From positions 186,001 through 250,000 of the forward strand of contig DATCTN010000026.1 in the NCBI GenBank assembly GCA_036567965.1: DNA of 64,000 bases. Direction: 5' to 3'. Position 1 is the stretch's first letter. Each line of letters starts with the position of its first letter. The DNA comes from Candidatus Kryptoniota bacterium (GTDB lineage Bacteria > Bacteroidota > Ignavibacteria > Kryptoniales > JAKASW01). Position numbers and translations under genes: made by a program. Shown piece after piece: positions 1-64,000 of this stretch. The notes under the pieces were generated by a model. That model saw nothing but the letters and a program-made list of their open reading frames with translations. It searched no databases and was not told the DNA's origin.

Positions 1-1
1 G

Positions 2-1144
2 ACATTTCTAATCCCCGCTGAAGCGCTGAATGTATTCAGAAAGTCTGTGGACAAAGGCCGGGAGAGCGAATCCGGATGGAATCAGCTTCTTGAAAAGTAC
101 AGGAAGCAGTTCCCCGACCTCGGCGCAGAATTCCTCGCCTGGCTTTCCGGTGATGTGCCCGCCGCCGCACTTAACGATCTCCCTGGGTTTGATCCAGCGG
201 CCGGTGCGGTTGCGACTCGCACCGCGTCAGGAAAAGTCATGAGCGCGTTCGAACCCAAAATTAAAAATTTTCTCGGCGGCGCTGCGGACCTCTCACCCTC
301 GACTGACACATGCGTCAAAGGGCTTGGAGACTTCTCGTCGACATCAAGGACGGGTCGCAATTTCCACTTCGGCATCCGCGAACACGGCATGGGTGCGATA
401 ATCAACGGCATGGCAGTGCACGGTGGACTGATACCGTTCGGCTCGACATTCTTTGTGTTCACGGACTACATGCGGCCGCCGATGAGGCTCGCAGCAATTT
501 CCCATTTCAGGACTGTGTACGTCTTCACTCACGACAGCATCGGCCTGGGAGAAGACGGGCCGACCCACCAGCCTGTGGAACATTTCATGCTCATGAGGGC
601 GATACCGAATTTCGTGATGATCAGACCTGCCGATGCGAATGAGACCGTCGAGGCGTGGAAATATATTCTCGGATACAAGAAAGGGCCGATCGCGCTCGTG
701 CTGACGAGACAGAAGATCCCGGTCATCGACAGATCGAAATACGCGGCCGAATCCGAACTCCGGCGCGGAGCCTATGTTCTCGCCGACACCGGCAACCCGG
801 AAGCCATCATAATAGCGACGGGAAGTGAAGTCCATGTCGCCCTTAAAGCTTACGAGGAGCTCGCGTCGAAAGGCGCAAAAGTAAGGCTCGTCAGTATGCC
901 GAGTTGGGAAATTTTCGATACGCAGGACGCAGCGTACAGAGAATCTGTCCTTCCTGCAAAGGTCTGGCGGAGGGTTTCAATTGAGGCGGGCATTACGAAA
1001 GGTTGGAGCCGGTATGTCGGTGACCGCGGGATCAGCATCGGAGTCGACCGGTTCGGTTCGTCCGCGCCTGTTGATGTCGTAATGCGGGAATACGGAATAA
1101 CAAGTGCCGCAGTCAACGAAGCAGTTGAGAAGCTCCTGAAATAG
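2..1144 (+). CDS. tkt: Transketolase, C-terminal part (truncated by window edge)
   Basis: Transketolase moves two-carbon units between sugar phosphates in the pentose phosphate and Calvin-type pathways, using thiamine diphosphate. The frame is open from base 2 with no start, so the N-terminal cofactor-binding domain lies outside the window. Visible are the pyrimidine-binding domain motifs GAADLSPSTDTCVKG and GIREHGM, the GLGEDGPTHQPVEH stretch with its catalytic-region histidine, and the C-terminal domain with IIATGSEVHVA. It ends 34 bases before the isomerase gene on the same strand, consistent with a sugar-phosphate operon. The internal GTG at 47 is inside the conserved protein and is not the true start. 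Confidence 0.93.
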   Translation, partial: TFLIPAEALNVFRKSVDKGRESESGWNQLLEKYRKQFPDLGAEFLAWLSGDVPAAALNDLPGFDPAAGAVATRTASGKVMSAFEPKIKNFLGGAADLSPSTDTCVKGLGDFSSTSRTGRNFHFGIREHGMGAIINGMAVHGGLIPFGSTFFVFTDYMRPPMRLAAISHFRTVYVFTHDSIGLGEDGPTHQPVEHFMLMRAIPNFVMIRPADANETVEAWKYILGYKKGPIALVLTRQKIPVIDRSKYAAESELRRGAYVLADTGNPEAIIIATGSEVHVALKAYEELASKGAKVRLVSMPSWEIFDTQDAAYRESVLPAKVWRRVSIEAGITKGWSRYVGDRGISIGVDRFGSSAPVDVVMREYGITSAAVNEAVEKLLK

Positions 1145-1178
1145 TTGCTGCTCAAAATCTAATTCAAACGAAAGCGCC

Positions 1179-2864
1179 ATGTCGATCAAATATGAATTTG
1201 CAGCAGGAAAATACCAGTCTGACTTCTCAAGCGCGCTGACTCAATTGTCGGGCGAGAATTTCCTCGCGAGACTCTGGGAAAAAGATGGATCTCTCTGGTC
1301 TGATGAACCGGCGCATAGGGCGGTTGCACTTAACAGGCTTGGCTGGCTCAACCTTCCTTCGAGGATGATTCGGGAAGCAAGTGTTCTTGAGGATTACGCA
1401 AGCGCTGAATCTTATAGGAAATTCACTCACATCGTCCACCTCGGGATGGGAGGGAGCAGCCTCGCGCCTGAAGTCCTGTTCCGAAGTATAGCCTCTGCTG
1501 AAGGATATCCCGAGTTGACTGTTCTCGACTCAACCGATCCCGATCAGATCGAGTCGGTATTGCAGAAGATCAAATTGGAATCATCACTCTTTATCGTAGC
1601 CTCCAAGTCCGGCACAACCATCGAGACGCATTCACTCGCGAAGTTCTTTTATGAAACGATGTTGAATCGATATCCGGAAAACATTGCGAGTCACTTCATC
1701 GCAATAACTGATCCGGGTACTGCCTTGCAGACCGCAGGCGAAGCGAAGTACGCGCGCGTCTTCCTGAACCCGCCCGACATCGGCGGTCGTTACTCGGCGT
1801 TGAGTTATTTCGGATTAGTGCCTTTCGCGCTGATCGGAGGCGATCTCACGCGATTCCTCCGGAAAAGTGTGGAAGAGGAAAATGCTTGCGGACCAACAAT
1901 GCCGACCCCGGATTGCAGCGCCGTCCAACTTGGAGCATTCCTTGGAGCTCTCTGTAGCGCGGGCGCCAACAAGTTGACGATCGAAACGAGTCCGACAATT
2001 TCAACTGTCGGATGGTGGATTGAACAACTAGTCGCGGAAAGCACAGGGAAGAATGGAAAGGGAATCCTCCCTGTGACGGGCGAGGAAATGACCGTTCCGA
2101 GTTTCTATTCGTCCGATCGGGTGTTCGTCCATATGAAAATTCGAGGTGATGTCGAACTCGAAAAAGAGGAAAAGCTTAGAATCCTGAGTCAAAATGGATT
2201 TCCCGTCGTCTCGATTCAACTCGATGAGGTTTTCGATCTTTCCGGACTGATGTACCAGTGGGAAGTTGCTACGGCTGCAGCGTCTGCGATCATTCGCGTC
2301 GACCCGTTTGACGAGCCGAATGTCACCGAAAGCAAGGACAACACGAAGATGCTCCTGCACCAATTTGAATCGAAGGGGAGCATCCAATTCGACGAGGTGC
2401 CGCTTATATCCGGTCCCGAGAAGATTTACGGAAATGTCGAGCGTTCAGGAAATGTCTACTCGGTATTGAACAGTTTGTTCGGCCGGAACAAGGCGGGCGA
2501 ATATCTTGCGATCATGGCATACCTCCCTCGCGTCGACGAGGTCGACGAGCTGCTCGAGAGACTGAGAGTTTTGCTGAGGAACCGCCTGAGGATACCGGCT
2601 ACGGTCGGCTATGGGCCGAGGTTCCTCCATTCAACCGGTCAGTTTCACAAAGGTGGTACGCCGAACGGACTCTTCCTGCAATTCGTGCATTCGCCCGCGG
2701 CGACCTATAAGATCCCGGGAGAAGATTACGATTTCGCAACGTTGATTCGGGCACAGGCGGCGGGAGACTATCTCGCGTTGAAGCGAAAGGGGAAACCCGT
2801 AGTCTCGATTCACCTTTCGGACTACCTGGCCGACTTGAAAAAGATTATTGCCGGAATTGTCTGA
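1179..2864 (+). CDS. pgi: Glucose-6-phosphate isomerase, long form related to the PGI half of transaldolase/PGI fusions
   Basis: Predicted to interconvert glucose 6-phosphate and fructose 6-phosphate in the cytosol. At 561 residues it is complete. The sugar-phosphate-binding SIS motifs are visible: HLGMGGSSLAPEV near residue 90, VASKSGTTIETHS near 150, and IGGRYSALSYFG near 208. The region WWIEQLVAESTGKNGKG carries the expected catalytic glutamate, and GPRFLHSTGQFHKGG near residue 485 the C-terminal histidine region. These spellings resemble the isomerase half of the bifunctional transaldolase/isomerase proteins of Chlorobi and Cyanobacteria rather than ordinary Pgi. Here it stands alone behind tkt, so transaldolase, if encoded, must be a separate gene. 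The start ATG at 1179 follows tkt by 34 bases. Confidence 0.9.
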   Translation: MSIKYEFAAGKYQSDFSSALTQLSGENFLARLWEKDGSLWSDEPAHRAVALNRLGWLNLPSRMIREASVLEDYASAESYRKFTHIVHLGMGGSSLAPEVLFRSIASAEGYPELTVLDSTDPDQIESVLQKIKLESSLFIVASKSGTTIETHSLAKFFYETMLNRYPENIASHFIAITDPGTALQTAGEAKYARVFLNPPDIGGRYSALSYFGLVPFALIGGDLTRFLRKSVEEENACGPTMPTPDCSAVQLGAFLGALCSAGANKLTIETSPTISTVGWWIEQLVAESTGKNGKGILPVTGEEMTVPSFYSSDRVFVHMKIRGDVELEKEEKLRILSQNGFPVVSIQLDEVFDLSGLMYQWEVATAAASAIIRVDPFDEPNVTESKDNTKMLLHQFESKGSIQFDEVPLISGPEKIYGNVERSGNVYSVLNSLFGRNKAGEYLAIMAYLPRVDEVDELLERLRVLLRNRLRIPATVGYGPRFLHSTGQFHKGGTPNGLFLQFVHSPAATYKIPGEDYDFATLIRAQAAGDYLALKRKGKPVVSIHLSDYLADLKKIIAGIV

Positions 2865-2873
2865 GGGCAAGCC

Positions 2874-4352
2874 TCAAAAGAAGAATAGCGGCATCGCAAC
2901 AGCACCCACAACGCTCGCAGCAAAATTCACGACATCATTATTGATCCACCGGTATCCCTGCACGAGAACAGTTTCACCCCCGTTACAGTGAGTCCGTCTC
3001 TCTGTTATCTTTCCGCATGTGCCGCACCTGTACTGAGACTGAAGAGTCCCGCCGAGTATGCTGTCCGCAAGACTTCCTATCGCGCCGCTTAACGCGCCAG
3101 CTGCTATGAACCGCACCGGGAAAACTGAGTATCCGCCGGCGAGCGGAAGTGATATCACACCAAGTACTGCCGCCGAAAGAAATCCTGAGAATGTTCCGAG
3201 TGACGAAATCGCTCCGGACATCCCTTTTTCAACTCTTCTCATTGACGCGAGCGAATAGGGGTTTGATTTGGAAAATACTCCGATCTCAGTTGCAAGCGTG
3301 TCCGCGGTGACAGCTGCCAGCGATCCGACATATGCTAGGAACCAATGGTAGTTTGGATAGAGGCAATTTCCTATCAGCATCAACAGTCCAAATCCGCCAT
3401 TAGCGAACACCTGTGCCGCGTCCCGCGTGTGACTCTTCTCATAGAGAAGATTGTAGCCGGCCTTCTGCCTCGCGAACAACTTCGAGGCGAGACTTCCGAT
3501 AATGAAGAATGCGAGAATCGGCGCCGCCCACTTCCACTCGCCATATCCGAATATGAATCCTCCGAGTATGAATGTCGCGACCGCGCCGTCTGTGCCGAGA
3601 AATCTCAACTTGGCGGAAACATATGCCACCAGTAGGGCGAGAAACTCCCCGAGAATAAATACGCTAAGGGTTGATGGGTCGTTCGCCGCTATATACAAAA
3701 GAACAGCCGACGACAGAGGAACGGTCAGGTTGTCCGTGGCTCGCGGGGAGACCAGCTCGATAGCGGCGACCATGATGCCCACGGAGCACGAGACTCCTAT
3801 CAGTGCCCATGAAGTGAGAAAGGCTCCGGTTTGAGCACGAAAGAATGTCAGTCCAAACAGCGTGGCGGCGGCCGCTATAATGAACATCGCTGCGCCACCT
3901 TCGAACGTCTTCCTTTCGCCGAACGCGCCTACAGCATGAGCGTTACGCAGGTTCGAACCGACGATTGCGGCGGCAGGATCCGCTAGACCCATGATCAACA
4001 TGGCGGAGGATACGATGAACGGATGGCTGTCCCACAACAGGAGAACCAGGATCAGGAATGAAACGGGGTAGTAGACTGTGCCGAGATTTTTTCTGTCCGG
4101 GTTTATCCCTTTGAACATCCCGAGACGGACAGAAACGAAGTTGACGACGACAAATGTGCCGGCAAGAAGTGCGGGATAAAGTTTCGAGTGGAACAAGAGT
4201 GGAGCAAAGAACACGACCACGGCGACTGCCGCGTGGACAAATTCACGCGTCTTTTTTCCATCAACTTTGAAACGACCTTTCAGCAGGTCAGCAGCCACGA
4301 CGAAAAGAGTGAGCACGACGAGAATGAGAACAAAATTCAGGAATTCATTCAT
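2874..4352 (-). CDS. Fused prenol kinase (SEC59/VTE5-like) and DUF92 (VTE6-like) membrane protein
   Basis: This 492-residue polytopic membrane protein joins two families. Residues about 1-215 resemble dolichol/phytol kinases, with the REFVHAAVAVV stretch, ADPAAAIVG and KTFEGG matching the family's CTP-binding GD-AA-VG and K-EGS signatures. Residues about 225-492 are a DUF92 domain with GTDGAVATFILGG, ADTLATEIGVFSKSNP and a CGTCGK pair near residue 445. In plants and cyanobacteria the first family phosphorylates phytol and the second phosphorylates phytyl phosphate, so the fusion could convert a free prenol to its diphosphate for quinone, tocopherol or chlorophyll side chains. The frame runs upstream to 4436, but the promoter at 4360-4388 points to ATG 4352. 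The substrate is inferred. Confidence 0.82.
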   Translation of the reverse strand: MNEFLNFVLILVVLTLFVVAADLLKGRFKVDGKKTREFVHAAVAVVVFFAPLLFHSKLYPALLAGTFVVVNFVSVRLGMFKGINPDRKNLGTVYYPVSFLILVLLLWDSHPFIVSSAMLIMGLADPAAAIVGSNLRNAHAVGAFGERKTFEGGAAMFIIAAAATLFGLTFFRAQTGAFLTSWALIGVSCSVGIMVAAIELVSPRATDNLTVPLSSAVLLYIAANDPSTLSVFILGEFLALLVAYVSAKLRFLGTDGAVATFILGGFIFGYGEWKWAAPILAFFIIGSLASKLFARQKAGYNLLYEKSHTRDAAQVFANGGFGLLMLIGNCLYPNYHWFLAYVGSLAAVTADTLATEIGVFSKSNPYSLASMRRVEKGMSGAISSLGTFSGFLSAAVLGVISLPLAGGYSVFPVRFIAAGALSGAIGSLADSILGGTLQSQYRCGTCGKITERRTHCNGGETVLVQGYRWINNDVVNFAASVVGAVAMPLFFF

Positions 4353-4359
4353 CGGGAAA

Positions 4360-4388
4360 AAACTAAGAATAACCGGAGGAAAATACAA
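4360..4388 (-). promoter_or_regulatory. Promoter TTG-N20-TAGTTT for the prenol kinase fusion
   Basis: On the minus strand TTG (4388-4386) is followed by 20 bases and TAGTTT (4365-4360). The start codon at 4352 lies only 7 bases beyond, so the transcript would be leaderless or nearly so. It has the same geometry as eleven other sites in the window. Confidence 0.6.
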
Positions 4389-4419
4389 ATTCTGTCGCGA
4401 GTGGGCCGATTTGCTTATG

Positions 4420-4448
4420 TTGGACTTACTCTCCACGTTACTTAAATT
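4420..4448 (+). promoter_or_regulatory. Promoter TTG-N20-TAAATT for the hut cluster
   Basis: TTG at 4420-4422, 20 bases, then TAAATTTC from 4443. It lies 18 bases before hutH and diverges from the kinase promoter, so the two transcription units share a 114-base control region. Confidence 0.65.
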
Positions 4449-4466
4449 TCCAAAAAGGAAGCCATC

Positions 4467-6020
4467 ATGCCCGACCTTCTCCTCGACGGTGAGTCGCTAA
4501 CGGTCGAATCCGCATATCTCGCCGAGCGGCAAAGGATGAAAGTCTCCATATCGAAACCCGCAAGGAAGAAGATGGGCCGCTCGCGGAAAAAGATTGAAGA
4601 ATGGCTTTCCCGGGGCGACGCGATCTACGGCGTGACGACGGGGTTCGGAGAGTTTGCAACGGTCAACATACCTCACGAGAAGATAAAAGAGCTCCAGGTA
4701 AATTTGATCAGGAGCCACTCGGCGGGCACAGGCGATCCTCTTCCGCCGGATATCGCAAGGATGATAATTCTTTTGCGCGCTAATGCGCTGGCCAAAGGCT
4801 ACAGCGGAGTGACCCCGGAGGTCGTCGACAAACTTCTTGAAGCCTTCAACCTATACCTGATCCCGTTCATTCCATCGAAGGGCTCAGTTGGGAGCAGCGG
4901 TGATCTCGTTCAACTCGCGCATCTTGTCCTTGCACTGATCGGCGAAGGGAGCTTCATCGAAGATGGAAGAATCGTTCCATCCGCTGAAGTCCTCCGAAAA
5001 AACAAAATCGATCCGCTTGTTCTCTCCGCAAAGGAGGGACTCGCGCTTGTGAACGGCACTCAAATGATGGGGGCATTCGCAGTCCATTGCGTTTACGAGG
5101 CACTTCAGCTCGCAAAGATCTTCGATATCACCGGTGCATTGAGCGTGGAGGCGCTTCGTGGAACTGATGTCGCATTCGACGAGCGAATTCACAAGCTGAG
5201 ACCCTACCGCGGCCAGCTCGCTTGCGCTAAGAATGTGAGACGCCTCCTTGCCGGAAGCGAGATACGCAAGTCTCATTTGCATGACGATCCTCGCGTGCAG
5301 GATGCTTATTCACTCCGCTGTATGCCCCAGGTGCACGGCGCGATTCGCGACACGATAGAGTTCTGTAAGAAACAGGTGAACGTCGAGATAAACTCCGCAA
5401 CGGACAATCCGCTGATTATCGCCGAAGATGAGACCCACCTCGAAGGCGGAAATTTCCACGGCGAGCCGCTCGCACTAGTTTGCGATTATCTCGCAATCGG
5501 TCTGAGCGAATACGCCAGTATTTCAGAACGAAGAGTGGAGCGGATGGTAAACGGCCAGCTCAGCGGCCTTCCGAAATTCCTGAGTGAGGATGGCGGACTG
5601 AATTCGGGCATGATGATCGCACAATACACAGCCGCCTCGCTCGTCAGCGAGAACAAAGTCCTATCACATCCGGCGAGTGTTGACTCGATACCGACAAGCG
5701 CAAACCAGGAAGATCACAACTCTATGGGCTCAATCGCAGCACTGAAATGCTACCAGGTGCTCGAAAATGTGTGGAGAGTCGCGGCGATCGAGCTTCTTGT
5801 CGCCTGCCAGGCAATAGATTTCGCGAGGAAGCTCGCCGGCAAAGGCCGCGAACTCAATTGTGGAAAAGGTACCGAAAAAGTCTACAGGCTTGTCCGCAAG
5901 AAAATTTCGCATTTGGACAGGGACCGCGTACTCTACAGGGACATAGAAAACGCACTTGGGATGTTAAAATCTGGCGACATTATCAACGCGGCTGAGAGTG
6001 AATCGGGAGAACTCGAATAA
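4467..6020 (+). CDS. hutH: Histidine ammonia-lyase (Ser-Ser-Gly MIO triad)
   Basis: Deaminates histidine to urocanate, the first step of histidine breakdown. The 517-residue protein has the family blocks YGVTTGFGEFA, NLIRSHSAG (His84, equivalent to the substrate-binding His83 of the Pseudomonas enzyme), VQDAYSLRCMPQVHG, NSATDNPL and QEDHNSMGS. The catalytic MIO cofactor normally forms from Ala-Ser-Gly. Here residues 143-145 read Ser-Ser-Gly within GSVGSSGDLVQLAH, so the cyclising serine and glycine are kept and only the first residue differs. The start ATG at 4467 sits just after a well-formed promoter and an AAGGAAG stretch. Location next to hutU supports histidine over phenylalanine or tyrosine as substrate. 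Confidence 0.93.
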   Translation: MPDLLLDGESLTVESAYLAERQRMKVSISKPARKKMGRSRKKIEEWLSRGDAIYGVTTGFGEFATVNIPHEKIKELQVNLIRSHSAGTGDPLPPDIARMIILLRANALAKGYSGVTPEVVDKLLEAFNLYLIPFIPSKGSVGSSGDLVQLAHLVLALIGEGSFIEDGRIVPSAEVLRKNKIDPLVLSAKEGLALVNGTQMMGAFAVHCVYEALQLAKIFDITGALSVEALRGTDVAFDERIHKLRPYRGQLACAKNVRRLLAGSEIRKSHLHDDPRVQDAYSLRCMPQVHGAIRDTIEFCKKQVNVEINSATDNPLIIAEDETHLEGGNFHGEPLALVCDYLAIGLSEYASISERRVERMVNGQLSGLPKFLSEDGGLNSGMMIAQYTAASLVSENKVLSHPASVDSIPTSANQEDHNSMGSIAALKCYQVLENVWRVAAIELLVACQAIDFARKLAGKGRELNCGKGTEKVYRLVRKKISHLDRDRVLYRDIENALGMLKSGDIINAAESESGELE

Positions 6021-6036
6021 TGGAACGGAGACGAAT

Positions 6037-6306
6037 ATGGAAGTGACATTTCAAGTGAGCCTTTATCCAATCGCGCAAACGAATTTCCGGAAACCGATAA
6101 ACGGATTCATAGCGAATTTGAAATCGGATCAATTGAAATTGGAAGTTCAGGAGACTTCAACGATTGGGATCGGCGACATCGAACTGGTTTTTGAGTCGTT
6201 GAAGCAAGCTTATAAGCAAGCATGTGGGTCGGGCGCCACTGTCATGGTACTGACAATAGTTAACGAGCACCCGACCAGGGAAGAGCTGAACAAATTGAAC
6301 GAATGA
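6037..6306 (+). CDS. Small YkoF-like (thiamine/HMP-binding fold) protein
   Basis: An 89-residue soluble protein resembling one repeat of the YkoF/thiamine-binding family: a beta strand with QVSLYPIAQTNF, a middle strand around STIGIGDIELVFESLKQA, and a final VMVLTIVNEHP strand. In Bacillus, YkoF binds hydroxymethylpyrimidine or thiamine; the ligand here is unknown. I place the start at ATG 6037 because an ACGGAG sequence precedes it; the frame could also begin at GTG 5998 inside hutH. It sits between hutH and the deaminase gene, spaced 16 and 38 bases, so it is co-transcribed. A role binding an imidazole or pyrimidine compound is only a guess. Confidence 0.65.
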   Translation: MEVTFQVSLYPIAQTNFRKPINGFIANLKSDQLKLEVQETSTIGIGDIELVFESLKQAYKQACGSGATVMVLTIVNEHPTREELNKLNE

Positions 6307-6344
6307 CACTTTGTTGAATGAGTACTAATACACAGGAGAGCTGA

Positions 6345-7427
6345 ATGCCGGGTTTGTCTAAAGCTATCAAAGAAATGCCGAAGGTGCTTCTGCATGACCA
6401 CCTCGACGGCGGCCTCAGGCCGAAGACCGTCATCGAGCTTGCCCGTGATCAGAAGTACAAAAAACTTCCCACTCAGGATCCGGAGGAGTTGGCGGAGTGG
6501 TTCCATCGAGGCGCGAATCGAGGAAGTCTTCCTCTCTACCTTGAAGGTTTTGCTCACACCACCGGTGTTATGCAGACGGACGAAGCGCTCGAGCGTGTTG
6601 CCTATGAAATGATTGAGGATATGAAGAAAGACCATGTTGTGTACGTCGAGACCCGATTCGCGCCTGTGTTTCACACGCAAGGAGGGCTTCACTGGGAAGA
6701 GGTGGTCGCGTCCGTGCTGCGCGGACTCGAGAAGGGGAGGAAAGATTTTGGCGTAGGATACGGTCTGATCATCTCGGCCATGAGAAACATGAACCTCAGC
6801 GAGGAGATGGCGCAGCTCGCGGTGGATTTCAGGGAGCGCGGTGTAGTCGGGTTCGATCTTGCAGGCGAAGAGGGAGGCTATCCCCCGAAAAAGCACGTCG
6901 ATGCGTTCCACTATATTCAAAGACAAAATTTCAACATAACGATCCACGCCGGTGAAGGATTTGGAATGGAATCGATCTGGCAGGCGATACAATGGTGCGG
7001 AGCTCACCGTATCGGACACGCGACGCGACTGATAGATGACATCATCCAGTCCGACGGAAAAACTGTCAAGCTCGGCACTCTCGCCCAATATATCCTCGAC
7101 AAACGGATTCCTCTGGAAATTTGCCCGAGCTCGAACGTTCACACCGGAGCAGCAAAGGACATTGAACATCATCCATTCGGAGTCTACTTCCGTGAGAAGT
7201 TTCGCGTTACCGTAAATACGGACAACCGGCTCATGAGCGCGACGAATATTTCTAAAGAATTTCAAATCGTTGCAGACGTCTTTCGTGTATCATTCGATGA
7301 CATGGAAAAGCTCACCATCAATTCCATGAAGAGTGCTTTCCTCCCTTATGGCGAGCGAATAAGATATATATATGAATCCATAAAGCCAGGATATGAGAAG
7401 CTTCGGAAGAAGTACAAGCTCAAATAG
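6345..7427 (+). CDS. add: Adenosine deaminase-family protein
   Basis: Predicted zinc hydrolase that deaminates adenosine or a related purine nucleoside. Metal and catalytic motifs are intact over 360 residues: LLHDHLDGG (His17, His19), TIHAGE with the metal histidine and catalytic glutamate, RIGHATRL, CPSSN, and NTDNRLMS, where the metal aspartate is followed by Asn as in actinobacterial Add proteins rather than the usual Asp. An ACAGGAGAG Shine-Dalgarno lies before ATG 6345. Its place inside a histidine-degradation cluster is unusual. Some members of this family act on 6-aminodeoxyfutalosine in menaquinone synthesis, so adenosine itself is likely but not certain. Confidence 0.85.
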   Translation: MPGLSKAIKEMPKVLLHDHLDGGLRPKTVIELARDQKYKKLPTQDPEELAEWFHRGANRGSLPLYLEGFAHTTGVMQTDEALERVAYEMIEDMKKDHVVYVETRFAPVFHTQGGLHWEEVVASVLRGLEKGRKDFGVGYGLIISAMRNMNLSEEMAQLAVDFRERGVVGFDLAGEEGGYPPKKHVDAFHYIQRQNFNITIHAGEGFGMESIWQAIQWCGAHRIGHATRLIDDIIQSDGKTVKLGTLAQYILDKRIPLEICPSSNVHTGAAKDIEHHPFGVYFREKFRVTVNTDNRLMSATNISKEFQIVADVFRVSFDDMEKLTINSMKSAFLPYGERIRYIYESIKPGYEKLRKKYKLK

Positions 7428-7509
7428 AAAAGTTATTTCTACCTGCGATGTATGAGGAAGGGTAAAATCGTTCAAGAAACTGACTTCGGAAAGATACCTG
7501 AGGCGTGAG

Positions 7510-9198
7510 ATGACAATCGAAGGGACTCTAAAAGCCGGGACCGGAGCGCGCGTGATACATGCGCCTCGTGGAACTAAACTGAATACGAAAGGATGGCAGC
7601 AGGAAGCGGCGCTCAGAATGCTGATGAACAATCTCGATCCGGAAGTTGCGGAGAAACCGGATGAGCTCGTGGTCTACGGGGGAAGCGGAAAGGCCGCGAG
7701 AAATTGGGAGGCGTTCGACGCGATCGTTGCAACACTAAAAAGATTGGAGAATGATGAGACTCTCCTGGTCCAATCGGGAAAACCGGTCGCGGTATTCAAG
7801 ACTTATGAGGAAGCGCCGCGGGTTCTTATCTCGAACGCGATGCTCGTCCCCGCCTGGGCGAATTGGGATGAGTTCAGGCGGCTCGAGCAGCTTGGCCTGA
7901 CAATGTTCGGCCAGATGACCGCGGGAAGCTGGATATATATCGGCACGCAGGGAATACTTCAGGGAACCTACGAAACATTCGGCGAAGCCGGGCGAAGACA
8001 TTTCGGGGGGACACTTGCAGGGAGATTCGTCCTCACGAGCGGACTCGGCGGGATGGGCGGCGCTCAACCGCTCGCTGCAACGATGAACGGAGCTGCATTT
8101 CTTGGAGTTGAAGTCGATCGAAGTAGAATCGAAAAGCGGCTGAAGACCGGATATCTCGACAGGATGAGCGAAAGCCTGGACGAGGCGCTCTCACTGGTGC
8201 TCGATGCAAAATCCAGAAAGACAACTCTTTCTGTCGGTCTCCTCGGAAACGCAGCCGACATAATTCCTGAAATCGTAAGGCGAAATATCGTTCCAGATCT
8301 CCTGACAGATCAGACGAGCGCGCACGACACTCTCAACGGATATGTGCCCGCAGGAATATCGTACGACGCCGCGCTCGAACTCCGCATTAAGAATCCACAG
8401 CGTTACATCTCGATGGCCCGCGATTCGATCGTATCTCACGTCAGGGGAATGCTTGAGCTGAAAAGACGCGGAGCAATCACGTTTGACTATGGTAATAATA
8501 TTCGCGGCGAGGCACAATCGGCGGGGGTAAAGGACGCATTCGAAATTCCGGGATTCGTGCCTGAGTTCATTCGACCTCTCTTCTGCGAGGGGAAAGGACC
8601 ATTCCGATGGGTAGCGCTCAGCGGCGACCCGGAGGACATTTTCGCGACTGACGAGGCGGTTGTGAAGACTTTTCCTGAGAACAGTCATCTCGTGAACTGG
8701 ATCGAAAAAGCTCGCAAGCATGTCCATTTCCAGGGACTCCCGGCAAGAATCTGCTGGCTCGGCTACCAGGAGCGGGACAAAATGGGATTGATCTTCAATG
8801 AACTTGTGAAGAGCGGGAAAGTGAAAGCTCCAATCGTAATCGGCCGCGACCACCTCGATGCGGGGAGTGTCGCCTCTCCGAACCGGGAAACTGAGAAAAT
8901 GAAGGATGGGTCGGACGCGATTGCCGATTGGCCTATATTGAACGCCCTACTGAACGCCGTCGGCGGTGCGAGCTGGGTTTCAGTCCACCATGGCGGAGGT
9001 GTCGGTATCGGCTTGTCGATCCATGCAGGGATGGTGGTAGTTGCCGACGGTACCGATGCCGCCGCTCGCAGGTTGAAGCGAGTACTAACGTATGATCCTG
9101 GAATGGGAGTCGTCAGACACGCTGATGCCGGTTACGAAGATGCGATCCGGGAAGCGCGCGATAAAAAGATCGATATGCCGATGCTTAAGAGGCTCTAA
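7510..9198 (+). CDS. hutU: Urocanate hydratase
   Basis: Converts urocanate to imidazolonepropionate using tightly bound NAD+ as an electrophile; second step of histidine degradation after HutH. The 562-residue length is normal for the family. Visible are the N-terminal [19 protein letters not shown], the glycine-rich [20 protein letters not shown] of the NAD+-binding domain, [12 protein letters not shown], the conserved cysteine at residue 415 in [12 protein letters not shown], and [19 protein letters not shown] near the C-terminus. It is 82 bases downstream of the deaminase gene with no evident promoter between them. The enzymes for later steps (hutI, and hutG or hutF) are not in this window. 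Confidence 0.96.
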
Positions 9199-9255
9199 AT
9201 TCCATCTGCGGATGCAATCCTCAATGTAGAAATTTCAAATGAGTCGACTGCGAAA

Positions 9256-10023
9256 ATGAAACTCTACTTCCATGTCACCGGACACGGGCAGCCGCTTATC
9301 ATCCTGCACGGACTCTTCGGCTCTGGTGACAACTGGTACACGCTATCAAACTTCTTCGGAGAGAAGTTTAGGGTATGGGCAGTGGACCAGCGCAACCATG
9401 GCCGCTCACCTCACAGCGATACGTTCGATTACCGTTCGATGGCTGCGGATATCGACGACCTCATGATTCACGAAGGCATCTCATCGGCTTGCTTCATCGG
9501 ACATTCCATGGGCGGAAAGACAGCGATGGAATTTGCCCTGACTCATCAGGAGAAAGTTGAGCGTCTTGTCGTCGTCGATATCTCGCCCCGATCTTATCCG
9601 CCTCAACATGACGCGATATTCGAAGCGATGTTCTCGCTCGATCTTGCTAAATACCAAACGCGCTCCGAGCTCGACGCTGCACTCTCGGGTAAGATACAAG
9701 AATATCCTGTCAGGCAGCTCCTTCTGAAGAATGTCGCTCGGGACGAAAATTCGAACTTCAAGTGGAAGATCGACATCAAAGCGATTCACAAGAACTATAG
9801 CAAGGTAAATGTTGCGATCAGCTCACAAATACCATTTGAGAAGCCAACTCTATTCCTGCGGGGTTCAAAGTCGAAATACATCACGGATGAAGATATTCCT
9901 GCAATCAAATCTCTGTTCCCCCATGCGTCATTTGCAGTCGTTGAAAATGCCGGTCACTGGGTACACGCCGAAGCTCCGGGAGAGTTCGGCAGGATCGTCA
10001 TGGAATTTTTGACCCACAATTGA
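9256..10023 (+). CDS. Alpha/beta-fold hydrolase, YbfF-like esterase
   Basis: A 255-residue single-domain hydrolase. The oxyanion region LHGLFGSGDNW, the QRNHGRSPHS block typical of YbfF-type acyl-CoA esterases, the nucleophile elbow GHSMGG (Ser84) and the C-terminal ENAGHWVHAEAP with the catalytic histidine are all present. No signal peptide is visible, so it is cytosolic. The natural substrate cannot be read from sequence; YbfF relatives cleave short- to medium-chain acyl esters and thioesters. It starts 57 bases after hutU and may be read from the same transcript, though the hut pathway has no obvious need for it. Confidence 0.82.
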   Translation: MKLYFHVTGHGQPLIILHGLFGSGDNWYTLSNFFGEKFRVWAVDQRNHGRSPHSDTFDYRSMAADIDDLMIHEGISSACFIGHSMGGKTAMEFALTHQEKVERLVVVDISPRSYPPQHDAIFEAMFSLDLAKYQTRSELDAALSGKIQEYPVRQLLLKNVARDENSNFKWKIDIKAIHKNYSKVNVAISSQIPFEKPTLFLRGSKSKYITDEDIPAIKSLFPHASFAVVENAGHWVHAEAPGEFGRIVMEFLTHN

Positions 10024-10039
10024 CGTTTATAACTTCTGT

Positions 10040-10063
10040 GTGCAAGTACTGAGCTACTTGCAC
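10040..10063. promoter_or_regulatory. Perfect 9-bp dyad between the esterase and peroxiredoxin genes
   Basis: GTGCAAGTA, six bases, then TACTTGCAC form a perfect inverted repeat 17 bases after the esterase stop. No T-run follows, so it is a poor intrinsic terminator. It lies 36 bases upstream of the peroxiredoxin promoter and could be an operator. Confidence 0.4.
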
Positions 10064-10098
10064 CGGGGATTTCAAGAAAATTCCGTACCTGGTGGAGT

Positions 10099-10127
10099 TT
10101 GAAACTCACTCAGGCAAAACTTAATTT
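10099..10127 (+). promoter_or_regulatory. Promoter TTG-N20-TAATTT for the peroxiredoxin gene
   Basis: TTG at 10099-10101, 20 bases, then TAATTTGA from 10122. It is followed by a strong GGAGGAG ribosome-binding site at 10144-10150, just before ATG 10154. Confidence 0.55.
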
Positions 10128-10153
10128 GAGTCCGTAATCAATTGGAGGAGAAT

Positions 10154-10627
10154 ATGGGAGTCGAGATAGGTTCAAAAGCTCCGGATTTTAAGCTGTACGA
10201 TACCGACAAAAAAGAAAGAGGCCTTTCAGAGTTCAAGGGCAAGAAAGTTGTTCTTGCCTTTTATCCGGGTGCGTTTACCGGCGTCTGCACGAAGGAAGTC
10301 TGCAACTTCCGGGACTCACTCGGTAGATTCAACAACTTGAACGCACAGGTGGTCGGCATTAGTGTCGATCCGCCATTTTCCAATAAAGCATTTGCCGACC
10401 AGAACAAACTCAACTTCCCGCTTTTGTCCGATTTTAACCGCGAAGTTGTGAAGAAGTACAACGCGTACCATGAAAACTTCGCAGGCCTGAACGGCTATAC
10501 CGCTGCGAAGCGATCGGTGTTTGTCCTCGACAAGGACGGCGTCGTCAGGTACAAGTGGGTCTCCGATGTTCCGAGCGTGGAGCCGAACTACGACGAGGTC
10601 CTGAAAGCGGTCGAGTCACTGAAGTAA
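10154..10627 (+). CDS. Peroxiredoxin (AhpE/BCP-like thiol peroxidase)
   Basis: Predicted to reduce hydrogen peroxide or organic hydroperoxides through a reactive cysteine. The 157-residue protein has the active-site block YPGAFTGVCTKEVC, with peroxidatic Cys45 and a second cysteine five residues on at Cys50, the spacing of atypical two-Cys BCP-type enzymes. VGISVDPPFSNKAFA and FPLLSDFNREVVKKY are family signatures. The start is ATG 10154, fixed by GGAGGAG four bases upstream; an in-frame TTG at 10142 overlaps that site and is less likely. It has its own promoter and terminator, so it is probably a single-gene unit next to a second thiol peroxidase. Confidence 0.88.
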   Translation: MGVEIGSKAPDFKLYDTDKKERGLSEFKGKKVVLAFYPGAFTGVCTKEVCNFRDSLGRFNNLNAQVVGISVDPPFSNKAFADQNKLNFPLLSDFNREVVKKYNAYHENFAGLNGYTAAKRSVFVLDKDGVVRYKWVSDVPSVEPNYDEVLKAVESLK

Positions 10628-10645
10628 AGGTCAATTCGTTTCCCC

Positions 10646-10678
10646 GGGCTCGCCCGCCGCGGCGAGCCCTTTTCTTCT
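10646..10678 (+). terminator. Rho-independent terminator after the peroxiredoxin gene
   Basis: GGGCTCGCC, loop CGCCGC, GGCGAGCCC form a perfect 9-bp GC-rich stem (10646-10669) followed by TTTTCTTCT. It begins 19 bases after the stop codon. Confidence 0.9.
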
Positions 10679-10711
10679 CAAAAAAATTCAATCGATGGAG
10701 GGAATGGAATC

Positions 10712-11206
10712 ATGGCGAAAGCCGTAAAAGCAGTCGGCAGGGCGACCGAGAGCTCTCTCAAGGTCGGGGCAAAAGCGCCGGCATTTACTCTCAAAAATGA
10801 CGGCGGAGAAACTGTCAAGCTTGCTGACTATAAAGGAAAGAAAGTTGTCCTCTACTTTTACCCGAAGGATGACACGCCCGGATGTACAAAAGAAGCATGC
10901 TCGTTCAGGGATGGGTTTTCGGAAATCAAGAAAAAGGGGGCCGTCGTCTTCGGTGTTAGTGCAGATTCGGTCGAGTCGCATGGGAAATTCAAACAGAAAT
11001 TCAATTTGAACTTTCCTCTTTTAAGCGATACAGATAAAAAAGTCATCAACGCGTACGGCGTATGGAAGGAAAAATCTCTGTATGGCCGGAAATTTATGGG
11101 AATCGAGCGGACGACTTTCGTAATCGATGAGGACGGCAAAATAAAGAAAATCTTTCCAAAAGTGAAAGTTGATGGCCACTACGACGAGGTATTGGCGGAA
11201 CTTTAA
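10712..11206 (+). CDS. bcp: Thiol peroxidase, BCP family
   Basis: Bacterioferritin-comigratory-protein-type peroxiredoxin that detoxifies peroxides with thioredoxin. The 164-residue sequence has [13 protein letters not shown], the active-site block [17 protein letters not shown] with peroxidatic Cys58 and resolving Cys63, [15 protein letters not shown] and [12 protein letters not shown]. About fifteen N-terminal residues rich in Lys and Ala precede the conserved domain. A GGAGGGAATGG stretch precedes ATG 10712. The preceding terminator separates it from the first peroxiredoxin; I see no fixed-spacing promoter in the short gap, so its transcription start is unclear. folE follows after 40 bases. 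Confidence 0.92.
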
Positions 11207-11246
11207 TATCTGAGGACCACCTCCTTTCAGCAACGAGGAATATCTG

Positions 11247-11819
11247 ATGAGTGAAGTAAAAGTCGAACTGGAACTTGAAGACCTGGTGAGGGAACTCCTC
11301 ATCAAATTGGGTGAGGATCCGAACCGTGAAGGGCTGACGAAGACCCCTTATCGGGTTGCGCGCGCTTATGAATTCCTGACAAAGGGCTACAAGCAGGATA
11401 TCGAGACGGTAATGAACAACGCCATATTCGAGGAGAAGTACAGCCAGATTGTAATTGTGAAGGACATCGACTTCTACAGTCTGTGCGAGCACCATATGCT
11501 CCCATTCTTCGGGAAAGTTCATGTGGCGTACATTCCCGACGGCAAGATAGTAGGACTCAGCAAGATGCCGCGCATAGTGGAAGTTTTCGCACGCAGACTG
11601 CAGGTGCAGGAGAGAATGACGGAGCAAATTGCCGAGACTCTTTTCCAGTATCTTGAACCGCGCGGAGTCGGAGTGGTCGTGGAAGGCCAGCATCTCTGCA
11701 TGATGATGAGGGGAGTAGAGAAACAGAATTGCGTTGCGACAACAAGCTCGATGCTCGGTGAATTTCGCGACGATGTCAAGACGCGTGAGGAATTCCTGAC
11801 ACTGATCAGGCAGAGATGA
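11247..11819 (+). CDS. folE: GTP cyclohydrolase I
   Basis: Opens the guanine ring of GTP to make 7,8-dihydroneopterin triphosphate, the first step of folate and other pterin pathways. The 190-residue length is typical. Zinc ligands are visible as Cys80 and His83 in [11 protein letters not shown] and Cys151 in [30 protein letters not shown] is the signature helix. GAGGAATATCTG precedes ATG 11247. A short-chain dehydrogenase follows after 6 bases, which raises the possibility of a pterin-modifying reductase. Confidence 0.96.
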
Positions 11820-11825
11820 TTTAGC

Positions 11826-12533
11826 ATGAAACTCGGGGGTAAAGTCGCGATTATCACGGGCGGGAGCAAGGGGATCGGCCGCGCTATCGCGGAACATTAC
11901 GCTTCAGAGGGCGCGAAGCTCGTGGTCTCCGCCCGCGGTGAAAAGGAACTTATTTACCTCAGGGACATGCTCCGTGAGAAGGGAACCGAAGTCGAAGCGA
12001 TTGTTGCGGATATGTCCAAAGAAGATGAGATCAGAAATCTTGTCTTACAGACATCGAATCGGTTCGGTAGAATAGACATACTCGTGAACAACGCGGGGTT
12101 CGGCATATTCAAACCTGTCATCGATATGGAGACGAAGGAATTTGATTCCATCTTGAACGTGAACTTGCGTGGTGTGTTTATCGCTACCAGGGAAGTCCTT
12201 CCGTTCATGATAAAACAAAAAGACGGCGTCATCATCAATATCGCCTCCCTGGCGGGAAAGAACGCGGTGGAGAACGGCTCGATATACGCGGCGACGAAAT
12301 GGGCACTTCTCGGGTTCGGAAAAAGTCTGATGCTGGAAGTACGCAAACATAATATCAGGGTCGTGGCGATTTGTCCGGGAAGTGTCGACACGAGTTTCGG
12401 ATCGGGAAGATCTTCAGCACGCGATTGGGCGCTTAAGCCGGAGGATATTGCCGAAGCCGCAGTGTTAGCTGCTTCGCTGCCGGCCCGTGCAATGATGAGT
12501 GAAATAGATTTGAGACCGACGAACCCCAGGTGA
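11826..12533 (+). CDS. Short-chain dehydrogenase/reductase
   Basis: An NAD(P)H-dependent oxidoreductase of the classical SDR family, 235 residues. The cofactor motif TGGSKGIG (residues 11-18), NNAG at 88-91, and the catalytic Ser141, Tyr154 and Lys158 (YAATK) are all intact. Closest look-alikes are 3-ketoacyl-ACP-reductase-type and sepiapterin-reductase-type proteins; sequence alone does not decide the substrate. It begins 6 bases after folE and its stop codon lies 2 bases before the reductase that follows, so it is translated within a folE-SDR-reductase operon. A pterin substrate is suggested only by this position. Confidence 0.85.
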   Translation: MKLGGKVAIITGGSKGIGRAIAEHYASEGAKLVVSARGEKELIYLRDMLREKGTEVEAIVADMSKEDEIRNLVLQTSNRFGRIDILVNNAGFGIFKPVIDMETKEFDSILNVNLRGVFIATREVLPFMIKQKDGVIINIASLAGKNAVENGSIYAATKWALLGFGKSLMLEVRKHNIRVVAICPGSVDTSFGSGRSSARDWALKPEDIAEAAVLAASLPARAMMSEIDLRPTNPR

Positions 12534-12535
12534 CG

Positions 12536-13558
12536 ATGGGTCAGCAAGACGAAATATTTGATGTGACCATCATAGGCGGAGGTCCGGTTGGACTCTATGG
12601 CGCTTTTTACGCCGGGCTGCGCGTGATGAAGACGAAGATACTCGACGCGCTCCCTGAACTCGGCGGACAACTGGTCGCACTCTATCCGGAAAAATACATT
12701 TACGACGTGGCTGGATTTCCGAGGATTCTCGCGAAGGAGCTTGCGAAAAACCTGATCGAACAGGCTTTGATGTTCGACCCGACTGTCTGTTCAGGTGAAA
12801 AGGTCGTGACCCTCAAGAGCCCGGCTCCGGGAGGCGTGTTCGAACTCTTTACCGACAAAGGGAATGCACATTACACAAAATCTGTCATACTCACCGCAGG
12901 CATCGGCGCATTCAAGCCGAAGAAACTCGATGCACGGGGCATCGACACGTTCGAGGACCACGGCGTTTACTATTTCGTTACCGACAAGAGTGTCTTCAAG
13001 GATAAGGAGATCCTGATAGTTGGCGGCGGAGACTCCGCGGTCGACTGGGCGCTCAATCTCCTCGACACTGCAAAGAAGATCACGCTCATTCACAGGCGCG
13101 ACGAGTTTCGTGCGCACGAAGAGAGTGTCAGGGAACTCATGTCGTCACCGGTGGTCGTGAGGACTTTTCACGAATTGAAATCGATAAGCGGCAACTCGTC
13201 ACCGGAAGAAGCGGTTATTTGTGATAACAGGACTCGCGAGGAATCGAAGTTGAAAGTGGAGGCGGTTGTTCTGAACCTCGGCTTTCATGCCGACATCGGT
13301 CCCGTGAAGGAGTGGGGCCTGGAGCTCGAGAAGGGCGGCATCAAAGTGAATCACAAAATGGAGACTAACATCGTCGGCATTTTCGCAGCCGGAGATGTTG
13401 CCTCTCATCCCGGGAAATTGAAGCTCATCAGCACCGGATTCGGTGAAGTAGCGACTGCGGTGAACTTCGCGAAGAACCTCCTCGATCCGGCATCGAGGAT
13501 TTATCCCGGTCATTCGAGCGACATGGACAAATTGTCCGCTGCGAAGAACCGCGTCTAG
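12536..13558 (+). CDS. Ferredoxin--NADP+ reductase, thioredoxin-reductase-like type
   Basis: FAD- and NADP-binding flavoprotein that passes electrons between NADPH and ferredoxin, as in Chlorobium FNR and Bacillus YumC. The 340-residue protein has the FAD motif TIIGGGPVGLYGAFYAG, the NADP motif ILIVGGGDSAVDWALNLL and the C-terminal FAD contact GIFAAGDVASHPGKLKLI with GFGEVATAVN. The redox CxxC of true thioredoxin reductases is absent, which separates this family. I chose ATG 12536; an overlapping GTG at 12530 would add two residues and couple to the dehydrogenase stop. Confidence 0.9.
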   Translation: MGQQDEIFDVTIIGGGPVGLYGAFYAGLRVMKTKILDALPELGGQLVALYPEKYIYDVAGFPRILAKELAKNLIEQALMFDPTVCSGEKVVTLKSPAPGGVFELFTDKGNAHYTKSVILTAGIGAFKPKKLDARGIDTFEDHGVYYFVTDKSVFKDKEILIVGGGDSAVDWALNLLDTAKKITLIHRRDEFRAHEESVRELMSSPVVVRTFHELKSISGNSSPEEAVICDNRTREESKLKVEAVVLNLGFHADIGPVKEWGLELEKGGIKVNHKMETNIVGIFAAGDVASHPGKLKLISTGFGEVATAVNFAKNLLDPASRIYPGHSSDMDKLSAAKNRV

Positions 13559-13577
13559 TCGCTATCTGCTGAAGCGC

Positions 13578-13685
13578 CCCACCGACTTTACCCTGCCTCG
13601 GTGTGACACTCCCCTCGTTCTCTCGTCGCTTCGCTTTGCTTCGCGAGGTGAATGCTGCAATGGGGTTCCACCGCAGAGCGGTGGG
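13578..13685. repeat. Imperfect inverted-repeat region upstream of the MFS gene
   Basis: CCCACCG at 13578-13584 pairs with CGGTGGG at 13679-13685, enclosing further partly self-complementary sequence (CGCTTCGCTTTGCTTCGCGAG). It fills most of the 238-base gap. It could be a decayed repeat or a weak terminator for the upstream operon; I cannot tell which. Confidence 0.3.
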
Positions 13686-13796
13686 ACGAGGCGGGCGAGA
13701 TTTCATAATTTCGTTTCCTATGACGTATATTACGTAAACGATTATTTCTCACTGGATTAGCTCAAAAACATTCTGCCTGAATTGATAAACACTCCG

Positions 13797-15068
13797 ATGG
13801 CGCGCCTGTCTTCGCGCGTCCGTAAACACTTCAAGTCCCTCAGACATTACAACTACCGGCTTTACTGGATCTCCCAGCTCATCTCTGTGACCGGGACGTG
13901 GATGCAGAACGTCGCGCTCGCGTGGTACGTCGTCACTCTAACCGGATCTGCCGTCGCGCTCGGAACTGTTACTGCACTCCAGTTCTTGCCGATTCTCGTT
14001 CTGTCTCTTTTTGCCGGCGTATTCATTGATCGGCTGCCAAAGAGAAAAATACTTTTGGTGACTCAGTCCATTTCCGCGATTCAGGCGTTCATATTGTGGA
14101 TCATTGTTGCACTTAGAGTCGCGACGCTCGGTGAAATATATTTCCTCGCGCTTCTAATTGGCCTTGTCAACGCATTCGACCAGCCGGGGAGACAGGCGTT
14201 CGTCGCCGAGATGGTGCCCGATGAAGATGTCGGAAACGCTATCGCCCTTAACTCTCTCGTTTTCAACGCGGCCAGGACAGTTGGTCCGGCCATCGCAGGA
14301 ATAACGATCGCACTCGTGGGAGTCGCACCGAGTTTTCTCATTAACGGTATAAGTTTTCTGGCTATCATAGTGGCAATCTTACTCATGAAGAAATCTCAGT
14401 TGAGAAATTTCTACTCGAAGGTAGACATCACTTTGAAGCAGGGTTTGAAAGAAGGGATCTCTTTTGCGGTAAACGAGCCGGCAATCGCATCGATACTGAT
14501 TGTATTGATTTTCATTGGGACGTTCGGATACAATTTCAACACTGTACTCCCTCTTCTTGTGAAGTTCGTGCTGAAAGGCGGCCCCAAAATGTTCGGCGTC
14601 CTGACCTCGGCGCTTGGAGTCGGATCGATGATCGGAGCACTTAACGTGGCGGGCAGACAGAAGCCGACACGCAAATTCATTTACTCGTTCGCGCTCGTCT
14701 TTACGATTATGGATATCGCGATCTCTTTTTCAAGATCTTACATTCTAACAATTATATTCATAGTGGTTCTGGGCATCGCAAGCATATCATATATCGCCTC
14801 AACTAACACCTCTCTGCAAATGAACAGCCCGCTTCATCTTCGTGGCAGGATAATGGCTCTTTACGTGATGATTTTCGCGGGAAGCACTCCAATCGGGGCA
14901 CTCTTCACGGGGTTTGTCGCTGAGCTGCTGGGAACCGCCGTGATGATATTCATCGAAGGTTCGTTGTGCCTGGCGGGAATAGCTTGCGGATTGTTGTATG
15001 TGAGGAAAAGGATTCCGAAAATTCAGAAGAGAAAAGAGGAGGTCCCACATGCTAACGGGACCTCCTGA
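13797..15068 (+). CDS. MFS exporter, EntS/MFS_3 family
   Basis: A 423-residue, roughly 12-helix major facilitator protein of the enterobactin-exporter-like group, predicted to export a small molecule using proton motive force. Visible features are SLRHYNYRLYWISQLISVTGTWMQ-type N-terminus, the loop GVFIDRLPKRK between helices 2 and 3, NAFDQPGRQAFVAEMVP in helix 4-5 loop, and LHLRGRIMALYVM in the second half. The start is taken as ATG 13797; TTG at 13782 would add five residues. No substrate genes are adjacent. Its last codons overlap a hairpin that serves the convergent Spy-like gene. Confidence 0.87.
   Translation: MARLSSRVRKHFKSLRHYNYRLYWISQLISVTGTWMQNVALAWYVVTLTGSAVALGTVTALQFLPILVLSLFAGVFIDRLPKRKILLVTQSISAIQAFILWIIVALRVATLGEIYFLALLIGLVNAFDQPGRQAFVAEMVPDEDVGNAIALNSLVFNAARTVGPAIAGITIALVGVAPSFLINGISFLAIIVAILLMKKSQLRNFYSKVDITLKQGLKEGISFAVNEPAIASILIVLIFIGTFGYNFNTVLPLLVKFVLKGGPKMFGVLTSALGVGSMIGALNVAGRQKPTRKFIYSFALVFTIMDIAISFSRSYILTIIFIVVLGIASISYIASTNTSLQMNSPLHLRGRIMALYVMIFAGSTPIGALFTGFVAELLGTAVMIFIEGSLCLAGIACGLLYVRKRIPKIQKRKEEVPHANGTS
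15027..15066 (-). terminator. Minus-strand terminator for the Spy-like gene, inside the end of the MFS gene
   Basis: AGGAGGTCCC (15037-15046), ten bases, GGGACCTCCT (15057-15066) form a perfect 10-bp stem. Read on the minus strand it is followed by CTTTTCTCTTC, a T-rich tract. It overlaps the last MFS codons and stop. Confidence 0.7.
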
Positions 15069-15086
15069 AGGTTGGTCGTCTATCTA

Positions 15087-15797
15087 TTACTGGTCAGGGT
15101 CCTGCTGATCGTCGCGCTGGATAACAGGTCCATCCATCTGCATGTCACCCGGATCTACAGGCGATTCCCTGTCGAATAACATCGGCATGCTCATAAGCGG
15201 GTCCTCGTCAAGTAACGGATCCAGGTCAGACATTCCCCACATATCTGCCATCGTCCCGATGTCCATCATGGGTGCGTCTTCGCTCATCGAATTGGTGCCG
15301 CCCATCATCATTTCACCGCTCATCGGTCCCTGTCCGCTGCGACGGTTCATGATCACCCTCTGCGTTCTCATGCGGCGCATCGCCATGGCGGGGTGCTCAA
15401 GTACTTTCTTCCAGATTTTCTGCTGGTCAGGTGTCAAAAGCTTGTTCACAGCAAACCAGCCGTCGAGCATGTTCTTCTTCAAATCGGTCTGAAGTTTTGC
15501 AATCTCGTCAATCTTGTCGCTCAGTGCCCCTGCGTCGGGATTGTCCGCGGACGCGAGCTGTCCGTAATCGAGCCGCGCGTGGCTCAGCTTTGCCCGCACA
15601 TCGATCTGCTTCTGCATCAGGTCAAACCTGATTTTCTGAATATCCTTCTTTTGCGAATCGGTCAACTTTAGCTGAGACCCTGCCGTGTGCGACCGCCACA
15701 TGCGCATGGGTCCCTTTTGCATGCTTGAATCCTGTGCCCAGGCCGTTCCGGCTATCGCCAATGCACTTAACACCAGAACTAAGAATTTTGATTTCAT
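15087..15797 (-). CDS. Spy/CpxP-like periplasmic protein with Met- and Asp-rich C-terminus
   Basis: A 236-residue exported protein with a clear signal peptide (MKSKFLVLVLSALAIAGTAWA). Residues about 40-130 carry two LT..Q-type motifs, LKLTDSQKKDIQKIR and LLTPDQQKIWKKV, typical of Spy/CpxP periplasmic chaperones and metal-resistance proteins. Residues about 140-236 are rich in Met, Asp and Gly and look disordered, which could bind copper or other soft metals. An AGGAGT Shine-Dalgarno lies eight bases before the start. It is convergent with the MFS gene and ends in a terminator located inside that gene. I see no envelope-stress regulator next to it, so control is unknown. Confidence 0.75.
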   Translation of the reverse strand: MKSKFLVLVLSALAIAGTAWAQDSSMQKGPMRMWRSHTAGSQLKLTDSQKKDIQKIRFDLMQKQIDVRAKLSHARLDYGQLASADNPDAGALSDKIDEIAKLQTDLKKNMLDGWFAVNKLLTPDQQKIWKKVLEHPAMAMRRMRTQRVIMNRRSGQGPMSGEMMMGGTNSMSEDAPMMDIGTMADMWGMSDLDPLLDEDPLMSMPMLFDRESPVDPGDMQMDGPVIQRDDQQDPDQ

Positions 15798-15951
15798 TTA
15801 TTAACTCCTTTTTGTAAATCTACTCGTTGGACATCCAAAACTCTCTCGCGGTTTAAACAAGTGCGCCTGATCGCATACTATTTTTGCAAATCATGGAACC
15901 ATCCGAACATCGTCTTTATCCGCTCATTTGGGTTGACAAGACTTTCGCTTC

Positions 15952-16100
15952 TGTCATTCCGAGGAGTCTGATGAGTACTGGGCCGGTGACGACGAGGAAT
16001 CTTCTAGAGTACTCTTCGATAACGCTTTTGTGGAGAACTACGGAAGATTCCTCACTTCGCTCATCTCGACGGTGTCGGGACTCGCTCGTTCGGAATGACA
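15952..16100. repeat. Inverted-repeat (MITE-like) element, intact copy
   Basis: A 149-bp unit bounded by perfect 11-bp terminal inverted repeats TGTCATTCCGA (15952) and TCGGAATGACA (ending 16100). A second perfect 11-bp pair, GAGGAATCTTC and GAAGATTCCTC, lies inside. It encodes nothing. It resembles the short palindromic TGTCATTCCGAG repeats scattered through many bacterial genomes. Confidence 0.8.
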
Positions 16101-16114
16101 AAGCATAAGCTAAG

Positions 16115-16224
16115 TGTCATTCCGAGGAGTCGCGTGCGTGCTGGCCGGTTGACGACGAGGGATCCTCTTAATGCTCCCTCGAATGTTACAGTAGGTTAGA
16201 CTTCCGGAAGATTTCTCTCCGCTC
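16115..16224. repeat. Decayed second copy of the inverted-repeat element
   Basis: Begins TGTCATTCCGAGGAGTC just as the intact copy 15 bases earlier, continues with GACGACGAGGGATCCTC, and has GGAAGATTTCTCTCCGCTCG near its right side. The right terminal repeat has been lost. Confidence 0.65.
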
Positions 16225-16281
16225 GAATCATCTATAGCTCGGATTCACAAAATACAATCCAATACAAGTGATGCCGTCTCC

Positions 16282-16310
16282 TTGAAGCGCTTTCCCCCTT
16301 TTTCTATATT
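16282..16310 (+). promoter_or_regulatory. Promoter TTG-N20-TATATT for the amidohydrolase operon
   Basis: TTG at 16282-16284, 20 bases, TATATTCG from 16305. The GTG start at 16317 lies 6 bases after the TAnnTT box, predicting a leaderless mRNA. Confidence 0.65.
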
Positions 16311-16316
16311 CGAAAT

Positions 16317-17488
16317 GTGAGAGGGATTCTGAGAGGCAGGATAGTGATCGAGAACGCCGGTAAAATCACAGCTGATGGCGGGGTGATAGTCGATAACGGA
16401 AGGATTGTGGACATAGGAACCTTCGATCAGGTTCACAAGGAGGCGGGCAGTTTGCCGGTGAGAGATTATGACGGAATCATCTGCCCCGGACTCATCAATG
16501 CTCACACGCATCTCGAACTTTCCAATTTCAAGCGACTCCGGCACGAGGATTTTGTCGACTGGGTAATGAAGTTGGTCGACGCAAGATCGACAGTCGTCCC
16601 TGAGGAAACGATAAAGGAATGCGGCGATGCCAAGAAGAGAGCGGAGTCGCAAGGGACTTCATTCTTCGTGAATGTCGGCAACTCCCTCGATGTCAATAAT
16701 TCTCTCGGCACTAATCAGTTGTTCCAGTACGAACAGATCGGGATAAACAGTACGAGTGCGGATACAGTCTTCGATCACGCGGCGCAGAACCTGGCATTGT
16801 CCAAAGTCGATTCAGCTCTTGCGATCCACGCGCCGTATTCTGTCTCACCCGAGTTGATGAGGAAGATAAAATCATATAACAATTCGTCCGGTCACATTAC
16901 GTCGATCCACCTCGCCGAGACGCCGGAAGAGCTGGAGTTCGTCCGTACCGGAAAAGGAAGAATGACCGACCTTCTCAACAAGAGAGTTGGTAAATGGAGC
17001 TTTACCCCCGCCGGAGTGACTCCCATCGAATACGTGAACTCGCTCGGCATTCTTGACGAGAGAACGATCTGTGTGCACTGTGTATTCACCGATAATGATG
17101 ACATAAACATATTGAGGGACAGGGAATGCGCCGTGTCGGTGTGCATCAGGAGCAACCGCGAACTTTCCGGTCAGCTCCCGCCTGTCGCAAAGTTAGTCAA
17201 GAACGGGGTAAGGCTTCTTATCGGTACCGACAGCACTGCCAGCTCGCCGTCAATCAACATGTTCGAAGAGGTCGCCGCTTTCTTCAGCGAATTTGGAAAC
17301 GTGGCGGAGCCGTCAGAGATATTGGCGATGGCGACATCCGACGCCGCGAGGTTTCTCGGGATCGAGTCGGCTTACGGCTCGCTCAAACCGGGCAGCCGCT
17401 CGTCCGTGGTATTCCTTCCATTCGATGGATACGAGTCCGAAGCGATTGAGTTTGTCCTGTCGGAGGGTTACAAAAACTCCGGAATGAT

Positions 17489-17498
<10 letters not shown>
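16317..17498 (+). CDS. Metal-dependent amidohydrolase, nucleoside-deaminase-like (COG0402 type)
   Basis: A 393-residue TIM-barrel amidohydrolase with the composite N-/C-terminal beta domain. Metal motifs are PGLINAHTHLELSNF near residue 58, IHLAE with its histidine near 200, a histidine in TICVHCVFTD near 245, and the aspartate in LIGTDSTASSPS near 307. Relatives deaminate guanine, S-adenosylhomocysteine, methylthioadenosine or 6-aminodeoxyfutalosine. The HTHLELS spelling is reminiscent of the futalosine-pathway group, but this is tentative. The GTG start at 16317 is supported by the promoter immediately upstream. The next gene overlaps its end by 10 bases, beginning an operon that runs through tgt, yajC and ribBA. 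Confidence 0.75.
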
Positions 17499-19361
<1,863 letters not shown>

Positions 19362-19362
19362 T

Positions 19363-20568
19363 ATGTCCCAGTTCGACAATATCGAATCCGCAATAGAAGA
19401 CATCCGGCAAGGAAAAATTGTCATCGTCGTGGATGACGAAGAGAGAGAGAACGAAGGCGACTTCCTCCTCGCTGCGGAGAAGGTTACGCCTCACGCCGTC
19501 AATTTCCTCGCGAAACACGGACGCGGAATTATTTGTGTCGCCCTTTTGCCGGAGCGAGTCAGGCAGCTCGGGCTCGACATGATGGTGGACACGAACACGT
19601 CGCTTCACCAAACTGCGTTCACGGTGAGCGTGGATGCGGTGCGAGGGACAACCACCGGAGTGTCTGCGGCGGACAGGTCAACGACGGTACTGGCGCTGGT
19701 AAACCCGGGCACGGTCCCCACAGACCTTGCTCGGCCAGGTCACATTTTCCCCTTGCGAGCAATGGAAGAGGGAGTGTTGAGACGCGCAGGTCATACGGAG
19801 GCGGCAATCGACCTGGCGAGACTTGCGTCGCTTTATCCTGGGGGAGTTCTCTGCGAAATATTGAACGACGACGGGACAATGGCACGCGTGCCGCAGCTCA
19901 AGAAGATCGCGAAAGAGTTCGGCCTACACATCGTTACCATTAGGGACCTGATCGGGTACCGGATGCAGCGCGAGAAGCTGGTGAAGAAGATAGTTGTAAC
20001 GAGACTCCCGACTCGGTACGGTGACTTCAACCTACATCTGTACCAGGGTATCATCGACAAGAAAGAACATCTCGCACTCGTCAAGGGTGAGATCGATGAG
20101 AGCAAGCCGGTGCTGGTACGTGTCCATTCGGAATGTCTTACCGGCGACGTCTTCGCCTCATTGAGGTGCGATTGCGGCGAACAGCTCCACTATGCGATGA
20201 GGGCGGTAGAGAAAGAAGGATCCGGAGTCGTGCTCTACATGCGGCAGGAAGGCCGGGGGATCGGCCTCGTAAACAAACTGAAAGCCTACAGGCTCCAGGA
20301 CGACGGTGTCGATACGGTGGAAGCCAACGAGAAGCTCGGGTTCAAAGCTGATCTCCGGGATTATGGTATCGGCGCGCAGATCCTGGTGGACCTCGGAATC
20401 AGGCGGATGAGGCTAATGACGAACAATCCCAAGAAGATAATCGGTCTTGAGGGGTACGGGCTGGAAGTGGTCGAGCGGGTGCCGATCGAAATCGAGCCAA
20501 ATGAGATAAATCACAAGTATCTTGAGACAAAGCGAGATAAATTAGGCCACCTCATCCCGAATCTCTGA
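19363..20568 (+). CDS. ribBA: Bifunctional 3,4-dihydroxy-2-butanone-4-phosphate synthase / GTP cyclohydrolase II
   Basis: Makes both early precursors of riboflavin. Residues 1-200 are the RibB domain with [22 protein letters not shown] and [13 protein letters not shown]. Residues about 205-401 are the RibA domain with zinc cysteines in [21 protein letters not shown]-type sequence, the catalytic block [18 protein letters not shown], and the MTNNPKKI motif near the end. It begins one base after yajC and is the last gene of the operon; a hairpin follows at 20613. Confidence 0.96.
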
Positions 20569-20612
20569 GAGTCGGGACGAGAATATTTGAATAAAGTTTG
20601 TTATCTTCAATT

Positions 20613-20657
20613 AAAGCCATTTAGTCCGATAAGAGGACGAATGGCTTTCGTATTTTA
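20613..20657 (+). terminator. Hairpin between ribBA and greA, likely terminator
   Basis: AAAGCCATT (20613-20621) pairs with AATGGCTTT (20640-20648), with an inner GTCC/GGAC stem, followed by CGTATTTTA. It could end the ribBA operon; since it is only 33 bases before greA it might instead act in the greA leader. Confidence 0.6.
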
Positions 20658-20680
20658 GTGAACGTAGATAGGAGGTGTTG

Positions 20681-21157
20681 ATGTCAAATAATTCAATTTA
20701 TTTGACAAAAGAAAAACTCGTGGAACTCGAAGCGCAGTTGAAGGACATGAAAGTAAACGGGCGGCAGGAAGCCGCACGGAAGATAGCGGAAGCTAGGGGT
20801 CACGGAGACCTGTCCGAAAATTCCGAATACGATGCGGCGAAAGAGGAAATGCAGATGCTGGAGCTTCGTATCTCGCAGCTCGAGCAGACGCTGACTCGCG
20901 TGCGCGTGATGGATCCGACGGAAGTGCGCACGGACAAGGTTTACATTTTTTGCAAAGTCCAGCTTCTCGACATGCTTTCGAATAAGAAGATAGAATACCA
21001 GCTTGTGTCGACGGAAGAAGCGGATCTGGCGCAGGGAAAGATTTCCACGGATTCGCCGATCGGAAAGAGCCTGCTGGGGAAAGTAGTGGGCGATGTGGTG
21101 AGCGTGAAAGTTCCTGCGGGGATGAAGCAATACAAGATTCTTCAAATCGGAAGATGA
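20681..21157 (+). CDS. greA: Transcription elongation factor GreA
   Basis: Rescues backtracked RNA polymerase by stimulating transcript cleavage. The 158-residue protein has the N-terminal coiled coil with EARGHGDLSENSEYDAAKEE (the acidic tip) and the C-terminal FKBP-like domain with SPIGKSLLGKVVGDVVSV. One Cys lies in the middle region (IFCKVQLLD). The start is ATG 20681 with GGAGGT positioned 4-5 bases upstream; in-frame GTG/TTG codons at 20675 and 20678 are inside that site. Confidence 0.95.
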   Translation: MSNNSIYLTKEKLVELEAQLKDMKVNGRQEAARKIAEARGHGDLSENSEYDAAKEEMQMLELRISQLEQTLTRVRVMDPTEVRTDKVYIFCKVQLLDMLSNKKIEYQLVSTEEADLAQGKISTDSPIGKSLLGKVVGDVVSVKVPAGMKQYKILQIGR

Positions 21158-21164
21158 ATTCATA

Positions 21165-21716
21165 ATGCCCAAGAACCTCGAGTTCAAGGCAAGAATCAAA
21201 GAGCCGGCAGAACTCGAGAAAGTTCTTCGATCGGGCAAGGCTGAATTCATAGGGGTAATAGAACAAAAAGACACCTACTTCAAAATATCCGGCGGGAGAC
21301 TCAAGATTCGTGAAGCCAGCGACCGTAATCCGGAACTGATCTACTACAACAGAAACGAATCATCGTCGAGCGGAATGGAAAGCACATACGATGTTCTTCC
21401 CTTGAAGGACACAAAGTTGAAGGAAATTTTGTCCGAAGGGCTCGGAGTGAAAGTCGTAGTGGAGAAAAAGCGAACGCTCCTCATGTACAAGAACGCTCGG
21501 ATACACATAGACGATGTCGTGGGGCTGGGGAGTTTTATAGAGTTCGAAGTGGTGTCGAATGGCGACGATAATGGAGACAGAGAGCTTCTTGATCTCTTGA
21601 AGCGACTCGCCGCGCCGTTTGTGCTGGAGGCAATAGCGAAGTCATACAGCGATTTGATGGAAGGGCAATCGGATCTCTTGTCTCTGGGAGGAGTCCGTCC
21701 ATCCGGCCCAATATGA
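21165..21716 (+). CDS. CYTH-domain protein (class IV adenylate cyclase / triphosphatase fold)
   Basis: A 183-residue triphosphate-tunnel protein. It has the N-terminal LEFKARI (a reduced ExExK motif), DTYFKISGGRLKIRE, a KKRTLLMYKNARIHID segment and GLGSFIEFE, all positions that line the CYTH tunnel. Members cleave inorganic triphosphate or thiamine triphosphate, or make cAMP; the sequence does not decide. It lies 7 bases after greA and is probably co-transcribed. Confidence 0.8.
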   Translation: MPKNLEFKARIKEPAELEKVLRSGKAEFIGVIEQKDTYFKISGGRLKIREASDRNPELIYYNRNESSSSGMESTYDVLPLKDTKLKEILSEGLGVKVVVEKKRTLLMYKNARIHIDDVVGLGSFIEFEVVSNGDDNGDRELLDLLKRLAAPFVLEAIAKSYSDLMEGQSDLLSLGGVRPSGPI

Positions 21717-21760
21717 ATGGAACTGATAAGAATGAGAGACACGGTTATGTGCACCTGCGT

Positions 21761-21789
21761 TTGTAATTGAGTTGTGTTGCGGATAAATT
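21761..21789 (+). promoter_or_regulatory. Candidate promoter TTG-N20-TAAATT in the gap before the DUF2892 gene
   Basis: TTG at 21761-21763, 20 bases, TAAATT from 21784. It would give a leader of about 140 bases to the gene at 21938, or a short separate RNA. It is less certain than sites adjacent to a start codon. Confidence 0.4.
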
Positions 21790-21937
21790 CTGGAAATCTC
21801 AGGAAGGTCAACCGGGAAGACGTCGAAGCGATTGTATAAAGCTGATTTGTGGTGTCAGGACGATAGATGGTTCTCCAGTAGTTAAGCGTGATGTGGCGAT
21901 TTAATTATAAGATTCTATTTCACTAAGGAGGTATTCA

Positions 21938-22201
21938 ATGAGCAATCTCAGAGAAGCTTTCAACCGATCAGGGTTCTCGCGATTCATTAATAGTCCGGCG
22001 GGCCGCGTCTTTCGAGTGGTTGCTGGCCTTGCATTTCTCGTTGTCGGCTTTTTCTATAGAGATCATTTACTCGGTGTGCTTTCAATGGTGTGGGGCATCT
22101 TCCCGTTGAGCGCCGGATCGTTTGACATCTGTTACATCAGTGCTGTGCTGGGCGGCCCTATATCCGGCGAAAAAATCCGAAGTGCACACAAGCCCGAATG
22201 A
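21938..22201 (+). CDS. Small DUF2892-type membrane protein
   Basis: An 87-residue protein with one or two hydrophobic segments (VFRVVAGLAFLVVGFFY and LLGVLSMVWGIFPLSAG) and the C-terminal DICYISAVLGGPISG typical of the DUF2892 family, also found fused to rhodanese domains in YgaP. The conserved GR-FR-VAG pattern is present. AAGGAGGT precedes ATG 21938 at good spacing, so it is clearly translated. No neighbour suggests a function. Confidence 0.75.
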   Translation: MSNLREAFNRSGFSRFINSPAGRVFRVVAGLAFLVVGFFYRDHLLGVLSMVWGIFPLSAGSFDICYISAVLGGPISGEKIRSAHKPE

Positions 22202-22775
22202 TACTCAAGTGGCACCGCTTTGAGAAACTTGCTCTTGAGGCTCTGGATCGAAACGGCGTGAGAAAAGAGTAGGAATGAGGCGGGGCACATGGAAGACAAG
22301 GGAGCATGACTGGTGAGTAATATGAAAAAAAACACGCTCACTTCTGCCGTTCATTTACTAATTTCATAATAATCTTACGCTTCAGAAAGCGCTGCACAAG
22401 GATATGAATTCGGTGAAAGCGTACTGCGAGGGATGAGGATATTTCAACTCCCAATAACAGGGCCGCGAGATAGGACACCCTCGCTCGGACAAGCAGACCT
22501 TGGCGAGGAGAATCAAATAGAGCCGCTGCTCAAAATTGACATCGAAGCCGACTCTGCGGTGGAGACGACGACAGATTTTCCAAAGTTCTCATTAATGGTT
22601 TGTTCGAAGAGACTTACAGAACATTCCTCGCATCGCGCATCTGTCCGCACTGAATGGACGGTATCGCTCGTTCGGAATGACAATTAGAACATAAGACCGG
22701 GTCTTGAGAGCAAAGCTTTAGTCGAAATATGCTATCTTCAATCGGTTTTACATTAATGATTGCCTGGAGTCCGAC
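22202..22775. other. 574-base region without a gene
   Basis: I see no convincing coding sequence here; the open frame at 22433-22687 has no recognisable protein and overlaps repeat sequence. It holds a truncated copy of the inverted-repeat element at its right side and the upstream region of the outer-membrane lipoprotein gene. Confidence 0.6.
22618..22682. repeat. Right-end fragment of the inverted-repeat element
   Basis: ACATTCCTCGCATCGCGCAT and the last 19 bases TCGCTCGTTCGGAATGACA match the right half of the intact element at 15952-16100. The terminal 19 bases are identical. The left half is missing or unrecognisable. Confidence 0.6.
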
Positions 22776-23435
22776 ATGATCAGAATATCCTGCATCGCCC
22801 TTCTTCTCTCAGGCCTCATCGGCTGTACCACTTTCGCTCCACCTTCTCCGCTGATGACATTCGGCGGGCCGAAGACTGTCCAGGAATCTCACTCGGAAGC
22901 CGCCGTCGCTGTCGGAACCGGGTTCGGACTCTTCCCGGGTGCTCACTCGGGCGCGATGGGGTGGTTCGGGAGATACAAGAGAGGAGTGACAGACAAGTTC
23001 GATCTCGGAGTCGACGCGGTCGGTGTCGTGAGGAGTGATAAGGGAACTCTCACCGCAAAAGTTGCGGGAAGATATCAGCTGAGGCCGAGACTCCGCCTCG
23101 AATTAGGACTGGGAGCTGCCGACGATTCGGATGGAAAGAGTTTGAACGGAGATATCGGCCTGACGGTCGGCACCATCGACAGGGAATTCTGGAATTACTA
23201 TGCCTCCCTCCGACTCGGCGCTGCGAAAGGATATCCGGGGAACATTTTCGGCACTGGCGACATTGCACCGACAGATGCACTCTTCCCTATCATTAACTTC
23301 GGAGCGCAGGGAAATATTTCTAAAAACCAGGAGTTTGTGTACGAAGGCGGCTTCGGTTATATAATCCCCCGTGCGAGCAGTGCAGGTGCTTTGATTTATC
23401 TTTCGTGCGGATTGTTGTTCGATATAGGTAAGTAG
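22776..23435 (+). CDS. Predicted outer-membrane beta-barrel lipoprotein
   Basis: A 219-residue exported protein with a lipoprotein signal ending LLLSGLIGC (lipidated Cys17). The rest alternates hydrophobic and polar residues with many Gly and aromatic positions, such as GRYQLRPRLRLELGLGA, YYASLRLGAA and FVYEGGFGYIIP, as in small outer-membrane barrels. I do not recognise a family. Its last 40 bases overlap the end of the convergent dus gene, so the two 3' ends share sequence. Confidence 0.62.
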   Translation: MIRISCIALLLSGLIGCTTFAPPSPLMTFGGPKTVQESHSEAAVAVGTGFGLFPGAHSGAMGWFGRYKRGVTDKFDLGVDAVGVVRSDKGTLTAKVAGRYQLRPRLRLELGLGAADDSDGKSLNGDIGLTVGTIDREFWNYYASLRLGAAKGYPGNIFGTGDIAPTDALFPIINFGAQGNISKNQEFVYEGGFGYIIPRASSAGALIYLSCGLLFDIGK

Positions 23436-24448
23436 AGACCGGTCGGGCTGGCTGTCAGCTGATCGCTCGGGCTTCCAGATGCCTCAGCGTGTGCGAATCC
23501 CAGTATTGCATCCTTAACTTCAGGAAGCGTTCCAAGTGTCACGAGCCTCGACCGAAGCGCCGAGCCGTTTCTCACCCCGTGGAAATATCCGTGATAGTAT
23601 TTCCTGAATTCCATTATCGCGCGTCGTTCACCTTTGAGCTGGATCTCCATCTCGAGATGTCGTAGACAAGTCGCCGCCCGCTCTTCGATTGTCACTCCTG
23701 CCGGAACCGGTTCGCCACTCATGAGAGATTTTATTTCCCGGAATATCCATGGATTACTCACCGCGCCTCGTGCGACCATGACACCGTCGCAGCCGGTGCA
23801 ACTGAACATGTCAATTGCGTCCTGTGCCTCTCTTATGTCACCGTTCCCGATTATCGGAAGCGCCGCTTTCTCCTTGACCGCCCTGATCCAGTCCCAATTC
23901 GCTTCGCCGTCATGATGCTGATCTCTTGTCCGCGCGTGGATCGTGAGTGCCGAGAGTCCTTCTTCCGCGCAAATCTTTGAGACTTCGAATATGGTTATCG
24001 AATTCGAATCCCATCCAAGGCGTGTTTTTAACGAAACCGGAAGCGATACCGCACTCTTCACGGCGTGTATGATCGAGCGCATCTGCTTCATGTCCTTGAG
24101 AAGTCCAGCGCCCGCTCCGCGCTGCGCCACTTTCGGCACCCAGCAACCGGCATTTATGTCTATGAAATCGGGTCCGGCATCCTGGGCGATCTTCGCCGCC
24201 TCAGACATTACTGTAGGATCGCCGCCGAATATCTGGATTCCGATCGGACGCTCCTTATCATCGTTTATCAGTTTTGCCAGACTCTTCCGTGCTGAACGTA
24301 TCAATCCCTCGGAACTTATGAATTCCGTGTAAACGATGTCAGCGCCGAATTCCTTGCATATCAAACGAAAACCGAGATCTGTCACATCTTCCATCGGTGC
24401 AAGCGCGACGGGTTTTTCTAACTCATATCTTCCGAGTCTGATTTTCAT
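23396..24448 (-). CDS. tRNA-dihydrouridine synthase
   Basis: FMN enzyme that reduces uridines in the tRNA D-loop using NADPH. The 350-residue protein has LAPMEDVTDLGFR, IQIFGGDP, DINAGCWVPKVAQRGAGAG with the catalytic cysteine Cys102 (the common spelling is NMGCP), TIHARTRDQ, IIGNGDI and GVMVARGAVSNPW. It is DusB-like, as standalone enzymes of this lineage usually are. The last about 15 residues overlap the convergent lipoprotein gene and look unconserved. It follows hisG after 119 bases that contain an inverted repeat. Confidence 0.92.
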   Translation of the reverse strand: MKIRLGRYELEKPVALAPMEDVTDLGFRLICKEFGADIVYTEFISSEGLIRSARKSLAKLINDDKERPIGIQIFGGDPTVMSEAAKIAQDAGPDFIDINAGCWVPKVAQRGAGAGLLKDMKQMRSIIHAVKSAVSLPVSLKTRLGWDSNSITIFEVSKICAEEGLSALTIHARTRDQHHDGEANWDWIRAVKEKAALPIIGNGDIREAQDAIDMFSCTGCDGVMVARGAVSNPWIFREIKSLMSGEPVPAGVTIEERAATCLRHLEMEIQLKGERRAIMEFRKYYHGYFHGVRNGSALRSRLVTLGTLPEVKDAILGFAHAEASGSPSDQLTASPTGLYLPISNNNPHER

Positions 24449-24497
24449 ATCCCAATTTGGTCCAGCGTTGACTCCAAATCAACCTCCGGTGGTCACT

Positions 24498-24553
24498 GCG
24501 ACTCACCTTAAAGATCTGTGCAAACGCTGGAGTCGCCCATAAGGGTGAGTCGC
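24498..24553. repeat. Inverted repeat between hisG and dus
   Basis: GCGACTCACC (24498-24507) and GGTGAGTCGC (24544-24553) are perfect complements separated by 36 bases; the loop also contains CAAACGCTGG, close to the complement of CCAGCGTTG at 24463. No T-run follows on the minus strand, so a terminator is doubtful. It may fold the hisG-dus intergenic RNA. Confidence 0.45.
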
Positions 24554-24567
24554 TGCAGCAGATCTCT

Positions 24568-25449
24568 CTAAGGAACGATCTTGTTCAGCGGATACTCGAT
24601 AATTCCTTCCGCCCCGTTCCGCTTCAACTCGGGCACGAGTATCCTGACAATCTTCTCTTCGATTATTGTTTCTATCGCGACCCATTCATCATCCGATAGA
24701 GGCGACACGGTCGGTCGCCTGAGAGCCGGGATGATCCCGATTATTCTCGGCAGATCCGCCTTCTTCAGGTTCATCTTCAACCCGACTTTCCCCTCGGCCG
24801 CAATCGCCGCCTTCAAGAGAAGTGCAAGCGTGTCTATCTTTTCCTTCTTCCACTTGTCTTTATATGCCTCTTTGTTGGCAATGAGTCGGGTAGACGATTC
24901 CAGAACCGTGTCGATTATCCTCAGGTGATTCGCGCGAAGCGAACTTCCCGTTTCCGTTACCTCTACTATTGCGTCGGCAAGCTCCGGCACTTTAACTTCA
25001 GTGGCTCCCCACGAAAACTCCACATCCGCTTCGACGTCGTGTTTCTTCAGATATTGTTTCGTGATGTTGACTACTTCAGTCGAAATCCTCTTTCCCTTCA
25101 GATCGGCGACAGACTTGTAGTCCGAGTCTTCCTGGACTGCCAGCACCCATTTTACCGGACGCATGCTCTGTTTTGCGTAAACCAACTCCGCCACTTCCTG
25201 TACGTCGCTCCCCGTTTCGAGAATCCAGTCCTTGCCCGTGATCCCGGCGTCGAAAGTTCCATGCTCGACGTACCTCGACATTTCCTGCGCCCTCACTAGC
25301 ATCGGCTTGATCTCGTCGTCAGCAATGTTGGGAACGTAGCTCCTCGACGAGACTGAAATGTTGTATCCTGCTTTCTGAAAAAGTGTGAACGTCGATTCCT
25401 GCAAGCTTCCTTTCGGCAATCCGAGCTTGAGAATTTTGTCGTTGGGCAT
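24568..25449 (-). CDS. hisG: ATP phosphoribosyltransferase, long form
   Basis: Joins ATP and PRPP in the first, feedback-controlled step of histidine synthesis. The 293-residue length marks the long form with a C-terminal regulatory domain (about residues 215-293, including [18 protein letters not shown]), so no HisZ partner is needed. Catalytic-part motifs are [23 protein letters not shown] and [23 protein letters not shown] precedes its start at nine bases. It is away from any other his gene and 40 bases behind the YbbR-like gene, apparently in one operon with it. Confidence 0.95.
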
Positions 25450-25489
25450 TTCACTCTACTCCTTCATGAAAATATTTTTAAGGAAGTGT

Positions 25490-26404
25490 CTACTTCTTTA
25501 TTACAAACTCGATTGTGTCGGGCTGAACCGCGATTAGTTGTAGTCCCGCCGGAACTCTCATAGCAGGCTGGAAACGCGAGGACAACGATCTTGTCAGATC
25601 ATCATAATCGATGCTCGCGCCGAAAGAATCGGCTGTCATCTCGGACATCAGATCGATACCTCCTCTCACAGTCACGTCCACCATCGGCGGGAGGAGAAGG
25701 ATATTCACCGAGTCACGGTTGTTCAAAACGGAGATTGGAATGCTTCGGAATGTGTTGTCCGTGATTTGCTCTACGTCGACTCTCAACTCAACGCTCTGGT
25801 CGCTCACCTTCACGACGCCAATAAGCGAGTCCGATAGTCGAAGCGTCGCGTCTATGTCCTCAGCCGCATTTCTGTATCTCTTCGGCGCGGTATACCAACT
25901 GTTAATCCGATCGATGAGCCGTCGTGCACCTGTGATGTACACCGAATCGGGAGCGACCCTCAAGTTGCCGACAATCGTGAAATTCTGTTTTGGTTGAACA
26001 TCCACCCGCGCTATGACCGGTACCTTCTTCGTAATTATCGTGTCGATGGTAATAATAACCGTATCTGGCGTGAAGCCCAGAACTTCTGCCGATGAGCCGA
26101 GATCGAGCGAATAACCGAGATCGCGACCGGTCAGGATAACTCTCTGCCTGCTGAGATTTGCCCCGTCGATGTTTATGCTTGAGGTGGTCGAGAAATATGC
26201 TGCGGCGAGTTGCCAGCCTGTTCCGTGGACACGAACCAGTATTGTCGAAGGAACCGGATTTCCCAGCGCCAGCTCGTCGGGAATATTGCTTATCCTCAAC
26301 GGCACTTTCACAGAAATGGAATATTCGTTGTTCATCGAAACTGACAGCCACACCAGTACCGACAGGAATATCGATGCGACTATCACGTGTGTTTTCTTCT
26401 CCAT
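25490..26404 (-). CDS. YbbR-like domain protein
   Basis: A 304-residue membrane-anchored protein with one N-terminal helix (VIVASIFLSVLVWLSV) and repeated YbbR-type beta domains, seen as VPLRISNIPDELAL, the VPVIARVDVQP block and D-V-I-TG-R spacing in APDSVYITGARRLIDRI. In Firmicutes YbbR (CdaR) regulates the diadenylate cyclase CdaA; no cyclase gene is adjacent here, so the partner is unknown. The frame extends to 26434, but the promoter at 26416-26444 places transcription start almost at ATG 26404, which I take as the start. Confidence 0.78.
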   Translation of the reverse strand: MEKKTHVIVASIFLSVLVWLSVSMNNEYSISVKVPLRISNIPDELALGNPVPSTILVRVHGTGWQLAAAYFSTTSSINIDGANLSRQRVILTGRDLGYSLDLGSSAEVLGFTPDTVIITIDTIITKKVPVIARVDVQPKQNFTIVGNLRVAPDSVYITGARRLIDRINSWYTAPKRYRNAAEDIDATLRLSDSLIGVVKVSDQSVELRVDVEQITDNTFRSIPISVLNNRDSVNILLLPPMVDVTVRGGIDLMSEMTADSFGASIDYDDLTRSLSSRFQPAMRVPAGLQLIAVQPDTIEFVIKK

Positions 26405-26415
26405 GGGCTTGAAAA

Positions 26416-26444
26416 AATATACTTCCGAAGGCATGATTTTACAA
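26416..26444 (-). promoter_or_regulatory. Promoter TTG-N20-TATATT for ybbR-hisG-dus
   Basis: On the minus strand TTG (26444-26442), 20 bases, TATATT (26421-26416). ATG 26404 lies 11 bases beyond the box, predicting a leader of a few bases at most. Confidence 0.65.
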
Positions 26445-26866
26445 TGAGTTGAGAGATCATCCCTTCAACACAGTCCTCAGATAGTGGACTTCAGCCATGA
26501 GATGTATTTCGATTCCATTTTCCGATGTTTACCTTTCTCCAACTGAATGTGCTCTGTGCAATTGATGAGCGGAGGGTCGTTCCATCTTGTTCGGCAGTTA
26601 TGAGTACTGAGTCGTTCCATATTGGAGGGCGAAGCATTCGCTCCTATTAACGACGTCTCTTCTCACGATCATTGGTAATGATGAATTTTCATGTTTGTTG
26701 CGCACGTATGAAAGTAATTCTTTGATGAATGGCACCGTATTCAATTTCAAAATTCGATTGCCTCTTCCCGTGACACGACGAGTTGGCAAATAGTTGTTTT
26801 GTTGTCTTCTTCCTTCAGATGGAACGCATAACCTCAACAAAATCGGTGATTTTGCCCGCGAAACAA
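26445..26866. other. Long divergent intergenic region between ybbR and purN
   Basis: No gene is visible. GTCGTTCCAT occurs twice in direct orientation at 26576-26585 and 26611-26620, exactly 35 bases apart, and an imperfect palindrome lies at 26624-26644 (GGAG-GG-CGAA, GCA, TTCG-CTCC). These may be operators or repeat remnants. The region separates two divergent promoters of the same family. Confidence 0.45.
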
Positions 26867-26895
26867 TTGCTATTTGTGCCTTCAAATTGTAACTT
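26867..26895 (+). promoter_or_regulatory. Promoter TTG-N20-TAACTT for the purN-rod-shape operon
   Basis: TTG at 26867-26869, 20 bases, TAACTTTTCG from 26890. ATG 26903 lies 7 bases after the TAnnTT box, so the mRNA is probably leaderless. Confidence 0.65.
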
Positions 26896-26902
26896 TTCGA
26901 GG

Positions 26903-27514
26903 ATGAAAATTGCGGTATTTGTGTCCGGCAGAGGCACAAACCTTCTCAATATTATTAAGAAGCAAAAAGATGGATTTCTGAAATCGGAAGTCGGTATCGT
27001 GATTTCCGATCGTGAGTGCGAAGCGATAGAAAGTTCTAAGAGTGCCGGTATCCAGACAAAAGTTGCCGATCCGAGAAGTTTCCAGGATGAAATGGATTTC
27101 GGAGTAGAGTTGCTGGACTCTCTCAGGAAAAGCGGAACCGATTTCATCGTCCTTGCCGGCTACTTGAAAAAAATTCCGGATGTGGTCGTAAAGCAGTATG
27201 CGAACAGGGTCATCAACATTCACCCGGCGCTCCTCCCATCGTTCGGTGGAAAGGGAATGTACGGTCTGAGAGTTCACCAGTCTGTGATCGATTACGGCTG
27301 CAAAGTAAGCGGTGCGACGGTGCATATTGTCGATACCGAATACGACCACGGTCCGGTGGTCATTCAGAAGTGTGTGAAGGTTGAAAACGGCGACACGGCC
27401 GAGAGTCTCGCATCGAGGATTCACCAGCTTGAATACGAGCTGCTTCCGGACGCAATAAAACTCTTTGAGGAAAATAGAGTGAAGATTGAAGGGAGAAGGG
27501 TAATTCTTTCGTGA
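26903..27514 (+). CDS. purN: Phosphoribosylglycinamide formyltransferase
   Basis: Transfers a formyl group from 10-formyl-tetrahydrofolate to GAR in purine synthesis. The 203-residue protein has FVSGRGTNLLNII, FIVLAGYLKKIP, the catalytic NIHPALLPSF (Asn, His) and TVHIVDTEYDHGPVV (Asp). The frame is open to 26783, but homology begins at ATG 26903 and the promoter lies just upstream of it. Its stop overlaps the GTG start of purH, so the two purine genes are coupled. It appears to be the first gene of an operon extending into mre genes. Confidence 0.93.
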   Translation: MKIAVFVSGRGTNLLNIIKKQKDGFLKSEVGIVISDRECEAIESSKSAGIQTKVADPRSFQDEMDFGVELLDSLRKSGTDFIVLAGYLKKIPDVVVKQYANRVINIHPALLPSFGGKGMYGLRVHQSVIDYGCKVSGATVHIVDTEYDHGPVVIQKCVKVENGDTAESLASRIHQLEYELLPDAIKLFEENRVKIEGRRVILS

Positions 27515-29034
27515 AAATCAAACGAGTGCTGATAAGTGTAACTGATAAAACGGGGTTGGTTGAATTCGCGAATGTGATTGTGAAATCGGGAGCAGAGATC
27601 TATAGTACCGGAGGGACGCTTCAGGCACTCGAGGCAGCAGGAGTGAACGCGCACAGTATCAGTGACGTGACGAAGTTTCCTGAGATACTGGATGGGCGCG
27701 TGAAGACTCTCCATCCTGCTGTCTTTGCGGGTATTCTCGCGAAGCGCATCCCTGATCATCTCGACCAGCTGAAGAAGCTTAATCTCTCTACCTTCGACAT
27801 GGTTGTCGTTAACCTTTACAAATTTGAACAGGCGGTAGCTTCAGGCGCAAACCTCGATGCTGTCGTCGAGAGCATCGATATCGGCGGTCCGTCCCTCATT
27901 CGCGCGGCAGCAAAAAACTATGAAGGCTGCGCAGTTGTCGTGGACCCGTCCCAGTATGCTGACGTGTCTGCGGAGTTGTCCGCTAAAGGTGAGATCGGCA
28001 TTAATCTCCTCAAGTATCTGGCGGCAGCGGCGTTTGAAAAGGTCGCCATGTACGATGTGGCGATTGCCAATTTCTTCAAGTCGAAATTCGGAAACGGAAA
28101 TCAGATCCCCGACTCGTTCATGGCTGCCGAGCGGAAGAGCATGGATATGCGCTACGGCGAGAACCCACATCAGTCGGCCGGCTTTTACGGGGACTTCGGA
28201 AAATTTTTCGAGCACATTCACGGGAAGGAATTATCTTACAACAATCTCGTTGACGTCGACGCGGCGCAGAGACTCCTCCAGGAATTTGAGGCGCCTGCGG
28301 TTGTAATCATCAAACATACGAATCCATGCGGAGTCGGGATCGGGCATGATCTTGACGAAGCTTATGCCCGGGCGTTCAAGACGGATCCCAAGAGTGCGTT
28401 CGGAGGAATAGTGGCGCTCAACAGGACTGTCGAGCCCGCACTCGCTGAAACACTCAACCAGATTTTTCTTGAGGTGCTGATCGCGCCCGAGTTTTCTTCT
28501 CAAGCCCTTGAAATTCTCAGGAAGAAGAAGGACAGGCGTCTTATCGTGTGCAAGAACAAACTTCCGGACGTTCTTCAGGTGCGGTCATCGTGCGGAGGCA
28601 TACTGGTACAGACCGCGGACAGCGTGATCTTCGATGAAAACAATCTGAAGGTGGTGACTAACCGAAGGCCGACGGAATCCGAGTTAAGCAACCTTAAATT
28701 TGCCTACACGGTCTGCAAACACATGAAATCGAACGCGATCGTTTTCGCGGGGAACGGGATGACCCTCGGATCGGGAGCCGGCCAGATGTCGAGAGTGGAC
28801 TCCGTCCGGATCGCGCGCATGAAAGCCGACGAAGCCGGATTGAATCTCGAAGGAAGTGTCGTAGCATCGGATGCCTATTTCCCATTCTCGGACAACGTGG
28901 AGGAGATTGCGAAAGCCGGAGCTACGGCGGTCGTCCAGCCAGGCGGCTCAGTACGAGATTCGGACTCCATTGAGGCCGCGAATAGGCTGAACATATCAAT
29001 GGTTTTTACAGGAATCAGACATTTCAAACATTAG
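27511..29034 (+). CDS. purH: Bifunctional AICAR transformylase / IMP cyclohydrolase
   Basis: Catalyses the last two steps of IMP synthesis. The 507-residue protein has the cyclohydrolase domain (residues 1-190: [36 protein letters not shown]) and the transformylase domain with [65 protein letters not shown] and [11 protein letters not shown]. The lysine-histidine pair KHTNP is intact. It starts with GTG 27511 inside the end of purN. mreB follows after 12 bases. Confidence 0.96.
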
Positions 29035-29046
29035 AAGAGTGAAGTG

Positions 29047-30072
29047 ATGGGATTTTTCGGACTACTATCGAACGATCTGGCTATCGACCTGGGAACCGCG
29101 AACACTCTGATCTGGATGAGATCCAAGGGCGTCGTTCTCCGAGAGCCATCGATCGTCGCGTTTGACAAGAATTCGAAGCGTATAGTCGCTATCGGACATG
29201 AGGCGAGAGAAATGCTCGGGCGAACGCACAGGGATATCCAGGTGATCAGGCCGATGCGTGACGGAGTTATCGCCGACTTCGAAATCGCCGAGGGGATGCT
29301 TCGTGCATTCATTCGGAAAGTGCATGCCGGAATGATCCCGAGCAGACGAATCGTGATAAGTGTCCCGAGCGGAATTACCGAGGTCGAAAAGAGGGCCGTG
29401 AGGGACGCGTCGGAACACGCGGGAGCAAAAGAAGTTCATCTTATCGCTGAACCGATGGCCGCAGCCATTGGAATAGGACTCGATGTCGACGCGCCCGTTG
29501 GAAATATGGTCATCGACATCGGCGGAGGCACGACTGAGATCGCTGTCATCGCTCTGTCGGGAATCGTGAACGAGGAATCCATACGGATCGCGGGCGACGA
29601 GATGAACAACGCGATCATACAATTCTTCAAGAAGAACCATAACATACTCATCGGGGAACGCACCGCTGAGGCGATTAAATGTGAAGTCGGCTCCGCAATG
29701 CCGCTCAAGGAAGAAATTACGATTCAAGTAAAGGGTCGTGATCTTGTGGCCGGCATTCCGAAGACAACCGAAGTTAGTTCGGCCGAGATCCGTGAAGCTT
29801 TGAACGAGCCAGTCGGCGCTATTGTGGATGCGGTAAAAATCTCTCTCGAGCGTACACCGCCTGAATTGTCCGCCGATATCCTGGACAGGGGAATCATGCT
29901 CTCCGGCGGAGGCGCGCTGCTCAAAGGTCTGGATGAGAGAATCAGGATGGAAACCAATCTGCCGGTTCACGTGGCAGAAGATCCTCTTACTGCTGTGGTG
30001 CGAGGTGTCGGAAAAGTCCTCGACAAGATCGCGGAATACAACAAGGTGCTTATCAAGAGCAGACGGTATTGA
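29047..30072 (+). CDS. mreB: Rod shape-determining protein MreB
   Basis: Actin-like filament protein that organises lateral cell-wall synthesis on the inner face of the membrane. The 341-residue protein has the phosphate loop DLGTANTLIWM, the VPSGITEVEKRAVRD helix, AEPMAAAIGIGLDV, the second phosphate loop MVIDIGGGTTEIAV and the adenosine motif IMLSGGGALLKGLDE. The N-terminus MGFFGLLSNDLAIDL is normal. ATG 29047 is preferred over GTG 29044. Its presence implies a rod-shaped cell. mreC begins 12 bases later. Confidence 0.97.
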   Translation: MGFFGLLSNDLAIDLGTANTLIWMRSKGVVLREPSIVAFDKNSKRIVAIGHEAREMLGRTHRDIQVIRPMRDGVIADFEIAEGMLRAFIRKVHAGMIPSRRIVISVPSGITEVEKRAVRDASEHAGAKEVHLIAEPMAAAIGIGLDVDAPVGNMVIDIGGGTTEIAVIALSGIVNEESIRIAGDEMNNAIIQFFKKNHNILIGERTAEAIKCEVGSAMPLKEEITIQVKGRDLVAGIPKTTEVSSAEIREALNEPVGAIVDAVKISLERTPPELSADILDRGIMLSGGGALLKGLDERIRMETNLPVHVAEDPLTAVVRGVGKVLDKIAEYNKVLIKSRRY

Positions 30073-30084
30073 CGGTAGCAGGGA

Positions 30085-30924
30085 ATGTTTAAATGGTTAA
30101 CTGAATTTTTCGCGGTAGCGAAGAACTATCTGGTCTTCGCGCTGCTCCTATCTTTTTCTTTTTTCCTTATCTCCACGAATAGTAACACGCACACGCAGGG
30201 TTTGCAGACTCTTGGACTGGTGACCACTTCGTACCTCGAGGCCGGAGTCAAGAGCGTGCTCGGATATTTCAGTCTCAGCGCGAAGAACAACGAGTTGCAG
30301 AGGGAAAACGCCCAGCTTGTCGATATGGCGGCGCGTATCCGCGAGACAGTTGCCGAGAACCAGCAGCTGCGCGATATGCTCAAACTGAAGGGCCTGAAAC
30401 CTGCTCCGATGATTCCGGCCAACGTGGTTGGGCGAACCTCAGAAAGCGGAAGGTACTTCGTCACGCTCGATGTCGGATCTGATGACGGCGTTTCGGTCAA
30501 CGACCCGGTGGTCACGGGGAGAGGCCTCGTAGGAATCGTGATGGCGGTGAGCGGCAATTACTCGTTAGTCAGGACTCTTCTCGACAGCGACAGCAGAATA
30601 GCGGCACGGCTTGTAAACGCGGCGTCTGACGGAATAATCGTGGCCGGCGGGTTTGGCGATTTGTCCATGAAGAACGTGTCGAGACGGTATTCAGTTGGTG
30701 AAAACGATATCGTCGAGACATCGACTCTCAGCAGTCTTGTCCCTCCGGGAATCGTGATCGGGATCGTGGCCAAAGCGACCGATGAGGCGGGAAACATATT
30801 TAAGGAAATAGAAGTCCAGCCGGCGGTCGATTACACCTCGCTCTCGGCGGCGTTCGTCATGCGGTACTCGCGGCCTGCCGGCGCAGTCGGTTTGGAATCA
30901 AAAGCGCTTCAAAAGACTAAATGA
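30085..30924 (+). CDS. mreC: Rod shape-determining protein MreC
   Basis: Bitopic inner-membrane protein of the elongasome that activates PBP2-RodA from the periplasm. The 279-residue protein has an N-terminal transmembrane helix (YLVFALLLSFSFFLI), a coiled coil around residues 65-100 (KNNELQRENAQLVDMAARIRE-type), and the periplasmic beta domains with GRTSESGRYFVTLDVGSDDGV, VTGRGLVGIV and VPPGIVIGIV. It overlaps mreD by the ATGA junction. Confidence 0.94.
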   Translation: MFKWLTEFFAVAKNYLVFALLLSFSFFLISTNSNTHTQGLQTLGLVTTSYLEAGVKSVLGYFSLSAKNNELQRENAQLVDMAARIRETVAENQQLRDMLKLKGLKPAPMIPANVVGRTSESGRYFVTLDVGSDDGVSVNDPVVTGRGLVGIVMAVSGNYSLVRTLLDSDSRIAARLVNAASDGIIVAGGFGDLSMKNVSRRYSVGENDIVETSTLSSLVPPGIVIGIVAKATDEAGNIFKEIEVQPAVDYTSLSAAFVMRYSRPAGAVGLESKALQKTK

Positions 30925-31409
30925 CAAAACAGATTCTCGGATACATAGGTCTCGGTATCGCGGCGATCATCGCTCAGAAATTCCTGGACAACTTTGCGGC
31001 GATCAATCTTGTCTCGCCGCAGCTGGTGATCCTGTTCGTTGTATTCCTTTCGCTGCGCGAAGGGCAGCTGAACGGCATGTGCGGCGGATTTGTAATCGGG
31101 ATATTCCACGACCTCCTTGCGACACATTTCCTGGGTATCACCTCATTCATCGGAGTCATTGCGGGATTTGTCGCCGGCTTCTTTTATAAGGAGAGCGACA
31201 TCGAGCTTGCCGCCAGGACCTTCAGCTTCGCCTGGATTTCCGCCATCACTCTTTTCGTTTCGGAACTTGTGGCGCTTCCGATCATCGCAGCCGGCGAGTT
31301 GAATTATGTCTACGTTTTCTTGAAATTCACTCTTGGTACGACAGTCTACACGTCGGTTTTTGCAATGATTATTGTATTCGTGAACGGAAAGAAGAGTCGA
31401 TATGTTTGA
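30921..31409 (+). CDS. mreD: Rod shape-determining protein MreD
   Basis: Polytopic inner-membrane subunit of the Mre complex, 162 residues with about five hydrophobic helices. Typical are SPQLVILFVVFLSLREG and GGFVIGIFHDLLATHFLGITSFIGVIAGF, matching the conserved G-P-D-L-v pattern in MreD proteins. It is recognised from these and its place between mreC and mrdA, overlapping the first by 4 and the second by 8 bases. Confidence 0.9.
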   Translation: MTKQILGYIGLGIAAIIAQKFLDNFAAINLVSPQLVILFVVFLSLREGQLNGMCGGFVIGIFHDLLATHFLGITSFIGVIAGFVAGFFYKESDIELAARTFSFAWISAITLFVSELVALPIIAAGELNYVYVFLKFTLGTTVYTSVFAMIIVFVNGKKSRYV

Positions 31410-33213
31410 CACCGATTTCGGCTCGCGCGCAAGATCGGTTATCATGAGAGGGGTCGTCACAGTTGCCTTACTCGCGATCGTGATCAAACTCGGCGACATG
31501 CAACTCATGAATGAAGTTGTCTATGGCAAAAAATCCGAGTCGATTACCACACGCATATTCGTTCAGCAGCCACTTCGCGGCGAGATATTCGACAGGAACG
31601 GAAAGGTTCTTGTGGAGAACGATCCCGCATATGAAGTATCGGTGATACCGTTCGAATTCAAGGACAGTCAGATACCGGCTTTCTCAACACTTCTTCAGAT
31701 GGACAGCAGCGATATCTCGAGGAGGATCCAGATTGGAACCCAGATATCGCCTTACTTTCCGGTCAGGCTGAAACGGGATATTTCCTTCGCGACACTTTCC
31801 TCCATCGAGGAGCATCTCAAGGAATTCAAGGGTGTCTATTTCGACATAGATCCGAAACGCGTCTACATCGGCAAGGCGAGAGCGGCCCATGTGCTCGGAT
31901 TTACAAAGGAAATTTCAGAACAACAGCTCGAGACGCTCGGAGATTATTATAAGCCTGGCGATATCGTCGGCTACACGGGACTTGAGGCAAGTTACGAGAC
32001 CATCCTGCGCGGTCAGAAGGGGCTGAAGTATCTGGCGGTTAGCGCGAGCGGGCAGGTCATGGGAAGCTACGAGGAGGGCAAGATCGACGTTGCGGCAAAG
32101 GACGGGAACGACCTTTACCTGACGCTCGATGAAGGACTGCAGGCCAAGGCCGAGTCTTTGCTGGTCGGCCAGAGAGGTGCCGTCGTCGCCCTCGATCCGA
32201 ATAATGGTGAAGTCCTTGCGATGGTCAGCGCCCCTGATTTTGATCCCGACGTTTTTTCCGGTTACACGTCGAAGGATGAATGGGACGCGTTGATGAATAA
32301 CCAGGACCATCCGCTCTTCAACCGCGCAACGATGTCCGTTCTGCCGCCGGGATCAACATTCAAGATGGTCCTCGCGAGCGCCGCGCTCCAGGAAGGAATC
32401 GCAGATGAAAGTTACACAATTCACTGCACGGGCGTTTTCTATTACGGCGGCAGGGCGTTCAGGTGCCATGGCGTCCACGGAACCGTCAACATCATAGACG
32501 CGATAGAAAAATCGTGCAACGTGTTTTATTACAACCTCATGCTCAAAGTGGGCCTTGATACCTGGACGAAGTACGGCCAGATGTTCGGGTTCGGAGAAAA
32601 GACCGGGATCGACCTCAAAGAAGAAAGCCCGGGGGTGCTCCCGTCGAGAGATTACTTCGATACGGTTTTCGGGAAGAACGGCTGGACAAACGGTTATCTG
32701 GTGAGCCTCGGGATCGGTCAGGGAGAACTGAGCTGCTCGCCGATACAGATGGCGGCGTACACGATGGCACTTGCGAACTATGGGCATTATTATCAGCCGC
32801 ATCTTGTGCGATACGTGCGCGACAGGAACAACGACAAGATTTACTATACGCAGTACAACGATCGGACAATTCCGATAAGCAAGGAAGTATTCGATCAGGT
32901 CCGCGAAGGGATGTACCTGGTCGTGAATGGTTCCGCCGGAACGGGGCGAGTAGCGGCGATTCCAGGCGTTCTGGTCGCCGGAAAGACTGGCACGGCGCAG
33001 AACCCGCGTGGAAAGGATCACGCGTGGTTCATCTCTTTCGCGCCGTACGAACATCCGAAGATTGCACTCGCGGTCCTTGTGGAAAACGCGGGCTTCGGAG
33101 GATCCATCGCCGCTCCTATCTCCAAAGCACTGATCGAGTACTATCTGAAAGAGACGGGCGACCTGCCGCAGGAGGTGCCGCCGGCTCCTGTGACTACTGC
33201 CGCCCTCAAGTAA
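31402..33213 (+). CDS. mrdA: Penicillin-binding protein 2 (elongation transpeptidase)
   Basis: Class B penicillin-binding protein that cross-links peptidoglycan during cell elongation, anchored by an N-terminal helix (VVTVALLAIVIKLGDMQL). The 603-residue protein has the pedestal domain with QQPLRGEIFDRNGKVLVEN, and the transpeptidase motifs Ser318-Thr-Phe-Lys in PPGSTFKM, Ser371-Cys-Asn and Lys528-Thr-Gly in VAGKTGTAQ. All catalytic residues are present. It overlaps mreD by 8 bases and ends in TAATG shared with rodA. Confidence 0.96.
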   Translation: MFDTDFGSRARSVIMRGVVTVALLAIVIKLGDMQLMNEVVYGKKSESITTRIFVQQPLRGEIFDRNGKVLVENDPAYEVSVIPFEFKDSQIPAFSTLLQMDSSDISRRIQIGTQISPYFPVRLKRDISFATLSSIEEHLKEFKGVYFDIDPKRVYIGKARAAHVLGFTKEISEQQLETLGDYYKPGDIVGYTGLEASYETILRGQKGLKYLAVSASGQVMGSYEEGKIDVAAKDGNDLYLTLDEGLQAKAESLLVGQRGAVVALDPNNGEVLAMVSAPDFDPDVFSGYTSKDEWDALMNNQDHPLFNRATMSVLPPGSTFKMVLASAALQEGIADESYTIHCTGVFYYGGRAFRCHGVHGTVNIIDAIEKSCNVFYYNLMLKVGLDTWTKYGQMFGFGEKTGIDLKEESPGVLPSRDYFDTVFGKNGWTNGYLVSLGIGQGELSCSPIQMAAYTMALANYGHYYQPHLVRYVRDRNNDKIYYTQYNDRTIPISKEVFDQVREGMYLVVNGSAGTGRVAAIPGVLVAGKTGTAQNPRGKDHAWFISFAPYEHPKIALAVLVENAGFGGSIAAPISKALIEYYLKETGDLPQEVPPAPVTTAALK

Positions 33214-34433
33214 TGTTCGATTTTTTCAAAGACTCGTTCGACTATAAGACTTTCTTTCTTGCCCTGATTCTCGGAACCATCGGGGTACTGGCGGTCAACA
33301 GCGCCACATTCAATTCCGGCACCAGCGATTATTTTGTCAAGGATCTGATCTGGCAGGGCATGGGCATAGTCCTCGCCCTCACAATCATGTTCTCCTCGAA
33401 CCGTTTTCTTGAAAACGGTGCTTACTATTTCTATGCGTTCACTATTCTCCTTCTGCTGTTCGTGCTGGTCGGCGGGAAAAGAGTTGCAAGCCACACCAGT
33501 TGGCTGGGAATATTCGGCGTCGGTGGCCAGCCCTCCGAGTTCGCAAAAGTGGCGACGATACTCGCGTTGTCAAAGTTCATTTCCGAGAAAGCGAATGAGC
33601 GGACCCCGTGGCATTTGATCGGGATATCGGCGGCGATTGTCGGAGCTCCCATGATACTGACAGCGGTACAGCCGGACCTCGGGACAACCGTCGTCTACTT
33701 TGCCATATTCTTTCCGATTCTGTTTTGGGGCGGACTTCAACCGCTTGTAATTGTCGCGCTTATCGCACCGATCGCGATCATATTTGCGGAGTTCACCGGA
33801 ACATCGACTCTTCTGATCACCGTAGTTGCGTTCGGCGTTCTCTTCTTTCTTCTTAGCCGTAAAAAGCTGTTTGCCGTCACGTTGAGCTTTGTCGCGGTAT
33901 CGTTTGGTCTGTTCATGGAATATTTTTACAAGAAACTTCTTCAGCCTCACCAGCAAAAACGTATCCAGATATTTTTGAACCCCAACATTGACCCCCAGGG
34001 CGCCGGCTATAATGCTCTCCAGGCTCGCGTCGCGATCGGAAGCGGCGGGCTTTTTGGAAAAGGATATCTGCACGGCGCTCAGACCCAACTCAGGTTCGTT
34101 CCCGCCAGGTGGACGGATTTCATATTCACAGTTATCGGTGAGGAGTTTGGGTTTGCGGGCGCAGCATTCACTCTTGTCGCGTTCGGTGCGCTTTTTTTCA
34201 GGGGGGTAAGAATCGCGGAAACCGTGAAGACTCGATTTTCAAGCCTCGCGGCCATCGGAATAACATCCGTCTTTCTCTTTCACGTTTTCGTTAACATCGG
34301 AATGAATGTCAATCTTGCCCCGATCATCGGAATCCCCCTCCCATTCATCAGCTACGGAGGATCGTCGATTCTTTCAGATTGGATGATGGTCGGGATTCTT
34401 TTAAATTTCTACGCACACAGGAAGGAACATTAG
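33213..34433 (+). CDS. rodA: Peptidoglycan glycosyltransferase RodA
   Basis: SEDS-family polymerase that builds glycan strands with PBP2. The 406-residue protein has about ten membrane helices and the SEDS signatures SEFAKVATILALSKFI, AVQPDLGTTVVYF (with the catalytic Asp region), RIQIFLNPNIDPQGAGYNA, IGSGGLFGKGY, FVPARWTDFIFTVIGEEFG and IPLPFISYGGSSIL. The open frame extends upstream inside mrdA, but ATG 33213, overlapping the mrdA stop by one base, gives the normal N-terminus. Confidence 0.96.
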   Translation: MFDFFKDSFDYKTFFLALILGTIGVLAVNSATFNSGTSDYFVKDLIWQGMGIVLALTIMFSSNRFLENGAYYFYAFTILLLLFVLVGGKRVASHTSWLGIFGVGGQPSEFAKVATILALSKFISEKANERTPWHLIGISAAIVGAPMILTAVQPDLGTTVVYFAIFFPILFWGGLQPLVIVALIAPIAIIFAEFTGTSTLLITVVAFGVLFFLLSRKKLFAVTLSFVAVSFGLFMEYFYKKLLQPHQQKRIQIFLNPNIDPQGAGYNALQARVAIGSGGLFGKGYLHGAQTQLRFVPARWTDFIFTVIGEEFGFAGAAFTLVAFGALFFRGVRIAETVKTRFSSLAAIGITSVFLFHVFVNIGMNVNLAPIIGIPLPFISYGGSSILSDWMMVGILLNFYAHRKEH

Positions 34434-34436
34434 GGA

Positions 34437-34994
34437 ATGATCCTCAGCGACAAGCGAATCCTTGAAGAAATAGATAAAGGAAGCATTGTGATCGAGCCGT
34501 TCGACAGAAAATATCTCGGCTCGAATTCTTATGATGTCCATCTCGCCGACAAAATGGCTGTCTATAAAGACGACGTCCTGGACGCGCGCAGGCATAACGA
34601 GGTGGTACAGTTCAAAATTGACGATGACGGTTTCCTCCTTCTCCCGGGACGCCTGTATCTCGGAGTCACGCAGGAGTATACGGAAACCCACACGTTCGTA
34701 CCGTTCCTCGAAGGCAAATCGAGTATCGGGAGGCTTGGCATCGACATTCACTCGACGGCAGGAAAAGGCGATATCGGCTACTGCAACACCTGGACGCTTG
34801 AGATAAGCGTGAAACAGCCCGTTAAGATTTACGCCGGCATGCCGATCGGACAACTGATTTACTTTCAGGTCAGCGGTGACGTGATGGTTCCTTATAATAA
34901 AAAGAAAACAGCGAAGTACACTCGCAAGACAAAACTCCCCGTCGAATCGATGATGTGGAAGAATTTCGATTCGAAAATCTTTGGTTCGAGATGA
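34437..34994 (+). CDS. dcd: dCTP deaminase
   Basis: Deaminates dCTP to dUTP for thymidylate synthesis; related trimeric enzymes also cleave dUTP to dUMP. The 185-residue protein has MILSDKRILEEIDKG, LGSNSYDVHL, the active-site block LEGKSSIGRLGIDIHSTAG and TWTLEISV with the catalytic glutamate, and PIGQLIYFQ near the end. It starts 3 bases after rodA and overlaps pyrF through ATGA. Confidence 0.94.
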   Translation: MILSDKRILEEIDKGSIVIEPFDRKYLGSNSYDVHLADKMAVYKDDVLDARRHNEVVQFKIDDDGFLLLPGRLYLGVTQEYTETHTFVPFLEGKSSIGRLGIDIHSTAGKGDIGYCNTWTLEISVKQPVKIYAGMPIGQLIYFQVSGDVMVPYNKKKTAKYTRKTKLPVESMMWKNFDSKIFGSR

Positions 34995-35788
34995 GTTTCA
35001 AAAAGCTTTCCGCTTCCATCGAGAAACGTTCGAGCAATCTTTGCATCGGGCTCGATCCATCTGCTGACAGGATCCCGGAATTCCTCTTCGAATACGAGGA
35101 CGCGGTTCTCGAGTTTAATTCCAGGATAATAGAAGCGACCGCCGATGTTGCATGCGCGTTTAAACTGAACACGGCTTTCTATGAGGCGCTCGGCGAAAAA
35201 GGATGGCTGACATTCGGGGAAACGATAGCTAGAATTCCCGACGATATTTATGTGATCGCCGATTGCAAGAGAAGCGACATCGGCAACAGCGCGAAATATT
35301 ATGCGCAGACATTTTTCGATTTCTTTGAAGCCGATGCTGTGACGGTGAATCCATACATGGGGTATGACTCGATAGAACCTTTTCTTTGTTACAAAGAGAA
35401 AGATATATTCGCTCTCGCTGTGACATCCAACAAAGGGGCACACGACTTTCAGCTGCTCGAGTTCGGCGGAAAAAAGTTTTACGAGTATGTTCTGGAAAAA
35501 CTTTCCGAGTGGAACAAAGATGGAAATATTGGAGCGGTGGTGGGAGCCACGAAAGGTGATCAGCTAGCTTCGATAAGGAAGGAATACCCGCAGCTCCCGC
35601 TCCTGATACCGGGTGTCGGTGCGCAGGGCGGCTCGGTCGAAGATGTCGCCGCGGTGGCGGCCGATGGCGGCACCCCGGTTCTTATAAACGTGGGAAGGGA
35701 TATCATATTCGCGGGATATGACGAAAAATTTGCCGACAGGGTAAGAGAGAAGGCGTTTTATTACAACGCTTTACTGAAAGGGAAATGA
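34991..35788 (+). CDS. pyrF: Orotidine 5'-phosphate decarboxylase, type 2
   Basis: Makes UMP in pyrimidine synthesis. The 265-residue protein is the longer type 2 form. Motifs are LCIGLDPSADRIP, FKLNTAFYEALG, the catalytic charge network VIADCKRSDIGNSA, VTVNPYMGYDS, ALAVTSNKGA, and the phosphate-binding PGVGAQGG and NVGRDIIFAG. ATG 34991 overlaps the dcd stop (ATGA); the frame continues upstream to 34955 without homology. The next gene overlaps it in the same way. Confidence 0.95.
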   Translation: MSFKKLSASIEKRSSNLCIGLDPSADRIPEFLFEYEDAVLEFNSRIIEATADVACAFKLNTAFYEALGEKGWLTFGETIARIPDDIYVIADCKRSDIGNSAKYYAQTFFDFFEADAVTVNPYMGYDSIEPFLCYKEKDIFALAVTSNKGAHDFQLLEFGGKKFYEYVLEKLSEWNKDGNIGAVVGATKGDQLASIRKEYPQLPLLIPGVGAQGGSVEDVAAVAADGGTPVLINVGRDIIFAGYDEKFADRVREKAFYYNALLKGK

Positions 35789-36231
35789 AATTCTTCCTGA
35801 GGAAAGTCCTCTCATGGCTGGGCTTTCTCATTTTGACTTTTGTGTTCTTCGCGATGCCGATCTCGCTTCAGATGACTGACGATAATAACGGCTCGCGGAA
35901 TGAGAATCACGGATTAAGCAGTTTCGTCGAACGTGAAAATCGAATCCCGGCTTATTTTGAGTTCGAAGGAGGCTCGCTTCCCGTAAGCATTGGCGGGAGT
36001 TCACTCAATATCTCGCTGCTGCTTCGGCCAGATTCGGCGGAAAGCTGGATTTCACTTTATGTGAACGGTGAGAGAGAAGACATGAAGCCGGCTGCGGACA
36101 AGGAGAGGGTCACGTTTACCGCGGTTGACCTGAAGCCCGGACGAAACGAAATAGCGGCAGTATACCACGTACCTACCGGAGAAACTTTAGCAGTAAGAAG
36201 AGCGATTATCTTTTCATTCAATAAGATGTAA
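35785..36231 (+). CDS. Membrane-anchored hypothetical protein
   Basis: A 148-residue protein I cannot assign. Residues 10-30 form an uncleaved signal or membrane anchor (WLGFLILTFVFFAMPISLQM). The rest looks like a single extracytoplasmic beta-sandwich, with the closing pattern DLKPGRNEIAAVYHVPTGE as in immunoglobulin-like or glucodextranase-type domains. It overlaps pyrF by 4 bases and ends one base before the DUF2851 gene, so it belongs to the same operon. Confidence 0.58.
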   Translation: MKFFLRKVLSWLGFLILTFVFFAMPISLQMTDDNNGSRNENHGLSSFVERENRIPAYFEFEGGSLPVSIGGSSLNISLLLRPDSAESWISLYVNGEREDMKPAADKERVTFTAVDLKPGRNEIAAVYHVPTGETLAVRRAIIFSFNKM

Positions 36232-36232
36232 T

Positions 36233-37705
36233 ATGCTCTCAGATCTGTCGGAGTTTCAGCTCAAAGAGCTCCTTTGGAATCGCAAATTCGATCCCAACCT
36301 GAAAGCCGTGTCCGGCAGACGGGTTGAAATTGTCCAGACCGGCGAGCTTAACTCGGACACCGGTCCCGATTTCCGAAACGCGCTCGTAAAACTGGATGGC
36401 GTGGCGTACCGAGGGGACATCGAACTCCATCGCAGAAGTTCGGACTGGATTTCGCACAACCACCAACTGGACAGAAATTATAACTCCGTAGTCCTGCATG
36501 TAGTTGTGGAAGCTGACCATGATCTGGAATGCTTCACTCAAGCGAGGAGAAGAATTGAGACGGTTGAGCTTTCGAACTACCTCTCGGCAGACGCGGAACG
36601 ATTCCTTTCCGGCCTGGAGAGGGAAGACTATTTAGGCACGTTGAAATGTATGGGAAGAGCTCAATCTGTTCCCTCTGCCGCGAAGATGGAGTTCCTCAAT
36701 CTCCTTGGTGAACGAAGATTCATGCATAAGGCCAATAAATTTGAAGAGCGCCTGAAGGATATCATTGACGAGAACCGGCCTGTGGTCTTTGAGGCGAAAC
36801 AGAAATACTTCAAAGATTTTTCGGAGCTCCTGATCGAACATAAATCATACGACGATAAGGAGCTGAGAGAGGAAGCACACTGGGATCAGCTTTTGTACGA
36901 AGGAATTGTGGAGGGCCTGGGCTACAGCAAGAATACCGCCTCGTTCAGGAAGCTTTCCAGGAATGTCACGCTCTCTTTCCTGTCTGAACAAGCCAACGGG
37001 GACGTTACGGTCGCCGAGTCGATTTTATTCGGCGTAGCCGGATTGCTGCCGCATCAAACAACCGGCTTCGATGAGGAGTCGGTGAATTATGCTCGCAGAA
37101 TCGAAGGGTTGTGGCTCGGCTTGAAGAAGAAATATAAACGTGAATTCTTGGACAAATCGGAGTGGCTGTTCTTTAAGTTGCGGCCGCAGAATTTTCCCTC
37201 TGTTCGAATCGCCGGAGCGGCTCAGATGGTGACCGGTCGCGGCAAGGACTTCACTGCAAAATCAATCTTTGAATCCATTGCTCATGAGACTGCTTCGGAT
37301 CCTCTCAGGTTGTGGCGCGACCTCCTCACAGTTCCCGCGAAGGATTTTTGGTCGAGACATTTCGTCTTTGGCGAACCAGCTGCGACAAAAATAAGGATGC
37401 TCGTCGGGTCCAATCGGGCCGAAGAGATCATCATAAATGTCCTGTTGCCGCTGGCATACTTAAGAGGAAAAATATTCCAGCTTCAGGATCTTCAACAAAG
37501 GTCGTTGGATATTTACAGCCGGCATTTTCCGACAGCGGACAATAATGTCACGCTTCTCGTGAAGGAGGCATTATTTGGGGGAGACAACGTTCTCGGAAAC
37601 GTTATAGCTCAACAGGGAGCGCTTCATTTGTACAGGACTTTATGTTCCGAGAAAAGGTGCTTCAGGTGCAAGATAGGAAAGACCCTCTTCGGGAAGTCCG
37701 CCTGA
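36233..37705 (+). CDS. DUF2851 family protein
   Basis: A 490-residue cytosolic protein of the uncharacterised DUF2851 family, common in Bacteroidetes and Chlorobi. The N-terminal conserved block runs from TGELNSDTGPDF (Asp42, Asp46) to YRGDIELHRRSSDW (Asp62, Glu64, His66), an arrangement reminiscent of PD-(D/E)xK nuclease cores. The C-terminus has QQGALHLYRTLC followed by three cysteines (471, 476, 479) in CSEKRCFRC, and Cys139 lies before the middle helical region. One upstream plus three C-terminal cysteines recall Cas4/AddB iron-sulfur nucleases. This is a hypothesis; no function is established. It is last in the purN-to-DUF2851 run. Confidence 0.8.
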   Translation: MLSDLSEFQLKELLWNRKFDPNLKAVSGRRVEIVQTGELNSDTGPDFRNALVKLDGVAYRGDIELHRRSSDWISHNHQLDRNYNSVVLHVVVEADHDLECFTQARRRIETVELSNYLSADAERFLSGLEREDYLGTLKCMGRAQSVPSAAKMEFLNLLGERRFMHKANKFEERLKDIIDENRPVVFEAKQKYFKDFSELLIEHKSYDDKELREEAHWDQLLYEGIVEGLGYSKNTASFRKLSRNVTLSFLSEQANGDVTVAESILFGVAGLLPHQTTGFDEESVNYARRIEGLWLGLKKKYKREFLDKSEWLFFKLRPQNFPSVRIAGAAQMVTGRGKDFTAKSIFESIAHETASDPLRLWRDLLTVPAKDFWSRHFVFGEPAATKIRMLVGSNRAEEIIINVLLPLAYLRGKIFQLQDLQQRSLDIYSRHFPTADNNVTLLVKEALFGGDNVLGNVIAQQGALHLYRTLCSEKRCFRCKIGKTLFGKSA

Positions 37706-37709
37706 GCCC

Positions 37710-38465
37710 TTACTTGTCCTTGATATCCTGAAGAAGCGACGACGCGGCTGTTTTCAAGCTGTCGTCATCCTCGTCTCTCTTCGGTATTCCGGGGATTGTC
37801 CAGAGTTGCTCCCGCGCTTTCTGGTACTCCTCTTGCTCGTCATACGCCTTGGCAAGATCGAGCCTGAACATTACGAAATTCCCGTCGAGGCCGACTGCCT
37901 TTTCGTAAAACTTGATCGCGTCGTCCATGTTTCCCCACGCCAGCCCCAACGGCCACCGGAACAACTTCGGCTTCTCGGCAAGTTTCGCGTGAGTTCTTCC
38001 TAGGATGTAATATGGTATCGCGTTGTTCGGGTCAAGCGCTATCGCACGCTCACAATCTTCGCGCACCTGCTTGACGATCGGAGCGACGCTGAACACTCCC
38101 TTGAAAAGCGCGACCTTTCCGTTTGCTACTGCGCGGTAGGTGTACGCCATAGAATTATTCCCATCGGCTTTTACTGCCCGGTCAGCGTTGTTGTAAGCTT
38201 CCTGGTATGCCTGTAGCTGCTCGTCCTTCTGGTCGTCCGTTGCTACGGGCATGTGGTCTGCAATGTGGGTCTGCGCCCTGCACATTCTCCAGAGGATTTC
38301 CGCGTTGTCAGGATATTCGTTGTTTGCGTCGCGAAGAACCTGGAGCGCCTCCTTGTTGTCGAAACTGTTGAACAGGTCGTCGCTCTTCTTCAGCAGGTCC
38401 TGAAGCGTTGGGCCCGAGAATGCGCACGACAATAACATGACAACAGCCAGTACCATAGATTTCAT
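37710..38465 (-). CDS. Exported TPR protein
   Basis: A 251-residue protein with a short signal sequence ending MLLSC, so it may be a lipoprotein, followed by helical tetratricopeptide-type repeats: about residues 21-60, 85-120, 130-170 (CERAIALDPNNAIPYYILG) and 185-225 (AIKFYEKAVGLDGNFVMFR). The AWGNMDDAIKFYEKAV arrangement resembles the regulator-of-microtubule-dynamics type TPR family found in Bacteroidetes. GGAGGG precedes the start. It is the last gene behind etfB-etfA-bifunctional nuclease, 28 bases after the latter, and convergent with DUF2851. Confidence 0.72.
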   Translation of the reverse strand: MKSMVLAVVMLLSCAFSGPTLQDLLKKSDDLFNSFDNKEALQVLRDANNEYPDNAEILWRMCRAQTHIADHMPVATDDQKDEQLQAYQEAYNNADRAVKADGNNSMAYTYRAVANGKVALFKGVFSVAPIVKQVREDCERAIALDPNNAIPYYILGRTHAKLAEKPKLFRWPLGLAWGNMDDAIKFYEKAVGLDGNFVMFRLDLAKAYDEQEEYQKAREQLWTIPGIPKRDEDDDSLKTAASSLLQDIKDK

Positions 38466-38493
38466 ATTGCCCTCCGGTTAGTGCGTAGCGGGG

Positions 38494-39096
38494 TCAGTCG
38501 CCGAGTTGAAGCCGTCTGATTTCGTCGCGAAGTTTCGCAGCCCGTTCGTAATCTTCGCGGCTTATGGCGTCGGTTAATTCCTTCTGCAACTGCTGCATTT
38601 TAGATTCCTTCGTGTATGCAGGTGAACGCTCGCGTCCCTTTTTTGTGCGTTCGTCAGTCGACTCGATTTCATGCTCGCCTTCCTCTGCCTCCGGAATCGT
38701 CGATGCTTCTTCCATTACGGATTCAGCAACATATATTGGGACGCCAAATCGAATCGCTATCGCTATCGCGTCGCTTGGACGCGCGTCGATCTCGTGCGCG
38801 GTCGAGTTTCCTTCCACGTTAAGTCGCGCGTAAAATGTTCCATCTCGCAATTCACTGATAATCACATCGGACAGGGAATTCCCCAGCGTGTCCAGAACGT
38901 TCTTCACCAAGTCGTGAGTGAGAGGTCTCGGCGGTTTGATCCCTTCAAGTTCCAACGCGATCGCTTGCGCTTCAAATTGACCGATAATTATCGGAAGTCT
39001 CCTCTCACCTTCGGTCTCTTTGAGTATCAGTGCGTACGCGCCGGGACTGGAGGGGCTGGGGGAAAGTCCGAGTATGTCAACCATTACTTTCTGCAA
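38494..39096 (-). CDS. Bifunctional nuclease (DUF151) with C-terminal UVR motif
   Basis: A 200-residue protein of the BFN/DUF151 family, some plant members of which show DNase and RNase activity. Residues 1-135 contain the conserved LPIIIGQFEAQAIALELEG, RPLTHDLVKNVL, and EIDARPSDAIAIAIRFGVPIY blocks. After an acidic linker, residues about 165-198 form a UvrB/UvrC-type motif (LQKELTDAISREDYERAAKLRD-type helix pair), implying protein partner contacts. It probably starts with TTG 39096, preceded by GAGGAG; ATG 39084 is an alternative. It lies 39 bases after etfA. Confidence 0.85.
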   Translation of the reverse strand: MQKVMVDILGLSPSPSSPGAYALILKETEGERRLPIIIGQFEAQAIALELEGIKPPRPLTHDLVKNVLDTLGNSLSDVIISELRDGTFYARLNVEGNSTAHEIDARPSDAIAIAIRFGVPIYVAESVMEEASTIPEAEEGEHEIESTDERTKKGRERSPAYTKESKMQQLQKELTDAISREDYERAAKLRDEIRRLQLGD

Positions 39097-39135
39097 ATGA
39101 ATCTCTCCTCGTTCATCGTCAATTTGCGGAAAGAG

Positions 39136-40116
39136 TCAATCTTTTCCAAGAGCCTTTCTCACACGTGCCGTTATCTCGGGTACGATCTCGAAAGCATCTC
39201 CGATAATTCCGTAATCCGCGACCTGGAAGATCGGCGCGTCTTTGTCCTTGTTCACGGCTACTATGCATTTTGAGGACGACATGCCGGCAAGGTGCTGGAT
39301 CGCGCCCGAGATGGCGACCGCAACATATAATGAGGGCAACACGGTCTTTCCGGTTTGCCCGACCTGGTCGTCATGAGGTCTCCATCCTGCGTCTACGACT
39401 GCGCGGGAAGCGCCGACGGCTGCCCCCATCGCATCCGCGAGATCTTCGATCATCTTGAAATTCTGCGGTCCGCCGAGTCCCCGCCCGCCTGAAACTATTA
39501 TTTCGGCTTCGGTCAAGTCGGGCCTGCCGGCTTTCGTCACGGCTACAGACGTGACCCTGGATGCAAAATCTGAATCTTCGAATTTCACAGCCACTTTTTC
39601 ACATGCAGCCCTGGAACCGTCGGAAGGACCGGGACTGAATACATTCGGCCGAAGGGTAAACACTTCCTTTTCTGAATTGACTTTGACATCGATTAAAGCT
39701 TTCCCCGCGTATACAGGTCTTGTCGCAATGATCGAGCCGGACTCGGAACGTATCCCCACACAGTCTGCTGCCAGTCCGGCTTTCAATTTTGCGGCGAGTC
39801 TGGCACCGAGGTCCTTCCCCATCGCGCTCGCCGGCAGAAGTATGACATCCGCCGAAATTGCGTCCGCAACTGCCGCGAGTCCTTTTGCATACGCTGTCGT
39901 GGAATACAAGTTAAGCCGTCGATCATCTACAGCGTACACCTTTTTTATTCCGCAACCTCCAAGTTCCGGCGCGATAGCCGAGACGTCATTGCCGATGACC
40001 GTTGCCAGTGCTTCGGCTCCGAGCTCCTGCGCGAGGCGCACTGCGGCGCCCGCAACTTCAAATGCGACTTTCTTGAACTTACCTTCCCGCTGTTCCGCAA
40101 ACGCCAGTATCTTCAT
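39136..40116 (-). CDS. etfA: Electron transfer flavoprotein, alpha subunit
   Basis: FAD-binding subunit of the heterodimer that carries electrons from acyl-CoA and other dehydrogenases to the quinone pool or another acceptor. The 326-residue protein ends with the FAD signature [20 protein letters not shown], followed by [19 protein letters not shown], and includes [15 protein letters not shown]. The N-terminal domain begins [21 protein letters not shown] 40116 has AGGAG upstream and is preferred to the adjoining GTG 40119. It is 14 bases behind etfB. Confidence 0.95.
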
Positions 40117-40130
40117 CACGTTCTCCTGTG

Positions 40131-40883
40131 TCAGATAACTTTTGCTTCTTCGTGAAGCAGTCTCACAAGCTCATCGACTGCGGTCTTGTCTGTGCCGAGA
40201 ATTCTGCCTGCCTGTTTTATTGCAGGCTTCTTCATTACGGTTGTCTCCGTAAACGCTGCCGTTGTACCCGGCGCCACTTCCTGAACCGGTTTCGACTTCG
40301 CGGCCATGATACCTTTCAAAGACGGGTACCGCGGTTCGTTAAGTCCTTTCTGCGCCGTGATCACACAAGGCATCGAAAGCTCCACCGTCTCCCTGCCGCC
40401 TTCAATTTCTCTCTCGCACACCACTTTCCGATCGGCTTCATTCACATCCAGTTTCACGACCACGGACGCGGAAGGGAGACCGAGAAGTTCGGCTGCCATT
40501 GTGCCTACCGCCGAATCATCGTAGTCTATCGATTGCTTGCCGAAGAAGATGATATCTGCGCCCGAGTCCTTTAGTGCCGACGCGATCATAGACGCGACCG
40601 CGAACGAATCTCTGGCCATACCGGTCTTCACCAGGACGCCTTTATCACCTCCCATCGCGAGAGCCTTTCGGATCACGTCCTTGTTCGAATCGCCTCCTAT
40701 TGAAACGTATGTTACTTCAGAAGGAGATTTGTCCTTAAGCTGGAGCGCCGCCTCAATCGCAATTTCGTCGTACGGATTAAGGATGACGTTGATCTCAGAT
40801 CGGTCAATCGTCTTGCCGTCATCACCTACCTTCACTTTTGTTTCGGTATCAGGAACCTGGTTGACGCAAACGAAAAGCTTCAT
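40131..40883 (-). CDS. etfB: Electron transfer flavoprotein, beta subunit
   Basis: Partner of EtfA; binds AMP and contacts dehydrogenases. The 250-residue protein has MKLFVCVNQVPDTETKVKV, NPYDEIAIEAALQLKD, the signature DIIFFGKQSIDYDDSAVGTM, VCEREIEGGRETVELSMPCVIT, and PRYPSLKGIMAAKSK. AAGGAG precedes ATG at seven bases, and a promoter of the TTG-N20-TAAATT type lies upstream. With etfA it starts a four-gene minus-strand operon. No acyl-CoA dehydrogenase or EtfQO gene is nearby. Confidence 0.96.
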   Translation of the reverse strand: MKLFVCVNQVPDTETKVKVGDDGKTIDRSEINVILNPYDEIAIEAALQLKDKSPSEVTYVSIGGDSNKDVIRKALAMGGDKGVLVKTGMARDSFAVASMIASALKDSGADIIFFGKQSIDYDDSAVGTMAAELLGLPSASVVVKLDVNEADRKVVCEREIEGGRETVELSMPCVITAQKGLNEPRYPSLKGIMAAKSKPVQEVAPGTTAAFTETTVMKKPAIKQAGRILGTDKTAVDELVRLLHEEAKVI

Positions 40884-40919
40884 CGCTCATCTCCTTTGGG
40901 ATTAATGATGGGTGATAAA

Positions 40920-40948
40920 AATTTATGCCCGAGTAGGAAAAACTTCAA
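40920..40948 (-). promoter_or_regulatory. Promoter TTG-N20-TAAATT for etfBA
   Basis: On the minus strand TTG (40948-40946), 20 bases, TAAATT (40925-40920). It gives a leader of roughly 25-30 bases that contains the AAGGAG site of etfB. Confidence 0.65.
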
Positions 40949-41170
40949 GAGAAGTTTTTGGCGCAGGTGGATAAAGTGGACCTATCATTCTCGCTATAAT
41001 GTTAAATCTTGAACTCCTATGTGAATCCACCCGCCACTCACCTCCGGAGCGATTTCACTTGCAGCATCTGGTTCTGGACGCCGAAACGAGTCTGGACTGG
41101 AATGCCCCCATCCAGCGTTCGGGGTGACAGAAGCATTTAAAAGTGAGACACTACCTACTAATTCTCCTCA

Positions 41171-41199
41171 TTGTTTCGCAGGTGGGCCGGTAATATATT
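41171..41199 (+). promoter_or_regulatory. Promoter TTG-N20-TATATT for the NlpC/P60 gene
   Basis: TTG at 41171-41173, 20 bases, TATATTTTC from 41194. ATG 41209 lies 9 bases after the box, so little or no leader is expected, and no Shine-Dalgarno sequence is present. Confidence 0.65.
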
Positions 41200-41208
41200 T
41201 TCACTACT

Positions 41209-42252
41209 ATGTCTGGGAATGGTAAAACCCGCTCTCGGAGTGAATTCGAGGGGCGTCTTAAAAGAAAGTTGAGAGTCGACACCCGATTTGGCGTTCTGGA
41301 ATGCTCGCCCGGAAAGAAGTTTTTCGCAGTAGTTACGGACTCAATCTCAAATGCAATCCGCGTCTCCGAGATTTATCAGGCTCATAAGTACGGCTTCAAG
41401 ATCAAATTGGCGCTGTTGCCGGGCGAAGAAGTCGGAAGAAAGAAGTTTGGAATTTGTCGAGTCGGTGTCGCGCCTGTCAGGCGCTTCGACGACTCCACAT
41501 CGGAACAGGTGACTCAAGTCCTGTACGGAGAATCTTTCGATGTCCTTCAAATTCGTGACAACTGGGTCAGAGTCCGACTGACAACCGACGGATATATCGG
41601 CTGGGTCGCACTCGCCCAGGTATCACTTTTCAAGGAAGATGAATACCGGAAGTTTGAATCCATCTCCAGGATGTATGTTTCGAAAAAGACTGCGGGACTT
41701 CTCGAAGAGCCTGACTCCTCGTCCGGAATTGCCCGGGAAATAGTTCGCGGTTGTCCACTTGCGGTTGCCGGACAGACGGACGGATTCTGGAAAATAAAAA
41801 CACCTGACGGCGATATCACGTTCGTTGAGAAAACATCCGCGGTCGAGAACATTCCGGAGTCGGATTTTTCCATTGGTCGGCTTCTGGCGACGGCGTTTTC
41901 ATTCAAGGGAGTTTCATACGTGTGGGGAGGGAGAAGCCCGATGGGATTCGACTGTTCCGGGTTCATCCAGACAGTGTTTGCGCTCAACGGAATCGCACTG
42001 CCGCGCGATGCGGATCTTCAATTCCAAGCCGGAAAGGCAATCGGAAAGAGTTTCAGAAAACTAAGGGCGGGAGATTTGTTGTTTTTTTCGTCAAATGGCG
42101 ATAAAATTAGTCATGTCGCGCTGTATATCGGAAAGAACAAACAGTTTATCCATTCCTCAGGGTTTGTCAGGGTTGGCAGCTTTGACAGAGGAAGGAAGGA
42201 CTTCGACAAGAATCTTCTGGCAAAATTTGTCGGAGCCTGCAGGATAATCTGA
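41209..42252 (+). CDS. NlpC/P60 endopeptidase with SH3 domains, apparently cytosolic
   Basis: A 347-residue cell-wall peptide hydrolase resembling Bacillus dipeptidyl-peptidase VI/YkfC, which cut gamma-D-glutamyl-diamino acid bonds in recycled muropeptides. Two SH3-like domains occupy about residues 75-140 (VTQVLYGESFDVLQ to GYIGWV) and 150-210. The NlpC/P60 domain has catalytic Cys249 in GFDCSGF, His302 in ISHVALYIG and His315 in FIHSSG. No signal peptide is visible, and the promoter lies directly before ATG 41209, so an alternative longer start is unlikely. This fits a cytosolic recycling role. Confidence 0.85.
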   Translation: MSGNGKTRSRSEFEGRLKRKLRVDTRFGVLECSPGKKFFAVVTDSISNAIRVSEIYQAHKYGFKIKLALLPGEEVGRKKFGICRVGVAPVRRFDDSTSEQVTQVLYGESFDVLQIRDNWVRVRLTTDGYIGWVALAQVSLFKEDEYRKFESISRMYVSKKTAGLLEEPDSSSGIAREIVRGCPLAVAGQTDGFWKIKTPDGDITFVEKTSAVENIPESDFSIGRLLATAFSFKGVSYVWGGRSPMGFDCSGFIQTVFALNGIALPRDADLQFQAGKAIGKSFRKLRAGDLLFFSSNGDKISHVALYIGKNKQFIHSSGFVRVGSFDRGRKDFDKNLLAKFVGACRII

Positions 42253-42342
42253 CGAAAGAGAGGTGTTTGAGTCTTCAGCTATTATGATCACAAGATTGCG
42301 CAAAATGATCACGACCTGTCCGAAGGTGCGCGCCAGTATTCG

Positions 42343-42879
42343 ATGCGAAGCGACCCGGGTTATACTCGTGACAGGAGCTACGGAAAAGTTTTACTTCTAA
42401 ACCAAAACTACGAACCGCTTACTATCTGCAGCTGGAAAAAAGCGGTCATCCTTCTTTATCTCGGTAAAGCAGAATTGATCGAAAGATATGATGGGATGGT
42501 TCTGCGATCGGTGTCGACATCGCTTCCCATGCCCAGCATCCTGCGACTCTCTGTCTTCTACCGTGTACCACACAAGCGAGTGATCCTTTCAAGGAAGAAC
42601 ATCCTCAGACGCGATGGCAACAGGTGCCAGTATTGCGGACGAGGAGATCTCCCTCTCACAGTCGATCACGTTATCCCCAAGACGCGCGGAGGTGAAGAGA
42701 CATGGGAAAACCTCGTCTGCGCGTGCATGAAATGCAACAACAAGAAGGGCGACCGTACTCCCGAAGAAGCCGGAATGAAACTGGTTTCTTCTCCTCGCCG
42801 ACCGAACCATGTGGCTTTCATAAGACATTTCGTCGGAAGAATTGACGAAAAATGGAAGCCGTACCTTTTTATGAAGTAG
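42343..42879 (+). CDS. HNH endonuclease-family protein
   Basis: A 178-residue protein of the widespread single-domain HNH family. The N-terminal KVLLLNQNYEPLTICSWKKA and LYLGKAELIE are family hallmarks. The HNH core has CQYCGRGDLPLTVDHVIPK with a zinc CxxC and the catalytic His, GGEETWENLVCACMKCNNKKGD with the Asn and second CxxC. Substrates of this family are not established; it is found as a chromosomal, non-mobile gene in many Bacteroidetes and Cyanobacteria. No restriction partner is nearby. The start ATG 42343 lacks a Shine-Dalgarno sequence. Confidence 0.84.
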   Translation: MRSDPGYTRDRSYGKVLLLNQNYEPLTICSWKKAVILLYLGKAELIERYDGMVLRSVSTSLPMPSILRLSVFYRVPHKRVILSRKNILRRDGNRCQYCGRGDLPLTVDHVIPKTRGGEETWENLVCACMKCNNKKGDRTPEEAGMKLVSSPRRPNHVAFIRHFVGRIDEKWKPYLFMK

Positions 42880-42904
42880 AAAAATATCTTAAATTTGACG
42901 CACA

Positions 42905-43891
42905 ATGCCGAATAAGAAGATCATCCTAAGCGGGATGCGTCCGACAGGCAAGTTGCATCTCGGCCACTGGGCCGGGGCACTTGAAAATTGGGTCGCACTC
43001 CAAAACGAAGGCGGGTACCAGAACTATCACCTCGTAGCCGATTACCATGCGCTTACCACCAATCTCGATTCGTCGAAGATTTACGATTTGACTATCGATA
43101 TGGTTATGGACTGGCTCGCGGCAGGAATAGATCCGGAGCACAGTCCCATGTTCAGACAATCCAAGGTAAAGGAGCACGCCGAACTCCATCTGATCTTTTC
43201 GATGCTGATTACCAAGTCGAGGCTCGAACGAAATCCCACGCTGAAGGAGCAGGTGCGCGATCTTCATCTCGGTCCGATCAGTTACGGATATCTCGGATAT
43301 CCAGTGCTCCAGGCTGCCGACATTCTCCTGTACAAGGGCGAAGTGGTTCCTGTCGGTGAAGACCAGCTCCCGCATATTGAAGTCACGCGCGAGATTGCCA
43401 GGGACTTCAACAATCAATATGGGAATGTTTTCCCGGAACCGGCGGGGCTGCTGACGAAATTCGCGAGACTTCCCGGACTCGACGGAAGAAGGATGAGCAA
43501 ATCTCTGAACAACGGCATTCTCCTTTCCGAATCTCCCGAAGAAGTAAAAAAGAAAATGAAGAAGGCTGTTACTGATCCGCAAAAGATCAGAAAGGGCGAT
43601 CCCGGAAGGCCGGACATTTGTCTCGTGTTTACTTATCACCAGAAGTTCAACGCCGCGGAAGAAAAAGAAATCCGCCGCGGATGCGAGAGCGGCGAGCTCG
43701 GTTGTGTCGATTGCAAGATGCGGGCGGCTGACCGCATCAACGCGTTCCTGGCGCCTATGCACGAGCGCCGGAAAGAATTTGAACAGAACCCGCATAAAGT
43801 CGAAAAGATACTGGAGCGCGGAGAAGAAGAGGCAAAAGTGATCGCGAAACACACCATGGACCAGGTTCACCAAGCAATGAAGATGGGATGA
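42905..43891 (+). CDS. trpS: Tryptophanyl-tRNA synthetase with a four-cysteine [4Fe-4S]-type motif
   Basis: Class I synthetase that charges tRNA(Trp). The 328-residue protein has the ATP motifs GKLHLGHW (HIGH) and RRMSKS (KMSKS), plus GYPVLQAADILLY and PVGEDQLPHIEVTREIA. Cys239, Cys260, Cys267 and Cys270 form C-x20-C-x6-C-x2-C, close to the Thermotoga maritima TrpRS motif that binds a [4Fe-4S] cluster near the anticodon-binding region. A TTT-N20-TAAATTTG sequence just before the gene is a near match to the local promoter pattern. It overlaps scpA by 4 bases and leads a chain of overlapping genes. Confidence 0.95.
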   Translation: MPNKKIILSGMRPTGKLHLGHWAGALENWVALQNEGGYQNYHLVADYHALTTNLDSSKIYDLTIDMVMDWLAAGIDPEHSPMFRQSKVKEHAELHLIFSMLITKSRLERNPTLKEQVRDLHLGPISYGYLGYPVLQAADILLYKGEVVPVGEDQLPHIEVTREIARDFNNQYGNVFPEPAGLLTKFARLPGLDGRRMSKSLNNGILLSESPEEVKKKMKKAVTDPQKIRKGDPGRPDICLVFTYHQKFNAAEEKEIRRGCESGELGCVDCKMRAADRINAFLAPMHERRKEFEQNPHKVEKILERGEEEAKVIAKHTMDQVHQAMKMG

Positions 43892-44643
43892 CGTACAGAG
43901 TTAAGTTGAACGACTTCGAAGGCCCACTTGACCTTCTCCTGTTCTTTATCAAGCGCGATCAGCTGGATATTTACGATATTCCGATCGCTCAAATCACAAA
44001 AGAGTTTCTCGATTATGTAAGATATCTCCAGCTGCTGGATCTCGAAGTAGCCGGCGATTTTATTGTTATGGCTGCGACCCTTATGCAAATTAAGGTGCGC
44101 ATGCTCCTCCCGCACGAAGAAGGAATCGAAGATCTCGTAGAGGATGATCCGCGCCGCGAACTTGCCGATAGACTCGCCGAGTATGCTCGCTTCAAGGAAG
44201 GCGCGAGAAACTTCGGAGTTCTGGAAGAAGCGGGCGGAAGGCTGTTTTACAGGACTTATTTCCGCCAGGACGAGCGACAGCACTCGAGTCCTGAAGACGA
44301 GCAGCTGAAGAATGCGACACTCATAGATCTGGTTACCGCGTTCAAGCGCGCGATGGATAAATTCGAGTCAACACCTTTTCACAGTATCCAGCGACTGAGC
44401 GTTACGATAGATGAACAGATCGAATTTCTGGTGGATTCTCTTAAAGACAGAGCCACAATCCATTTTCTCGAGCTCGCTGCTCAAATTCATGAGAGGATAA
44501 CACTCGTTGTGACTTTCATAGCGTTGCTAGAGCTGATAAAAAGAAATGTTCTGCGCGTCCAGACCAGTGGTGCCTTCAACGATTTCATAATTTCTAAGTT
44601 CGAAGATGTAATAGAGAATAATGCCGAAGCAGAACTATCCTGA
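43888..44643 (+). CDS. scpA: Segregation and condensation protein A
   Basis: Kleisin subunit of the SMC-ScpAB condensin that compacts and separates chromosomes. The 251-residue protein has the N-terminal FEGPLDLLLFFIKRDQLDIYDIPIAQIT motif region, GDFIVMAATLMQIKVRMLLP, and the C-terminal winged-helix segment FIALLELIKRNVLRVQ. It overlaps trpS by ATGA and scpB by 23 bases. No smc gene is in the window. Confidence 0.95.
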   Translation: MTYRVKLNDFEGPLDLLLFFIKRDQLDIYDIPIAQITKEFLDYVRYLQLLDLEVAGDFIVMAATLMQIKVRMLLPHEEGIEDLVEDDPRRELADRLAEYARFKEGARNFGVLEEAGGRLFYRTYFRQDERQHSSPEDEQLKNATLIDLVTAFKRAMDKFESTPFHSIQRLSVTIDEQIEFLVDSLKDRATIHFLELAAQIHERITLVVTFIALLELIKRNVLRVQTSGAFNDFIISKFEDVIENNAEAELS

Positions 44644-45643
44644 AGATGGGTTGAACCGGGATCCGAACGAGATCCGCAGCAATGGAGACACCGAAAAATC
44701 AATACCCGATCCTATCGGAGCCTCTCGCGAAGAAAATGCGATGACCTCTGCGGAACCGAAGAGTGAGAACCGAGCAGACTTGCCCTCAGGTGACGAATTG
44801 ACCGGCGGTGACGAACATCGGAACATTTTGGAGAATACTGAGAGTGTGAGCACTCCGGAAAAAACTGAGAACGAACAGGCGGCTGCTTCGTTGAGCGGTC
44901 TCGACCAGATAGTGAATGCTGAAACCGGTTCCACTTCTGAGGCGGTCCAGTCCCGTGATGAAGTCATCGATGAACTTGCGCACATAATTGAGGCGGTAAT
45001 TTTTGCCTCCGATGAACCGATTCCAGCGTCGCAAATAAAGACTGTCCTTGACGCATCCCATGCGTTCGGCAGGGTGAACCCCGACGCGATCACCGCGCGC
45101 ATCGATGCTCTGAACGCAAAGTACGATTCGGAAGGAAGCGGATTCCGTATAATTGAAATCGCGAACGGCTTCCAGTACGCCACACGAAAGGAAATGGCAC
45201 AGTGGATCTCCATCCTTTTCAAGGAAAGAGCGAAGAGGAAGCTCTCGAACTCCGCGCTGGAGTCGCTTGCGATCATCGCGTACAAACAGCCTGTGACGAA
45301 GCCGGAGATCGAATCGATTCGCGGTGTGAATGTCGACTATGTACTCCACAGTTTGCTCGAGAAGGAAATCGTGACGGTTATCGGAAGGGCTGACACAGTC
45401 GGAAGGCCTCTGCTATACGGCACAACGCAAAAATTTTTGAAGCTATTTGCACTGAAGAATCTCGAGGATTTGCCAAAACTCCGAGAGATTGATGAAATAA
45501 TCAGGGAAATCAGAAGCAAGGGCGCGGAGGAGTCGATACAACTGGAAATTACAGCGCTTACGGAACAACCGTTGTCAGAAAACAAAACAGCTGCCGAAGG
45601 GAGTTCTGAGCAGACGCCTCCAAACGGAACGGGGCAAGAGTAA
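44621..45643 (+). CDS. scpB: Segregation and condensation protein B with acidic N-terminal extension
   Basis: Dimeric winged-helix partner of ScpA. The conserved part begins near residue 115 (ELAHIIEAVIFASDEPI) and includes NGFQYATRKEMAQWI, SALESLAIIAYKQPVTKPEIESIRGV and GRPLLYGTTQKFLKLF. Before it are about 110 residues rich in Glu, Asp, Ser, Asn and Pro, and another about 40 disordered residues follow the core. Ordinary ScpB is about 180-200 residues, so at 340 this is much longer. ATG 44621 lies inside the end of scpA; an internal start would remove the extension, but the frame stays open and the overlap favours 44621. Confidence 0.9.
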   Translation: MPKQNYPEDGLNRDPNEIRSNGDTEKSIPDPIGASREENAMTSAEPKSENRADLPSGDELTGGDEHRNILENTESVSTPEKTENEQAAASLSGLDQIVNAETGSTSEAVQSRDEVIDELAHIIEAVIFASDEPIPASQIKTVLDASHAFGRVNPDAITARIDALNAKYDSEGSGFRIIEIANGFQYATRKEMAQWISILFKERAKRKLSNSALESLAIIAYKQPVTKPEIESIRGVNVDYVLHSLLEKEIVTVIGRADTVGRPLLYGTTQKFLKLFALKNLEDLPKLREIDEIIREIRSKGAEESIQLEITALTEQPLSENKTAAEGSSEQTPPNGTGQE

Positions 45644-45647
45644 GCGA

Positions 45648-46379
45648 GTGGCGGAGCTGGTTCGACTCAATAAGTATCTCTCTTCATCGGGGATCACCTC
45701 ACGTCGTAAAGCCGACCAGATGATAGCTGGAGGTAGAGTCAAAATAAATGGCAGGACCGTGACTGAACTCGGGACGAAAGTCGATCCGCAAAAGGATAAG
45801 GTCACAGTCGACGGGAGGGGAGCGAGACTCCAGACTAATCTGGTATACATCCTCGTGAATAAGCCGAAGGACGTAGTGACGACCGTCCACGATGAAAAAG
45901 GAAGACGCAGCATACTTGACGTCGTAAATGTTCGTGAACGAGTATATCCCGTCGGACGGCTCGACAGGAATACAACGGGAGTCCTGTTGCTCACGAATGA
46001 CGGCGAGCTCGCGAACAGGTTGATGCATCCTAGACACGAAGTGATAAAAATTTACAAAGCCACGATCGACCGTCCGCTGCGGGAGAGGGAGCTTCTGCGT
46101 TTGAAGAAAGGTATTATGCTGGACGGTTCCGTAACCATTCCCAATGACGTATATGTTCTTCCGGAAAGCGGTGCAACGGAGATCGGGATTGCCGTACATG
46201 AAGGGAAGCATCATCTGATAAGAAGGCTATTCGAATCACTGGACATAAGGGTCGTGCAGCTCGACAGATATTCATATGCCGGGTTGAACCATCGCGGCCT
46301 TCAACGCGGCGGCTGGCGGAATCTCGCCAGGAAGGAAATAGCCGCGCTCCGGAAACTCGTCGACCTTCCAAATCCCTGA
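45648..46379 (+). CDS. rluB: 23S rRNA/tRNA pseudouridine synthase, RluB/RsuA family
   Basis: Isomerises a uridine in ribosomal RNA to pseudouridine. The 243-residue protein has an N-terminal S4 RNA-binding domain (RLNKYLSSSGITSRRKADQMI, GGRVKINGRTV), the linker LVNKPKDVVTT, the catalytic aspartate in VGRLDRNTTGVLLLTNDGEL, and HHLIRRLFESLDIRVVQLDR. It starts with GTG 45648, 4 bases after scpB, and its stop overlaps the next ATG (TGATG). The scpA-scpB-rluB order is common in bacteria. Confidence 0.93.
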   Translation: MAELVRLNKYLSSSGITSRRKADQMIAGGRVKINGRTVTELGTKVDPQKDKVTVDGRGARLQTNLVYILVNKPKDVVTTVHDEKGRRSILDVVNVRERVYPVGRLDRNTTGVLLLTNDGELANRLMHPRHEVIKIYKATIDRPLRERELLRLKKGIMLDGSVTIPNDVYVLPESGATEIGIAVHEGKHHLIRRLFESLDIRVVQLDRYSYAGLNHRGLQRGGWRNLARKEIAALRKLVDLPNP

Positions 46380-47857
46380 TGGGGAGAAAACTTCTCTTCT
46401 CCGTCCTTCTTCTTGCTCAAGTAGCTGTCTACGCCCAGGAACCGCAAGCCCTCCTCACTTTGAGATCGGACCTCGACGCTTTCATTTCCGATAGCACTTT
46501 TTCGAACGCCTTCATCGGGATCGAAGTGAAGGATCTTCGAACAGGCGAAGAGCTGTTCAGTCACAACGCCGGGCGCGACTTTGCACCGGCTTCGAACATG
46601 AAACTCCTTACTACATCGACCGCGCTGAATCAGCTCGGCCCCGACTTCACTTATCACACCTCACTCATGGCGTACGGCTATATACTCGACGATACGTTGT
46701 TCGGCGACTTGTATGTCGTCGGATCCGGAGACCCGACTATTTCGGGAAGATTCACAAACGGCAACGTGATCAAGACCTTTGATGACTGGGCTGACACGCT
46801 CAAGTTATTGAACGTCAAGGTGGTCACGGGAAACATTATCGGCGACAACAGGTGCTTCGATAACGTTCCTGTGGGAGGCGGGTGGAGTCTTGACTGGCAC
46901 GAATATGTATACTGGTACGCTGCGAGGATATCCGGGCTTACTTTCAATGACAACTGCATCGACCTCACTCTCAAGCCGGGTAAGATCGGAACACCGGTTC
47001 AGTTCGCCACTCAGCCTCACACCGGTTATGTCTCATTCGTGAACTCGTCTGCGACAGTTAACGACACAGTCAATACGCTCGACTTCTACAGGGATGCCGC
47101 CACCAATGTCATTCACATAGTCGGCAACTATCCGCTCAATCTCGACAGCATGATGATCTCGCTTACGGTTCACGACCCCTCCAGGTATGCCGTCACGGTT
47201 TTGAACGAAACGCTCGGCGCAAACGGAATAAGAGTGGTCGGTCGACCGCTCGTGGTCGGTGATCCCGGCTCCGCGCGCGATTTTCCCGTTCCGCAGGTGA
47301 TGTGGGAGGTCGCAAGCTACACCTCGCCACCGCTAAGTCAAATCATTGATGTCATAAATAAAAGGAGCCAGAATCTTTGGGCCGAACAGGTTTTCAGGAC
47401 ACTTGGCCGGCAAAAATTCGGACTTGGCGCGTCAGGCAACTCCCGCGTTGTTGAGACTCAATTTCTTGGTTCGGTCGGAATTGATACGTCGCGGATTGAG
47501 ATCGCGGATGGATCCGGATTGTCTTCGTGGGATCTGGTCAGCCCCGACGACATAGTTAAAATTCTTGTCGCGATGAACAAAAGCCCGTTGTGGAAATATT
47601 TCTACGATTCGCTGCCGATAGCAGGGATAGACGGCACCTTACAATTCAGGATGAGGGGGACGAAAGCCGAGGGGAACGTCCGCGGAAAAACCGGATTTAT
47701 CGAGAATGCGCGCTCCCTCTCAGGATATCTCACGACAGCTGACGGCGATCTTCTCGCATACTCTATGTTCCTGAATCACTTCACGACGCCCGTCGATTCG
47801 GTGAACCATCTCCAGGATATGATCTGCACACGACTCTGCAATTTCACTTTTAAATGA
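46379..47857 (+). CDS. dacB: D-alanyl-D-alanine carboxypeptidase/endopeptidase, PBP4 family
   Basis: Class C penicillin-binding protein that trims peptidoglycan cross-links and stem peptides in the periplasm. The 492-residue protein has a signal peptide (MGRKLLFSVLLLAQVAVYAQ), the nucleophile motif Ser72-Asn-Met-Lys75 in APASNMKLL, a Ser-Gln-Asn motif in KRSQNLWAEQ, and RGKTGFIENARSLSGY as the KTG box. The large insert between the first two motifs matches PBP4 rather than PBP5. It overlaps rluB by one base and rsmG by four. Confidence 0.94.
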   Translation: MGRKLLFSVLLLAQVAVYAQEPQALLTLRSDLDAFISDSTFSNAFIGIEVKDLRTGEELFSHNAGRDFAPASNMKLLTTSTALNQLGPDFTYHTSLMAYGYILDDTLFGDLYVVGSGDPTISGRFTNGNVIKTFDDWADTLKLLNVKVVTGNIIGDNRCFDNVPVGGGWSLDWHEYVYWYAARISGLTFNDNCIDLTLKPGKIGTPVQFATQPHTGYVSFVNSSATVNDTVNTLDFYRDAATNVIHIVGNYPLNLDSMMISLTVHDPSRYAVTVLNETLGANGIRVVGRPLVVGDPGSARDFPVPQVMWEVASYTSPPLSQIIDVINKRSQNLWAEQVFRTLGRQKFGLGASGNSRVVETQFLGSVGIDTSRIEIADGSGLSSWDLVSPDDIVKILVAMNKSPLWKYFYDSLPIAGIDGTLQFRMRGTKAEGNVRGKTGFIENARSLSGYLTTADGDLLAYSMFLNHFTTPVDSVNHLQDMICTRLCNFTFK

Positions 47858-48576
47858 AAGACATTTCCTGGTTCGTTTCTATCTGCGAACAAAACGGGTT
47901 GTCGATCAACAGGCACCAGGCCGACCAGTTTGAAAAATACAGAGATCTCCTTCTTTCATGGAATGCGAACCTGAACCTCATCTCCCGGAAGGACGAACTG
48001 AATTTCTATTCAAACCATATTCTGAATTCCATATCCTTCCTCTTTCTGACCAGATTGAAGAGCGATGCGCGTCTGGTTGATCTTGGGACCGGCGGAGGAC
48101 TTCCAGGAATTCCACTGAAGATTATCTACCCGGATATGGAAATTCTGCTTATCGATTCCATTTCGAAAAAAACTGCCGCCGTCTCGGACATTGTCGGCAA
48201 AATGGGATTGTCATCAGTAAAAGTTGTTAACGCCAGAGCTGAAGAAGTGGCCAGAGCGCGTGAATTTCAGGGCCATTTTGATTATGTTGTAAGTAGAGCC
48301 GCAGGAAAGCTCGATCAAGTGATCAAATGGTCGCGCGGATTTCTCCGGGAGCTGGAAATGCTCGAAACAGGATTCGTCCCCGGTGGAACCGCGCTTGTTT
48401 TGAAGGGCGGCGACTTCAAAGGTGAACTCTTGCATTCAAGGAATCTGAAATACGTTGAGTCCGTCGAAGTTGTCGACATCATCTTTAAAGGTATGGATCA
48501 GATTACAAATGTCGACAAGAAGCTGGTGCTGGTCAACCTCAAGAGTAATACAACCGTGAGCAGGAGAAAGTATTGA
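47854..48576 (+). CDS. rsmG: 16S rRNA (guanine-N7) methyltransferase RsmG
   Basis: Methylates a guanine in the 530 loop of 16S rRNA using SAM. The 240-residue protein has the N-terminal [16 protein letters not shown] signature, the SAM loop [31 protein letters not shown], and [16 protein letters not shown]. Loss of RsmG in other bacteria gives low-level streptomycin resistance. ATGA overlap with dacB and TTGA overlap with lysS show tight coupling. Confidence 0.95.
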
Positions 48577-50108
48577 TCGAAGACGAAGGTCAGTCCTTGG
48601 GTAGAGATTCGTTCGAACGTGAGCAGAACGAGCTTACAAAGAGGAGAATTGAAGAGCTCGAGGCGCTGAAAAGTGAAAACGTAAATCCATACACATACAG
48701 TTTCAAAACAAATAACTATTCCACGGATATCCTGAACACATTCAAGGACGATGTCCCTTTTGAGAACGTCGCGGTCGCGGGGCGCATTATGTCTTTGCGA
48801 CGAATGGGGAAAGCGTCATTCTGTCATATTCAGGATTCGAAGGGACGAATACAGATTTATCTCAGGCGAGATGATCTCGGGGAAGTGTACGACCGTTTCA
48901 GGTTGATGGACATCGGCGACTTCATCGGTGTGAGAGGATTCGCGTTCAGGACGAGGACCGGAGAGATTTCCGTTCACGCCAGGAACCTTGAGATCCTGTC
49001 CAAGTCAATCCGTCCTCTGCCGGTGGTGAAGGAGAAAGTCGACGAGCAGGGGAACAAAACAGTTTATGATCCTTTTTCTGACAAGGAACTTCGATACAGG
49101 CAGCGGTATGTCGATTTGGCCGTCAATCCTGAAGTGAAGGAAGTATTTGTCAAGCGCGCGAGGGTAGTTAGCACGATCAGGAAATTTCTCGACGAACGCG
49201 GCTATCTCGAGGTGGAAACGCCGGTCCTTCAGCCGATCTACGGCGGAGCGGCGGCACGACCATTCACCACTCATCACAACGCGTTAGCTATGCCGCTCTT
49301 CCTCAGGATATCAGACGAACTCTATTTGAAGAGGCTGATCGTCGGGGGATTCGAAGGAGTTTATGAGATCGGAAAGGATTTCCGGAACGAAGGGATGGAT
49401 AAGTCCCACAATCCGGAGTTCACTATGCTTGAGCTGTATGTCTCGTACAAGGATTACGAGTGGATGATGTCACTTGTGGAACAGCTCGTTTACGAGGTCA
49501 GCATGCGAGTCACGGGCGGAGCGAAAGTGGCTGTAGGTCAGAACGAGATAGATTTCACCCCGGCGTGGAAGCGGCTTACGATGTTCGATTCGATCAAGGA
49601 ATATGCAGGCGAGGACGTGTCCGGAAAAAGCGAAGCCGAGCTCGGTGCCATTGCGAAGAGACTCCACGTGCCGGTCGAGGCATCACTGGGATCGGGCAGG
49701 ATTATCGACGCGATATTCTCTGAGCTCGTCGAACCGAAACTGATTCAACCTACTTTTATTACTGATTACCCGGTTGAGATGTCGCCACTTGCTAAACGCC
49801 ATCGATCGAAGTCCGGTTTGGTGGAGCGGTTTGAACTCATATGCAATGGGCACGAGCTCGCGAACGCGTTTAGCGAGCTGAACGATCCCCTTGACCAGCG
49901 GGCACGGTTCGATGACCAGGCGCGGTTGAAGGCCAAGGGCGACGAAGAAGCGATGGTCGTCGACGACGATTATGTCCGCGCCCTGGAGTACGGCATGCCG
50001 CCTACAGCCGGACTCGGAATCGGAATAGACAGACTCACTATGATCCTGACGAATAAAGACTCGATAAGAGATGTGATATTCTTTCCCCAAATGAAACCTG
50101 AAAAGTGA
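48573..50108 (+). CDS. lysS: Lysyl-tRNA synthetase, class II
   Basis: Charges tRNA(Lys). The 511-residue protein has an N-terminal OB-fold ([22 protein letters not shown] region), then the class II core: [39 protein letters not shown] (motif 1 region), [21 protein letters not shown] (motif 2) and [13 protein letters not shown] (motif 3). [16 protein letters not shown] lines the lysine site. It starts with TTG 48573 overlapping the rsmG stop, with AGGAGAAAG upstream. Confidence 0.96.
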
Positions 50109-50122
50109 AAGCTGATTCCCGG

Positions 50123-52234
50123 ATGAAAACCATCAATCTAGTTTTAGGCATTCATAATCATCAGCCTATCGGAAATTTCGATCATGTGATCGAAGATGCT
50201 TATCAGAAATCATATAAACCTTTCCTCGATGTCCTGAAGAAATACCCGAAAATAAAAGTCTCACAACATTACACCGGTTTTCTTTTCGAATGGCTCAAGA
50301 AACATCATCCAGAAATCATGGTGGAACTGAAATCGCTTATCAAGTCAGGTCAGGTTCACCTTATGTCTGGCGGCTTCTACGAACCGATTCTCGCGATCAT
50401 ACCCGACAAAGACAAGTCAGGTCAAATAAGAAAGCTCAACGATTATATAAAGAAGAACTTCAACATTTCTCCCACCGGAATGTGGCTCGCTGAAAGGGTG
50501 TGGGAACAGCACATTGTGAAGCCGATTGCGGAAGCGGGCATAAAATCAGTCGTCATCGACGATACCCATTTCAAGTATGTCGGACTCAAGGACGAAGACC
50601 TTCTCGGGTATTACGTGACGGAAGAGCAGGGAAAAACTGTCAACATTTTTCCGATCAGCAAAATGCTGAGGTACACGATCCCGTTCCAATCTGTCGAAAA
50701 GACCGTTGATTACCTTCGTTCAATTGCGAGCGAGGACGGTTCGAGAATTGCCGTTTATGCCGACGACGGCGAAAAGTTCGGAGTGTGGCCGCACACTTAC
50801 AAGCATGTGTACCAGGATGGCTGGCTGGAACATTTTTTCGCAGCATTGCAGGAGAACTCGGACTGGATAAGGATAATCCACTTTTCAGAAGCGATGGAAA
50901 AGGTGAAACCGATAGGAAGAGTGTACCTGCAGAACGCGTCTTATGCGGAAATGCTGCACTGGGCGCTTCCAGCCGAGCTGTTCTTGAAGTACGAGGAGTT
51001 TGAGAACCGCCTGAAAGCGGAGAAGATATTCGATGTCTACGAAGAGTTCGTCCGCGGCGGCTACTGGAGGAATTTTCTCGTGAAGTATCCCGAGTCAAAC
51101 AACATACACAAAAAGATGATAAGACTTTCCGAGCGGGCACACGCGCTCGAGAGGAGAGGAAAAAATGTCGACAGGGTCCTGGATAAAATCTGGGCGGCCC
51201 AATGCAATGATCCGTACTGGCACGGTATCTTCGGAGGACTCTACCTGCCGAATCTTCGGTACCCGGTGTACAAAAGTCTTATACAGGCCGAGGTGGAGCT
51301 GGACAGGCTCGAAAGGAAACCTAAACTCTCCGTGACTCATGAGGATTTCGACAGGGACGGCTCGGAGGAAATTCTTGTGGAAACGAATGTCCTGGACGCA
51401 TACTTGAAGCCTGAAGAGGGGGGCGTACTCTTCGAGCTCGACTATAAACCGGTACCGTTTAATTTTATGGATATACTCAGCCGCCGGCCGGAAGGGTATC
51501 ACAACAAACTGAAGCAGCCCGCTGCCGCAGACACGAACAGGGAAGGAATCCAGAGCATCCATGAAATGGTCGTGTCAAAAGAACCCGGACTTGAGAAGCT
51601 CTTGAACTACGACTGGTACAGGCGCGCATCTTTCATCGACCACTTCATCGGGCGGACTACTCTTGAGGAATTTGCTGCCGCCAAATATCCTGAGCTCGGC
51701 AGCTTTGTGAAGAGCCCGTACTCGAAAAAGATTGAACGCAGAAACGGGCGGGCCAGCGTTCAGCTGTCCTGCGACGGCTTCGTAGACGGCGTGCCCGTGC
51801 GTATTGTGAAGACATTTGAGTTTGCGGGCGGGTCCGGAACAATCTTATGCCGATATGTCGTGCAAAACCTCGGTCCCGCACCGATAGATGTGGACTTCGG
51901 AGTCGAATTTAATTTTGGGCTGATGGCGGGCGATGCCCATGACAGGTATTACACCATTAACGGTTCGAAGCCAGCCGAACCGAGATTGAGGAGCTCAGGG
52001 ACTACCGACGCCGTGAAATCGGTTTCTCTTACAGATGAGTGGCAAGGACTCAAGGTCCAGATAGAGCCTGACCGACCCCTTACCATGTGGCGATTCCCAA
52101 TCGAGACCGTCTCGTTATCGGAGGCGGGTTTTGAGAGAGTATACCAGAGTTCGACGATGCTTCTCCACTCTCGCGAGAGGATCGAAAGGGAATTGAGAGT
52201 CGGATTCAAGCTCATTCTGGCTAAATCGAGGTAA
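50123..52234 (+). CDS. Glycoside hydrolase family 57, 4-alpha-glucanotransferase/alpha-amylase type
   Basis: Acts on alpha-1,4-glucans, transferring or hydrolysing maltooligosaccharides, probably in glycogen metabolism in the cytosol (no signal peptide). The 703-residue protein shows the five GH57 regions: GIHNHQPIGNF, GGFYEP, MWLAERVWE with nucleophile Glu124, YADDGEKFG with acid/base Asp214 or Asp215, and a helix with YAEMLHWAL. The C-terminal half (about 290-703) is the beta-sandwich of DUF1925/DUF1926 type seen in Thermococcus litoralis glucanotransferase. I start at ATG 50123, which matches the family N-terminus; GTG 50105 overlapping lysS is possible. Confidence 0.9.
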   Translation: MKTINLVLGIHNHQPIGNFDHVIEDAYQKSYKPFLDVLKKYPKIKVSQHYTGFLFEWLKKHHPEIMVELKSLIKSGQVHLMSGGFYEPILAIIPDKDKSGQIRKLNDYIKKNFNISPTGMWLAERVWEQHIVKPIAEAGIKSVVIDDTHFKYVGLKDEDLLGYYVTEEQGKTVNIFPISKMLRYTIPFQSVEKTVDYLRSIASEDGSRIAVYADDGEKFGVWPHTYKHVYQDGWLEHFFAALQENSDWIRIIHFSEAMEKVKPIGRVYLQNASYAEMLHWALPAELFLKYEEFENRLKAEKIFDVYEEFVRGGYWRNFLVKYPESNNIHKKMIRLSERAHALERRGKNVDRVLDKIWAAQCNDPYWHGIFGGLYLPNLRYPVYKSLIQAEVELDRLERKPKLSVTHEDFDRDGSEEILVETNVLDAYLKPEEGGVLFELDYKPVPFNFMDILSRRPEGYHNKLKQPAAADTNREGIQSIHEMVVSKEPGLEKLLNYDWYRRASFIDHFIGRTTLEEFAAAKYPELGSFVKSPYSKKIERRNGRASVQLSCDGFVDGVPVRIVKTFEFAGGSGTILCRYVVQNLGPAPIDVDFGVEFNFGLMAGDAHDRYYTINGSKPAEPRLRSSGTTDAVKSVSLTDEWQGLKVQIEPDRPLTMWRFPIETVSLSEAGFERVYQSSTMLLHSRERIERELRVGFKLILAKSR

Positions 52235-52269
52235 TATTCGGGGCTATACCGCGAATTCTGACGGTTTCC

Positions 52270-52298
52270 TTGTGGAGCAAAAGGGCTTATCTTATATT
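52270..52298 (+). promoter_or_regulatory. Promoter TTG-N20-TATATT for the C-terminal processing protease
   Basis: TTG at 52270-52272, 20 bases, TATATTTTC from 52293, identical in the second box to the promoter at 41171. It lies 36 bases after the GH57 stop and gives a leader of about 45-90 bases depending on the start codon. Confidence 0.65.
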
Positions 52299-52398
52299 TT
52301 CTTGTGAGGACGATGTGACGAATTTCATAAAGAAACGTTGAACACACCCGATGAATAAGTTGTTGATAAGGTGTGAGAATTTTCTGAAAGGGATATTC

Positions 52399-54018
52399 AT
52401 GAAGTTGTTCAAGAGCAAGCTATCGACTGCAGCGGCGATCTTCCTGATGATCGTCGGTATTCTGATTGGCACGCAAATACAAAATGTTTTCAGCGGCGAC
52501 GACTTATATGACCAGCTCCAGAAATTTCAGGACGTGGTCAGCCTGGTCGACAAATATTACGTCGAGAATATCGACACGCAGAAACTCGTCGACGCGGCGA
52601 TTAACGGGCTTCTTACCCAGCTTGATCCGCACTCCGTTTATATTCCCTCAAAAGAAGTGCAGCAGATTTCAGAAGACTTCAAAGGCTCGTTCGACGGGAT
52701 CGGGATCGAGTATGATGTTGTGAACGATTCGCTCCTTGTCGTTTCTCCGATCGCGGGTGGTCCGAGCGAAATGGTCGGTCTTGAGGCCGGGGACAAGATC
52801 ATTGAGATAGACGGGAAATCCGCGATAGGCATAACGCGCGACGAAGTGCAGAAGAAATTGAGGGGACCGAAGGGGACGAAAGTCACGGTTACAGTTGCTC
52901 GCAACGGAATGAACAAGCCGCTGGAGTTCGAGATAACGCGGGACAAGATACCTCTGTACTCGGTGTCGGCATCTTTTATGGTGACCGATGAGGTGGGATA
53001 TGTATATGTGAACAGGTTTGCTGAAACCACAAGTAAAGAGCTGGAAGCTGCTCTTGAAAAACTGAAATCGGAGGGCATGAAGGAGCTCATACTCGACCTG
53101 CGCGACAATCCCGGCGGGCTTCTCGACCAGGCAGTCGATGTCGCGAGCGAGTTCGTCCCCGATGGCAAGACAATCGTCTACACAAAAGGGAGAGTGCAGC
53201 AGGCAAATGAGAATTTTGCTTCGACGGGCGGAAGCTATACTAAAATCCCCCTGATAGTTCTTATAAACGGCGGCTCGGCCTCGGCCAGCGAAATTGTTTC
53301 AGGCTCTATTCAGGACCTCGACAGAGGTTTGATCGTGGGAGAGACCAGCTTCGGAAAAGGACTGGTCCAAAGGCAGTTCCCGTTAAGAGATGGCTCTGCT
53401 GTGCGGATCACCGTCGCTAGGTATTATACTCCCAGCGGCCGCCTGATTCAGCGGCCCTACGGAAAGGACCGCACAAAGTACTTCATGGCGGCTATGCAGA
53501 TCGACAGCTCTGAGGAGTCGGGGTCCAATATTTCACATACCATTGAAAGCGATTCCGGACGAGAGGTCTATAAGACCGTTTCGGGAAGAGCCGTCTACGG
53601 CGGCGGCGGCATAACTCCCGATTACATCGTAAAAATGGCGAAGGTGCCAAACTTCATTTACGATTTTCAGGTGAAGAGGATCTTCCTTGAATATGTCGAC
53701 AGCCATTACAGCCAATCGCAGGAAAAATTGAAAAGCGATTACGGAACCCTTGAGCAATTCGATGAGAACTTTCAGGTCGGCGGTAAGATTCTCGACGACA
53801 TATATTCACAAGCAGTAAAGGCCGGTATCAAAGTGACCCGCGATGAGTACGATGCGAATGAGAAGATTGTCGCGATGCTCATCAAGGCTCAGATAGGGCG
53901 AAATGTCTGGGGAAATGACGGATGGTACAGAGTGGTCCTTGACTACGATAAACAATTCGAGAAAGCCGTTACCCTTTTCCCTGAGGCGAGTGAGATAGCG
54001 GGCCTGAAGCTGAAGTAG
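52399..54018 (+). CDS. ctpA: C-terminal processing serine protease, S41 family
   Basis: Periplasmic protease anchored by one N-terminal helix (STAAAIFLMIVGILIGTQI). The 539-residue protein has a helical region with LLTQLDPHSVYIP, a PDZ domain (about residues 90-165; GIEYDVV, VGLEAGDKIIEIDGK), and the catalytic domain with LILDLRDNPGGLLDQAV, the serine in INGGSASASEIVSGS and the lysine in GETSFGKGLVQ. It removes or degrades C-terminal segments of envelope proteins. ATG 52399 has AAAGGGA upstream; ATG 52351 in the same frame would add 16 residues. Confidence 0.93.
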   Translation: MKLFKSKLSTAAAIFLMIVGILIGTQIQNVFSGDDLYDQLQKFQDVVSLVDKYYVENIDTQKLVDAAINGLLTQLDPHSVYIPSKEVQQISEDFKGSFDGIGIEYDVVNDSLLVVSPIAGGPSEMVGLEAGDKIIEIDGKSAIGITRDEVQKKLRGPKGTKVTVTVARNGMNKPLEFEITRDKIPLYSVSASFMVTDEVGYVYVNRFAETTSKELEAALEKLKSEGMKELILDLRDNPGGLLDQAVDVASEFVPDGKTIVYTKGRVQQANENFASTGGSYTKIPLIVLINGGSASASEIVSGSIQDLDRGLIVGETSFGKGLVQRQFPLRDGSAVRITVARYYTPSGRLIQRPYGKDRTKYFMAAMQIDSSEESGSNISHTIESDSGREVYKTVSGRAVYGGGGITPDYIVKMAKVPNFIYDFQVKRIFLEYVDSHYSQSQEKLKSDYGTLEQFDENFQVGGKILDDIYSQAVKAGIKVTRDEYDANEKIVAMLIKAQIGRNVWGNDGWYRVVLDYDKQFEKAVTLFPEASEIAGLKLK

Positions 54019-54265
54019 ACGTTTGAAACCGCCGCTTGAGAAACATTTTCGTCCTGAGAACTTGCTGAAGTGAGGAGCGGAATTCTCCGAATCGCGGGAT
54101 GATATATTGCGGTCGTTTGCCCAGCAGGACATTGAGCCGGGTCTGTCATACACCCGCGATTATGTTTAAGAATCCGGCTCGTCGCGAATTCTCTACACCA
54201 TACTGACTGGCGCGACACCCATCCAACCGGAATTCATATAGACTTATAATTGAATCTGAATTAAT

Positions 54266-55165
54266 ATGAAATTCATTCGCTCAATTCTCAGTCGCGGAAG
54301 GATCGTGAAAGTATCTCTCGTCATTTTGATCTTCTTTGCCGCGATCCTTTTTTCCATAAGAACCATTTATGCGCTATCGATTTTCGGCGGGCTGAATCGT
54401 GCACTTGAGTCGGCCGGATGGCAGGTCGCGGATGATGATTTCATGATGCAGCCCAGGGAAGAGATGACTTTCGAAGCCAGCTATCTCCTCTTCAAGATAG
54501 GATCTGTTAGATTTCAGGTCCTCGGAAAAGCTGACTTCAATAAAGTGCCGGCGTATCGCCTGAGAGCCTTCATCGATTCGTACAGCGGGATACCATTCGT
54601 GAACTTGCATGCCGTCTTCGAGACCTATGCAGATGCTAAGACATTTTATTGTCTTTCGACTTCGAACAGTCAGAAGCAAGGCGATAACTGGGTGTACACG
54701 AGATATGATTTTGATTATGAGAGAAAAGCGATCGAACGGGAGCAATCCGAGAACGGGAAAGTCATCAACCGTCTCGATTATCCGCTCGACAAGGGTTACA
54801 CCGACGGTCTCAGTTTCTTTTATTACTTGCGCGAAGCGAGCAAAAGGGCGGACGGCAAAAAGACGTTTCTTTATATCCCTATAGTGGTGGACACGGTGCT
54901 TTCATCGGTCGAAATGACTATCAATGAGGGGCACGAGTCGTGCAACGTAACCGCTTTTGATTTTCCCTTGGATGCTAACCGTATGTCGGGTCACATAAAC
55001 TTCAAAGGGTTCTTCGGCGTCACAGGTGATTTCACCGGATGGATGAGCACTGATTCCTCCCAAGTTCCCCTTAAGGCGGATGTCAAGGTCATTCTTGGAA
55101 GCGTAGTCGTGAAACTCAAGGATATCAAGAGAAGCAACTGGTCTCCCGTTAGGAGTGGCGAATGA
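54266..55165 (+). CDS. DUF3108 family exported protein
   Basis: A 299-residue protein with an N-terminal signal anchor (VSLVILIFFAAILFSIRTIYA) and a beta-rich domain of the DUF3108 family, seen in the LLFKIGSVRFQVLGKADF start and the DGLSFFYYLREASKR and VEMTINEGHESCNVTAF stretches. Family members are periplasmic proteins of unknown role in Bacteroidetes and Proteobacteria. It overlaps the following carbonic-anhydrase-like gene by 4 bases. The 247-base gap upstream has no promoter of the fixed-spacing kind. Confidence 0.72.
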   Translation: MKFIRSILSRGRIVKVSLVILIFFAAILFSIRTIYALSIFGGLNRALESAGWQVADDDFMMQPREEMTFEASYLLFKIGSVRFQVLGKADFNKVPAYRLRAFIDSYSGIPFVNLHAVFETYADAKTFYCLSTSNSQKQGDNWVYTRYDFDYERKAIEREQSENGKVINRLDYPLDKGYTDGLSFFYYLREASKRADGKKTFLYIPIVVDTVLSSVEMTINEGHESCNVTAFDFPLDANRMSGHINFKGFFGVTGDFTGWMSTDSSQVPLKADVKVILGSVVVKLKDIKRSNWSPVRSGE

Positions 55166-55683
55166 TATGGCTGGCCCATCTCGACAAAACTCCTCTGCTC
55201 CACGAAAGTGTGTTCGTGGCCGAGGGCGCCAGGATAATCGGCGACGTGACCATCGGAAGAGATTCAAGCGTATGGTTCAATGCGGTGATTCGCGGCGACG
55301 TGAATTATATTAGGATCGGCGAAAGGACGAATATCCAGGACAACGCTGTGATACACGTTACTTACGAAAGATTTCCGACTTTTGTAGCTTCTAATGTCAC
55401 CGTAGGACATGCCGCGGTTATCCATGGGTGCACAGTGGAGGATTATTGCCTGGTTGGTATGGGAGCAATTCTGTTGGATGGATGCAAACTCGGCGATCAT
55501 AGTCTGGTGGCAGCCGGATCACTTGTTCGAGAAGGTTTCGTGGTGCCGCCGAGAAGCCTGGTGGCCGGGGTCCCCGCAAGAGTGGTTCGGGAGTTGACCA
55601 GCGATGAGTACGATCGACTCGCGCGGTCGGCCCAGCATTATGTGGATTATGTAGCTAACTACAGAAAGCAGGAGACCAAATGA
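55162..55683 (+). CDS. Gamma-carbonic-anhydrase-like hexapeptide-repeat protein
   Basis: A 173-residue left-handed beta-helix protein of the YrdA/PaaY/gamma-carbonic-anhydrase group. Hexapeptide repeats run through ARIIGDVTIGRDSSVWFNAV, IRGDVNYIRIGERTNIQDN and IHGCTVEDYCLVGMGAILLDG. Three histidines at the metal positions are present (VIHVT, VGHAAVIH). Family enzymes hydrate carbon dioxide or hydrolyse acyl-CoA in some cases, and many have no proven activity. It begins inside the end of the DUF3108 gene. Confidence 0.86.
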   Translation: MIWLAHLDKTPLLHESVFVAEGARIIGDVTIGRDSSVWFNAVIRGDVNYIRIGERTNIQDNAVIHVTYERFPTFVASNVTVGHAAVIHGCTVEDYCLVGMGAILLDGCKLGDHSLVAAGSLVREGFVVPPRSLVAGVPARVVRELTSDEYDRLARSAQHYVDYVANYRKQETK

Positions 55684-55699
55684 TACGAGGGGGGCGTCG

Positions 55700-56596
55700 A
55701 TGAAAGTGAAATTCTGGGGCGTTCGTGGCTCGATCGCGACACCCGGCAAGTCCACGATGCGATACGGCGGCAATACTTCTTGCACCGAAGTCCATCTCGA
55801 CAACGGGAACCTATTGATATTGGATGCCGGAACCGGAATCAGAAATCTTGGCAACAAACTTGTCGCGGGAAAAAAGAAAGTCCGCGCCTACATCATGATC
55901 ACACATCCTCACTGGGACCATATCCAGGGATTCCCATTCTTCAGACCCGCGTTTATTGAGGGAAACGAGATCACAATAGTGGGCCCGGAGGCAAACGGAG
56001 TGAAACTCGACGAGATCATTTCTGAACAGATGAATAAAATTTATTTCCCCGTGAAACTTTCGGAGCTCGACGCCAAAATCAATTTTATTCCGCTTGGTGA
56101 AGGATCTATAAATGCGCTCGGCGCGACAGTGGAAACCATTTACGTCAATCACCCGGGCTTCACGGTAGGATACAAAATAACTTTCAGGAACAAGACGCTC
56201 GCATACATCAGTGACAACGAACCGTACAGCAGAGAGACAGCGCACTACTTCACGAACAATGAGCTGAGGGTGCTGAAGCTGTTTGAAAATTATCCCGGCG
56301 ACCCCAACCGTCGCACCATCGATTTCATCAAAGGCGCTGATGTCCTGATTCACGACTCGACATATACACCCGAACAATACCGAGATCATATTGGCTGGGG
56401 TCACTCGGATTACCTCTTCACGTTAAAGGTCGCCGCCCAAGCAGGAGTTAAGAAACTTTTTCTCTTTCATTACGACCCTTCTTTGAATGATAAGTCCGTG
56501 GACAAAATTCTTGACCGCTGCAAAGCCGAGATCAGGAAGAAAAAGTATGACCTCGAAATCCATGGTGCCCGAGAAGGTTTGGAGTTCAAAATCTAA
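55700..56596 (+). CDS. Metallo-beta-lactamase-fold hydrolase, PhnP/RNase Z-like
   Basis: A 298-residue cytosolic metallohydrolase beginning KVKFWGVRGSIATPG, with MRYGGNTSCTEVHL, LLILDAGTGI, the metal motif THPHWDHIQGFPFF, AYISDNEP, and HDSTYTPEQYRDHIGWGHS and FHYDPSLND at the C-terminal metal positions. These belong to the group annotated as phosphoribosyl-1,2-cyclic-phosphate-phosphodiesterase-like; the substrate is unknown. GAGGGGGGCG precedes ATG 55700. Seventeen bases separate it from the carbonic-anhydrase-like gene. Confidence 0.85.
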   Translation: MKVKFWGVRGSIATPGKSTMRYGGNTSCTEVHLDNGNLLILDAGTGIRNLGNKLVAGKKKVRAYIMITHPHWDHIQGFPFFRPAFIEGNEITIVGPEANGVKLDEIISEQMNKIYFPVKLSELDAKINFIPLGEGSINALGATVETIYVNHPGFTVGYKITFRNKTLAYISDNEPYSRETAHYFTNNELRVLKLFENYPGDPNRRTIDFIKGADVLIHDSTYTPEQYRDHIGWGHSDYLFTLKVAAQAGVKKLFLFHYDPSLNDKSVDKILDRCKAEIRKKKYDLEIHGAREGLEFKI

Positions 56597-56697
56597 TCCT
56601 CTAAACCCTCGGCACAGTCTCCGCATCTAATCTTCGCGTGAAGGACCAAAGGCTCTGGTGTGTGAGCGTTGTACAACGAAACCGGAACTTTGAAATC

Positions 56698-56726
56698 TTG
56701 AATTTAGTTGGAAACATTGATATGTT
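56698..56726 (+). promoter_or_regulatory. Promoter TTG-N20-TATGTT for the peptidase-propeller-barrel gene
   Basis: TTG at 56698-56700, 20 bases, TATGTTCC from 56721. It lies inside the upstream open frame and before ATG 56752, supporting that ATG as the start. Confidence 0.6.
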
Positions 56727-56751
56727 CCCTCAGAAAGAGGCATCTGCCGCA

Positions 56752-59700
56752 ATGAAAAAACTCTTCTTCCTCGCATTTCTTCTCCTTTCCGGCGTCGCCC
56801 TCGGGCAGACAGACGAATTCGGACAGAACAAGGTTCAGTATCGCAATTTCGACTGGTACTTTATTCAATCGAAGCATTTCGATATTTACTTTTACCCAAG
56901 CGAATACTACCTGGCTGAATTTACCGCGAACGCGGCCGAGGCGGCATATTCATCCATCAGCGCGCATTTTCATTATGACATCACGAACAGGGTGCCGATA
57001 GTCGTCTACGATTCGCACAATGATTGGCAGCAGACCAACGTTGTGTCTGAGTATCTCGATGAGGGAGTCGGCGGCGTGACCGAGATGTTTAAAAACCGCG
57101 TGGTTGTCCCGTTCGAGGGCAATTACCAGTTGTTCAGGCACGTCATTCACCACGAGCTGGTCCATGCGGTCGTCAACGATATGTTTTACGGCGGGTCGGT
57201 CCAGTCGATGATTGCGAATAACATCACTCTCCAGCTTCCGATGTGGTTCAACGAGGGACTTGCCGAATACGAATCTCTAGGCTGGGATATAAATTCAGAC
57301 ATGTTCATGCTTGACGCGACGGTAAACGAGTACCTTGTTCCGATCGACGAACTGTACGGATATTTCGCGTATCGAGGCGGACAATCTGTTTGGTACTACA
57401 TCGCGAGCAAATATGGCGACGAGAAGATCGCCGAAATCCTGAGCCGCATCAGGACTACCCGAAGCGTCGAACAGGGCTTCAAGAGCGCACTCGGAATATC
57501 GATAAAAGAACTTTCGAAACGGTGGGACTACGAGGAGAAAGTCCTATACTGGCCCGAAGTCGCTCAGAGGAAGAGACCGGAGGATATTGCCAAAAGGCTC
57601 ACCGACCACAAAGACATGGGCGATTTCTACAACACGAGTCCAGCTATCTCTCCCCAGGGAGACAAGATCGCGTTCATTTCGGACCGCGACCTGTACATGA
57701 GCATTTATCTTATGAACGCGACGGATGGAAAGATCATCAAAACATTGGTCGGGGGACAGGCATCAAAGAGTTTCGAGGAACTTCATCTGCTTACTCCGGG
57801 TATCACCTGGTCGCCCGATGGAAAGAAGATCGCGATCGCGGTAAAGAGCGGCGACCACGACGCAATATATCTCATCGATGTTCAATCCGGCCAGGAAGAT
57901 GAGCTGCATTTTGACCAGCTGGACGGACTTTTCTCCGTTTCCTGGTCGCCTGACGGCAGCAGAATCGCTTTCGTTGGCGACAAAGCCGACCAGTCGGACA
58001 TCTTTATTTACGACCTCCACAATAAAGTCCTGGAGAACATGACGGACGACATATTCAGCGATTCCGATCCATCATGGTCGCCGGACGGGAACAAGATTTA
58101 CTTTGTCAGCGACCGGGGCGATTACCTTTCGAAAGGTGATATTCCAAAGAACTTCAAGATATGGAACTACGACTTCCAGCAGGCTCATATCTATTCGCTC
58201 GACGTGGCCACCAAGCGCATCGAACGCGTCACAAAAACCGGAATGGGTGAGGAGACTTATCCCGTCGCGGCACCTGACGGAAAGCATCTTTACTATGTCT
58301 CCGACAGAACCGGCATTGCTAATCTGTACTGCATGGATCTGGCTACCGGAGAAAGCAGTCCCGTAACGAACTCCATAAGCGGCATCTACCAATTCTCAAT
58401 TTCGAAGGACGGTTCCAAGCTGGCTTTTTCATCTCTGCAAAACGGCGGGTTCGACATTTTCCTGATGAGATCGCCCGGCGATCATCTTCTGAAAGCCGAT
58501 CAGGTCACGCCAACCGTGTACATCAAGCAAAAGGAGGACGAGCTTGCCGCTGAAAGGAAAGCAAGTGAGTCAGGCGCGAAGACTGCGGCCGTGCCGTCAC
58601 AACCAGTGGACACTACACAAGTGAAGGACCTTTACGGGAAAGAAGTCCAGGTCGATCTCAGCAACTACGTGTTCAACAGGAGTACGAGCAGCGACAGTCT
58701 GTTCGCAACGCCGAACTTCAACGACAACTTCAACATAAAGAACAATATAGACAGCGCCGGCAATTATCTCGCCCAGAAATACAAAGTCAATTTCACGCCG
58801 GACATAATCTACGGCAATGCCGGTTACAACACTTTCTTCGGCGTACAGGGAAGTACCGTGATGGCGTTCAGCGACATGCTTGGAAACCACCAGCTCTATC
58901 TCCTGGCGGATCTTCTGGTCGATCTCAAGAACAGCGATTACGCAATCGAGTACGACAACCTGGCCTCAAGAATAAATTACTCGCTCTTGGGTCAGCACGT
59001 GGCCCGGTTCCTCTATCTCACATCTTCGATAACTGGAAACTACGACATCTACAGGTTCCAGAGCTACGGTATTTCCATGAGCACCGCTTATCCGCTCGAC
59101 AAGTTTAACAGGTTCGAAGGATCTCTTTCGTGGGTGAACCTAACGCGCGAGAATCTCGACGAAACAGACGAGCCGACACAGGACAGGTCGTTGTTCGTTC
59201 CGTCAGTAAGGTACGTGCATGACAATTCTTTCTTCGGATACATTGCGCCAATCAACGGTTCGAGATACTACATATCGCTGTACGGCACTCCGAAATTGAA
59301 TGACCAGGGAATAAGTTTCGTGACGGGGATAGTGGACTATCGCGACTACGTGAAACTCTTCAGCACATTTTACACTTTCGTATGGAGAGTGTTCGCGGGA
59401 ACTTCAACCGGAGCAAATCCACAGACATTCTTCATCGGCGGAACTGAAAACTGGATCAACGCAAGATTTGACGGCGACTTCATACCGATAAAAAATGCGG
59501 AAGACCTTCAATTCCTGACTCCGGTCGTGCCGATGCGCGGGTTCGACTATAACGCGAAATTCGGGAACACGTTTGCCCTCATAAATATGGAATTCAGATT
59601 TCCGATGTTCGGATTCCTTTCGGCAGGACCGATCCCGCTATTCGAGAATTTATTCGGAAATACATTCCTCGATGTCGGCTCGGCATGGGGTTGGAACCCT

Positions 59701-59925
59701 TATCCGGGATACGCTCAGAATGTTCCCGCCGTGTATCAGAAATTCCAGGCGTTCGACCACAATTCTAATGGCAGTCTCGAGACTCGCGACCTCCTTGTGG
59801 GCACCGGCTTTGGCGCGAGGATGATTATACTCTATTTCCTCGTCAGGCTCGATATCGGTTGGAGTTTCAACCTGCAGGACTTCTCACCGCCGCACTACTA
59901 TTTCTCTCTCGGCTACGATTTCTAA
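56752..59925 (+). CDS. Secreted/outer-membrane protein: peptidase MA-like domain, TolB-type propeller, C-terminal barrel
   Basis: A 1057-residue protein with a signal peptide (MKKLFFLAFLLLSGVALG). Residues about 30-280 form a zinc-peptidase-like domain: HHELVHAVV with His134-Glu135-x2-His138 and NEGLAEYES with Glu168 are gluzincin metal motifs of the peptidase MA group. Residues about 290-620 are WD40/TolB-type propeller blades with repeated SPDGKKIA, SPDGSRIAFVGD and SPDGNKIYFVSD. After a linker, residues about 690-1057 look like an outer-membrane barrel, ending in an aromatic residue (YYFSLGYDF). It could be a surface-displayed protease or assembly factor. The frame extends to 56638 without a signal peptide, so ATG 56752 is preferred. 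Confidence 0.85.
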   Translation: MKKLFFLAFLLLSGVALGQTDEFGQNKVQYRNFDWYFIQSKHFDIYFYPSEYYLAEFTANAAEAAYSSISAHFHYDITNRVPIVVYDSHNDWQQTNVVSEYLDEGVGGVTEMFKNRVVVPFEGNYQLFRHVIHHELVHAVVNDMFYGGSVQSMIANNITLQLPMWFNEGLAEYESLGWDINSDMFMLDATVNEYLVPIDELYGYFAYRGGQSVWYYIASKYGDEKIAEILSRIRTTRSVEQGFKSALGISIKELSKRWDYEEKVLYWPEVAQRKRPEDIAKRLTDHKDMGDFYNTSPAISPQGDKIAFISDRDLYMSIYLMNATDGKIIKTLVGGQASKSFEELHLLTPGITWSPDGKKIAIAVKSGDHDAIYLIDVQSGQEDELHFDQLDGLFSVSWSPDGSRIAFVGDKADQSDIFIYDLHNKVLENMTDDIFSDSDPSWSPDGNKIYFVSDRGDYLSKGDIPKNFKIWNYDFQQAHIYSLDVATKRIERVTKTGMGEETYPVAAPDGKHLYYVSDRTGIANLYCMDLATGESSPVTNSISGIYQFSISKDGSKLAFSSLQNGGFDIFLMRSPGDHLLKADQVTPTVYIKQKEDELAAERKASESGAKTAAVPSQPVDTTQVKDLYGKEVQVDLSNYVFNRSTSSDSLFATPNFNDNFNIKNNIDSAGNYLAQKYKVNFTPDIIYGNAGYNTFFGVQGSTVMAFSDMLGNHQLYLLADLLVDLKNSDYAIEYDNLASRINYSLLGQHVARFLYLTSSITGNYDIYRFQSYGISMSTAYPLDKFNRFEGSLSWVNLTRENLDETDEPTQDRSLFVPSVRYVHDNSFFGYIAPINGSRYYISLYGTPKLNDQGISFVTGIVDYRDYVKLFSTFYTFVWRVFAGTSTGANPQTFFIGGTENWINARFDGDFIPIKNAEDLQFLTPVVPMRGFDYNAKFGNTFALINMEFRFPMFGFLSAGPIPLFENLFGNTFLDVGSAWGWNPYPGYAQNVPAVYQKFQAFDHNSNGSLETRDLLVGTGFGARMIILYFLVRLDIGWSFNLQDFSPPHYYFSLGYDF

Positions 59926-60112
59926 GAAATCGCGCAGTCGACAAACTAAAAAGAACCCGATGAGGGGCGCAGACTGCTGGATAAAACCCGGCCGGTTGAT
60001 GAACTCGAGCAATCCCGCGGGACGGGAATTTCAATTGGCCTATCTGCGGTAAGATTATCCGACCCGATGCGAGAAGGCGGACCCGACCGCATCAACTTTG
60101 GACTGTCCTGAG

Positions 60113-60868
60113 TTATTGGCCCGGCAGCGGCACCTGCTTGAAGTTGAATCTTATCGTTGTCGTGTCGATCGGTACGACGAGTGTCATTTTGGTCAAGTCC
60201 ATATCTACTGGGAATGAAATTCTTCCTCCGACAGCGGTATTCGGAAAAAGAGTAGTCTTTCTAAGCGTGGCATTTGCCCAAAAATCCCTTTGGTCACTCA
60301 GCGTATTCAACTTGGAATCGTAGTCTGCTTCATTCTGCATTTGTGATTCTGCGCGTGATCTCCTGAGATCTTCTTCGTTCTGCTGCTGCTCGTCCGTTTT
60401 ATTCTGCCCGATAGTCGCGACATCCCCGACCAGTTGAAGAAGCGCGCTCGCAGCATTCAGGCCGCTTTGAGTCGCATATGTCGCGTTTGCCTGCGCGACT
60501 TGTTTGTTTATGCTCATCAGCTGGCTCTCCGGGTCGAGTGCATAAACAGTGTCGAGTCTTTCCAGCTCTTCGCCAGAAAATGGGTCGTCTACTTGTGCGA
60601 GGCCGGTATAATAGAATTTTTCGGGCGCCACCAGGAAATTGCGTGAACTCTCATTGCCCACAACCATGTAGAAAGTCACGGTTCTCTGGATTTCATTTTC
60701 AAAAGCAACTGAAACTGTTATACTGTCGCTTGTTGCCGCCTGAAATTGCTTTCCGGAATACCACGTGGTGCTGTCAGCAAGCGGCTCATCGCGAAAGAGT
60801 CGTTCCGGCTCAACACAACCAGCAAAGCTCACCAATCCTAGAATTGCCACGACACATGCTCGCTTCAT
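60113..60868 (-). CDS. Hypothetical lipoprotein
   Basis: A 251-residue protein with a lipoprotein signal (VAILGLVSFAGC, lipidated Cys18). The N-terminal half is beta-rich. Residues about 120-200 are polar and probably helical, with many Gln, Asn and Glu (DEQQQNEEDLRRSRAESQMQ). The C-terminal part resembles a small beta domain (RISFPVDMDLTKMTLVVPI). I recognise no family. It stands 59 bases downstream of the Rossmann-fold gene on the same strand. Confidence 0.62.
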   Translation of the reverse strand: MKRACVVAILGLVSFAGCVEPERLFRDEPLADSTTWYSGKQFQAATSDSITVSVAFENEIQRTVTFYMVVGNESSRNFLVAPEKFYYTGLAQVDDPFSGEELERLDTVYALDPESQLMSINKQVAQANATYATQSGLNAASALLQLVGDVATIGQNKTDEQQQNEEDLRRSRAESQMQNEADYDSKLNTLSDQRDFWANATLRKTTLFPNTAVGGRISFPVDMDLTKMTLVVPIDTTTIRFNFKQVPLPGQ

Positions 60869-60927
60869 ACACCCTCCGCTGTTTCATACTAAGACGCATC
60901 AACTCGCCTTGGGTTCAATCAGCGCGC

Positions 60928-61602
60928 TCAGTTCTCCGCCGCGTCCGACGATCCCGCCAGGTGTGTAATGTCCCTGTTCTCAAGAATCTTTTTCGAATGT
61001 CCCGTGTCTGCGGAACGGATCATTGCAAGTGCAAGATCATCTAGAGTGCAAACGTAGGCGGGGAAAAGCGCTCTCAACATTGGATACACATGTCCTAGGA
61101 TCACCGAGACTTTGTAAGCTTTCTTCGATCCGCGAATGGGTTTGATAAACCCCGGTCTGAACATGTACGCATCCTTGAAAGGCAGTTTCAAGAGATCGTT
61201 CTCGGTCTTTCCTTTGACTCTCGCCCACATGAGTCTCCCTTTTTCAGTGGTTCCCGCACCTGACACATAACAAAATGTCATGTCGGGATTCAATCTCGAC
61301 AACGTCTTAGCCGCCGCCATTGTGAGGTCATACGTAATGTGCCTGTAAAATTCTTCGGTTTTGCCCACCGATGAAATGCCCAGACAAAAGAAACACGCAT
61401 TGTGACCTTTGAGCTCGCTCTCGATTCCGGAAAAGTCGAAGAAATCACTGTGAATGATTTCCCTGAGCTTCGGGTCAGTGACGCCGCATGGATTTCTCCC
61501 GACGACCAGAACCGATTCTACATCCGGGTGATTTAAACTGACGTGAAGCACGCCTTCTCCCACCATTCCTGTAGCGCCGAAGATGATCGGTCGTATGCTC
61601 AT
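60928..61602 (-). CDS. NAD(P)-binding Rossmann-fold protein, HTATIP2/YwnB-like
   Basis: A 224-residue atypical short-chain dehydrogenase-type protein. The dinucleotide motif IIFGATGMVGEGVL is at the N-terminus, followed by VESVLVVGRNP, HNACFFCLGISS, FCYVSGAGT in the catalytic-serine region and FRPGFIKPIRGS. It resembles the HTATIP2/TIP30-like and YwnB-like epimerase-related proteins. A Tyr-x3-Lys is not in the classical place, so catalysis is uncertain. No pathway context. Confidence 0.75.
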   Translation of the reverse strand: MSIRPIIFGATGMVGEGVLHVSLNHPDVESVLVVGRNPCGVTDPKLREIIHSDFFDFSGIESELKGHNACFFCLGISSVGKTEEFYRHITYDLTMAAAKTLSRLNPDMTFCYVSGAGTTEKGRLMWARVKGKTENDLLKLPFKDAYMFRPGFIKPIRGSKKAYKVSVILGHVYPMLRALFPAYVCTLDDLALAMIRSADTGHSKKILENRDITHLAGSSDAAEN

Positions 61603-61752
61603 AGTGCCTCTGATTTTATTTTCCAGATAATATAACAGCGAGGAGGTACTCTTCTAGAATGATTTCAAATCTTCTTGCGAGAATGGAATTTTGCCGAGAG
61701 TGCAGCTCAGAAGTCCGGAACGGTGACCTGAATCCCTGTATGAATTCTTAGA

Positions 61753-61781
61753 TTGAAAAATGGAAATTGTAGTTCTAAATT
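61753..61781 (+). promoter_or_regulatory. Promoter TTG-N20-TAAATT for the lipoprotein at 61817
   Basis: TTG at 61753-61755, 20 bases, TAAATT from 61776. The lipoprotein start at 61817 lies 35 bases downstream with AAAGGGGAC just before it. Confidence 0.6.
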
Positions 61782-61816
61782 ATTCCAGTGTCAGAATTGG
61801 AATAAAGGGGACTGTT

Positions 61817-62941
61817 ATGGGCAACTCGAAGCTGTCGTTTGTCGTCATGATCATTTCGATTACTCTTGCCGGATGCGGCGGATCGGAAGTTCTTCTTAGA
61901 CCGAACTATTCAGTCAAGGAAATTGTCGACCACAAAGTGACCGATGTAAGCGTAAAGATTACAAAAGTGATCGACCGCAGAAAATCTGATCCCAGGACCG
62001 TCGGAACTGCACGGGTCGGAATGATGAATACTCTAGTCCCTTATCATCTTTCGGTTCCTCTTCCTGAATTCGTAAAGGGTATTTACGACTCTTTGTTCGT
62101 CGACTCGGTAGGACCCACAATACACGCTGCTGTGTACATCGACTCATTCAGAGTCAGGGAAGAACAATCTTTATTTAATGAGACAGGAGTAATGAACGCG
62201 AGAATCTATTTTGGAATTCCGGTCTCGCGCGACTCGGTTGTTTACATTGAGACTTCGTCGGAACAAAGAGCACATTCAGGCATAGATGTCACAGACATGC
62301 TGGAGCCGCTCATATACAAGTCCACCGTAGATTGCGCGCTTCAATTTGCAGATCACGTTCGGTTAACGGGAAGGGCCTCACTGCTCGCGTCCTGTGACTC
62401 GAGCACGTCAGCCATTGTCGAGAATTCAACGCTCCCTCCTTCAAACGCTGTAGAGGTCGGATGGAAGCGACCGCCTTTCCGGTTACACTCAGATGCAGGA
62501 TTCTCCTACGGAGCAGGGGGAAAAATCACGAGCGATGTCCGGCTCTTCTGGAACATGATGACGCAGAAGGACAGCAGCAGTATCATGATGGGGTATGGGC
62601 TCAATCTCGATATCCTCAATGTCACAAATCAGAGCGCGATGATAAAAGGGTCCATCGTCGGCTTCGGCGGGAACTACGTGTTCCGGGCGTTGCTCAGCGG
62701 CAGAAAAGTCTCTCCGTTCATCGGGCTTGAAGGTACGCTAATATTCGGGAATGAGAGCATCGACTACGGAACTTCGACCGAAACTTCATTTTTCTTCGGA
62801 CCGTTACTGAGACAGACAATCGGTATTTCTATCAACAGGCAGTTCTTTATCGAGGCAGGAATTTTTGAAATCGTTTTGGCCGGTTCCGAGATGCTGCCGA
62901 ATGACGTCGGCTTTAACGCGGGGATGTCGTTCGGGATTTGA
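61817..62941 (+). CDS. Hypothetical lipoprotein with beta-barrel-like C-terminus
   Basis: A 374-residue protein whose lipoprotein signal (MGNSKLSFVVMIISITLAGC) fixes the start at ATG 61817; the frame reaches 61760 but would bury the signal. Residues about 20-190 form a mixed domain with SVKITKVIDRRKSDPRTVG, similar in style to envelope lipoproteins of unknown function. Residues about 210-374 alternate as in a small outer-membrane barrel (DAGFSYGAGGKITSDVRLFW, GFGGNYVFRALLSGRK), ending GFNAGMSFGI. Function unknown. It is convergent with the ABC ATPase gene, 5 bases apart. Confidence 0.65.
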   Translation: MGNSKLSFVVMIISITLAGCGGSEVLLRPNYSVKEIVDHKVTDVSVKITKVIDRRKSDPRTVGTARVGMMNTLVPYHLSVPLPEFVKGIYDSLFVDSVGPTIHAAVYIDSFRVREEQSLFNETGVMNARIYFGIPVSRDSVVYIETSSEQRAHSGIDVTDMLEPLIYKSTVDCALQFADHVRLTGRASLLASCDSSTSAIVENSTLPPSNAVEVGWKRPPFRLHSDAGFSYGAGGKITSDVRLFWNMMTQKDSSSIMMGYGLNLDILNVTNQSAMIKGSIVGFGGNYVFRALLSGRKVSPFIGLEGTLIFGNESIDYGTSTETSFFFGPLLRQTIGISINRQFFIEAGIFEIVLAGSEMLPNDVGFNAGMSFGI

Positions 62942-62946
62942 TCGAT

Positions 62947-63801
62947 CTATCCTGGCAGCCGGTCGGTTGGCGGCGCCGGATTGTCCGACCTCCGTGTGGA
63001 GTTGACCGTGTTGACGAAATACCTTCCGTTGGCTCGTTTGACGCTCACAGCCATTCCGTAGAATTCGGAAAGATTCGACCCCGTTATGACGGATTCGGAG
63101 ACTCCTGCAGAATGGACGCGCCCGTCCCTGAGAAGCAGAGAATGCCTGAACACCGGCAGAATCTCCTCGATATGATGCGACACGTAGATCAGTGTGACGT
63201 CGGCCTGGCCAATTGCCATCGATTCAACTGTAGAGAGAAAGTTCTCTCTCGCAATGAAATCCAGCCCGGTGCAGGGCTCATCAAGAATAAGGAGACTGGG
63301 CGAGCTCATCATTGCTCTCGCCAAAAGAACTTTCTGCTTCTCACCCTGAGAAAGGGTGAGGTATTTTCTTTTTTGTAGTTCGACACACCGGAACATTTCA
63401 AGGAGATCGCCGGCCATTGCGAGATCGCTTTTTGCCGGTTGATCGTACAGGCCGATGCTTGCGAACTTTCCGCTGAGGACAATTTCTTCTACGCTGTCGT
63501 TCTCATAGAGATTTTCCTGGAGCGAAGAGCTCACCCAACCGATCGACTTCCGCATCTCGCGCAGGTCTGACGAGCCGAATTTTCTTCCGAGGACTCTCAC
63601 CTCACCGCTCGACGGGTAAATATATCCGTTGATCATGTTCAGGAGAGTCGTCTTCCCCGAACCGTTTAGCCCGATTACTGCCCAGTGTTCTCCTCGATTG
63701 ACTTTCCAGTTAATATCATAAAGGATTGAAGCGCCGTTCACTCTCCATGAGACGCGGCTCAATTCTATTGCAAACTCTTTCGGGATTCTCACTTTGTCCA
63801 A
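62947..63801 (-). CDS. ABC transporter ATP-binding protein, YlmA/ModF-like
   Basis: A 284-residue ATPase with Walker A GLNGSGKTT, a Q-loop around GWVSSSLQENL, the signature LSQGEKQKVLLARAMM, Walker B LLILDEPCTGLD and the H-loop histidine in VSHHIEEI. The GEHWAVIGLNGSGKTTLL spelling and EEILPVFRHSLLLRDG match the YlmA/photorepair type of orphan ATPases. No permease gene is adjacent. The frame begins with TTG 63801, or GTG 63792; there is no ATG or ribosome-binding site nearby, so the exact start is uncertain. Confidence 0.85.
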   Translation of the reverse strand: MDKVRIPKEFAIELSRVSWRVNGASILYDINWKVNRGEHWAVIGLNGSGKTTLLNMINGYIYPSSGEVRVLGRKFGSSDLREMRKSIGWVSSSLQENLYENDSVEEIVLSGKFASIGLYDQPAKSDLAMAGDLLEMFRCVELQKRKYLTLSQGEKQKVLLARAMMSSPSLLILDEPCTGLDFIARENFLSTVESMAIGQADVTLIYVSHHIEEILPVFRHSLLLRDGRVHSAGVSESVITGSNLSEFYGMAVSVKRANGRYFVNTVNSTRRSDNPAPPTDRLPG

Positions 63802-64000
63802 ATTGTCGATTCGTGAAAAGGGATTATGTTTCGATTTCTTACAAAAGGCCTAAAGTTTTTCGTTTAACATCCGACAAAATATTGAATAAGAAAATGATCC
63901 GCTATCAGACGAGCGAACTTTTCGGAAAAGAATAATGATTGCAGCAATTAGTACTTCGAATATTTGAAATAGCAGAAGTTCTAATATCCCTCCTCCTCCT
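63802..64000. other. AT-rich window end without a gene
   Basis: The last 199 bases lie upstream of the ABC gene and run to the window edge. I find no coding sequence, RNA gene or clear promoter; the sequence ends in CCTCCTCCTCCT. Confidence 0.5.

Follow-up and report, generated by a model that had tools for sequence, protein, structure and literature searches.

The question raised by this locus is whether a single bacterial membrane protein can carry both of the kinase steps that would return a free prenol to its diphosphate, and from where free prenols would come in the organism concerned. The window analysed here (a stretch of 64,000 nucleotides from a Candidatus Kryptoniota bacterium) holds a gene in which, according to an earlier note on the same DNA, a SEC59/VTE5-type kinase domain is joined to a DUF92 domain. 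The interpretation given in that note is partly supported by the analysis described below.

Architecture of the fused gene

The gene is a minus-strand frame running from 4352 to 2874, stop included, with its ATG at 4352, its final codon ending at 2877, its stop at 2876..2874 and a product of 492 amino acids (Table 1). A GTG at 4436 is a possible upstream start that would extend the frame; relatives at 62-72% identity align with the protein from the ATG at 4352 and share this start. The joining of a SEC59/VTE5-type domain to DUF92 in one membrane protein, as the earlier note had it, is real: the two domains lie in one unbroken frame, the SEC59-like domain preceding DUF92, the C half matches PF01940 (E 4.8e-60) and the fusion recurs in 78 of the 198 genomes sampled from the phylum. 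Since the same full-length form is found in this sample and in 11 of 13 genomes of the same genus (the window's own counted), the fusion is neither a product of chance nor an assembly join. The probability of an assembly or annotation artefact is practically nil, this explanation being ruled out by dozens of independently assembled genomes, several of which consist of a single contig, in which the frame is unbroken. An AlphaFold model of the whole protein was obtained with a mean pLDDT of 92.5 and a pTM of 0.90, and in a Foldseek search with this model CdsA structures ranked 7th and 20th amid unrelated membrane proteins, at non-significant scores.

Table 1. Positions of the fused gene, its two halves and their conserved motifs in the window
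Feature	Residues	Position	Strand	Basis or conservation
Fused membrane-protein gene	492 aa	2874..4352	-	
N half, SEC59/VTE5-type (CTP-dependent prenol kinase-like) membrane domain	1-228	3669..4352	-	Profile comparison and alignment A2
N-half motif R-x-x-x-H	R36..H40	4233..4247	-	Present in every one of A2's 15 rows and in 95% or more of 50 fused proteins
N-half core motif DxxAxxxG ... K(T/S)xxG	D125, A128, G132 ... K148, G152	3897..3980	-	Common to SEC59-like proteins and CdsA
N-half motif E ... DN	E199 ... D207, N208	3729..3758	-	Conserved in the alignments
C half, DUF92 (PF01940, COG1836, VTE6-type) membrane domain	229-492	2877..3668	-	
DUF92 motif RDxxQVxANG	R310, D311, Q314, A317, N318, G319	3396..3425	-	Invariant in alignment A1
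DUF92 motif DTxxTExG	D351..G358	3279..3302	-	D351, T352 and G358 invariant in A1; T355 and E356 nearly so
DUF92 acidic residue	D430	3063..3065	-	Invariant in A1
DUF92 CxxC...HC cluster, putative zinc-ribbon-like	C443, C446, H455, C456	2985..3026	-	At least 90% conserved in A1
DUF92 C-terminal motif NNDVVN	N471..N476	2925..2942	-	Invariant in A1; NND(L/H/R/T)VN in more distant relatives

Family membership of the two halves

The N half, scanned alone as a single sequence, had no Pfam or NCBIfam match, and a PDB sequence search with it returned no significant match, so that profile methods were required. It gave no match at the gathering score of PF01148, a model that touches 4 of 15 N-half homologues weakly (E up to 1, best 7e-4); this miss does not exclude membership, because the PF01148 cut-off is missed by the genus's standalone SEC59-like proteins too. 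When a profile was built from an alignment of 50 fused proteins, hhalign matched it to the SEC59-like protein of the window's genome and relatives of that protein in the genus at 97.8% (E 8e-13, columns 25-222) and to CdsA at 93.8% (E 1.7e-7); reversed profiles, used as controls, gave 0.3% and 8%, and block-shuffled ones, in which short motifs are kept, up to 53% against SEC59. In hmmsearch the same half found a standalone VTE5-like protein at E 2e-38 and a second one at 9e-28, where VTE5-like denotes standalone bacterial relatives and is a label that does not come from comparison with characterised VTE5, FOLK or SEC59 sequences. The SEC59-like set followed at E 1e-11 to 3e-16 (1.4e-14 for the genome's own protein), and CdsA at about 1e-8, down to 9e-10. 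These profile comparisons assign the N half to the SEC59/VTE5/CdsA superfamily, and membership in the SEC59/VTE5 family, the point on which the earlier note had staked its reading, is borne out.

The residues conserved in at least 95% of the 50 fused proteins are R36, H40, G91, P96, D125, A128, G132, K148, G152, E199, D207, N208 and P212, and the SEC59/VTE5 (COG0170) signature, RxxxH ... DxxAxxxG ... K(S/T)xxG ... E ... DN, is intact in the N half, its DxxAxxxG ... K(S/T)xxG core being identical in the N half, the SEC59-like proteins and CdsA. The separate SEC59-like membrane protein of the window's genome is encoded at G000:C6:91591-92271 (L066) and is present in most of the genus, scoring below the PF01148 cut-off. 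Two further relatives were observed: a 224-aa standalone VTE5-like protein at L159:6148-6822 (G112), which adjoins a DUF3419 protein in a genome that has no DUF92 match, and a fused protein of 729 aa at L154:7444-9633 (G142), with about 200 extra residues before the SEC59-like half that have no Pfam match.

The C half matches PF01940 over residues 238-484 with 203.5 bits, where the cut-off is 27.5, covering model positions 2-251 of 251, and reaches 125.9 bits with TIGR00297, under the cut-off of 205.85. Judged by these scores, it is inside the DUF92 superfamily and outside the narrower hypothetical equivalog TIGR00297. The DUF92 signature residues are intact in alignment A1 (R310, D311, Q314, N318, G319, D351, T352, G377, S379, D430, the CxxC...HC cluster and N471-N476). 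The AlphaFold pLDDT of this half is 90.8, and in Foldseek the CdsA structures 4q2g and 4q2e came out on top with weak scores (best probability 0.57, E 0.42). That DUF92 is homologous to the CTP_transf_1 family has been published, with an HHpred probability of 97.57% for MJ_0933 (PMC5898192), and its relationship with the kinase superfamily rests on this published result; it was not reproduced by the present profiles, which are smaller than those behind that result and gave 41% (E 2.8e-4) for DUF92 against CdsA in hhalign. Under an internal duplication the N half would be expected to match the C half; hhalign gave 26% for this pair, and the reversed control gave 18%. COG1836 was predicted in 2011 to act in phytol-phosphate metabolism (PMC3223725).

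Distribution and inheritance of the fusion

Beyond the genus, full-length fusions were also found in Calditrichota, KSB1, Marinimicrobia and Ignavibacteriales records, and 42 genomes of the phylum sample carry DUF92 alone. In a spirochaete (L063) two adjoining genes, 5917-6606 and 6606-7457, encode the halves separately, with their order unchanged. The identities of the N and C halves over 1596 pairs of fused proteins are correlated with a Pearson coefficient of 0.86, a value reached in 0 of 1000 Mantel permutations, and since the halves diverge in step the fusion is old and has been passed on as one unit. In the tree of DUF92 sequences, the rows with DUF92 only are scattered among the fused ones, with eight changes of which at least three are forced by starred branches, and we infer that the N half has most likely been lost repeatedly. 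The N half matched nothing in the plasmid collection, and the single DUF92 match there is in Thermomicrobium: a DUF92 coding stretch, 36% identical, on the Thermomicrobium roseum plasmid NC_011961.1:548053-548739, where the distributed gene table, itself incomplete, has no gene.

The neighbours of the gene in the window, read from the open frames, are transketolase-, Pgi- and histidine-utilisation-like genes, and beside it in most genomes of the genus lie histidine ammonia-lyase-like (4467-6020), adenosine deaminase-like (6345-7427) and urocanase-like (7510-9198) genes, named by eye; neighbours in relatives include sigma-factor-like, TPR, KdsA/DAHP-synthase-family and TonB/ExbB genes. The neighbours in the window and in the relatives show no link with isoprenoids, bar a PAP2 phosphatase near one Marinimicrobia copy. 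In Ignavibacteria a fused or a DUF92-only gene occupies the same place, between a sigma-factor-like gene and a TPR protein. This conserved neighbourhood (L037, L041-L049, L054, L061, L074 and L076-L079) consists of the sigma-factor-like gene, more small genes, DUF92, the TPR protein of about 990 aa and a protein of about 530 aa.

In one genome of the same genus, G007 (L082:4613-5312), the fused gene is wrecked: residues 1-121 and then about 372-491 are left, with frameshifts, and some 250 codons (about residues 123-373), including both core motifs, are missing through a deletion or an assembly error. A match to the fused protein was absent from G004, of the same genus, and from G016. Given the internal deletion in G007 and the lack of a match in G004, the gene seems dispensable, and the many relatives that keep DUF92 without the N half indicate that the two halves are not always needed together.

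Link with phototrophy and possible sources of free prenols

The earlier note proposed to profile the fusion against bacteriochlorophyll or menaquinone genes. Bacteriochlorophyll/chlorophyll synthase (BchG) was scored by TIGR01476 over its cut-off, and all 49 BchG-positive genomes, belonging to families f24, f26 and f39, carry the fusion (p 2e-26, kinship uncorrected); 29 more fused genomes are BchG-negative, that of the window among them. By the BchG marker, f24, f26 and f39 are most likely green sulfur bacteria. Chlorophyll synthase is absent from the window's genome, where the nearest UbiA protein reaches 66 bits against a cut-off of 212. The presence of the fusion in such a non-phototrophic setting is unexpected, and the question of where free prenols come from, which the earlier note had posed, is a fair one to which a partial answer can be given: there is no chlorophyll synthase, but a GGGP synthase, a DGGGP-synthase-like protein and a geranylgeranyl reductase (GGR) are present.

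In this regard, the window's genome encodes a GGR at 255 bits, a GGGP synthase/PcrB at 153 bits and a UbiA protein which is nearest to archaeal-type prenyltransferases including GGGP geranylgeranyltransferase (hence DGGGP-synthase-like) and which falls below equivalog cut-offs, together with two polyprenyl synthases, five UbiA proteins over cut-off and one menaquinone-type prenyltransferase. The ether-lipid set (PcrB, DGGGP-synthase-like UbiA and GGR) lies at G000:C12:133389-134075 (L160), G000:C6:76016-76690 (L126) and G000:C6:199323-200216 (L131). Archaeal ether-lipid genes are known in bacteria of the FCB group (PMC7852524), and these enzymes are a possible source of geranylgeraniol here.

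PcrB occurs in 24 of 29 fused non-phototrophs against 4 of 42 DUF92-only genomes, and PcrB and GGR together in 20 of 29 against 3 of 42; within family f10 the SEC59-like half tracks PcrB plus GGR exactly (8/8 against 0/6). Conversely, PcrB is also found in 38 of the 76 genomes that carry neither a SEC59-like nor a DUF92 domain, and family f6 has the fusion and lacks PcrB. After correction for relatedness, the tree supports only three independent changes, a number at which significance is unreachable (sign test, median p 0.5), and the association with PcrB and GGR, which does not survive this correction, is best regarded as a lead. That the fused kinase of non-phototrophic Bacteroidota/FCB bacteria might recycle geranylgeraniol, or reduced forms of it, from lipids made by archaeal-type ether-lipid enzymes, the SEC59-like half being kept or lost along with GGGP synthase and GGR, is a tentative and, on balance, unlikely proposal.

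Proposed function and alternative readings

The best reading of the protein, from homology and co-occurrence, is a two-step prenol kinase. It is considered fairly probable that the gene product is a bifunctional salvage kinase, integral to the membrane, which acts from prenol to prenyl diphosphate, and the protein probably recycles free isoprenoid alcohols in this way. In the proposed mechanism the N half, of SEC59/VTE5 type, would phosphorylate a free prenol to the prenyl monophosphate, which the C half, of DUF92/VTE6 type, would phosphorylate to the diphosphate, both halves probably using CTP and a divalent cation, while the fusion would hold the lipophilic monophosphate on one protein. The substrates are likely to be of the C15-C20 class (farnesol, geranylgeraniol or phytol), freed by turnover of prenyl lipids; their source would be bacteriochlorophyll in the phototrophic relatives, and here perhaps archaeal-type ether lipids or an external supply. 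What is observed here are the identities of the domains, their conserved residues, how old and widespread the fusion is, the joint divergence of its halves and its occurrence with BchG; the reactions, the use of CTP, the N-then-C direction and the substrate are modelled on VTE5, FOLK and VTE6, characterised kinases that prefer CTP and need divalent cations (review PMC9782597).

Long-chain polyprenols offer another class of substrate, in which undecaprenol- or dolichol-type alcohols, and not C15-C20 prenols, would be rephosphorylated for the lipid-carrier pool of glycans. SEC59 itself is a dolichol kinase, the sole conserved context of archaeal DUF92 genes is uppS, a long-chain prenyl diphosphate synthase (PMC5898192), and the window's genome has a decaprenyl-phosphate phosphoribosyltransferase-like UbiA; however, supplying a carrier monophosphate needs no second kinase step to the diphosphate, the separate SEC59-like protein (L066, found also in same-genus genomes) is better suited to a carrier role, and the presence of the fusion in every BchG-positive genome points to short prenols, so that this version is distinctly unlikely.

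It is quite improbable that the product of one half, or of both, is a CDP-activated lipid, as at the CDP-archaeol synthase step for ether lipids, although both are placed in the CTP_transf_1/CdsA superfamily (the N half here, DUF92 in PMC5898192) and no CDP-archaeol synthase was found in FCB genomes holding other archaeal lipid genes (PMC7852524): the N-half profile fits CdsA (E about 1e-8) much less well than the standalone VTE5-like protein (E 2e-38), family f26, which is BchG-positive, carries the fusion but no PcrB, and a true CdsA (L099) is encoded in the window's genome. The retention of DUF92 alone at the same chromosomal site in relatives would also agree with a single active half in this lineage, the other being a structural or regulatory remnant held by the fusion, but the conservation of the N-half signature at 95% or more over 50 fused proteins, distant phyla included, and its divergence in step with DUF92 make this very improbable.

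Preference is accordingly given to the two-step prenol kinase, which provides one clean gene for testing a little-studied two-step salvage of prenols in bacteria. Because it occurs where chlorophyll synthase is lacking and archaeal-type ether-lipid genes are present, one can ask in concrete terms where the free prenols come from; if the salvage role is true, the recycling of prenols would belong to bacteria in general and would not be bound to chlorophyll.

Comparison with known systems

The fused proteins of the BchG-positive relatives have the same full-length architecture and motifs as the window protein, their N halves being 31-34% and their C halves 37-40% identical to those of the latter; these relatives are phototrophic with bacteriochlorophyll synthase, whereas the window's genome is without it. 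The same two domain types, with the same order of action, are known from VTE5 (phytol kinase) and VTE6 (phytyl-phosphate kinase) of plants and cyanobacteria, where they are separate proteins and not fused as in the window. The contrast with these separate kinases drawn in the earlier note misses the fused form, which all of the BchG-positive relatives sampled have (49/49). In Sulfolobus, GGOH kinase and GGP kinase activities have been measured (Ohnuma 1996, as cited in PMC9782597), which correspond to the two successive phosphorylations proposed for the window protein; the first was found in membranes and the second in the cytosolic fraction, and the review does not name the genes.

A similar architecture is that of Mbar_A3310 of Methanosarcina barkeri, an arCOG02245 fusion in which, according to Makarova et al. 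(2015), DUF92 comes after a SEC59-like N-terminal domain and each of the two has acidic catalytic residues; a kinase step in isoprenoid metabolism was predicted for it (PMC5898192). By this published description it resembles the window protein in having both domains, in the same order, in one membrane protein, and differs in being archaeal and in the uppS context of DUF92, while the window fusion is bacterial, belongs to a non-phototroph and has no isoprenoid neighbours. The earlier note held that the fusion ties DUF92 to the kinase family; it is not the earliest such tie, as both the homology and the fusion were already reported by Makarova et al. (2015). The fusion of a SEC59-like domain with DUF92 is already known as a kind, and the bacterial case in the window is a member of it.
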